Origin: a virus
Strand: one strand, 5' to 3'
IMG/VR virus record: IMGVR_UViG_3300032180_000032
Span: 1 to 27,708 of that record
DNA length: 27,708 bases
Each line of letters opens with the position of its first letter. Within the stretch, counting starts at the first letter, position 1. The translations under genes and the position numbers were made by a program. Positions 1 to 27,708 of the stretch are shown piece by piece. The notes under the pieces were generated by a model. That model saw only the letters and a program-made list of their open reading frames with translations, was not told the DNA's origin and did not search any database.

Positions 1-1034
1 TTCATCCCGGTGACCCGTTGCCCCTTGGCCCCGATGATGTTGTAGGCGTTCTTGTCGAACCCGTCCGAGATGTCCCCCAAGGCCAGACTATTCGACGGCG
101 CCACGCCCAAGAAACTGTGGCGCAAGAGTTCCGGGCGGTCTTGGTCCCCCGGACCCTCGGACCCATAGCCCGCGATAAAGAGGACGTTATTGTACGTCTC
201 CAAGCAGTAGGGGAGGATTTCCTTCGCCACCCCTGGGGTGATGACGTACTGCGAGGTCGTATCCGGCGTCGCAATACTCCAGCTCGCCACCGTCAGGGTA
301 CTCGGTGCCGTCGTCCCCGTGATGATCGCCGTCTCTCCCGCTCCCGTCCCGGCGGTAATCGTCACGCTGAACCCGTTGAACTGGCTCGTCGTCCAGACCT
401 TGGTCGTATCCACCAGCGTCGTCGCGGTCCCACTCGTGGCGGTGCCTTGGTCTCCCGATCCCGCAAAGGCGAACCGCGGCACCTTGGTATTGGGGGACGG
501 ACTCCCGATCTGCACCACCGGGACAGTCTGGTTGAGCGAGAGGAAGTACCGACGGGACGCAATGCTCAACTGCGCGTCACACAGGTAGATCCCCTCGAAC
601 AACTCCGTCGCCTGGGGCATCGGGGCCCCGTTCGTGTCCTTCCACGAGGCATGAACGACCGTCCCCGTGGGTTCAAGCGAGAGATCGACCCGGCTCTGCG
701 CTTCCGTGGCCCCCTTGAAGGCCATGTCCTGGGTGAGATACCACGCGTAGCTCTTGTGCTGGGCCGTATCGTAGCCCACGACGAGTCCGCCAACCGAGGT
801 CCAGGGGAAAATCCCCGCCAAGCCGGTGACTTCTACCGGCGACCCGGCGTCGTTCTTCAAAGTCGTGACAATCCGCGACCCCCCACGGGAGGCCATGCGG
901 GACGCTTGCGTGGGGACCAAGTTCTGCCCGTCCGCCAAGGTCCCGGGCTCGTTCAGGGCCGGAGGGGTGTTCTTCTCGAGCCCGCCGATCCAGGCGGGAA
1001 TCTCAAGTGTCTCGTCTCTCTTAAGGCGAGGCAT
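1..1034 (-). CDS. Tail nozzle / DNA-stabilisation protein-like, partial (C-terminus beyond left edge)
   Basis: An open frame runs from an ATG at 1034, directly after the TAG of the upstream gene, to the left edge, giving about 344 residues without a stop. It starts MPRLKRDETLEIPAWIGGLE and then has a segment of the type 'L.dG.NLVPT..SR...RGGSRI'. That layout recalls the tail nozzle/stabilisation proteins of podoviruses (T7 gp12, P22 gp10). A beta-rich segment around residues 195-245 (VDTTKVWTTSQFNGFSV, then GTGAGE and LTVASW) is a module I associate with phage structural proteins. As the last visible gene after capsid and adaptor genes, it sits where a nozzle gene is expected. The coding region is certain from codon pattern and junction. 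The nozzle role is an inference, and another tail or fibre protein is possible. Confidence 0.75.
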   Translation of the reverse strand, partial: MPRLKRDETLEIPAWIGGLEKNTPPALNEPGTLADGQNLVPTQASRMASRGGSRIVTTLKNDAGSPVEVTGLAGIFPWTSVGGLVVGYDTAQHKSYAWYLTQDMAFKGATEAQSRVDLSLEPTGTVVHASWKDTNGAPMPQATELFEGIYLCDAQLSIASRRYFLSLNQTVPVVQIGSPSPNTKVPRFAFAGSGDQGTATSGTATTLVDTTKVWTTSQFNGFSVTITAGTGAGETAIITGTTAPSTLTVASWSIATPDTTSQYVITPGVAKEILPYCLETYNNVLFIAGYGSEGPGDQDRPELLRHSFLGVAPSNSLALGDISDGFDKNAYNIIGAKGQRVTGM

Positions 1035-1787
1035 CTAGACCGGGTATGCCGGAACTTCCCACCAACCGAAGTCCGTCTCGAAGGTCGGCGGGGTTGTCTC
1101 CAGCAACTCCCACAGATGAATCAGCATGGAACCCTGCGGGCCAATGCCACCCACCAAACCGGGGCTCTGGCGATAGATCGAGGCCGTGGTCCCCACTTTC
1201 GTTGAGCTGGAACCGCCGTCGTAGGAGTTGGAGAACGCGAATACCACTTCGTCACCCACGACCATCACCGCCGTCGCCGCACCCGCCTTGACGAATCCGC
1301 GGGCGATCCGTACCACGTTCGCGGATTCCGCCGTCGCCACAATCGCCCCAGCGAACACCGCCGCCTGCGGGCCATAGGACTTCCCGCTCGTTACCTGCCC
1401 ACCGAGCGGCGTGGCCCCGATCCGTGACGTTTGCGTGGGGCCATTGTTATTCGCATACGTCCCCGGCGTGACCAATTGCGTGCCTCCCGAGGAATAGCGC
1501 AGGATGTTGTCGATGGAGATGGCGTATTGCAACGACCCCGCTGCCGATGTTACATCCACGACGGAGGTGAGCAGCCGCAGGAGATCAGGGAATACGAACA
1601 CGTTCGAGGTCGCCGGAGCGGTGTTCTGCACGAGAAACCCCGCCGACGTGGCACTGAACGCCGTAGCCGCTGGCTGCAACTGGCCCGTGCCGATCGTCGG
1701 GCTGATAGCCTTGAAATACTGGCCTTGGGAAGCGAGCCACCGGCCTTGGGTGCCCGCGAGCAGTTTGGCAGAGGTTAGCGCATCCAT
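1035..1787 (-). CDS. Virion structural protein, unknown role
   Basis: This 250-residue protein is rich in Ala, Gly, Ser, Thr and Val. It has alternating beta-type stretches and no transmembrane helix or cysteine motif. The start chosen is the ATG at 1787 (MDALTSAKLLAGTQGRWLAS), preceded by GGAG at 1792-1795, 4 bases upstream. Longer in-frame versions would run into the upstream gene. It lies between the gp4-like adaptor and the nozzle-like gene, where podoviruses place connector and tail accessory proteins. The last residues, FGWWEVPAYPV, are aromatic. I do not recognise the family; a tail tube, decoration or adaptor role would all fit. Expression is probably from the same polycistronic late transcript as its neighbours, because the spacing to the next gene is zero. 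Confidence 0.8.
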   Translation of the reverse strand: MDALTSAKLLAGTQGRWLASQGQYFKAISPTIGTGQLQPAATAFSATSAGFLVQNTAPATSNVFVFPDLLRLLTSVVDVTSAAGSLQYAISIDNILRYSSGGTQLVTPGTYANNNGPTQTSRIGATPLGGQVTSGKSYGPQAAVFAGAIVATAESANVVRIARGFVKAGAATAVMVVGDEVVFAFSNSYDGGSSSTKVGTTASIYRQSPGLVGGIGPQGSMLIHLWELLETTPPTFETDFGWWEVPAYPV

Positions 1788-1797
1788 GCGGCTCCAA

Positions 1798-2484
1798 TCA
1801 TGTGTATTGCTCCACTCCGTACGGATCGACCTTCGTCCGGCTCGGCCAGACCCCACGCTTCCCAACGTGATTGAGCAACGCACTCCGACGGTCGAACCAG
1901 CGGGTTTTCAACTCGGGAGGCAATTCCGACTCTCCCCCCAGCCCGAAGATGAACGCTGCCTCGAGCGCCACCACATCGTGGTACTGGACCGGCAACCCGT
2001 TCGGCGCATCGGTGTCCAACTGCATATCCAAGGGCCAGTAGCCATACTTCAGGTACACGTTGATCCCCTGCTCCGTATCCTTGGACAGCCGGATCACCGC
2101 CGCATCATCCGGACCCTCCACCGCGAAATAGCCGTTCCCCGCATCCCGGAAGTCCTCGAGCCGGCACTCCTGCAACAGGTCCCCGTCATCGTTCGTCTTT
2201 CGGAGCTCGATCCAGTAGGCGAAATCCGTAATGGCCGGGTTCTGCAGGTTCAGCGTGTATTGCAAGACCGGCGTCGTGCTCCACGGCTGCGTCGTCGTGC
2301 TGTCCGGGGTCAGGAGGACATCCTTCGCGAGATACGCCCGATTGGTCGTGTGAATCTCGTGGAGGAGGTTGTGGTGGGCATCCCGGAGAAACCCGTTACA
2401 GACGGCCGTCGTGTAGAGCGGGTCGTCCGTCGTCGTGGCGAGGTACAGGAGCAGATTGGCGCGGAGGGCCGCGAGTGAGGCCAT
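1798..2484 (-). CDS. Head-to-tail adaptor, P22 gp4-like
   Basis: The 228-residue protein starts at an ATG (2484) directly after the TAA of the upstream gene. The N-terminal half is helical (MASLAALRANLLLYL, then a stretch with NGFLRDAHHNLLHEIH). A central part has alternating aromatic and charged residues (FAYWIELRKTNDD, LKYGYWPLDM), and a helical end carries VVALEAAFIFGLGGE. This resembles the gp4-like phage adaptor proteins that sit below the portal and close the DNA channel after packaging, and the length is in the usual range. It lies downstream of portal, scaffold and capsid and upstream of the nozzle-like gene, as expected for a head-completion protein. Family assignment is from recall of general pattern, not alignment. 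Confidence 0.75.
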   Translation of the reverse strand: MASLAALRANLLLYLATTTDDPLYTTAVCNGFLRDAHHNLLHEIHTTNRAYLAKDVLLTPDSTTTQPWSTTPVLQYTLNLQNPAITDFAYWIELRKTNDDGDLLQECRLEDFRDAGNGYFAVEGPDDAAVIRLSKDTEQGINVYLKYGYWPLDMQLDTDAPNGLPVQYHDVVALEAAFIFGLGGESELPPELKTRWFDRRSALLNHVGKRGVWPSRTKVDPYGVEQYT

Positions 2485-2670
2485 TTACCCGCCCCGCTGC
2501 AACAGTCGCTTGCCAATTTCCTTGGTGCGATCCTTCGACACATGCTCCGGCAAGCCCCGAATCCCATGGGACGCGGAGACGAACTCCTGGCCCACGGACT
2601 TCGGCGCATCCGTCTTGCCTTCCGCCGTCGCATAGGCCCAGCGTCTCTGGGCCTGAGACACCACCGGCAC
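2485..2670 (-). CDS. Small basic protein, DUF3008-like
   Basis: This 61-residue basic protein uses a GTG start at 2670, two bases after the stop of the upstream gene. It begins MPVVSQAQRRWAYATAEGKT and later has a segment with KSVGQEF and HGIRGLPEHV. That matches my recollection of the small phage/bacterial DUF3008 family, which starts MPAKSKAQQR and ends in a 'KGLPEHV' segment. No catalytic residues are visible and the function of the family is unknown. It sits in a run of small genes between ConA-like and adaptor genes, probably late expressed. The assignment rests on two short motifs. Confidence 0.7.
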   Translation of the reverse strand: MPVVSQAQRRWAYATAEGKTDAPKSVGQEFVSASHGIRGLPEHVSKDRTKEIGKRLLQRGG

Positions 2671-2671
2671 G

Positions 2672-2947
2672 CTACGGCCGGCTGATCTTCGACGCGCGGT
2701 CGGTGCTCGTTGGCTGCGGCTTCTCGGTCGAGAGCTTGCCCGGCCCTGTCATCGGCGGCTGATCCGCATGGTCCGCCTGACTCGTCCGACCCCGGTTCCG
2801 CTGCTCCAGCCCCAGGACCTTGCCGATCACCGCGTCATGCTCGTCGTGCTCGTGCCGACCCGGTTCCTTTAGGTCCGCGTAGTGATGATCGAGCTGGAAT
2901 GGCCCGACCCCATTGCTGCCGCCCTTCACGCCTCCGATGCCCGGCAT
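2672..2947 (-). CDS. Small phage protein with GPFQ / GRH...EHD motif, copy A
   Basis: This 91-residue protein starts at the ATG at 2947, preceded by a good GGAGG ribosome-binding site 5 bases upstream. After a Gly-rich start (MPGIGGVKGGSNGVGPFQLD) comes GRHEHDEHDAVIGKVLGL, then a Lys/Ser/Pro-rich, probably disordered end. The motif order GPFQ-x-D, GRH, EHD, I, L is shared with the next gene upstream (2957-3364), so the two look like diverged duplicates. The function is unknown. They lie in the late virion cluster and may be minor structural or accessory proteins. Confidence 0.75.
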   Translation of the reverse strand: MPGIGGVKGGSNGVGPFQLDHHYADLKEPGRHEHDEHDAVIGKVLGLEQRNRGRTSQADHADQPPMTGPGKLSTEKPQPTSTDRASKISRP

Positions 2948-2956
2948 ACTGGCCTC

Positions 2957-3364
2957 CTAGTGGTGCGTGGTGAAACTCGTGTCGTCCGGATCAAGCCCCG
3001 AGAGGTCCGAGTTGGCCACTCGGCGGTCCGGCTTCCCCGGCTTGTCTGCCACGATGCGGGGTTGGTCGTCCCGATCCGCTTCCCCGTAGGTCGTCTTCGC
3101 GTCGATCCCTTCGCGGACCTTCTTCGGCACCCCGTAGGGCTCGTCGTGGTCGCCCGGCCACTCCTGCACTGGATCACACCGAAGTCCCGCCAAGCCTCCA
3201 TAGAGCTGGGTCATGGCCTGCTCGATGGCCTTGTCGTGTTCCGGGATGACATGGCGCCCACTCTCGGTAGACGTGATACGGTCATCCGCCTGGAACGGCC
3301 CCGCCTTGCCCAGTCCCTTATCGACAGCCGGGATTTCTCCCAAGTACGCCTTATGCTTCGGCAT
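2957..3364 (-). CDS. Small phage protein with GPFQ / GRH...EHD motif, copy B
   Basis: This 135-residue hydrophilic protein has an ATG at 3364 that overlaps the end of the upstream gene by 14 bases. It opens MPKHKAYLGEIPAVDKG and then has GPFQADDRI, GRHVIPEHDKAIEQAMTQL and a long charged tail rich in Asp, Lys and Pro. The GPFQ...GRH...EHD...I...L pattern is the same as in the neighbouring 91-residue protein, suggesting tandem duplication followed by divergence. No membrane segment or catalytic motif is seen. The position in the late cluster suggests a minor virion or assembly role, but no function can be assigned. Confidence 0.75.
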   Translation of the reverse strand: MPKHKAYLGEIPAVDKGLGKAGPFQADDRITSTESGRHVIPEHDKAIEQAMTQLYGGLAGLRCDPVQEWPGDHDEPYGVPKKVREGIDAKTTYGEADRDDQPRIVADKPGKPDRRVANSDLSGLDPDDTSFTTHH

Positions 3365-3671
3365 GGGCGAGCTCCTGTTTCGCTTTCCGGGCCGCGCGGG
3401 CCTTGGCGAGATTCGCCCGCCGCTTCTCCCGGACCTGTTCGGCCGCGGTCACCAGTGGCGGCGCGTCCGCTTCCCGGTGGCTATCCGGAGGGTTCCGGTA
3501 GTCGGCCATCTTGCGCTCCAAGATGCGGTACTGCTGCTCCACCCGGCGGTGATCTTCCTGCCATGCCGACGTGGTACAGAGCCACACGAGGAAGGGCTCA
3601 AACAGCGACTCCGGATACTCCACGGGCTCCATGTTCCCTGTATCCCAGTTATGACGCGGGACGCGAATCAT
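3351..3671 (-). CDS. Charged helical protein, unknown
   Basis: This 106-residue protein overlaps the upstream gene by an ATGA (ATG at 3671). The first half has many aromatic residues (MEPVEYPESLFEPFLVWL). The second half is a long charged helix, probably coiled coil, ending with Lys/Arg/Ala/Glu repeats (EKRRANLAKARAARKAKQEL). It may be a small scaffold-like or connector-associated protein. I do not recognise the family. The next gene begins inside its last 14 bases, so translation is probably coupled. Confidence 0.75.
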   Translation of the reverse strand: MIRVPRHNWDTGNMEPVEYPESLFEPFLVWLCTTSAWQEDHRRVEQQYRILERKMADYRNPPDSHREADAPPLVTAAEQVREKRRANLAKARAARKAKQELAHAEA

Positions 3672-3862
3672 TGGACCACCACATGTTCGGTGTAGCCGTT
3701 CTTGAGATTACTCGTGGGGTTGTCCTTCGCCTTCTGTCCCCCGCGCGTCCACGTCACGCCGAGATCGTCGCTCGCCACCGTATCCCAGACGGCGAGCATG
3801 GTCATCCCCGACTTGGGAGTAACGGTGTTCAGATGGATGTTGTTGCCACGTTGCCAGCCCAT
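3668..3862 (-). CDS. Small unknown protein (64 aa)
   Basis: This 64-residue protein starts at the ATG of a TAATG junction at 3862, sharing one base with the upstream stop, and ends in an ATGA overlap with the next gene. The sequence MGWQRGNNIHLNTVTPKSGM leads into a beta-type stretch (TMLAVWDTVASDDLGVTWT) and a Lys/Asn-rich part. Frames that extend upstream run antisense-like through the neighbouring gene and are not supported. No family is recognised. It belongs to the late cluster. Confidence 0.65.
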   Translation of the reverse strand: MGWQRGNNIHLNTVTPKSGMTMLAVWDTVASDDLGVTWTRGGQKAKDNPTSNLKNGYTEHVVVQ

Positions 3863-4296
3863 TAGCGCCACTCCGTGAGAACGGGAATCAAGGGCCCAGC
3901 CCCCGCATCGCGAATCTGCCGGCGGTGGTCCCAGATGAAGTCCGCATACTCCTGCCCGCGTTCCCGATACCGTTGGGCCTGGAGGTCCCGATTGTAGCGA
4001 TACCGGCGTTTCACTTCGCGCTGCGTCGTCCCCGCCCCGTCGTAGGGGTTCCCGATGAAGGTCCGTTCGAGGTTCGCGAGCGCTTCCCGCATCCCCGCAT
4101 CGTCCAAGGGGCGATAGGGCTTCAAGCCTGTCACCGGATCGCGTTCCCCGTCCCAGACGCACCAGAACTGACTCCGGGGCACCATGTCCGCGCCTGTGAG
4201 AATGAACTCCCAGCGGTTCACGGCATGATTGAACCGCAAGTCGGCCTTGTCGTCCAAGGCTCTCAGAGCCGCGACCCACTCAGGCTTCGGCAGCAT
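3862..4296 (-). CDS. Unknown phage protein, 144 aa
   Basis: The start chosen is the ATG at 4296 (MLPKPEWVAALRALDDKADL), just after GGTGG and overlapping the upstream small gene by 17 bases; 144 residues follow. The N-terminal helix is followed by a beta-like segment (RFNHAVNRWEFILTG, RSQFWCVWDGERDPVTGL). A strongly basic helical C-terminal half (QREVKRRYRYNRDLQAQRYRE) follows. It looks like a compact two-part protein that could bind nucleic acid or another structural protein. I do not recognise it. The context is late virion genes. Confidence 0.75.
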   Translation of the reverse strand: MLPKPEWVAALRALDDKADLRFNHAVNRWEFILTGADMVPRSQFWCVWDGERDPVTGLKPYRPLDDAGMREALANLERTFIGNPYDGAGTTQREVKRRYRYNRDLQAQRYRERGQEYADFIWDHRRQIRDAGAGPLIPVLTEWR

Positions 4297-4429
4297 CCTC
4301 CACCTTTCGCGACCGGCGGGGTTTCGGAGCAGCCTCCTCCGCAACCACTGAATAGGGTTCGCTGATCCGGATCGTCCGTTTCAGGGCTTGGTACTCCTCC
4401 CACTCGTCATCCGTGATGAGGTGGCTCAA
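4280..4429 (-). CDS. Small acidic/basic protein with TTG start (49 aa)
   Basis: This frame fills the space between two well-supported genes. A TTG at 4429 overlaps the upstream TGA as TTGA, and the frame runs 49 residues to a TGA at 4280-4282. It begins LSHLITDDEWEEYQALKRTI (first residue read as Met) and ends with a basic patch (PKPRRSRK) and an acidic tail. The helix-forming N-terminus and exact fit to the gap support a real gene. A TTG start lowers confidence somewhat. No family is recognised. Confidence 0.6.
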   Translation of the reverse strand: MSHLITDDEWEEYQALKRTIRISEPYSVVAEEAAPKPRRSRKVEDAAEA

Positions 4430-5253
4430 CTGAACGCTCCCGCAATCCCCACCGACCCGAGATTGTACTTCTGCGCGAAGTACGAAAACAACGTCGTCCG
4501 CTGGGCCAGCGTGGGATTGACCGTGAAGATGATGAGCTCGTACAGATCGATGGCGGCGAAGTTCGAGCCCCCCGCGTTCTGCGCCCCAATCGTCATGACC
4601 CCGGAGAACCCCGTGTTCGCCCCAATCGCGCCCCCGGCATGGGTCGCGGTGAGAGAGTTGAAGTAATCGTTCCCGAGGTTACCTGCGCCCGTGATATCCA
4701 AGCCCACAATGGAGGGCTCCTGCGTCCCCACGACCCCAGACCCCCCGTAGGGAATCAACTGGCTTGTCACCGTCCCTGGAATCAGGTTGGCGGTGTTACC
4801 CACGGTCACGTTCGAGTTCGTCGCCACGAAGCCAATGGGGATGACCGAGGCTCCCGTGGAGTTGAACAGCGTGCTCTGCCCACTCGGCGCAATGGGGAGC
4901 TTCGCCACGAGGAAGATACTACAGGGGGCCGCGGCGACGACGGTGGCGGTCATGAAGCTGGCCGAGCCGTCAAAGGTCACCTTGGGCTGCTGATTCGCCC
5001 CCAGGTCCGTGAACGTGGGCTGATTCGCGGCCGTGTTCTGCACGAACGGGGTGTTGTTGGTCGAGAGATCTGGCCAACTCGAAAGCTTGCCCCCTCGAGC
5101 TGGTGAAGCGGCATCCCCGAACCGCAAGCCAATTGCCCCTGCATCGAGCCAGAGGGCGATGTTCGCAAAGCCCAACGCCACAGGGCCCGCCAAGGCTGAC
5201 ACCCCGGCGTTCCCCCAGCTGGGTCGGGTTTGGACCCCTCCAATCCCGGCCAC
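4426..5253 (-). CDS. Concanavalin A-like lectin/glucanase (LamG-type) virion protein
   Basis: The protein has 275 residues. The start is a GTG at 5253 in a TAGTG junction with the upstream gene. After a short leader it has ANIALWLDAGAIGLRFGD, SSWPDLSTNN, NQPTF and VTFDGSASFMTA. That is the usual order of the jelly-roll ConA-like/LamG domain seen in phage tail and capsid decoration proteins (NxxLWLDA, SWPDLSGN, QPTF, FDGTDDFL). The remainder is Gly/Thr/Asn-rich beta structure ending with an IDLYELIIF segment and a helix (TLFSYFAQKYNLG), also typical of the fold. It is probably exposed on the virion and may bind glycans. The ligand cannot be inferred. Confidence 0.85.
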   Translation of the reverse strand: MAGIGGVQTRPSWGNAGVSALAGPVALGFANIALWLDAGAIGLRFGDAASPARGGKLSSWPDLSTNNTPFVQNTAANQPTFTDLGANQQPKVTFDGSASFMTATVVAAAPCSIFLVAKLPIAPSGQSTLFNSTGASVIPIGFVATNSNVTVGNTANLIPGTVTSQLIPYGGSGVVGTQEPSIVGLDITGAGNLGNDYFNSLTATHAGGAIGANTGFSGVMTIGAQNAGGSNFAAIDLYELIIFTVNPTLAQRTTLFSYFAQKYNLGSVGIAGAFS

Positions 5254-5906
5254 TAGATGAGCGGCGCGGTGATGAGGTACGCCCCCCACAAGGCCGCATC
5301 CATGCCATCCTCAAACGTCGAAGTCACCCCGGCCGCCGTGAGGGACGTGGTGCCGGGGGTGAAGACCGTGGCCGCGGCGAGGCTAATCTTGATCGTCGCC
5401 GCGATGCAGATGTCCGCGGGGAGCTGATTCGCTGGAGCAGGAGTCCAGACGGTGGTCGAGCCCTGATTCGTCGGGCCCTGGACCACCGAGGCGGTTCCCG
5501 AGGCGTTGAGACAGAGCGCATAGTGCATCGTCGCCCCCGAACCCCCCGCCGTCACTGCCGTGCCCGTCAAGGCCCACAGCGGGTCCGTCGCCGTCTTCGA
5601 CTTGAACACCCCGTCGATCGTGAAGGTCGTCGTATTCGCCGTCTTCACGCCCGTGGTATTGGTGGCCTGCGCCGATCCCGCTGCCGTCAAGGCCATGTTC
5701 GCGACGGTCGCGATGTGGGCGTTCAAGCTCTGAATGAGTGCCCCTTCCCCCGTGGCCCGGCCATTCAGGGCTTTGCCATCTTCCACCATCCCCGCCGCTC
5801 CGGTAGGACCGGGGCCCGAGACCACCCCCGCGGCGGCGGTGCCGGAATCGAGCGGAGCGCCCTGGGGAACGACGGGAACGGTCTTGATTGTGGTCGAGAG
5901 TGCCAT
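5253..5906 (-). CDS. Virion structural protein, unknown
   Basis: This 217-residue protein starts at the ATG at 5906, immediately after the stop of the HNH gene. It begins MALSTTIKTVPVVPQGAPLD, contains a Gly/Pro/Ala segment, then a helix (ALIQSLNAHIATVANMAL). A long Thr/Ala/Gly-rich beta region follows (TTTFTIDGVFKSKTATDPLW onward). Composition and position near the capsid gene suggest a decoration or minor capsid protein. Without the HNH insertion it would lie directly downstream of the major capsid gene. The family is not recognised. Confidence 0.8.
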   Translation of the reverse strand: MALSTTIKTVPVVPQGAPLDSGTAAAGVVSGPGPTGAAGMVEDGKALNGRATGEGALIQSLNAHIATVANMALTAAGSAQATNTTGVKTANTTTFTIDGVFKSKTATDPLWALTGTAVTAGGSGATMHYALCLNASGTASVVQGPTNQGSTTVWTPAPANQLPADICIAATIKISLAAATVFTPGTTSLTAAGVTSTFEDGMDAALWGAYLITAPLI

Positions 5907-6512
5907 CTAGGCTCCTTGCCGTGAGGCCAAGAACTCCATCACCGACATTGTGCTCTTGGCCCGATTGCAGGGTCCGCAAGCAGGAACGATGTTGTCCACC
6001 GTGTGGCCTCCACCCTTCTTCAGCGGCACGACGTGATCCATGGTCGGCCTCGGCTCCTCAACTCCACAGTACGCGCAACAGCCTTCGTAGCGGTCCTTCA
6101 ACATCTGCCACTCAGCAGCGGTGATCGGGTGAATCTCGGCGCCCTGCTGAATCCGCCGACGCGCTTTCTGATTCTTCGCATGTTCGGGGTGGGCCTGTTG
6201 ATACAGCCGCTCCCGTTGCCGAACATGTTCCCGATTCCGATCTCGCCAGCTTCGATCAAGGCGGCGCTTGTAGTCTTTATTCTTCGCCCGCCACTCACGC
6301 ATCATTTTCGCGTACTGCTCGCGATGCGTTTCCCGCCACGCCTTGCTCCGCGCCTTTACCGCCTCACGATTCGCGACGTACCACGCTTCAGTTTCTGCCT
6401 TGCGGCACACCTTACAGCGTGGCCGATATCCGTCTGGCGACTGCTGCTGCTTGTGAAACTCCGAGACCGATTTCGTCTCCCCACAGCCTGCACACTGTTT
6501 CGTCTGCTGCAC
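5907..6512 (-). CDS. Freestanding HNH homing-type endonuclease with N-terminal zinc finger
   Basis: The 201-residue protein starts with a GTG at 6512 with GGAG 6 bases upstream; that GGAG lies inside a strong hairpin (separate entry). The N-terminus has a four-cysteine zinc finger (C7, C10, C33, C36; CAGCGETKSVSEFH then CKVCRK). A long basic helical linker follows. The C-terminal HNH domain carries CCAYCG, MDHVVPLKKGG and CGPCNRAKS. This matches the HNH nucleases that nick or cut DNA and spread by homing. It lies between the major capsid gene and the next virion gene and looks inserted there: its base composition is less GC-rich than the flanks. It is unlikely to be a virion component, although an HNH nuclease aiding packaging is an alternative. 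Confidence 0.9.
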   Translation of the reverse strand: MQQTKQCAGCGETKSVSEFHKQQQSPDGYRPRCKVCRKAETEAWYVANREAVKARSKAWRETHREQYAKMMREWRAKNKDYKRRLDRSWRDRNREHVRQRERLYQQAHPEHAKNQKARRRIQQGAEIHPITAAEWQMLKDRYEGCCAYCGVEEPRPTMDHVVPLKKGGGHTVDNIVPACGPCNRAKSTMSVMEFLASRQGA

Positions 6513-6555
6513 GGTGCGCTCCGGTAAGAGATTCCATAATCTACTTTACCGGAGC
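6510..6555 (-). promoter_or_regulatory. Hairpin that sequesters the HNH ribosome-binding site
   Basis: Perfect 10-base inverted arms GCTCCGGTAA (6518-6527) and TTACCGGAGC (6546-6555) enclose a second inverted pair, AGATT (6529-6533) and AATCT (6538-6542), with a 4-base loop. In the minus-strand transcript the 3' arm contains the GGAG that lies 6 bases before the GTG start of the HNH gene, so folding would hide the ribosome-binding site. The structure is read directly from sequence; the regulatory effect is inferred. Confidence 0.75.
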
Positions 6556-6630
6556 TGACTACGCAACCTCTATCCAGAGCGCACCATTATGCCGACTTCA
6601 AGACCGCGTAACTCTCAGCTACGCCGATGT

Positions 6631-7935
6631 CTACGCGACCTTGTCGATACTCGAAACGTCATTGAGATCTTCCACGACCCCATTGGCGTTCCGTTGAATC
6701 CATGCTAGATTCCAATACTTACGCAAATAACCCTCTATCGCATCTTTGTCCACCACGCGGTGGAACACAGCGCCGTCCATGTCGGCCCAGTCCGTGCCCA
6801 CCACATCCGCGAGCTTGATGCTCGAGGTGTTGATGAAGAACAGCCGGGAGTTCGGGCAGTCGTTGTCCCCGATCACCGGGATCGCTCCACCGGCGTGAAT
6901 GACGGCGGCCATGGGCTTGTAGCCACCCTTCAACTGCACGTCCTGGCCATCGAGTCGGCGGAGCGGGAGGAAGATTTCGGAGTACTTGAGCACGATGCCC
7001 GGCCGACACACCAGCAGGTCCGGCGTCATGCGGGCTCTCGCCCGAATCGTCTCGATGGTCTGCATGACGAGCGAATCCGAAATATCGCGGAGCGTCCCGG
7101 AGTTGTTGAGTCGGATGCCCTTCCAGGCTTGACCGACCGTCGAGGGGTTGATCGTCTCGAACGTGCCCGAGTCCAAGGTGCCTACGGAGAGTCCACCCGC
7201 TTCGCCCGCGATGGTGTTGTCCGTCGAGCTCGTCGCCCGCACGACCAGGTCGCCCGTCGTGGTGTTCGGCGTCCCCCCGGAGACCGTGATCGTCTGCGCG
7301 GAATGACTCACCGCCGTGATCGTGAACGGCCCGTTTGCCCGGATCGTGTTCGCCACCCCCGACACGCAGGAGTAGAACTGAATCACGTCGTTGATATACA
7401 GGTGTCGGGTCCCGGTCCCGCCGTTCGACGGAGCGGAGGACACCCCGCCGAACCCGTAATCGCCGCCCGTGAGGGTCTGGGTAGTCGAGTTGGCACCCGC
7501 GGAGACCTGTGAGACCCCAAGCGTGCTCCCGCAGAACATCTGGCGGTTGACTTCGAGATCGTGGGCTTGGAGCCGGTCGGACATCACTTCCGCCAAGGCC
7601 GGCCGGAAGCTGCCCGATTGCTTCTTCGTCACTTCGATCGCCAAGCCATCGAGCGCCATCCGGGTGTAGGTCCGGACAACGTTGATCTGGCCTTGGGAAT
7701 ACTGCCCGACCGCCGCAGCGGGCAGGTTGGCGTTGGCTCCGGCATTGGCCGAGCCGCCACCGATCATCGTCTTGACCCCGAAGATCCAGACGCGACCCGT
7801 GAACTGCGCGTTCTCGAGGCGTCCGAACTGGGCCTTCAGGGGGACTTCGGGGTTCGCCGCCTGGACGTAGATGTTCGTCCAGTAGTCCTTGGCGAGGTTG
7901 TTCAGGTCCGTGAGGGTATTCGGAGTCGCAGCCAC
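6631..7935 (-). CDS. Major capsid protein
   Basis: The 434-residue protein uses a GTG start at 7935 with GGAGG 4 bases upstream. It begins MAATPNTLTDLNNLAKDYWT, then has a stretch (EVTKKQSGSFRPALAEVMSD) and several beta-rich segments. The end is NLAWIQRNANGVVEDLNDVS. Length is close to that of P22-type coat proteins (about 430). The gene follows a scaffold gene, the standard order in podoviruses. An Asn/Thr/Gly-rich insertion around residues 145-230 may be a surface domain. It should form the icosahedral shell through the HK97 fold, which is known for the class rather than visible here. It is probably the most highly translated gene of the window; a small 5-bp hairpin just upstream of the ribosome-binding site (7945-7959) might influence that. 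Confidence 0.85.
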   Translation of the reverse strand: MAATPNTLTDLNNLAKDYWTNIYVQAANPEVPLKAQFGRLENAQFTGRVWIFGVKTMIGGGSANAGANANLPAAAVGQYSQGQINVVRTYTRMALDGLAIEVTKKQSGSFRPALAEVMSDRLQAHDLEVNRQMFCGSTLGVSQVSAGANSTTQTLTGGDYGFGGVSSAPSNGGTGTRHLYINDVIQFYSCVSGVANTIRANGPFTITAVSHSAQTITVSGGTPNTTTGDLVVRATSSTDNTIAGEAGGLSVGTLDSGTFETINPSTVGQAWKGIRLNNSGTLRDISDSLVMQTIETIRARARMTPDLLVCRPGIVLKYSEIFLPLRRLDGQDVQLKGGYKPMAAVIHAGGAIPVIGDNDCPNSRLFFINTSSIKLADVVGTDWADMDGAVFHRVVDKDAIEGYLRKYWNLAWIQRNANGVVEDLNDVSSIDKVA

Positions 7936-8165
7936 AAAGCCTCCACGCCACGAGGGCGTCTCAGAGTCAACAGTTCATACGGAACGGTTGCCTCTCAGCG
8001 GCTCGCGAGGGTGGCCGTGAGGTCGGCTGCGTGCGACAGCGGGGTGGTGGCAGGTTCGCGAGGTGGGCGCCGCAGATCGACGGCTTCCGCAACGCCCTAT
8101 GCCTCAGCGAGGTACTGACTCCCGACGCTCAATGTATGCACGTTTCCCGCGAAACATGCAAGGCC
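7936..8165 (-). other. Non-coding stretch between scaffold and capsid genes
   Basis: About 230 bases lie between the scaffold stop and the capsid GTG with no convincing frame on either strand, unusual in this tightly packed genome. It contains the palindrome at 8137-8160 and, just before the capsid ribosome-binding site, a short ACGCC/GGCGT inverted repeat at 7945-7959. A promoter or RNA-processing site that raises capsid expression would fit, but I see no clear -35/-10 pair. Confidence 0.6.
8137..8160. repeat. Near-perfect palindrome resembling a parS site
   Basis: The arms TGCACGTTTC and GAAACATGCA flank a CCGC centre, with 9 of 10 arm positions paired. The core CGTTTCCCGCGAAACA (8141-8156) matches the bacterial parS consensus TGTTTCACGTGAAACA at 13 of 16 positions. 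It starts 6 bases beyond the scaffold stop. It could equally be an RNA stem-loop at the 3' end of the scaffold message, though no T-run follows on the minus strand. Confidence 0.6.
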
Positions 8166-9302
8166 CTATTCCCGCACCTTGCTCCACGCCGAAATCGCTT
8201 CCTCCTGCGCCCTCCGGTCCGGCGGAATGGGCTTGGGCGGAAGAATCCGTCCTGGCGCCTCCGGCCCTCCCCCTCCCGGAGCAGTATTGGGAGCCTTGCC
8301 CCGCTCAATCGCTCGGGCCGTCTTGGCGTTGTGCGCCTCCGCATCCTTCGCCGCTTTCAAGGCATCAAGCTCCGCCCGGAGACTCGCCAACTGCTGGCCC
8401 CCCGGCCCCTGATTCAAGTATTCCTTCTCGCCCTCATAGACCGACCGGACCGCCTCTTGCCCCCACGGGAGCTGGCCGTTCTGCCAGGCGTAGGCGAGAA
8501 CCACGCGGACCCGCTCCGGATTCACCCCGGGATACTCAGAACTGAGTTGCAGAATCCAGTCCCGGGCTTGCTCCACCACGCTTTGGAGCTCGCGCTCCTC
8601 CGCTTGCGTCGAGAGCGTGGCGAGTTGGGCCTTGCTCTCCCGCGCGCTCAACGCATCGTCATAGAGCTTCCGGAAGGCCGGGTTCGCCTGATACAGCCGC
8701 ATGGTCTCCTGGTACTGTTCCCACTTAGCCGGGTCCTTCTGCGCCTCGATCATCTCCTGCTCGCGCTCTTTGAGCCACGTCTCGCGTTCCTTCGCCGCCG
8801 CAAGCTGAGCATCGGCCTGCGCGATGCGCTGCTCGAGCTGTCGACGGAGTCCTGCCGTCTCCCCCGTCTTCCGCTGGTAGTCCGAGAACAGCATGCCCTC
8901 CCGCAAGACTTGATCGAGCGACTTCTGGGAGACCTGGGTCCCGGTCTTCAGGTTGAACAGGAGATTCTTGGGCACGGGATAGGGCTTCCCGTCGAGCATC
9001 GCTTCCAAGGCGTCCTTGATCGGCTGCGGCGTTTTCACTGCGTCCACGAGCTTCTGGGCATCCGCAGCCGTCAACCCCCCCTTGACCATTGCGGCGACCA
9101 CTTGCTCGGCCGGCGACAGCGTAATCGGTGCAGCGAGCTGTCCCGCAGGAGCGGGCGGTGTCTCCGCGGCCGGCTCCGGACGGGGCGCTTCAGTTCCGGG
9201 AGCAACAGGCTCCTCTACAGGAGCGGGAGGGGTCTCGACCGCAGTTCCACCAGCGACCCACGCGGACGTGTCAGGCGGGTTGTTCAGATTCGGTTCCGGC
9301 AT
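8166..9302 (-). CDS. Capsid scaffold protein
   Basis: The 378-residue protein starts at ATG 9302 with AAGGAG just upstream. The first 60 residues are Pro/Ala/Glu-rich and probably disordered. A small domain (residues about 60-145) contains AEQVVAAMVKGGLTAADAQK and YPVPKNLLFNLKTGTQVSQK. Long charged helices with coiled-coil character follow (LRRQLEQRIAQADAQLAAAK; ERETWLKEREQEMIEAQKDP). The end is Pro/Gly-rich with basic residues. This organisation, together with position directly before the major capsid gene, is typical of phage scaffolding proteins, which direct shell assembly and leave before DNA packaging. No protease signature is visible. The role is inferred from composition and synteny. 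Confidence 0.8.
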   Translation of the reverse strand: MPEPNLNNPPDTSAWVAGGTAVETPPAPVEEPVAPGTEAPRPEPAAETPPAPAGQLAAPITLSPAEQVVAAMVKGGLTAADAQKLVDAVKTPQPIKDALEAMLDGKPYPVPKNLLFNLKTGTQVSQKSLDQVLREGMLFSDYQRKTGETAGLRRQLEQRIAQADAQLAAAKERETWLKEREQEMIEAQKDPAKWEQYQETMRLYQANPAFRKLYDDALSARESKAQLATLSTQAEERELQSVVEQARDWILQLSSEYPGVNPERVRVVLAYAWQNGQLPWGQEAVRSVYEGEKEYLNQGPGGQQLASLRAELDALKAAKDAEAHNAKTARAIERGKAPNTAPGGGGPEAPGRILPPKPIPPDRRAQEEAISAWSKVRE

Positions 9303-9311
9303 GGGGGCTCC

Positions 9312-9542
9312 TTAAGGTTGACAGTCGACGCAAAATCCGACCACATCGAGCGCGAATCCGCTCCGTCCCGTGGGCATCTCGTACTCCACCACCCGTTCCA
9401 AGTGTTTCCACGGACGCTGGACGAACGGGACGCCCGCATCGGCATCTTCCACTTGCAGGAAACTCCCGATCAAGGCTCCACAGCGCTGACAGGTAGAGCC
9501 ATTCGGGCCGGCGACATGGGCGACATTCACGGGATCGTTCAT
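9312..9542 (-). CDS. Small zinc-ribbon-like protein (76 aa)
   Basis: The ATG at 9542 overlaps the upstream stop as ATGA. The 76-residue protein has two CxxC pairs, CQRCGALIGSF near residue 18 and CVDC at the very end. Between them is an acidic and aromatic middle (DAGVPFVQRPWKHLERVVEY). The two pairs probably bind one zinc ion. It sits just before the scaffold gene, so an assembly or regulatory role is possible. No family name is assigned. Confidence 0.75.
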   Translation of the reverse strand: MNDPVNVAHVAGPNGSTCQRCGALIGSFLQVEDADAGVPFVQRPWKHLERVVEYEMPTGRSGFALDVVGFCVDCQP

Positions 9543-9706
9543 TGAAACCTCACGTAGACGGTATCCGTACAGCCCGCCCGGAGCGTAATGCGTGTCAGGC
9601 TATCCACCCGGGTGTTGTAGCCTTGCCCGCATGGGCTGACGGGCGACGTGCAGCTCACGACGAGCATGAGCAACGTGAGCGCCAGGAGTCTAAGTATCGG
9701 CCACAC
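9539..9706 (-). CDS. Small predicted lipoprotein (55 aa)
   Basis: A GTG at 9706 is preceded by AGGAGG with about 8-base spacing, inside the end of the upstream gene, and the frame closes with an ATGA overlap. The product begins MWPILRLLALTLLMLVVSCT (GTG read as Met). This is a positively charged start, a hydrophobic core and a VVSC lipobox, so cleavage before Cys19 and lipid attachment are expected. The mature part is about 37 residues with two further cysteines. Phage lipoproteins are usually outer-membrane spanins (Rz1 type) or superinfection-exclusion proteins; here the gene lies among virion genes rather than beside a lysin. A Gram-negative-type host is implied if this is a spanin. Function is unproven. 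Confidence 0.65.
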   Translation of the reverse strand: MWPILRLLALTLLMLVVSCTSPVSPCGQGYNTRVDSLTRITLRAGCTDTVYVRFQ

Positions 9707-10232
9707 TGCGGGCGACCTCCTGCATCGTGGTATTGAGTTGGAGAAACACGCCGAACCGACTCTTGCCATTCCCCGGGTCGGTCCACGCTCCAGCCAAGTG
9801 CCAATTCGCACTCCACGTCGTCGTGATCGCCCCGCCGGAGCTGTTGTGGACTTCCACGAGGACCAACTGTTGCAGATTCGCGACCCCGTAGAGGTTCGTG
9901 GGGTTGTTGATCGTGTACCCGCCCGTGGAGTTGACGGTGATTTGCAAGTAGGTCCCCGCCGAGACATCCACGCTCACGGCCGAGTTGGCCGTACTCGCGA
10001 GGTTCACCTGGACCAGCCCGAGGCGCGTGGGGCGCACATCGGTCACCGCGAGCGGACCCACCAAGGCCGTGCCATTGAACAGCGCCGCGATGAGTTCGGC
10101 CAAGATCGCATCCCGGCGTGCTTGACTCGAGTAGTTCGCGATCCCGGCAATGGCCGTGCGCGCTTCCGTCATCATCAGTTCTTCCGATGTCGTGCCCTCT
10201 CCCGGCAACGGCCACGCATACTTAGGGCTCAT
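9690..10232 (-). CDS. Virion structural protein, unknown (180 aa)
   Basis: The ATG at 10232 sits in a TGATG junction. The N-terminal 60 residues are helical (RRDAILAELIAALFNG). The rest is beta-rich: RLGLVQVNLASTANSAVSVD, YLQITVNSTGGYTINNPTNL, LQQLVLVEVHNSSGGAITTT, ending WHLAGAWTDPGNGKSRFGVF. It reads like a jelly-roll-type phage structural protein, perhaps a fibre or decoration component. No enzymatic residues are evident. The lipoprotein gene starts inside its last 17 bases. Confidence 0.8.
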   Translation of the reverse strand: MSPKYAWPLPGEGTTSEELMMTEARTAIAGIANYSSQARRDAILAELIAALFNGTALVGPLAVTDVRPTRLGLVQVNLASTANSAVSVDVSAGTYLQITVNSTGGYTINNPTNLYGVANLQQLVLVEVHNSSGGAITTTWSANWHLAGAWTDPGNGKSRFGVFLQLNTTMQEVARSVADT

Positions 10233-10783
10233 CAGTTCCCCCCGGAAAAAGGGCTATCGAGCTGCTCGGATGGAATGAAGCTGAACGCTTGCGGCTTGTT
10301 CGAGTTGACGACGAGATTCGCCGGCGGCAAGGTCCCTTGATTCACGAACGTGCAGACCACGAGCACCCGGTCGCCATAGGCGCGCAAGGGCTGCGCTTCC
10401 GTGGGCACGATCATCTGCTTGACCCCGGGCGTCCCGAAGACTTGCGGGACTCGCAACAGCGACCCCATGAGCCCCTGGTTCGTGCCCGAACCGTTCAGCC
10501 GGTAGAGATACGTCCGGTTCCAACAGACACTCGCGTTCGCGAGCCGCACGTTCAAACGGATCACCCACCGCCCGCCAAGCCACAGGGTTGGGTTCGGCAC
10601 GGGGATATCGAAGCTCACCGCGTAGAGATCCCGCGCGAAGGCATCTAGCGTCACGGTGTTGACTGCACTCCCGGGCGTCCCGATGCAGAGGCGATTCACC
10701 GTGCCGCCGGCATTGGTGGGCTGGCCCGTCAGTCCTGCGCCGGTATAGGTCGCGGCGGTATCGGTCTGCTGGAACGGGATCAC
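10232..10783 (-). CDS. Virion structural protein, unknown (183 aa)
   Basis: A GTG at 10783 overlaps the upstream stop (GTGA). The protein (MIPFQQTDTAATYTGAGLTG onward) is a beta-rich chain with Arg, aromatic and Asn residues (LWLGGRWVIRLNVRLANASV, then WNRTYLYRLNGSG). It has no transmembrane helix. Position and composition indicate a virion surface or tail component. The family is not recognised, and a jelly-roll fold is only a guess. Confidence 0.8.
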   Translation of the reverse strand: MIPFQQTDTAATYTGAGLTGQPTNAGGTVNRLCIGTPGSAVNTVTLDAFARDLYAVSFDIPVPNPTLWLGGRWVIRLNVRLANASVCWNRTYLYRLNGSGTNQGLMGSLLRVPQVFGTPGVKQMIVPTEAQPLRAYGDRVLVVCTFVNQGTLPPANLVVNSNKPQAFSFIPSEQLDSPFSGGN

Positions 10784-10971
10784 GTCGGGAGCGAGAAGAA
10801 GGGACGACCAGCACCCGTGTTATATGCCGTGATATGCTCAGCCAGCAACCCCACAAACAACACGACCACCGCTCCGTAATGCCCACTGAACGGCAACCCG
10901 GCGAGGATAAGCCAGACCGCCAGAACCACGGTCTCGATGATACTAAAGCCGATGATTTCGAGGAGTTTCAT
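10780..10971 (-). CDS. Small two-helix membrane protein, holin candidate (63 aa)
   Basis: The start chosen is the ATG at 10971, preceded by GAGAGGA; a TTG four codons upstream is a weaker alternative. The 63 residues include two hydrophobic helices, about residues 5-26 (EIIGFSIIETVVLAVWLILA) and 31-47 (HYGAVVVLFVGLLAEHI). A short tail follows. Size and topology fit a class II holin or another phage inner-membrane protein. No lysin gene is adjacent and none was recognised in the window, so the lysis role is weakly supported. It is probably expressed with the surrounding virion genes. Confidence 0.7.
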   Translation of the reverse strand: MKLLEIIGFSIIETVVLAVWLILAGLPFSGHYGAVVVLFVGLLAEHITAYNTGAGRPFFSLPT

Positions 10972-10983
10972 GGGTCCTCTCAA

Positions 10984-12612
10984 TTAGAAGATATCCGCGA
11001 GGGCGAGTCCGACGACAATGGCCTCCACCTCATCATCCGCCAATTCATCCGGGTCCGTCCACGTCGGGGCGGTAGGTCGCGTGACACGACCCGGACGCTG
11101 CGGCAATCTTGGGAGCGGGCTGCGATCCGGTTCCGGACTCTGTTCCGGCGTGATCTCGATCGGCTCGGGTTCCCGCACCGGCACGGGACGGGGCAGGACG
11201 GGTGTCCGCGCTTGCGGCTTGGGCGGCGTGAAAATGAACGGGGTGTTCGAGAACTCCGGCCCTCGTTCGACGGGCTGCTCCACCACCTTTGCTCGCGGCT
11301 TGCGCTGACGGTTCGGCTTGATGAGGGTCCGACCCCCGACGCCCTTGACCACCGCGACTTGATAGATGAGCGTCGCATCCGCACCCGTCAGGCCATACAA
11401 CCCTGGATCACCACTCAGCGTGAACGGCGTTCCCCCACCGCCCGGCGTGAACGTGAGTGTCGCGGCATCGCCTGTAAGGGTATAACTTCCTGCGACGGCG
11501 CTAATGACCCGCGCCACACTAAGGCCCGTCGCATCCCCCGAGAGGCTATAGGCCCCAGCGGTCCCCGCCATCAGGCGTTGGAGCGTCAGACTTGCCGTAT
11601 CACCCGTGATTGTATAGGTCCCGCCCGTCACGGCCAGCTTGCGTTGCACCGTGAGCGTGGCGGCGTCTCCGGTGATCGCGTAGGTCCCGGTTCCGAGCGT
11701 CAGTGTGCGTTGAACAAGGAGCGACGCTACGCTCCCCGTAATGCTGTACGACCCCGCACTCGCGACGAACGTCGCCGACACCGTCCCTGGAACCACGGGG
11801 AAGGCCTTCGGCATCCGGAACAGGAACCGCGGCCCTGGCGTCTCCCGTGGAATGAGGAACGGGGCGGGATTGGGCACGAGCGGCGGCGGGCTGGTGAGCG
11901 CAGGCTGCGGCATAAAGAACCGCACCCGCGGACCCCGCGTTTGGCGGGAGGTCTGCAGGGGCGCGGCACTCCCACCCGACGCGGGCAGGAACGCCATCAT
12001 CACGACACCCCAATTCGCCGCTCCGGTGGTATTGAAATCCGTATGCACGGCCGCGGCGGCGCCCTGGATCTGATCTTCGGACCCCGAGAAGCAGGTAAAC
12101 TCGCTCTCGATCAGCGTGTAGGGCGAGTTGGCCGTCATGGCGCCCGTACCGCTCGAGTTGGTCGACGCCGCCCCCCAGATCAGCGCCCCACTTGCCGCCG
12201 GCGTCTTGTCAGGGCTCGAGATGGCTGAGGACGCGGTTCCCGTGTCGTTAGCGCTTGCCGTCTGGTTCAGCGGGTTCGCCGTGTCCGCCCCGGACCATTC
12301 CGTGATCCCGATGGACCGTCCGGTTACCCCGGTGCTGTAGTTGATCGTGACCTGGGTTTGGCCCCCGACCGTGTTCTTCGCGTACCAGCCATCCGTCTCG
12401 TGATTGAAGGCGGTCGAGTCGAGATGGACCCCTTGGGCGAAACTCTCCCCCGTCATCGCCACGGAGGAGACCGTACCCGGATCGTCATTGGTGGCTTTGA
12501 CCACGATGAGATGCCCCGCGCCTACCGACCCAGGAAACGAGACGGCGAGCGAGGTGGCCGAGGCGGTGTTCTGGGCGCTGGCCTTCTGGCCCGTGACGAG
12601 CGCTATGGCCAT
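10984..12612 (-). CDS. Large beta-rich virion protein with 22-residue tandem repeats
   Basis: The 542-residue protein starts at ATG 12612 in a TAATG junction. Residues 1-210 form a beta domain (VTGQKASAQNTASATSLAVS; GWYAKNTVGGQTQVTINYST; a later YTLIESEF). A proline-rich linker follows. Residues about 275-420 contain six imperfect repeats of the type G-S/T-Y-x-I/L-T-G-D-A-A-T-L, spaced 22 residues. The C-terminal part is basic and then proline-rich. It ends in an acidic helix (DELADDEVEAIVVGLALADI). It is probably a fibre, appendage or decoration protein. The first domain resembles beta-sandwich modules of other phage and secreted proteins, but I cannot name the family. Confidence 0.85.
   Translation of the reverse strand: MAIALVTGQKASAQNTASATSLAVSFPGSVGAGHLIVVKATNDDPGTVSSVAMTGESFAQGVHLDSTAFNHETDGWYAKNTVGGQTQVTINYSTGVTGRSIGITEWSGADTANPLNQTASANDTGTASSAISSPDKTPAASGALIWGAASTNSSGTGAMTANSPYTLIESEFTCFSGSEDQIQGAAAAVHTDFNTTGAANWGVVMMAFLPASGGSAAPLQTSRQTRGPRVRFFMPQPALTSPPPLVPNPAPFLIPRETPGPRFLFRMPKAFPVVPGTVSATFVASAGSYSITGSVASLLVQRTLTLGTGTYAITGDAATLTVQRKLAVTGGTYTITGDTASLTLQRLMAGTAGAYSLSGDATGLSVARVISAVAGSYTLTGDAATLTFTPGGGGTPFTLSGDPGLYGLTGADATLIYQVAVVKGVGGRTLIKPNRQRKPRAKVVEQPVERGPEFSNTPFIFTPPKPQARTPVLPRPVPVREPEPIEITPEQSPEPDRSPLPRLPQRPGRVTRPTAPTWTDPDELADDEVEAIVVGLALADIF
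11355..11790 (-). repeat. Six imperfect 66-base (22-residue) coding repeats
   Basis: Within the 542-residue virion protein the units GSYSITGSVASLLVQR, GTYAITGDAATLTVQR, GTYTITGDTASLTLQR, GAYSLSGDATGLSVAR, GSYTLTGDAATLTF and GLYGLTGADATLIYQ follow each other at a spacing of about 22 residues, the last after a short Gly-rich insertion. Each could form a short beta hairpin, together giving a beta stack. Confidence 0.8.
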
Positions 12613-12974
12613 TAGGAGAGAGTCAGCGATCCGCCCGTAGACGCGAAGGCGACGCTGTTGGTGAGGGTGACCCGCACTTGTCCCGCCGGCAACCCGCCCG
12701 GCCAGTCGGTCCAAGTCGCCTCAATGCGTTCCGTCGTCACCGGTTGGAGAGTATTGGGGTTCGTGCCGACTTTGACCCCGGTCTCGCTCACCAAATGTCG
12801 CCATGAGGTGCCGCCATCAGTCGAGAGCTCGGCCAAGACATCCATGCTCGTGAGATTCAGAATGTCCAAGGTCAAGACGAACTTCGTCTGGCCCCCCGTA
12901 ATGGAGAGCGGCCCTAGGATGGTATTCCCCAAAACCACCGTGAAGGGCGCAATTGGGAGGCTGGCGCTTGCCAC
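12612..12974 (-). CDS. Virion-associated beta-rich protein (120 aa)
   Basis: The start is a GTG at 12974 (TAGTG junction), giving 120 residues. It begins MASASLPIAPFTVVLGNTIL and has alternating hydrophobic beta strands (KFVLTLDILNLTSMDVLAEL, LPAGQVRVTLTNSVAF). The segment LAELSTDGGTSWRHL is reminiscent of a carbohydrate or structural beta-sandwich, and the compact size suggests one domain. It probably decorates the virion or forms part of a fibre. No family is assigned. Confidence 0.75.
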   Translation of the reverse strand: MASASLPIAPFTVVLGNTILGPLSITGGQTKFVLTLDILNLTSMDVLAELSTDGGTSWRHLVSETGVKVGTNPNTLQPVTTERIEATWTDWPGGLPAGQVRVTLTNSVAFASTGGSLTLS

Positions 12975-13636
12975 TAGTTCAGCGCGGCGACGACCATTTC
13001 ATGCACCTGCATCGTCTCGGCCGTCGAGCCCGAGCGGTTGAACTGCACCGAGATGATGTTCGTGGCCGTCAGGTCCACCGAACCGGAGACCACGGGAGCG
13101 GAGGCCGGAATGAGGATCGGCTGCGCCGTCGAGAGCACCACCGCCACGTTGAACAACGACCAGCCCGTGCAGAACAGCGTCCCCGTGGAGCCCGTCGTCC
13201 GACACCGCACGATGGTCTCCATGGTCCACGAGACGTTCGTCTGGTTGATCTGGAGGGCTTGCGCGGTTGAACTCGCGAGAATCGTCCCGTTCGCATCCAC
13301 CCCGGTCCCGTAATAGACCGCCCACTGGCCGTTGCCCGGCGTCGCGACCGTCGTGATCCTTCCGAACAGCCGGATCAGCAATCCCTTGCCCGGATAGGTG
13401 AAATAATTGCCGCCGAGCACGGGGAAATTGCTCTGGGGGTAGAGCGCCTTGTTCGTCGTCGCCAAGGTCACCGACCCAATGTCCGTCGTAATGAACGGCC
13501 CGCGCGAATCCCAGTAGAATGGCCCGTCCATCATGCGGACCCGCTTGGCCGCTTGCACGGTCGGTGAGAGGGGCACGACGGGATGGCGCCGCTCACACTC
13601 GCGCGCCCAGTCCAGCAAACTCGGGAGCTGCGTCAT
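12974..13636 (-). CDS. Virion structural protein, unknown (220 aa)
   Basis: The ATG at 13636 overlaps the upstream stop as ATGA. The N-terminal 35 residues (MTQLPSLLDWARECERRHPV) are helical. The body is beta-rich with Asn, Thr and aromatic residues (GNYFTYPGKGLLIRLFGRIT; NVSWTMETIVRCRTTGSTGT; TNIISVQFNRSGSTAETMQV). It resembles jelly-roll capsid decoration or tail proteins in general character. It sits in a run of similar beta-rich genes between portal and scaffold. The function cannot be specified. Confidence 0.8.
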   Translation of the reverse strand: MTQLPSLLDWARECERRHPVVPLSPTVQAAKRVRMMDGPFYWDSRGPFITTDIGSVTLATTNKALYPQSNFPVLGGNYFTYPGKGLLIRLFGRITTVATPGNGQWAVYYGTGVDANGTILASSTAQALQINQTNVSWTMETIVRCRTTGSTGTLFCTGWSLFNVAVVLSTAQPILIPASAPVVSGSVDLTATNIISVQFNRSGSTAETMQVHEMVVAALN

Positions 13637-13809
13637 CGGGAGACTCCTTCAGTATCGGTGCCCGTAAGCCCCAACGTCACGGGGTCTATGGACAGCGTGT
13701 AGTGCCGCGCCCCACACACGACGCAGCGTTCATACTTCTGCACCACTAGTGTGCCATCATAGGACAATTCCGTCTGGCGATTCTCTGGCACTTCGCAGCA
13801 CGCGTTCAT
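13633..13809 (-). CDS. Small cysteine-containing protein (58 aa)
   Basis: The ATG at 13809 overlaps the upstream stop as ATGA, giving 58 residues starting MNACCEVPENRQTELSYDGT. A CC pair near the start and CVVC in the middle may bind one zinc ion, with beta segments between them (LVVQKYERCVVCGARHYTLS). It is one of several mini zinc-ribbon-like proteins of this genome. No family is recognised. Confidence 0.7.
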   Translation of the reverse strand: MNACCEVPENRQTELSYDGTLVVQKYERCVVCGARHYTLSIDPVTLGLTGTDTEGVSR

Positions 13810-14288
13810 GCGAGCGTGAAGACGGTGCCCGGGTTCGCCCCGTTGAACTGGATCGTGAAGCTGTCCCCGGAGTTGAGCGTCAACGCACTCCCGTAATCCC
13901 ACCAGGCAATCGGGGGCCGGGTGCTCGTGGAGGCTGTCGAGTTGTTGTAGAGCACGATGTAGCGGAACGGCCCAATCGTGCCCCCAGAGGCGGTGAACAC
14001 CACCTGATTCGCCGCCACCGTCATCGTGCCCGCCGACTGACTGGCCGTGGTCAAGGTCCCGAGCGAGGTCCCGCCCTTCGAATACCCATTGCCCGCCGCG
14101 ATCTCCACCGAGTTGGACGTACTCTTGATCGTCAGCGTCGAGGTCGTCGTGTCCACCACCGTATCGCTCGCAGAGGGCGCGGCGTTTAGGAGGAATACTT
14201 GAAACGTATCCGCCCCCGACGTGGCGAAGTTGTGGAGTTTCTGGCAGACATCCTGTGCGAACTCGTTGATTTTTTGATATGCTGCCGT
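13806..14288 (-). CDS. Virion structural protein lacking a canonical start codon
   Basis: The obvious start would be a GTG at 14159, but the frame stays open upstream and codes for a convincing N-terminus: AAYQKINEFAQDVCQKLHNF, then ADTFQVFLLNAAPS. This is the usual opening of a phage virion family ('F..F...v.....ADTFkv.LtN.AP') that continues with EIAAGNGYSKGG and a PFRYIVLYNNS segment, both present. No ATG, GTG or TTG exists in frame between 14159 and the preceding in-frame stop. The best candidate is an ACG at 14286-14288 after a GGAAGGA, read here as the first codon (160 residues). The gene follows a GIY-YIG nuclease gene whose arrival may have replaced the start. A sequencing error is the alternative. 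Confidence 0.7.
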   Translation of the reverse strand, partial: TAAYQKINEFAQDVCQKLHNFATSGADTFQVFLLNAAPSASDTVVDTTTSTLTIKSTSNSVEIAAGNGYSKGGTSLGTLTTASQSAGTMTVAANQVVFTASGGTIGPFRYIVLYNNSTASTSTRPPIAWWDYGSALTLNSGDSFTIQFNGANPGTVFTLA

Positions 14289-14292
14289 AGCG

Positions 14293-14736
14293 CTACCCGT
14301 CCTTCCGCGCGTTGCGGTGGCGGCTGACCCAGCACCGCCGCGCCCATTCCGAACGCTGCTCTGGAGTGGCGTTCAACTGCATTTGCCGAACCCGTTCCCC
14401 TTGCCGTCGCCGATTGTCGGGGTCCGCCCAATACGCTCGGAGTGATTCAGCACGGCGGGAGTAGATACTCGCGACGTTCCCTTGCATACGTGCAACGAGT
14501 CCCTGCATATCAATGCTCACAACTCGGTACCCAGCAGCCCGGTAAGAGTTAGTAACACGTGTTTCCATTGGGAGGCGCGACCGCCTGCGACTAGGCTTGT
14601 CGTAATGGACGATCGTCCACGGAATGCCAAGCCGCCGCGCGAATAGCACAATTTGACGTTGGAGAATATTGCCACTCTCTCCCACGTAGACTTGCCGATC
14701 GGGACCGAAAATCACATATACACCAGCAATCGCCAC
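14293..14736 (-). CDS. GIY-YIG homing endonuclease
   Basis: The GTG at 14736 directly follows the portal TAA, with GGAG upstream inside the portal end. The 147-residue protein has a GIY-YIG domain: GVYVIFGPDRQVYVGE (GVY at 5-7, YVG at 17-19), Arg27 and Glu58 as probable catalytic residues, and NSYRAAGY afterwards. The basic C-terminal half, from ASIYSRRAESLRAYWADPDN on, resembles the DNA-binding tails of freestanding homing nucleases. Base composition is clearly less GC-rich than the portal and virion genes on both sides, consistent with insertion. It probably cuts DNA of related phages lacking it. It is not required for virion assembly. Confidence 0.88.
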   Translation of the reverse strand: MAIAGVYVIFGPDRQVYVGESGNILQRQIVLFARRLGIPWTIVHYDKPSRRRSRLPMETRVTNSYRAAGYRVVSIDMQGLVARMQGNVASIYSRRAESLRAYWADPDNRRRQGERVRQMQLNATPEQRSEWARRCWVSRHRNARKDG

Positions 14737-17358
14737 TTAGGGCTCTCCTCGGTCGATCTCGACGTGGACCTGACCCTTGTCCTTCTTGTCGCGCGCGATG
14801 CGGAGCTTGACCGCCTTGCTTGGGGCGGGGGGAGGAGGAGCGGGCGGGGTGGCTTTCGCCACCTCCACGGCCGCTTGCCCGCGGATATGCTCCGCTTGGA
14901 GTGACGCGTCCACTTCCCGTTTATGCGCCTCGTCCTGTTGCTTCAGTTCCGCGTGCTTCAAGCCCAAGGCCGCATGGGCGAGCCCGGCTTGCCGTTCCTC
15001 GCTAATCTGCGCCAAGGCCGCTTGGAGATCGGGCGAGGGCACCGGCGGCCCCGGAGGCGCCGCAGGCGCAATGGCCGGTGGAGGCGGAGGCTCAGGCGGT
15101 GGAGCGGGTGGCCCCCCCGGAGCTGGCGCTCCAGCGCCCAGAGGTAATGCCGCATGGGGCGGTGCAGCTCCCGCACCAACGGGGGGCGGACCCCCCGGCG
15201 CTGGTTGCATCAGGCTATTCGGTGGCGTCATCGCTTGCCGGTGGTCCTCCACATGCTCGATCAACATCTGGCGGACCTTCCACGGCTTCGCGTCGTCCAG
15301 AATGATCTCCTCATGCACGTCGATGTGGATGGCATGGTCATCATCGGCGGGCAAGAAAACATCCGAGCCGTCCTTGTTCCGGAACACGACCTGCGGCTGC
15401 CCCGTCGGTTGCCCATCCGGACCCACGGCCGGAGGGCCTTGCTCGACCTGAATCTGGCCCTTCTCGAAGTTGATGTTCTCTTTCCGCGCCTTCGCATAGT
15501 GACGGGTCTGACTCGCGAACGCGCCTTCGACGCCCCGACCGAGGTCCATGAGCGCGAGCCCCTTTTGCGGGGTCATCCACCCTTTTTCCGTAAAGTCCTT
15601 GATGTCCGCCCGCATCGCGGCTTGACTCTGTGGCTTGAAGCCCTCGAGATCAATGTCGATGTCGTCCGGGTCCGGGAGATCGTCCCCCGTGATGCTTTCC
15701 ACCATGAACTCTAGGTCCTGCCGATGGACGGGGAGCCAGCGAGTTTCGTCGGGGTCGTAGCCCCACCGCGCAATCGTCAACTGCTGGCGGCCCCACTGAA
15801 TGAACGTCTTCTTGAGCTGCATCACCGCGTCCACCAACTGTCCCGCTTCCGCTTCCTGCAAGAGCTGGACGGCGATCCCCGAGTCCACGCCCGGAGGAAC
15901 TTGGCCGCGCTGAATCTCGTGGAAGCTCCCGATATCGAACATGGCCTTCAGGGCTTCCTCGATCATCCGCCAGCGATCCGGGCTCACCGTCACCGGCCCG
16001 ACTTTCTGAATGATCTCGCCCAAGGCTTTGTTCATCACGGCCGAGTGCATAGGGATCTTGACGTGGCCCCCCGCCACGTTCGTGATGTTGTCGAACAACC
16101 CCGGGATGTCCAAGCCCACCCACTGGCCGATGCCCGCGAGCCCTTGCTCCTGCAAGGCCAAGCCCCATTGCTGGTTGATGACCTTTTGGGGACTCACCAA
16201 GTCCCGGCACATCGCCCGCCCGTAGGGATCATAAGGCCGCCGCTCGTCGTAGAGCGCGGTATAAGGCACTATCCCTTGCGGGAGGCCTTGCGCGTCTTGG
16301 TCGGGGTCCTGCGGGTAGAGGAGTTCGGTGCCTCCAACTACGAGTAAGCGGCCATGTGGGAGAGCTTCTGATGGCGCTTCCCAATACTCGGAGAGCAGGG
16401 TGAGCTCGCGATCCGGTAACCGCCCACCGTCACGACCCGTGAGTAGATCGTTCCCCGTGATCGTGCCGTACGGGGCAGTGATACTGCGGACGATGCTTTC
16501 GTAGTTCCGGATGGTCGTGATGCCTGCAACCGTGGACACGTTGCGCGCGGCAGCTCCATACTTCTCCTTGATGACGGAGATCGGGACCACTTCGGTATCG
16601 ACCAGCCAGCGGAACCCTTCCGCGACATCTAAGCCCATTGCATCCCGGTTAATGCGGATGTTGAACAAACTCCGGACTGCCGTATCCACGTCGCCCGGCC
16701 GATAGCGATAGGCCCCTTCCGTGATGGGGTTGCCATCCCCGTCCGCCAAGAGATTTCCTTCGCGGTCCACGGGATACTCGGTCTGGTCCCCCGTCTGCGG
16801 ATGCGGGGCCATCACCGTCGCATTGCGGAGCGTGCCGATCTTCGGGTTCCAGAAGCTCTTGAGCCAGCTCGCCCCACAGCCGAAGGCGAGCCATAAGGCC
16901 GCGCGAGACTTGCCGTCGAGGTCCGTTTTCTTCCAGCGGTCCTGGAGGAAGTTCGAGCCCACCGTCGCGCGGTCGCGTTCCTCGTAGTCGTTCGACTTGG
17001 GGGTCGCGCGCCACGACATCGTGGGGGAGAGGAGGCGCTGCATCCGGGCGCGGAGAATGGGCCGGATGTAGTTGTAGGTGACCCGGACTTTGTTGTCGAT
17101 GTTGGGCGCGTCCATCCACACCTTCTCCCGAAGCGCCCAGTCGATGTGCATTCTTCCATCAATGAACAACAGGTGCTGCGTGGCGAGCTTGTAGCGCCCG
17201 ATCGCATCGAATTGCCCGTCGTTGATCACTCGGCCGACGTAATCGGCCTTCTTGCGGTTGTCCGCGTCAAGCGCGGGATAGTCGGGCGTCCGGGAATAGG
17301 CTAAGGTCCCTGGCGTGTTGACATCGTTCGCGTGATCCGGGGCTACCGTGGTCGCCAT
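14737..17358 (-). CDS. Portal protein, P22-like
   Basis: The ATG at 17358 (TAATG junction) gives 873 residues. The body reads as a P22-type portal: ADYVGRVINDGQFDAIGRYK, MHIDWALREKVWM, NKVRVTYNYIRPILRARMQR, QWGLALQEQGLAGIGQWVGL, HEIQRGQVPPGVDSGIAVQL. Residues about 735-795 are a Pro/Gly/Ala-rich linker. Then comes a Gln/Lys/Glu-rich helix (RQAGLAHAALGLKHAELKQQ) that may form the barrel or contact the tail. P22 gp1 is about 725 residues, so this version is long because of the C-terminal extension. It should form the dodecameric vertex through which DNA is packaged. Its place downstream of the large terminase supports the call. Confidence 0.9.
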   Translation of the reverse strand: MATTVAPDHANDVNTPGTLAYSRTPDYPALDADNRKKADYVGRVINDGQFDAIGRYKLATQHLLFIDGRMHIDWALREKVWMDAPNIDNKVRVTYNYIRPILRARMQRLLSPTMSWRATPKSNDYEERDRATVGSNFLQDRWKKTDLDGKSRAALWLAFGCGASWLKSFWNPKIGTLRNATVMAPHPQTGDQTEYPVDREGNLLADGDGNPITEGAYRYRPGDVDTAVRSLFNIRINRDAMGLDVAEGFRWLVDTEVVPISVIKEKYGAAARNVSTVAGITTIRNYESIVRSITAPYGTITGNDLLTGRDGGRLPDRELTLLSEYWEAPSEALPHGRLLVVGGTELLYPQDPDQDAQGLPQGIVPYTALYDERRPYDPYGRAMCRDLVSPQKVINQQWGLALQEQGLAGIGQWVGLDIPGLFDNITNVAGGHVKIPMHSAVMNKALGEIIQKVGPVTVSPDRWRMIEEALKAMFDIGSFHEIQRGQVPPGVDSGIAVQLLQEAEAGQLVDAVMQLKKTFIQWGRQQLTIARWGYDPDETRWLPVHRQDLEFMVESITGDDLPDPDDIDIDLEGFKPQSQAAMRADIKDFTEKGWMTPQKGLALMDLGRGVEGAFASQTRHYAKARKENINFEKGQIQVEQGPPAVGPDGQPTGQPQVVFRNKDGSDVFLPADDDHAIHIDVHEEIILDDAKPWKVRQMLIEHVEDHRQAMTPPNSLMQPAPGGPPPVGAGAAPPHAALPLGAGAPAPGGPPAPPPEPPPPPAIAPAAPPGPPVPSPDLQAALAQISEERQAGLAHAALGLKHAELKQQDEAHKREVDASLQAEHIRGQAAVEVAKATPPAPPPPAPSKAVKLRIARDKKDKGQVHVEIDRGEP

Positions 17359-17555
17359 TAGCAGGACGCCCACACGGTCATGGTGGGCACGTCGTCCCGC
17401 ACCTCGAGCGCTAACCCGAGTTCCACGGCTAAGGGCGCCACATCGGCCACCGCGGTGGGATGCACGACCAGTTTGGTGGGCGTTTCGCCCCCTTGGTTGA
17501 TGACCGCCTGTATCGCCCGCTGCACGTCACTCAGGACCAGATTGGTCGTGGTCAC
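17358..17555 (-). CDS. Small unknown protein upstream of portal (65 aa)
   Basis: A GTG at 17555 overlaps the upstream stop (GTGA) and the frame ends in a TAATG junction with the portal gene. The 65 residues begin VTTTNLVLSDVQRAIQAVIN and later have LVVHPTAVADVAPLA. This is a compact alpha/beta mini-domain. I do not recognise it. Confidence 0.7.
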   Translation of the reverse strand: MTTTNLVLSDVQRAIQAVINQGGETPTKLVVHPTAVADVAPLAVELGLALEVRDDVPTMTVWASC

Positions 17556-17860
17556 CGCTCGCCCCCTTGGCGGTCCTGCCAGAGCTGCAACACGCGGTCC
17601 TCCGTCATGCCGAGATCGAAATGCAAGAGTCGGGCTTCGCGCTCCAAGTCTGCCCGCACTTCGGGGCTCTCCCAATTCTGCACGAAACTGTGCAACTTCT
17701 CGGGGAGCAGCTTGATCGGCTCCGCACTCTTGGGTGTCACCGCGTCGCGGGGGGGAATCTGATTCCCCTCTTTCCAGGCGGCGTAGAGGCGATCTTCCGC
17801 CACCCGCTTGTCCCGCACGGCGTCCTCGTAGACCGAGCGGGAGACCCAGGGCCACTTCAT
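17552..17860 (-). CDS. Small helical protein between phosphatase and portal genes
   Basis: The ATG at 17860 overlaps the upstream stop. The 102 residues begin MKWPWVSRSVYEDAVRDKRV and are helical and charged. The end (EREARLLHFDLGMTEDRVLQ) may be a coiled coil. Small proteins with this 'W-P-W, then helical' opening often lie just before portal genes in phages. The function is unknown and an assembly factor is possible. Confidence 0.75.
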   Translation of the reverse strand: MKWPWVSRSVYEDAVRDKRVAEDRLYAAWKEGNQIPPRDAVTPKSAEPIKLLPEKLHSFVQNWESPEVRADLEREARLLHFDLGMTEDRVLQLWQDRQGGER

Positions 17861-18468
17861 GCGGTCGCCTTCGCTTTCGCGCCACTCCGATGCGCGTACT
17901 CCGCGCGCTTGGTGTCCTCGTTCACGCGCAACACGTCCCCCGGGTCCGGTGCTCCATGCGTGGGAATCCCCGTCGTCCCCTTATGGGCCAGGATGTTCGG
18001 CAAGCTGTAGACCTGCCGCCCATGCACGACCACGAGCACATCTTCCTGTTTCCCGACCTGGCGCAACTGGCCCACGATCTTCGCCCACCGCCGGTAGAAG
18101 TCCGCGTAACTCTCACCCTCCGGGGCCGGCTGTGTCGGCTTCTGATGCTGCAACCTGTCGAGCTGCGGCTTGGCCGTCATCACGGGTTGTCCGGTAATGC
18201 GCCCCACGTTCCACGTCCGCAAGGCTTGGTCCGCCACGACCGGGATGCCGCCCAACTCCTTCGCGATCAACTCGGCCGTCTCTTTCGCGCGCGGCAGGTC
18301 ACTCGCGAAGATGAGGGTTGGCGGCGTCCCCCGCAATGCATCGGCGGCGGCATGAGCTTCCGCTTTCCCTTGGGCCGAGATGCCGATGTCCCCCCAGCCC
18401 CGGATACGCTCCTCCGTGGGGTGGTCGCTATTATGGGCAGTCGACGCATGCCGGGCTACGTAAAGCAT
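17857..18468 (-). CDS. Histidine phosphatase (phosphoglycerate mutase-like)
   Basis: The 203-residue protein starts at ATG 18468, 13 bases inside the end of the nuclease VII gene. Motifs of the histidine phosphatase superfamily are in order: ARHAST (R6, phospho-accepting H7), SDLPRAKETAELI (R60), PEGESYADFY (E117) and VVVHGRQV (H149). The family removes phosphate groups from sugars, nucleotides or proteins via a phosphohistidine intermediate. The first motif is RHAST rather than the usual RHGET, so specificity may differ. Length is normal, and no transmembrane part is seen. It is a metabolic or regulatory gene lodged in the packaging module, so it is an accessory gene whose substrate cannot be inferred. 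The call is confident at family level only. Confidence 0.88.
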   Translation of the reverse strand: MLYVARHASTAHNSDHPTEERIRGWGDIGISAQGKAEAHAAADALRGTPPTLIFASDLPRAKETAELIAKELGGIPVVADQALRTWNVGRITGQPVMTAKPQLDRLQHQKPTQPAPEGESYADFYRRWAKIVGQLRQVGKQEDVLVVVHGRQVYSLPNILAHKGTTGIPTHGAPDPGDVLRVNEDTKRAEYAHRSGAKAKATA

Positions 18469-18950
18469 ATTGCCCCGTGCAGATATGCCATGGCGCGATC
18501 ACCGCAATTGGCATCTATCAACCCTTCGATGAATCCGACGGCCCGATTGCACCGATCACACAATAGGCCGCGAATCTTTCCCGTCTTGTGGTGATGGTCG
18601 ACCGCCAATCGCTTGACTTTCCCTCGCCATATCTGCGTTTCGGGTTGGCGGCAGATCGCACACGTACCGTTTTGGGCTTTGAGCATATCATCGTACTGCT
18701 GATGCGTAAGCCCGAACATGCGACGGAGGTGCCGATCATGCCGTTTCTCAGGATGCCTGCCATGATACCGACGCGCATTAGCTAATGTCTTGTCACGGTT
18801 CTTGGCACGCCACCGTCTATGATATGCGCGCCTACGCTCGGCAGTTCGTTCCCGATGCTTACGAGCGTATTCGCGAGCATATGTACGCAGGTATTCCTTG
18901 TTGGCCTCACGCCATGCGCGATCCCTAGCACGCTCACGTTCCGTTTTCAC
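18456..18950 (-). CDS. Endonuclease VII-type (HNH-fold) recombination/packaging nuclease
   Basis: A GTG at 18950 overlaps the terminase stop as GTGA and gives 164 residues. The basic helical N-terminus leads to FGLTHQQYDDMLKAQNGTCA, then C97xxC100, VDHHHKTGKIRGLLCDRCN (D118, H119-H121, C131, C134) and a helix. These are the zinc and His-metal motifs of the Recombination endonuclease VII family (T4 gp49 class), which resolves branched DNA so that the terminase can package it. Lying directly after the large terminase fits this job. Base composition is somewhat lower in GC than the surrounding virion genes. The reading of the C-terminal 50 residues as a nuclease domain is clear. Confidence 0.9.
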   Translation of the reverse strand: MKTERERARDRAWREANKEYLRTYAREYARKHRERTAERRRAYHRRWRAKNRDKTLANARRYHGRHPEKRHDRHLRRMFGLTHQQYDDMLKAQNGTCAICRQPETQIWRGKVKRLAVDHHHKTGKIRGLLCDRCNRAVGFIEGLIDANCGDRAMAYLHGAICFT

Positions 18951-20530
18951 GTGAGGTCCACCTCTGGCGGGGCGAAGTCTAGGTCGGGATCGGTCCGCTC
19001 CTTGCGGAACCGTCCGGCCGCGTGTTTCTGCATGACCTTCGCGGAATCCTGCGCTTCCCGATAACTCAGATCGTCCAGCTTTTGCCGCAGCATCGCCTTG
19101 GTATGATCGGGCTCGTCGGGCTGGAACGGTCGCACCAGGGCCAGATACCGCAGGCAGTCCGTGCAATCGTCATCCGCCTTCACCGGCTTGAAGGGCACGT
19201 TCTGCTGCCAGCGGTAGCGCTGGAGCTCCCAGACCAAGCGGGAGTCGTTCGTATGGCCTTCCCAGGCACTACTCCACAGGCTCGCCACGAAATAGATGCG
19301 CGGCGCCCCGAGCTTTCGGTGGCCCTTGTCGTCCATCTGCGTGGGGTGCCAATGCCCCGGGTCCTGCCAGGCCATGCGCTGAATCAGGTCAATGCTCGCC
19401 TTGACTGAGCCCGCATCCTTCGGCACGGGCGAGGCAAAGATCCCGTGTTCCGCCATGTTCACGATGCTCTGCGCGCCAGAGCCTCCGGGATCAGCAAACA
19501 CCAGCGCGTTCGGACAATGCCAGCGGGCCAAGAGCTCCAAGTACTGACGTGCATGGTAACTGTCTGGGCGGTCCGTCTGGAAATGCTCCGCGACACAGTA
19601 CCAGTTGCCCTCGTGGTCCAAGGCGCTTAGGAGTCCGGCATGGCGCTTGTTGGGGTCGATGGTGAGCACCCACGAGTAGGGGCGGTTCGGCGGTAACGTA
19701 GGCACGTAGTAATGTCGCCAGTCCTGGAACTGCGGGAACACGAGGCCTTCGACAAAGCCGTATTCCCCGTAGAGGCGGGTGCGCTTCTCCTGCTCCGAAA
19801 TGACGGGATCAGCCTGGAGACGTTCTGCGGCGCCTTGGGCCGCCGGGTTGTCGGCCATGCCCATTTGGATAATCGTCACGCCCGACGTGGACCCCTTCGC
19901 TGACGACTTCCAGATGCGATCCCCACGCTGATACTCGGGTTTCGCCACAGGTTCGTAGAGTCGCGAGTACGTCCAGTCCATGCCCAGGAGTGGGGTGAAC
20001 GCTAAGACCAAGACCCCGTTCGTCGTGGCGAAGCGCTGCATACAGCTCCCATAGAGCCGCACGTCTTCTGGCTCCTCGTCCAGCACGATCAAGTCCACCG
20101 TGTCCGATTCGAACGCCATGAAGCCTTGCTCTTGCGCCTTCCCCCAGAGACTGCTTTCGCCGTATTGGTCACGCCAAGTAATGACGGGGTGCGGGCTCTG
20201 CGTATAACTCGCGCCGAGTCCCGCGAACACGTCTGTGAGCAAGCGTTGCTCCCAATTCGAGCGCCACTTCTCGAACGTCAGCGGCGCCACCCAGACTTTG
20301 AGGGCCCGTTGCGGATTCCTGAGCCGCGCGTAGATTGGTCCTTCTCGCCGAATCAGTCGCCCGACAATCCCTGCACTCAAAACCGATTTTCCAGATTGAG
20401 TCCCCCCGAGTATCATCACGATATCACTGTGGGCTTGCAATCCGATTTGCTGTTGGCGGTGCCACGGAAAGAGGGGAAACCACAAGTCGCGCAGTCCCGC
20501 TTGGAAGGCTTCGGGACTCGCAATCGTCAC
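18947..20530 (-). CDS. terL: Terminase large subunit
   Basis: The start chosen is the GTG at 20530, which overlaps the upstream stop (GTGA), giving 527 residues. Walker A is GGTQSGKS at residues 42-49. Walker B is LIVLDEEPED at 147-156, followed by a motif III-like LAFTP near 177-180. The C-terminal half has the RNaseH-like nuclease acidic residues in LTIDPNKRHAG (D292) and VFADPGGSG (D347). It is the ATP-driven motor and endonuclease that packages DNA into proheads through the portal. Upstream is a possible small subunit, downstream the nuclease VII and portal genes. Which packaging type (headful or cos) is used cannot be told from the sequence. Confidence 0.93.
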   Translation of the reverse strand: MTIASPEAFQAGLRDLWFPLFPWHRQQQIGLQAHSDIVMILGGTQSGKSVLSAGIVGRLIRREGPIYARLRNPQRALKVWVAPLTFEKWRSNWEQRLLTDVFAGLGASYTQSPHPVITWRDQYGESSLWGKAQEQGFMAFESDTVDLIVLDEEPEDVRLYGSCMQRFATTNGVLVLAFTPLLGMDWTYSRLYEPVAKPEYQRGDRIWKSSAKGSTSGVTIIQMGMADNPAAQGAAERLQADPVISEQEKRTRLYGEYGFVEGLVFPQFQDWRHYYVPTLPPNRPYSWVLTIDPNKRHAGLLSALDHEGNWYCVAEHFQTDRPDSYHARQYLELLARWHCPNALVFADPGGSGAQSIVNMAEHGIFASPVPKDAGSVKASIDLIQRMAWQDPGHWHPTQMDDKGHRKLGAPRIYFVASLWSSAWEGHTNDSRLVWELQRYRWQQNVPFKPVKADDDCTDCLRYLALVRPFQPDEPDHTKAMLRQKLDDLSYREAQDSAKVMQKHAAGRFRKERTDPDLDFAPPEVDLT

Positions 20531-20739
20531 GCCGTCGTCCGCACAGGAGGCGCGAGCCACTCCACCGTATCCCGCGTCACTGTAACCCAACACGTCGGCT
20601 GCGTGCGCTCGAGCTTGGTCACCCGTTGCTCCAACGCTTCAAAGCGGGGGCTCGTCACGTCTACGAGCCATGGGAGTGGGGTGGCTGCGGAGACCGCCGC
20701 GCCCGCGACCCAGCGGAGCCAGCGGGCCAGCTTACGCAC
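20527..20739 (-). CDS. Small membrane-associated protein with coiled coil (70 aa)
   Basis: The GTG at 20739 has GGAGG about 7 bases upstream and overlaps the previous gene by 8 bases. The product begins VRKLARWLRWVAGAAVSAAT (GTG read as Met), with a moderately hydrophobic, possibly membrane-spanning stretch at about residues 8-28. A short coiled-coil segment (RFEALEQRVTKLERTQP) follows, then TCWVTVTRDTVEWLA. Such small TM-plus-coiled-coil proteins can be spanin-like or signal-anchored. Here it lies just before the large terminase, so a lysis role is doubtful. Unknown. Confidence 0.6.
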   Translation of the reverse strand: MRKLARWLRWVAGAAVSAATPLPWLVDVTSPRFEALEQRVTKLERTQPTCWVTVTRDTVEWLAPPVRTTA

Positions 20740-20908
20740 GCAACGCCTCCACGATCTCTTGCCCTGCCGCGTGACCGGGGCATTTCTCCCACCGGCCGTC
20801 CGCCCAATGCTTGCAGCCACAATGCGCGGTCCACGTGGAGTGCTGCAGCTTGGGATCTTGGAGGTGGAGCACGATATCGCCCCACTTCACCTGCACGGGC
20901 TCGGTCAT
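20732..20908 (-). CDS. Small Cys/His protein (58 aa)
   Basis: An ATG at 20908 overlaps the upstream stop (ATGA). The 58 residues begin MTEPVQVKWGDIVLHLQDPK and then have HCGCKHWADGRWEKCPGH, i.e. Cys, Cys, Cys and His residues placed as in a mini zinc knuckle. It is too short for a family call. It overlaps the next gene by 8 bases. Confidence 0.65.
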   Translation of the reverse strand: MTEPVQVKWGDIVLHLQDPKLQHSTWTAHCGCKHWADGRWEKCPGHAAGQEIVEALRA

Positions 20909-21282
20909 TCCACGAGGCTCGCTTCCACGACGATGGCTTTCAGGAGCTTGGCTTTCCCCTGGGCATCTCCCGGCAAGACGTTCACCAAGCGTGGGATCGC
21001 TTCCAAGAGTTGCTGGGCGGTGAGTTGCGTGGGTTGTTGGGGCGTCAGGTCCACCGTGGGTTGAACGGGCAAGCCTTCCGCGTAGGCAGCGGCGTGTTTC
21101 GTGGCCGACATGAAGTGCGGGTGTGTATCCCGGAACAACGCGCGCTTGAAGGCCGACTGGTGATTCTTATGGGAGAGAAGCGCGGAGAGCCAGGCTTTGT
21201 AGTCGAACGCTGGACGCCCACGCGGATTTGTCGGCCCAACGTCACGCGCAGCGCGCACTTGCACAACGGTGGCCCGACTCAC
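20905..21282 (-). CDS. Candidate terminase small subunit
   Basis: A GTG at 21282 overlaps the upstream stop (GTGA), giving 125 residues; an ATG 8 codons upstream is possible but would overlap more. It begins VSRATVVQVRAARDVGPTNP, has a helical region HQSAFKRALFRDTHPHFMSA, and ends in LTAQQLLEAIPRLVNVLPGD. Size, helical content and location a few small genes upstream of the large terminase make it the best small-subunit candidate. No HTH could be recognised with certainty, so the call rests mainly on context. Another small regulatory or DNA-binding protein is possible. Confidence 0.7.
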   Translation of the reverse strand: MSRATVVQVRAARDVGPTNPRGRPAFDYKAWLSALLSHKNHQSAFKRALFRDTHPHFMSATKHAAAYAEGLPVQPTVDLTPQQPTQLTAQQLLEAIPRLVNVLPGDAQGKAKLLKAIVVEASLVE

Positions 21283-21755
21283 GCGAGAAGTCGCGGCTTG
21301 TGCCAACGGGCATTGAGGGCATCTTGACTACGCCGCGCCATGTCCTGATCCACTGACTGCGTAATCGCCGCTGCCACCGACCAGCCTGCGCGGAGTCGAG
21401 ATGCTAGGGTATTCACGGAGAGACCGCGCTTCCGCGCCCACTCCGCAAGCGTCAGCGATTCACCTTGGTAGGTGATGCGACGATTCTTACTGGTGTTGAG
21501 TGTTTGCTGACGGCGAGTCGCCCACCGGCAATTCTCAGCTTCGTAATTCCCGTCGTTGTTGATCCGATCCAGTTCTCGACCTTCTGGTCGTTCCCCCATA
21601 TCAGCGAGAAAGTTGTCGAACACCGCCCAGCGCTCGCAGCATCTGATGCCACGACCGCCATAACGGGCATAGCCGCGTTGATTGGGATTGTTGCATCGCG
21701 CCCGCATCTTCTGCCAAGACTTGAACGTGCCGGGATACCGTTCGCTCACGTTCAC
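21279..21755 (-). CDS. Freestanding homing-endonuclease-like protein (NUMOD/AP2-like)
   Basis: An ATG at 21755 overlaps the upstream stop (ATGA). The 158 residues contain FKSWQKMRARCNNPNQRGYA, YGGRGIRCCERW, LDRINNDGNYEAENCRWATR and a C-terminal helix (TLAEWARKRGLSVNTLASRL). This is the pattern of a phage family with a conserved YGGRGI..CERW core and DRINNDGNY..NCRWAT, often annotated as HNH/AP2-type homing nucleases. The last part resembles a helix-turn-helix of NUMOD type. Codon and base composition is less GC-rich than the neighbours, suggesting a mobile gene. The exact nuclease class is uncertain. Confidence 0.82.
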   Translation of the reverse strand: MNVSERYPGTFKSWQKMRARCNNPNQRGYARYGGRGIRCCERWAVFDNFLADMGERPEGRELDRINNDGNYEAENCRWATRRQQTLNTSKNRRITYQGESLTLAEWARKRGLSVNTLASRLRAGWSVAAAITQSVDQDMARRSQDALNARWHKPRLLA

Positions 21756-22042
21756 AGGGGCTTGCCGTTCGACCCCAAGAGAGTCGTCGTTGATGGCATA
21801 ATCGGTAATTGGGTTGGGTCCACCACAAAGACGGCGAACGACCCGCCGGCATCGATGTGCGTCAGGAGCTCCGGAAGGATGCGGTCCAGTTGGGTGTCCA
21901 GCATCCCATGCGCGATCTCCCGCGTCTTGTCAGCAGCGACCTTGATGGTCTCGAACCGCGTCCGGTCCTCAGGCGACATGGCCTCGAGCGCGGCGGCGAG
22001 TTTCGGATCCTGTTTGCGACGGAGAGATATCGGGTCGGGCAT
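21752..22042 (-). CDS. Unknown phage protein (96 aa)
   Basis: The ATG at 22042 is directly abutted by AGGAG, an unusually short spacing, so another start is not excluded. The 96 residues begin MPDPISLRRKQDPKLAAALE and continue with charged helices (EDRTRFETIKVAADKTREIA). The end is FAVFVVDPTQLPIMP. The short basic and helical N-terminus could act in regulation. The family is not recognised. The structured leader at 22080-22163 precedes it. Confidence 0.75.
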   Translation of the reverse strand: MPDPISLRRKQDPKLAAALEAMSPEDRTRFETIKVAADKTREIAHGMLDTQLDRILPELLTHIDAGGSFAVFVVDPTQLPIMPSTTTLLGSNGKPL

Positions 22043-22079
22043 CTCCTAAAATGCACTCCCGACGAGGATTGCGAAAGAC

Positions 22080-22163
22080 CTCCGAGCGGCGCGCTGAGCC
22101 CTGTTCTCTTTACCGGACAGGACGCCAAAGAGTCTCGCCCTGGACGAACGCCACCGCTCGGAG
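22080..22163. repeat. Nested inverted repeats between two genes
   Basis: The 10-base arms CTCCGAGCGG (22080-22089) and CCGCTCGGAG (22154-22163) are perfect complements. Inside them CTCTTT (22106-22111) and AAAGAG (22127-22132) form a second pair. Together they would fold into a long stem in the leader of the 96-residue gene, or serve as a protein-binding site. The 122-base gap 22043-22165 holds no other gene. Confidence 0.65.
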
Positions 22164-22165
22164 CC

Positions 22166-22312
22166 CTACCCGTCGTCGTCTAATGCCATCACCGTAATCC
22201 GCACCCGGCGACCACACAGCCCGCAGTGATATATCTCGTAATCCTCGCGGACCTCGCCGCGCGAGAGCGTGGTTCCGCAATCCGGACAGCCGAGCGTCAA
22301 CTCAGGAAGCAC
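22166..22312 (-). CDS. Zinc-ribbon mini-protein (48 aa)
   Basis: The GTG at 22312 is preceded by GGAGGAG at 22323-22329 and lies inside the end of the upstream gene. The 48-residue product begins VLPELTLGCPDCGTTLSRGE (first residue Met) and continues to a CGLC pair. Two CxxC pairs 17 residues apart form a classic zinc ribbon. An acidic DDDG tail ends it. It may bind nucleic acid or act as an adapter. The strong ribosome-binding site makes this small gene credible. Confidence 0.75.
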   Translation of the reverse strand: MLPELTLGCPDCGTTLSRGEVREDYEIYHCGLCGRRVRITVMALDDDG

Positions 22313-22709
22313 AACTGCACCACTCCTCCACGATCCCCATGCCGTTCAACCGAAACAACCACTTCTTCCCGTGCGGACAGAACTGCTGCGCACTTTTCCC
22401 GGGCAGATTCGTCGGCATCGGTTTTGAATCAGGCGAGCCGTGCTTACGCATCCGCATCGGCGGCGCGATTGGCGTCTGCACCCGCGGCGGCTTCCCGTCG
22501 TGGCGTGGCCGACCTCCCCATTGGCGGTCCAGCGCGTCCCGACCGATGAGTTCGATGCACTTCCGGTGCACCGCCGCCGCCGAGCGGCCAATTATCTCCC
22601 CGATCTTCGCGTAAGTCAGCCGCTTCGCCCGCAACTCGTGCAAGAGCGTCACTTCCCATGACTGCCACGCACCGCACTCATGCGGACTTTTCACGAGGCG
22701 TTCAGCCAC
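22302..22709 (-). CDS. Helix-turn-helix (GcrA/Myb-like) regulator with C-terminal Cys motif
   Basis: The ATG at 22709 overlaps the upstream gene by 8 bases. The 135 residues contain WQSWEVTLLHELRAKRLTYA followed by KIGEIIGRSAAAVHRKCIEL. This is an HTH of the GcrA/SANT-like type: W..E...L..L, then KIG...GRS..AV..K. A basic, proline-rich middle follows. The end is FCPHGKKWLF and EEWCSC, a probable zinc site. It likely binds DNA, perhaps regulating phage genes. The C-terminus overlaps the next small gene. Assignment to a DNA-binding role is moderately firm; the target is unknown. Confidence 0.78.
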   Translation of the reverse strand: MAERLVKSPHECGAWQSWEVTLLHELRAKRLTYAKIGEIIGRSAAAVHRKCIELIGRDALDRQWGGRPRHDGKPPRVQTPIAPPMRMRKHGSPDSKPMPTNLPGKSAQQFCPHGKKWLFRLNGMGIVEEWCSCAS

Positions 22710-22926
22710 GGATCACGAGCTCGCAGGCTGGCACATCCTCTACCCGTAACCGCAGCACCGTTTCCTTCGAGACCCACGCCAAGAGGCGCGTTCCGATCAG
22801 GAGATGCAGCGAGCCGTCCTGCGCATTGAGCGTCCAGGGCTCGAGCTGGGATTCCGGGAGGGCGGGGCTCGTGTGCTCGTGGCTCACTTGCCAGGACTTG
22901 AGCGGACGCTGGGAGCGGGGTTTCAT
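22702..22926 (-). CDS. Unknown phage protein (74 aa)
   Basis: The ATG at 22926 overlaps the upstream stop (ATGA) and gives 74 residues beginning MKPRSQRPLKSWQVSHEHTS. A longer frame from 23067 would overlap the upstream gene by about 145 bases and is less likely. It has a beta-type second half (DGSLHLLIGTRLLAWVSKET) that may be a small beta barrel. No family is recognised. Confidence 0.65.
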   Translation of the reverse strand: MKPRSQRPLKSWQVSHEHTSPALPESQLEPWTLNAQDGSLHLLIGTRLLAWVSKETVLRLRVEDVPACELVIRG

Positions 22927-23108
22927 CGCTTGGTGCGACGGTGCGGAAGGTGCCGAATCATGCTTGGCATCCGCCGCCAGATCCGAGGCGCTTTCCGCAA
23001 GCGGAGTGCGCAGTCGCGTCGGTCCCCATGACGTAAATGCGGTGGAATGACTGAGCGGACGACCCATGCATCGTAGAGCCTCGCAGCGAAATGCGGAGTG
23101 AGGGTCAT
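22923..23108 (-). CDS. Small basic protein (61 aa)
   Basis: The ATG at 23108 overlaps the upstream stop (ATGA), giving 61 residues that begin MTLTPHFAARLYDAWVVRSV and have a very basic second half (HRRTKR at the end). It is probably a DNA- or RNA-binding mini-protein or an accessory factor. Tight overlaps at both ends are the main support. Confidence 0.6.
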   Translation of the reverse strand: MTLTPHFAARLYDAWVVRSVIPPHLRHGDRRDCALRLRKAPRIWRRMPSMIRHLPHRRTKR

Positions 23109-23419
23109 GTCGGCGGTATCCCCGCGATTTCGTCGCATTCCTGGGCCGTGCGATAGCGCACCTTCGGGATGAACACCGGGTTCTGCATCGGTCGGCCCCA
23201 CTGTCCGAATGAACTCACGAACTTCGGAATGGAGAAGTAGACGCAGCGTGGACCCTTGTGGAAGATACAGTAGTGCCGGAAATGGTCGAGGATCTGTTCC
23301 TGCGAGTAGGTCGGTTGCAAGGGCTTGAAATAGCGCCCGATCTGCGGTCGGCTGGCGATGCCGCCCAGAATCTCCTCTTGGAGTTTCGCCGGACTCTCAA
23401 TCCAGGGCGCCCAGGTCAT
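23105..23419 (-). CDS. Unknown phage protein (104 aa)
   Basis: The ATG at 23419 overlaps the upstream stop (ATGA). The 104 residues begin MTWAPWIESPAKLQEEILGG and are rich in aromatic and charged residues (YFKPLQPTYSQEQILDHFRH; GPRCVYFSIPKFVSSFGQWG). A mixed alpha/beta single-domain fold is likely. The family is not recognised. It is the second gene after the long non-coding gap. Confidence 0.75.
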   Translation of the reverse strand: MTWAPWIESPAKLQEEILGGIASRPQIGRYFKPLQPTYSQEQILDHFRHYCIFHKGPRCVYFSIPKFVSSFGQWGRPMQNPVFIPKVRYRTAQECDEIAGIPPT

Positions 23420-23565
23420 GGCCGAATCTCATCGTAGGCATCGAGAATCCGTTCCAACGTCCCCTGGCTCATCTCAATGGCCCGTTTCCGTAGCCGATCC
23501 TGCAACGCGCGGATCAGGCGCGTGCGGTCGTAATCCGTCGTCACCAAAATCGTCCGCTCGCTCAT
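23416..23565 (-). CDS. Short helical protein, first gene after the non-coding gap (49 aa)
   Basis: The ATG at 23565 lies 11 bases after an AAAGGGG on the minus strand, and the frame of 49 residues ends with an ATGA overlap with the next gene. It begins MSERTILVTTDYDRTRLIRA and continues LQDRLRKRAIEMSQGTLERI, an amphipathic basic helix pattern. The match to spacing and the plausible helical sequence support a real gene. Its start lies about 20 bases downstream of a perfect stem-loop, so it probably opens a transcript. Confidence 0.7.
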   Translation of the reverse strand: MSERTILVTTDYDRTRLIRALQDRLRKRAIEMSQGTLERILDAYDEIRP

Positions 23566-23583
23566 AGACACCAGCCCCTTTAT

Positions 23584-23607
23584 CTCGGCAGGTAGTAAGC
23601 TGCCGAG
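23584..23607. promoter_or_regulatory. Perfect stem-loop in the leader of the left operon
   Basis: Arms CTCGGCAG (23584-23591) and CTGCCGAG (23600-23607) pair perfectly around an 8-base loop. It lies about 19 bases upstream of the first ATG (23565) of the left operon. No T-run follows on the minus strand, so an operator or leader element is more likely than a terminator. Confidence 0.65.
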
Positions 23608-24083
23608 CGTTTGACATGGTCGCAGCGTGCTGTCCCAAACCGGCCGCGTCGTGCTGGTGGACGAACGCGCTCGCGCCGTGAATCGGACTCAGAGCCATGC
23701 ACCTGGCTGTGCATCGTTGCCGCAGCCTATCTGCCGAGCCGGGTTGTCAGGGGCGACAGTGCCCGGAATTGTTCGGCTGCCGATGCGCGTCCCGTTGGGT
23801 TCAGACCACTCGACCCGATGCGGTCTCGGCGAACGGTGTCAGAACGCCGGAGCGGGAAACGGAAGCGGCCCGCTCGTCGCCTGTCGAATCCTGGCCGCGG
23901 CGGTGCAACCGGGACAGGGTAGGCATACGAGACGGGCCGCAACTGCAGCTCCGTGGCACCTGATTGTCGCGTGCGTGACGCCCTTCGACGGGACGCGCGC
24001 ACACCGAATACTCACTTGATTCCGGCTCGTGTCAAGGTCACACCGCACCGTGACGTGTCACGCTCATCCGTGACGCAGCGTGA
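23608..24083. other. Non-coding region, probable promoter/terminator region
   Basis: Together with the stem-loop this makes a gap of about 520 bases with no convincing coding frame on either strand; the frames present are basic, Pro/Ser-rich and lack ribosome-binding sites. It includes an ATGCAC/GTGCAT inverted repeat at 23697-23714 and the GTGAC cluster. A candidate TTGACA at 23611-23616 (plus) has no clear -10 partner. It separates the early-type cluster from the left genes. Confidence 0.6.
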
Positions 24084-24084
24084 C
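24037..24084. repeat. Cluster of GTGAC/GTCAC half-sites
   Basis: GTGAC occurs at 24050-24054, 24070-24074 and 24080-24084, and GTCAC at 24037-24041 and 24057-24061. The GTGAC starts are 20 and 10 bases apart, which puts them on the same face of the helix, as in multi-site operators or iterons. A single extra GTGAC lies at 23975. Confidence 0.55.
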
Positions 24085-24227
24085 TACGCCTCGCGCTGCA
24101 GCCGCTCCACGAACGCCCGCCAGTAGGGATCACGCTGACGCGCTCGAGCGTACTGCTGAGCTCTCCGGCGAAACGCCCGCTTTCGGCTCTGGCGCTTCGC
24201 TCGGCGCACGAGGGCCTTGGTGACCAT
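24084..24227 (-). CDS. Possible small basic protein (47 aa)
   Basis: An ATG at 24227 opens a frame of 47 residues (MVTKALVRRAKRQSRKRAFR, ending DPYWRAFVERLQREA) to a TAG at 24084-24086. It overlaps the C-terminal 98 bases of the 150-residue gene in another frame, so only one of the two may be real over that stretch. The basic helical sequence looks more protein-like than the Ser/Pro/Ala-rich end of the longer frame. It may be the last gene of the early operon. Confidence 0.35.
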   Translation of the reverse strand: MVTKALVRRAKRQSRKRAFRRRAQQYARARQRDPYWRAFVERLQREA

Positions 24228-24582
24228 GCCCCACAGTATAACGGTCCTGCGTCGAAAGGACACGCCAGGCGCGATTGGAGAGAATGCGGTTCCGGATGGC
24301 GGCGTTCACACGGACTTCACCAAATCGGATGCAGAGATAGTCATAGCGCCACGGTACGGAGTTGTCGTCGCCCTCCCACGCGATAAGCGTCGTGAGTTCA
24401 TGGCCATATCGCACGTCGCGCCCAAACTCGTAGGACGTTCCAGTGAAACCTCGCGCGGCTTCGGTCAAACACAGGCTCCCATTCGTCGAGGCTTGCTTGC
24501 GGAGCCTGCCGCCCTCAATAGCCGTCACCAACACGGCACTAGCCTGGGCCGGCGTCAATTGCAAGAGGAAATGCCCGATCAT
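24130..24582 (-). CDS. Unknown early-type protein (150 aa)
   Basis: The ATG at 24582 overlaps the upstream stop (ATGA). The first 117 residues are convincing: MIGHFLLQLTPAQASAVLVT, GFTGTSYEFGRDVRYGHELT, and WRYDYLCIRFGEVRVNAAIR. The last 33 residues are Ser/Pro/Ala/Glu-rich and compete with another frame at 24084-24227. A frameshift or a shorter end cannot be excluded. The N-terminal part is an alpha/beta fold of unknown family. Confidence 0.65.
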   Translation of the reverse strand: MIGHFLLQLTPAQASAVLVTAIEGGRLRKQASTNGSLCLTEAARGFTGTSYEFGRDVRYGHELTTLIAWEGDDNSVPWRYDYLCIRFGEVRVNAAIRNRILSNRAWRVLSTQDRYTVGHGHQGPRAPSEAPEPKAGVSPESSAVRSSASA

Positions 24583-24902
24583 GCGCGCCTCCGGTGAAAG
24601 TCTGCTTCGCTACACGTGGGACACAGGGCGACCCGTTCCACCCCAAAGCGGTTCGGGCGGCGTCCACTATCCACCATCACCGCCGAGACTACGGCCCGGG
24701 AGGTATCGCCACCGCAGAACACGCACCGCAAGCGGGGCGCGGGCTCCCAGCCAATCCCGAGCCCGGACTGGGGATCACGGAGTCGTACCCAAGTAGGCTC
24801 CGAATAACCCTCACTTAAGACCACCGGAGGGCCAGGATCGGTGCGGGACGTGGGGAACTCGTAGGTCTGAGCGTCGGCCCAGCCCGCAAAGGGATCGGTC
24901 AT
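24579..24902 (-). CDS. Zinc-ribbon protein (107 aa)
   Basis: The ATG at 24902 overlaps the upstream stop (ATGA). The 107 residues end with a four-cysteine zinc ribbon: RLRCVFCGGDTSRAVVSA and later CPTCSEADFHRRR. The N-terminal 55 residues (MTDPFAGWADAQTYEFPTSR) are loop-rich. Ribbons of this kind commonly bind DNA, RNA or other proteins. No family name is assigned. Confidence 0.75.
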   Translation of the reverse strand: MTDPFAGWADAQTYEFPTSRTDPGPPVVLSEGYSEPTWVRLRDPQSGLGIGWEPAPRLRCVFCGGDTSRAVVSAVMVDSGRRPNRFGVERVALCPTCSEADFHRRRA

Positions 24903-25072
24903 GGCGTGCCTAGCCTATCCCTCTGTGAGCGGTGTCGGGCCTGTAGCCTGCCCCGACCGTTAGCTAGGACACGCCGGAACTGACCGCCGCAACCCATACC
25001 GTGCGTAAGACCTCGCACCCGACGACTGGAAAGGACCAGGACATCGCCGCACTTCTGACATCGAACCTTCAT
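24899..25072 (-). CDS. Small Cys-containing basic protein (57 aa)
   Basis: The ATG at 25072 overlaps the upstream stop (ATGA), giving 57 residues beginning MKVRCQKCGDVLVLSSRRVR. CQKCG is half of a zinc ribbon; the second half is degenerate (a single later Cys in HGMGCGGQFRR). The C-terminus is basic. It is probably a degenerate ribbon-type nucleic acid binder. Confidence 0.65.
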   Translation of the reverse strand: MKVRCQKCGDVLVLSSRRVRGLTHGMGCGGQFRRVLANGRGRLQARHRSQRDRLGTP

Positions 25073-25467
25073 GTGCCCCACCGTTCGGTTACGGCTTTCC
25101 GCGCCGCATACTGACGCCCCAAGTCACGAGCGATGGCATGGAGATCAATCCCGTAATGCTGCTGGAAACTGACGATACCCATCGTATGCTGGGCGTCGTG
25201 GTGGTATGCACAGAGAGGTACACAATTCCCGATGTCATCACCGCCCGCTCCCCGTGATTGCACATGAGCACACTGACTGCCGAAGATCCCCAGCGGACAT
25301 GAGAAATACTTGTCAGGATCACGACCGCGCAACAAGCATGCGAAGCTCCGAATCCATGCCTGATACTCGGGCACCCGGCGATGCGCGAACGCCTTCACGG
25401 TGCGTCGGCGCTTCATCCGGCTCCGCTTCAAGGGCTTCCCTGACCGAAGCAAGGGCGAGCGCTTCAC
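25069..25467 (-). CDS. HNH endonuclease
   Basis: The ATG at 25467 overlaps the upstream stop (ATGA). The 132 residues have a very basic N-terminus (MKRSPLLRSGKPLKRSRMKR). The HNH domain has C66xH68 (QCAHVQSRGAGGDDIGNCVP) and LCAYHHDAQHTMG, i.e. His68, Asn81 and the His89/His90 pair as probable metal/catalytic residues, with cysteines as structural zinc ligands. This family (CAHV.SRGAGG...VPLC..HH) is common in phage early regions, where such nucleases aid recombination or packaging. It could also be a homing gene. The domain call is firm; the biological role is not. Confidence 0.88.
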   Translation of the reverse strand: MKRSPLLRSGKPLKRSRMKRRRTVKAFAHRRVPEYQAWIRSFACLLRGRDPDKYFSCPLGIFGSQCAHVQSRGAGGDDIGNCVPLCAYHHDAQHTMGIVSFQQHYGIDLHAIARDLGRQYAARKAVTERWGT

Positions 25468-25916
25468 GAGAGATGCGCCTCTGCAGCAAGATACCTGGCC
25501 ACTGCGTTGCCCCGCTGAATCAGATCCGCAATCCCCATCGCGCGGTTCTCCAACTCGAAGTAACGCGCCTTCTCTACGGTCGCTTGCGTGAGGAAGTCCG
25601 TGTAGGTCGGGTGCTGGTGCGCCGATTCCTCAATGAACGCCTCCGTCACCTTCTGCTGGCTCCCCACGGCCATCGCGCGGATCATCGCGGCCACCTTTGC
25701 CAACTCAGCCTTCCGCAAATCTCCGAAGATCCCGCCCGGACCGTGCTTCGCCCGCAAGGGCGCGAGCTCCTTGACCAATGTATCCCGCTCGGCCAGCAAG
25801 GACTCCAAACTCGGGATGCCCATGCGGAGTTCGATGTCCGACAGCGTGGAGACGGGCGCGACCGTATCCGGCACGGTTACCGAATCCTGCGGGCGCACCC
25901 ACTGAGGGATCGGCAT
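25464..25916 (-). CDS. Unknown helical early protein (150 aa)
   Basis: The ATG at 25916 overlaps the upstream stop (ATGA). The protein is mainly helical: ELRMGIPSLESLLAERDTLV, a charged middle, AMAVGSQQKVTEAFIEESAH, then a C-terminal RYFELENRAMGIADLIQRGN. Coiled coil near residues 35-60 is likely. It lies between the SSB-like and HNH genes, so it may act with them in DNA metabolism. The family is not recognised. Confidence 0.75.
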   Translation of the reverse strand: MPIPQWVRPQDSVTVPDTVAPVSTLSDIELRMGIPSLESLLAERDTLVKELAPLRAKHGPGGIFGDLRKAELAKVAAMIRAMAVGSQQKVTEAFIEESAHQHPTYTDFLTQATVEKARYFELENRAMGIADLIQRGNAVARYLAAEAHLS

Positions 25917-26521
25917 CAGAATGGCACCGTTGAATCGTCATCGGATTCCTCACCAACCGGATACGCTGGCGTCGGAATCGCATCCTCGCCGCGGTGCTTC
26001 TTCAAGGCCTCGAGATAGGCCGCCTTGCGATCCGTGAGAAACTTCGGCCGCTCATACTCCTTGAGCAACGCGCTATCCGGTGCGGGCATCGCCTTCGGCA
26101 ACGGGCTGATGCTCGTGATCTTCGCGAACTTCCGCCCCTTGCGGGTGGTGACGTGCTCCAAACTCACCAAGGCCGGCTGGCCATAAAGCTTCGTCACGGG
26201 AAGGCCCTGCTCCGCTTGCTCGGTCGTATAGGACCGTCCTCTCCAGGCTTCCATGAACTTCCGGAGGTTCGCCTTCTCGTTGGCGCTCTTGGTCATCTCC
26301 GTCGTGACGAGTGTCAGGCTCTTCGCCTCGTCATCCTGCCGCGCACCTGAGGCAAAGACTAGCGCGACCTTCGCGACTTCACGGGGCTCATCATCTCCGA
26401 ACTGCTCGACGTTGATGCCTAGGTCTACTACATCGACACACAGGACAGCGTACTGGCCTTCGTCGTGCGCGGTGAACTTGGCGCCAGAATCTGTTGCGGT
26501 CACATCATCAGGTTGGCTCAT
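25916..26521 (-). CDS. Putative single-stranded DNA-binding protein
   Basis: The ATG at 26521 ([20 protein letters not shown]) is preceded by AAAGGA; 201 residues. The region [20 protein letters not shown], then [13 protein letters not shown] and later [20 protein letters not shown], resembles a phage OB-fold ssDNA-binding group. That group has a [17 protein letters not shown]-type segment and LPKAM. The C-terminus [11 protein letters not shown] has the acidic tail with a final PF that SSB-type proteins use to recruit partners, which is the strongest clue. Expected role: coating ssDNA during replication or recombination. It stands at the head of the HNH-containing early cluster. Family assignment is from recall and needs a profile search. 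Confidence 0.7.
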
Positions 26522-26534
26522 AGGTCCTTTCGGG

Positions 26535-26702
26535 TTACCAGTGGCGCCCGGGGCCGTCCCACCAGGAGACCGGCTCGGGGACAATCGTCCAGACGTGAAT
26601 CACGAGGCCACACTGGCGGCTCGTGCAGCGCTCGCTCACCCACGCGGTGCCGATGACGAGGTGCACGACGTGTCCACAGCGGGGACAGCGGGCGAGGGTC
26701 AC
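26535..26702 (-). CDS. Zinc-ribbon mini-protein (55 aa)
   Basis: The GTG at 26702 overlaps the upstream TGA (GTGA). The 55 residues start [20 protein letters not shown] and contain CPRCG and then [15 protein letters not shown], giving four cysteines in a ribbon. A longer frame from 26825 would overlap the upstream gene completely and is not supported. It likely binds nucleic acid or a protein partner. Confidence 0.7.
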
Positions 26703-26839
26703 GCGAGCGCTCGGGCACGAGGGTGCCGCAGGTCCCACGCCTTCCACCGGCACTTGGGCGAGCAGTACCGCAGCGGCCGCCCTTTGGGCTTGGGCGCTCG
26801 GAGTGATCGGCCGCAGACTTCGCACTTGCGCTTTTCCAT
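26699..26839 (-). CDS. Zinc-finger mini-protein, probably leaderless (46 aa)
   Basis: The ATG at 26839 gives 46 residues: [20 protein letters not shown], then [16 protein letters not shown]6xxC9 and C26xxxC30 form a zinc finger, followed by a basic helix, the usual shape of a nucleic-acid-binding mini-protein. No ribosome-binding site is visible. A TATAGT box at 26847-26852 would place the transcript start at or within a base or two of the ATG, so translation may be leaderless. It is the first gene of the left-going transcript, suiting an early regulator. Confidence 0.7.
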
Positions 26840-26854
26840 ATTGCTAACTATACT
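26826..26854 (+). promoter_or_regulatory. Candidate sigma70-type promoter, rightward
   Basis: TTGCGC (26826-26831), 17 bases, then TATACT (26849-26854). A transcript start near 26861 would serve the plus-strand gene at 26895, which has GAGGAG at 26885-26890. This is a reading of boxes by eye only. Confidence 0.5.
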
Positions 26855-26869
26855 CAGGGCGTTGCTAAC
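26841..26869. repeat. Direct repeat TTGCTAAC, 21 bases apart
   Basis: TTGCTAAC occurs at 26841-26848 and 26862-26869. The spacing of 21 bases is two helical turns, as expected for a dimeric operator covering both promoters. Confidence 0.55.
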
Positions 26870-26875
26870 GCGCAA
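26847..26875 (-). promoter_or_regulatory. Candidate sigma70-type promoter, leftward, overlapping
   Basis: On the minus strand TTGCGC (26870-26875), 17 bases, then TATAGT (26847-26852). It is the mirror image of the rightward promoter and shares its -10 bases, so polymerase can use only one at a time. A start near 26840 is at the ATG of the 46-residue protein. Confidence 0.5.
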
Positions 26876-26894
26876 GCCCCCAACGAGGAGTCGC

Positions 26895-27638
26895 ATGAAC
26901 TTCCAGACCGACCTCCGAGCCTTCCATGGGAAGGCGGCCATCAAGGCCACGTACCTCGCCCGCGTGCGGCAGCATCAGCGCTTGGACGAACTCATCCATG
27001 GCACCTACTGGGCGAACGGCAAAGGCTGCGCCGTGGGTTGCACGATCCACTCGGCCAATCACGCGGCCTATGAGACGGAGCTCGGCATCCCGCATATCCT
27101 GGCGCGACTTGAGGACTGCATGTTTGAGGGCATGGCGAACGGGAAGGCCTCGACATGGCCGAGCAATTTCCTGAACGCCATTCGCGTGGGGGCTGATCTG
27201 TCGTTGGTCTGGCCGCGCTTCGCTGTGTGGCTGCTCGTCGATAAACGCACGGGCGTCATTAAGTATGCCAAGACCGACGCCCAACGAGCAGCGATTCAGC
27301 GCGTGGCAGAGATGTACGGGAAGGTGATCGCAGGCGATCCGGTCGCGGAGAGCGACTGGCGCGCCGCCTACGCCGACGCCGCCGCCGCCGGCGCCGCCGC
27401 CGCCTATGCCGCCGCCTACGCCTACCGCGACCGCCGCCGCCGCAAGGGCGAGTTCCGGCGACTCTGGATCACGCGCATCAACGCCGCTGCCCGGCTGCAC
27501 GAGCTGTCCTACAGCCGGTTGATGAACGGGCTCCGCAAGGCCGGCGTCGAGATCAACCGCAAAGTGCTCGCCGATCTCGCCGTCCGCGATCCCGTCGCGT
27601 TCGAGCAGCTCGCGGAGGTCGCCAAGCAGGCGCTCTGA
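26895..27638 (+). CDS. Phage protein fused in frame to a ribosomal protein bL20 C-terminal domain
   Basis: Start ATG 26895 with GAGGAG 4 bases upstream; 247 residues. Residues 1-155 ([80 protein letters not shown]) are, as I recall, a widespread phage hypothetical family that normally ends in an Ala/Tyr/Asp-rich tract. Here the tract (about residues 155-177) runs into [38 protein letters not shown] and [20 protein letters not shown]. These are the distinctive residues of bL20 from about position 45 to its end ([29 protein letters not shown]). The first 45 residues of bL20, an extended rRNA-binding arm, are absent. In E. coli the bL20 C-terminal domain alone represses its own mRNA, so a regulatory product is conceivable. 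An assembly chimera is the main alternative. Confidence 0.85.
27361..27450 (+). repeat. GCC-rich low-complexity tract at the fusion junction
   Basis: Nearly 90 bases consist of GCC/GCG/TAC-type triplets coding for Ala, Tyr, Asp and Arg. The change from phage to bL20 similarity happens in it (about 27410-27435). Such tracts promote both recombination and misassembly. Confidence 0.75.
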
Positions 27639-27640
27639 TC

Positions 27641-27708
27641 ATGCGCGACCTCCTGGCAGCCCTCGCCGAGCTGCGGGAGCGTCTGAAGGAAATTCCGCAG
27701 GCGGACGA
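27641..27708 (+). CDS. Start of a downstream gene, possibly pheS, partial
   Basis: An ATG 2 bases after the previous stop opens 22 codons to the window edge: MRDLLAALAELRERLKEIPQ, then AD. In many bacteria rplT is followed by pheS (phenylalanyl-tRNA synthetase alpha chain), whose N-terminus is a charged helical coil of this sort. The short sequence cannot prove the identity. Confidence 0.5.
   Translation, partial: MRDLLAALAELRERLKEIPQAD

Follow-up and report, generated by a model that had tools for sequence, protein, structure and literature searches.

What does a strong hairpin over the ribosome-binding site of a nuclease gene do when that gene stands directly behind a major capsid gene? 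The question arises at one locus of the window, by which we mean the whole stretch of DNA that was analysed, a 27.7-kb uncultured virus record (27,708 nt, IMGVR_UViG_3300032180_000032) with a GC-rich genome.

An HNH gene behind a capsid gene

The HNH endonuclease gene (5907..6512, minus strand) encodes 201 aa and matches Pfam PF01844 (7.7e-11, above cut-off) and phrog_1035 (4.5e-38). It begins with GTG (6512-6510), an N-terminal Cys motif follows directly after the start, and reading of the open frame gives no in-frame start further upstream. The major capsid protein gene (6631..7935, minus strand; phrog_14242 major head protein, 2.8e-34) lies immediately upstream, with a spacer of 118 nt between the two genes on the minus strand. 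At the other end the TAG of the HNH gene abuts the ATG of the next operon gene (5253..5906, minus strand), whose Shine-Dalgarno (SD) sequence AAGGAG (5917-5912) falls within the 3′ end of the HNH gene. Judging from its family and position, the HNH gene probably encodes a free-standing homing endonuclease. Nuclease genes are common near capsid genes (PMC10448857), and T4 segD adjoins the capsid gene 23 (PMC2988022).

Neither the window nor the locus matched any Rfam family at the gathering score (0 families), the only sub-threshold match being a chance microRNA model, and Rfam recognised no known riboswitch, intron or HEARO-type RNA at the locus. A DNA similarity search of the locus against phages gave no match, and a single-sequence search of viral contigs for close relatives of the HNH protein gave none either. 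When L009, a related locus described below, was added to the query, 67 loci were recovered from the viral contigs, most of them distant. The relatives of the window carry capsid proteins 57-96% identical to its own; among 84,980 prokaryote genomes no capsid relatives were found.

Pairing over the Shine-Dalgarno sequence and start codon

The SD core GGAG (6519..6522, minus strand) stands 6 nt (CGCACC) before the GTG, and its probability of being unpaired is 0.000 on long transcripts. The smaller of two hairpins that enclose it (6518..6555, minus strand) consists of ten perfect base pairs, GCTCCGGTAA (6555-6546) with TTACCGGAGC (6527-6518), and an inner stem of five, AGATT/AATCT (6542-6538/6533-6529). 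An earlier note on this DNA had described an HNH gene next to a capsid gene, a ten-pair stem with an inner five-pair stem on the minus strand and a GGAG six bases before the GTG within it, and we recovered every one of these elements. It had also proposed the folding of 6490-6570 as a check, and this segment does fold better than shuffled sequence (-30.9 kcal/mol against -19.9 +/- 2.9; z -3.9; 0/200 shuffles as good). It missed, however, a larger hairpin.

This long hairpin (6511..6587, minus strand) is the minimum free energy structure and becomes the optimum once more upstream bases or the whole intergenic leader are folded. It comprises 31 bp, six of them G-U, in four helices of 14, 7, 7 and 3 bp (6587-6574/6524-6511, 6571-6565/6533-6527, 6563-6557/6541-6535 and 6555-6553/6545-6543, respectively). 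Its energy is -46.5 kcal/mol, compared with -22.1 +/- 3.1 for 1000 dinucleotide shuffles (z -7.9; best shuffle -34.5). In the 14-bp basal helix ATGGTGCGCTCTGG is paired with CCGGAGCGCACCGT, and the latter includes the GGAG as well as the GT of the start codon, so that the SD and two of the three start-codon bases are buried. When both strands of the window were scanned in 80-nt segments, the energy came only seventh, so strong structure alone is not unusual in this genome; what stands out is that the hairpin lies over SD and start, and not its energy alone.

Two segments upstream, 6587-6574 and 6555-6546, are each complementary to the SD segment. When the outer arm was blocked in the folding, the smaller 10+5-bp hairpin formed (-25.4 kcal/mol) and the SD was still shut. 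The two hairpins may therefore be modelled as a two-layer lock, in which the smaller would serve as a fallback when the outer arm is absent. An exact-match scan of viral contigs for the 3′ arm yielded no homologue of the window hairpin, and the evidence on the hairpin comes from thermodynamic folding of one genome and of one parallel case, locus L010.

Accessibility of the SD was scored as the probability of being unpaired when 100 nt upstream and 40 nt downstream are folded. On this scale the window and L010 both score 0.00, the lowest values of the 73 HNH genes scored, and 0/138 control gene starts are that low. The T4 positive controls gave 0.00 for gene e and 0.17 for segB, the latter with 0.00 at the start codon; most other T4 genes fall within 0.2-0.9, an exception being e.8 with 0.00. 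The idea that HNH genes generally hide their SD was rejected, since as a class their SD is no more hidden than that of the controls (p 0.48). The hidden SD thus belongs to the window and L010 genes, not to the family.

We also varied the 5′ end of the RNA. For all tested ends from 6760 down to 6555 the SD was unpaired with a probability of at most 0.017, whereas a start at 6550 gave 0.94, starts at 6546-6528 about 0.25 and starts from 6524 onwards at least 0.5. On upstream-initiated transcripts a stable RNA stem thus lies over SD and start, as in RBS-occluding hairpins of the T4 type, and occlusion of the SD is well supported by computation. The same series holds a point against a lock, as a transcript starting in the loop is predicted to be just ~25% open at the SD.

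Could the inverted repeat matter only in the DNA, either as a place where the nuclease itself binds or cuts or as a remnant of insertion? Mobile genes can be accompanied by inverted repeats. The operators of T4 intron endonucleases resemble their homing sites (PMC2988022). The repeats in the window and L010 differ in sequence, however, and both fold far better in the sense than in the antisense strand (-46.5 vs -29.9 kcal/mol in the window, -41.7 vs -26.5 in L010). The two hairpins together contain 12 wobble pairs and a single A-C opposition (one-sided binomial about 0.002, in a register chosen by sense-strand folding). This asymmetry points, if indirectly, to hairpins that are kept as RNA, and we regard a purely DNA-level palindrome as very unlikely.

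An intrinsic terminator behind the capsid gene is harder still to credit. A stem-loop of this strength behind a gene that is presumably highly expressed would suit one, but there is a U-tract on neither side, a terminator scan was negative, and the structural genes further downstream need read-through.

We consider it probable, if well short of certain, that the hairpin is a cis-acting, RBS-occluding translational lock on a mobile HNH gene, acting on read-through mRNA of the capsid operon. The anatomy of the hairpin, its energetic significance, the predicted occlusion of the SD and the parallel in L010 carry this reading, and from them we infer repression in vivo.

The capsid junction in related phages

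The junction was compared in the ten capsid loci L002-L011 and in L019. An HNH gene is present behind the capsid gene in the window, L009 and L010 and absent there from L002-L005, L007, L008, L011 and L019. Occupancy of this one site is optional among the relatives, as for free-standing homing endonucleases.

L010 has a capsid protein 96% identical to that of the window, and at the same junction it carries an unrelated HNH gene (PF13392). Its leader forms a 29-bp hairpin over its own SD and GTG (-41.7 kcal/mol, z -5.9, 85-nt segment). The L010 hairpin starts at the capsid stop codon, and it is possible that a terminating ribosome opens it, which would couple the nuclease to capsid translation. 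The 5′ base of the long hairpin in the window lies 44 nt past the capsid stop, beyond the footprint of the terminating ribosome, and such coupling is therefore unlikely there.

In L009 the HNH protein is 46% identical to that of the window and its gene follows directly behind the capsid stop. One hairpin lies within the first HNH codons and another past the gene, and the arrangement of the window is absent; with its HNH start ambiguous, L009 was left out as support. L009:5250-5966 and L007:3319-3399 are the filled and the empty version of the same junction. The order differs between loci, the HNH gene preceding the post-capsid hairpin in L009 and the hairpin preceding the HNH gene in the window and L010.

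Most of the relatives lacking the HNH gene have a short spacer with a shorter, GC-rich hairpin soon after the capsid stop. Strong post-capsid hairpins occur in L002, L003, L004, L005, L007, L008, L011 and L019, most of them without a U-tract. The hairpin in the window might accordingly be an ordinary post-capsid hairpin of this phage group, serving mRNA stability or partial attenuation, and hide the HNH SD merely through the gene's landing place. In the relatives, however, these hairpins are not centred on the SD of the next gene, which lies outside the main stem, and in the window the usual place is already taken by another hairpin, of 8 bp, GCGTAGCT-GAG-AGTTACGC (6606..6624, minus strand), 6 nt past the capsid stop. 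The hairpins before the HNH genes of the window and L010 are by comparison long and AT-richer, have unrelated sequences, and in each the pairing runs through SD and start. We therefore judge an incidental hiding of the SD unlikely and prefer a lock on the HNH gene.

Several further observations were made at the junction. The SD AAGGAG of the next structural gene lies in the 3′ end of the HNH gene in L010 (L010:5880-5901) as in the window (5907-5917). With this SD supplied by the HNH gene, deletion of the nuclease might harm the operon. L003 and L008, both without the HNH gene here, are 97% identical over 8 kb, with an average difference of 1.75 per 64 nt, but at L003:5245-5309 vs L008:5245-5309 they differ at 14/64 nt. 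This patch covers the last capsid codons and the bases just after them; its coding changes are all synonymous, the next 390 nt are identical, and the one other equally divergent window of this size lies near the contig end. It looks like a recoded or converted stretch at a homing target. In the window's own capsid gene, the last ~30 codons (6631-6740), which adjoin the HNH cassette, have a GC3 of 0.5-0.67 vs ~0.85 elsewhere in the gene.

Possible opening of the hairpin and known systems

If the hairpin acts as a lock, read-through capsid messages would carry both upstream anti-SD arms (6587-6574 and 6555-6546), and SD and start would therefore be enclosed by the 31-bp stem or, where this does not form, by the 10+5-bp hairpin. 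Little nuclease would be made while capsid is made, and the capsid message would presumably continue into the downstream structural genes. The nuclease would be translated only from RNAs with a 5′ end inside the hairpin. The likeliest source of such RNAs would be a weak sigma-70-type promoter with its -10 (6543-6538) near the apex; alternatively, an RNase might cut the stem.

A promoter start within the structure had been proposed in the earlier note by analogy with T4. We found a sigma-70-like candidate (6538..6566, minus strand), TTGCGT (6566-6561) and TAGATT (6543-6538) spaced by 17 nt. Transcription from it would be expected to start near 6530-6532, and the transcripts would lack both 5′ arms. 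Scored with a textbook sigma-70 matrix against shuffles of the same leaders, it is not significant (p 0.11 in the window, 0.20 in L010), and a standard and strict consensus promoter scan of 5200-8200 returned none. No TATAAATA-type late promoter was found in the leader sequence of the window. The best candidate resembles a host sigma-70 site and neither a T4-type late promoter (TATAAATA) nor a middle one, and the internal promoter is a candidate only.

The core TTG-17-TAnnnT occurs in the leaders of both the window HNH gene (TTGCGT...TAGATT) and the L010 HNH gene (TTGTCC...TACTTT), the -10 falling at the apex of the hairpin in each, and a third HNH gene (L117/L118) has TTGCGG...TATACT 11 nt before its ATG. 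In the window and nine relatives the pattern TTGNNN-17-TAnnnT, picked after two of its cases had been seen, occurs 40 times in 676 strand-kb. With the sigma-70 matrix, eight HNH leaders combined gave p 0.0002 against shuffles, mostly due to L116 and L118. Such a core is plausible for the phage of the window, because a divergent, overlapping pair before two open frames at 26826-26875 also carries it (TTGCGC-17-TATACT on the plus strand, TTGCGC-17-TATAGT on the minus strand). At the latter pair the ATG of the minus-strand frame lies 7 nt past its -10, which suggests a leaderless transcript. The HNH genes of L115, L116, L121 and L117/L118 have TATATT or TATACT 6-11 nt before the ATG, as if each had its own promoter for a leaderless mRNA.

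Stems between genes are also cut by RNase III, and sites of this intergenic kind are known from T7 and lambda. Cleavage here would leave a stable 3′ end on the capsid mRNA and free the HNH SD from the 5′ arm, so that processing and not an internal promoter would open the lock. The 31-bp stem with its small internal loops, placed between two genes, would suit the enzyme, and neither the consensus scan nor the matrix comparison with shuffles produced a convincing promoter. We rate this as rather unlikely, though the strongest of the alternatives. It is compatible with a translational lock and bears only on how that lock is opened.

A wider proposal can be put forward tentatively, and we hold it more doubtful than the lock itself. 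Different HNH families behind the same capsid gene, outside the T4 group, may have independently gained hairpins that cover SD and start and carry a host-type promoter core at their apex. The timing known from T4 would then be inverted: the abundant capsid read-through would stay silent, and the nuclease would come, perhaps early, from a sigma-70-type promoter of its own. In the window phage the lock would have two layers. If true, RBS-hiding hairpins would be a convergent way to quiet mobile nuclease genes in essential operons and not a peculiarity of T4-like phages. The window and L010, together with the relatives lacking the HNH gene, would then offer a natural comparison for asking whether such a lock comes in together with its nuclease or evolves after the gene has settled.

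RBS-sequestering hairpins control T4 I-TevI, I-TevII, I-TevIII and segB as well as Aeh1 mobE (PMC2988022, PMC3014915). In the T4 genes, as in the window, a stable stem covers the SD or start on long transcripts only; the promoters of the T4 genes are so positioned that the RNAs made from them are missing the 5′ arm (PMC2988022). The T4-like control suggested in the earlier note stands insofar as SD and start are hidden as fully as in T4 gene e and segB, with a parallel in L010; a T4-type late promoter did not turn up. Unlike the HNH gene of the window, I-TevI, I-TevII and I-TevIII are intron-encoded, and I-TevI, I-TevII and segB are GIY-YIG nucleases. For I-TevI it is early and middle read-through that is blocked and late expression that is allowed, whereas in the window the blocked message would be that of the capsid, presumably late. 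The leader hairpins of T4 gene e and soc likewise occlude the RBS on read-through transcripts (PMC3014915), but these are not nuclease genes and the stem of e is shorter than that of the window. In Aeromonas phage 25 a very stable hairpin also lies beside the start of a homing nuclease gene, seg43, but the RBS is reported just outside the stem (PMC2988022), whereas in the window it is inside.

A close counterpart is Aeh1 mobE, a free-standing HNH homing gene within a phage operon; when transcription starts upstream, a hairpin in the message sequesters its RBS (PMC2988022, PMC3014915). The device is thus not new to this nuclease type, contrary to what the earlier note had supposed. mobE belongs to a T4-like phage, where it lies within a gene for ribonucleotide reductase and has a late promoter, whereas the window gene lies behind a capsid gene in an unrelated phage, with no late promoter recognised and with two alternative anti-SD arms. 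The novelty lies in the setting, for the phage does not belong to the T4 group, two HNH families occupy one site, and the probable lock has two layers.
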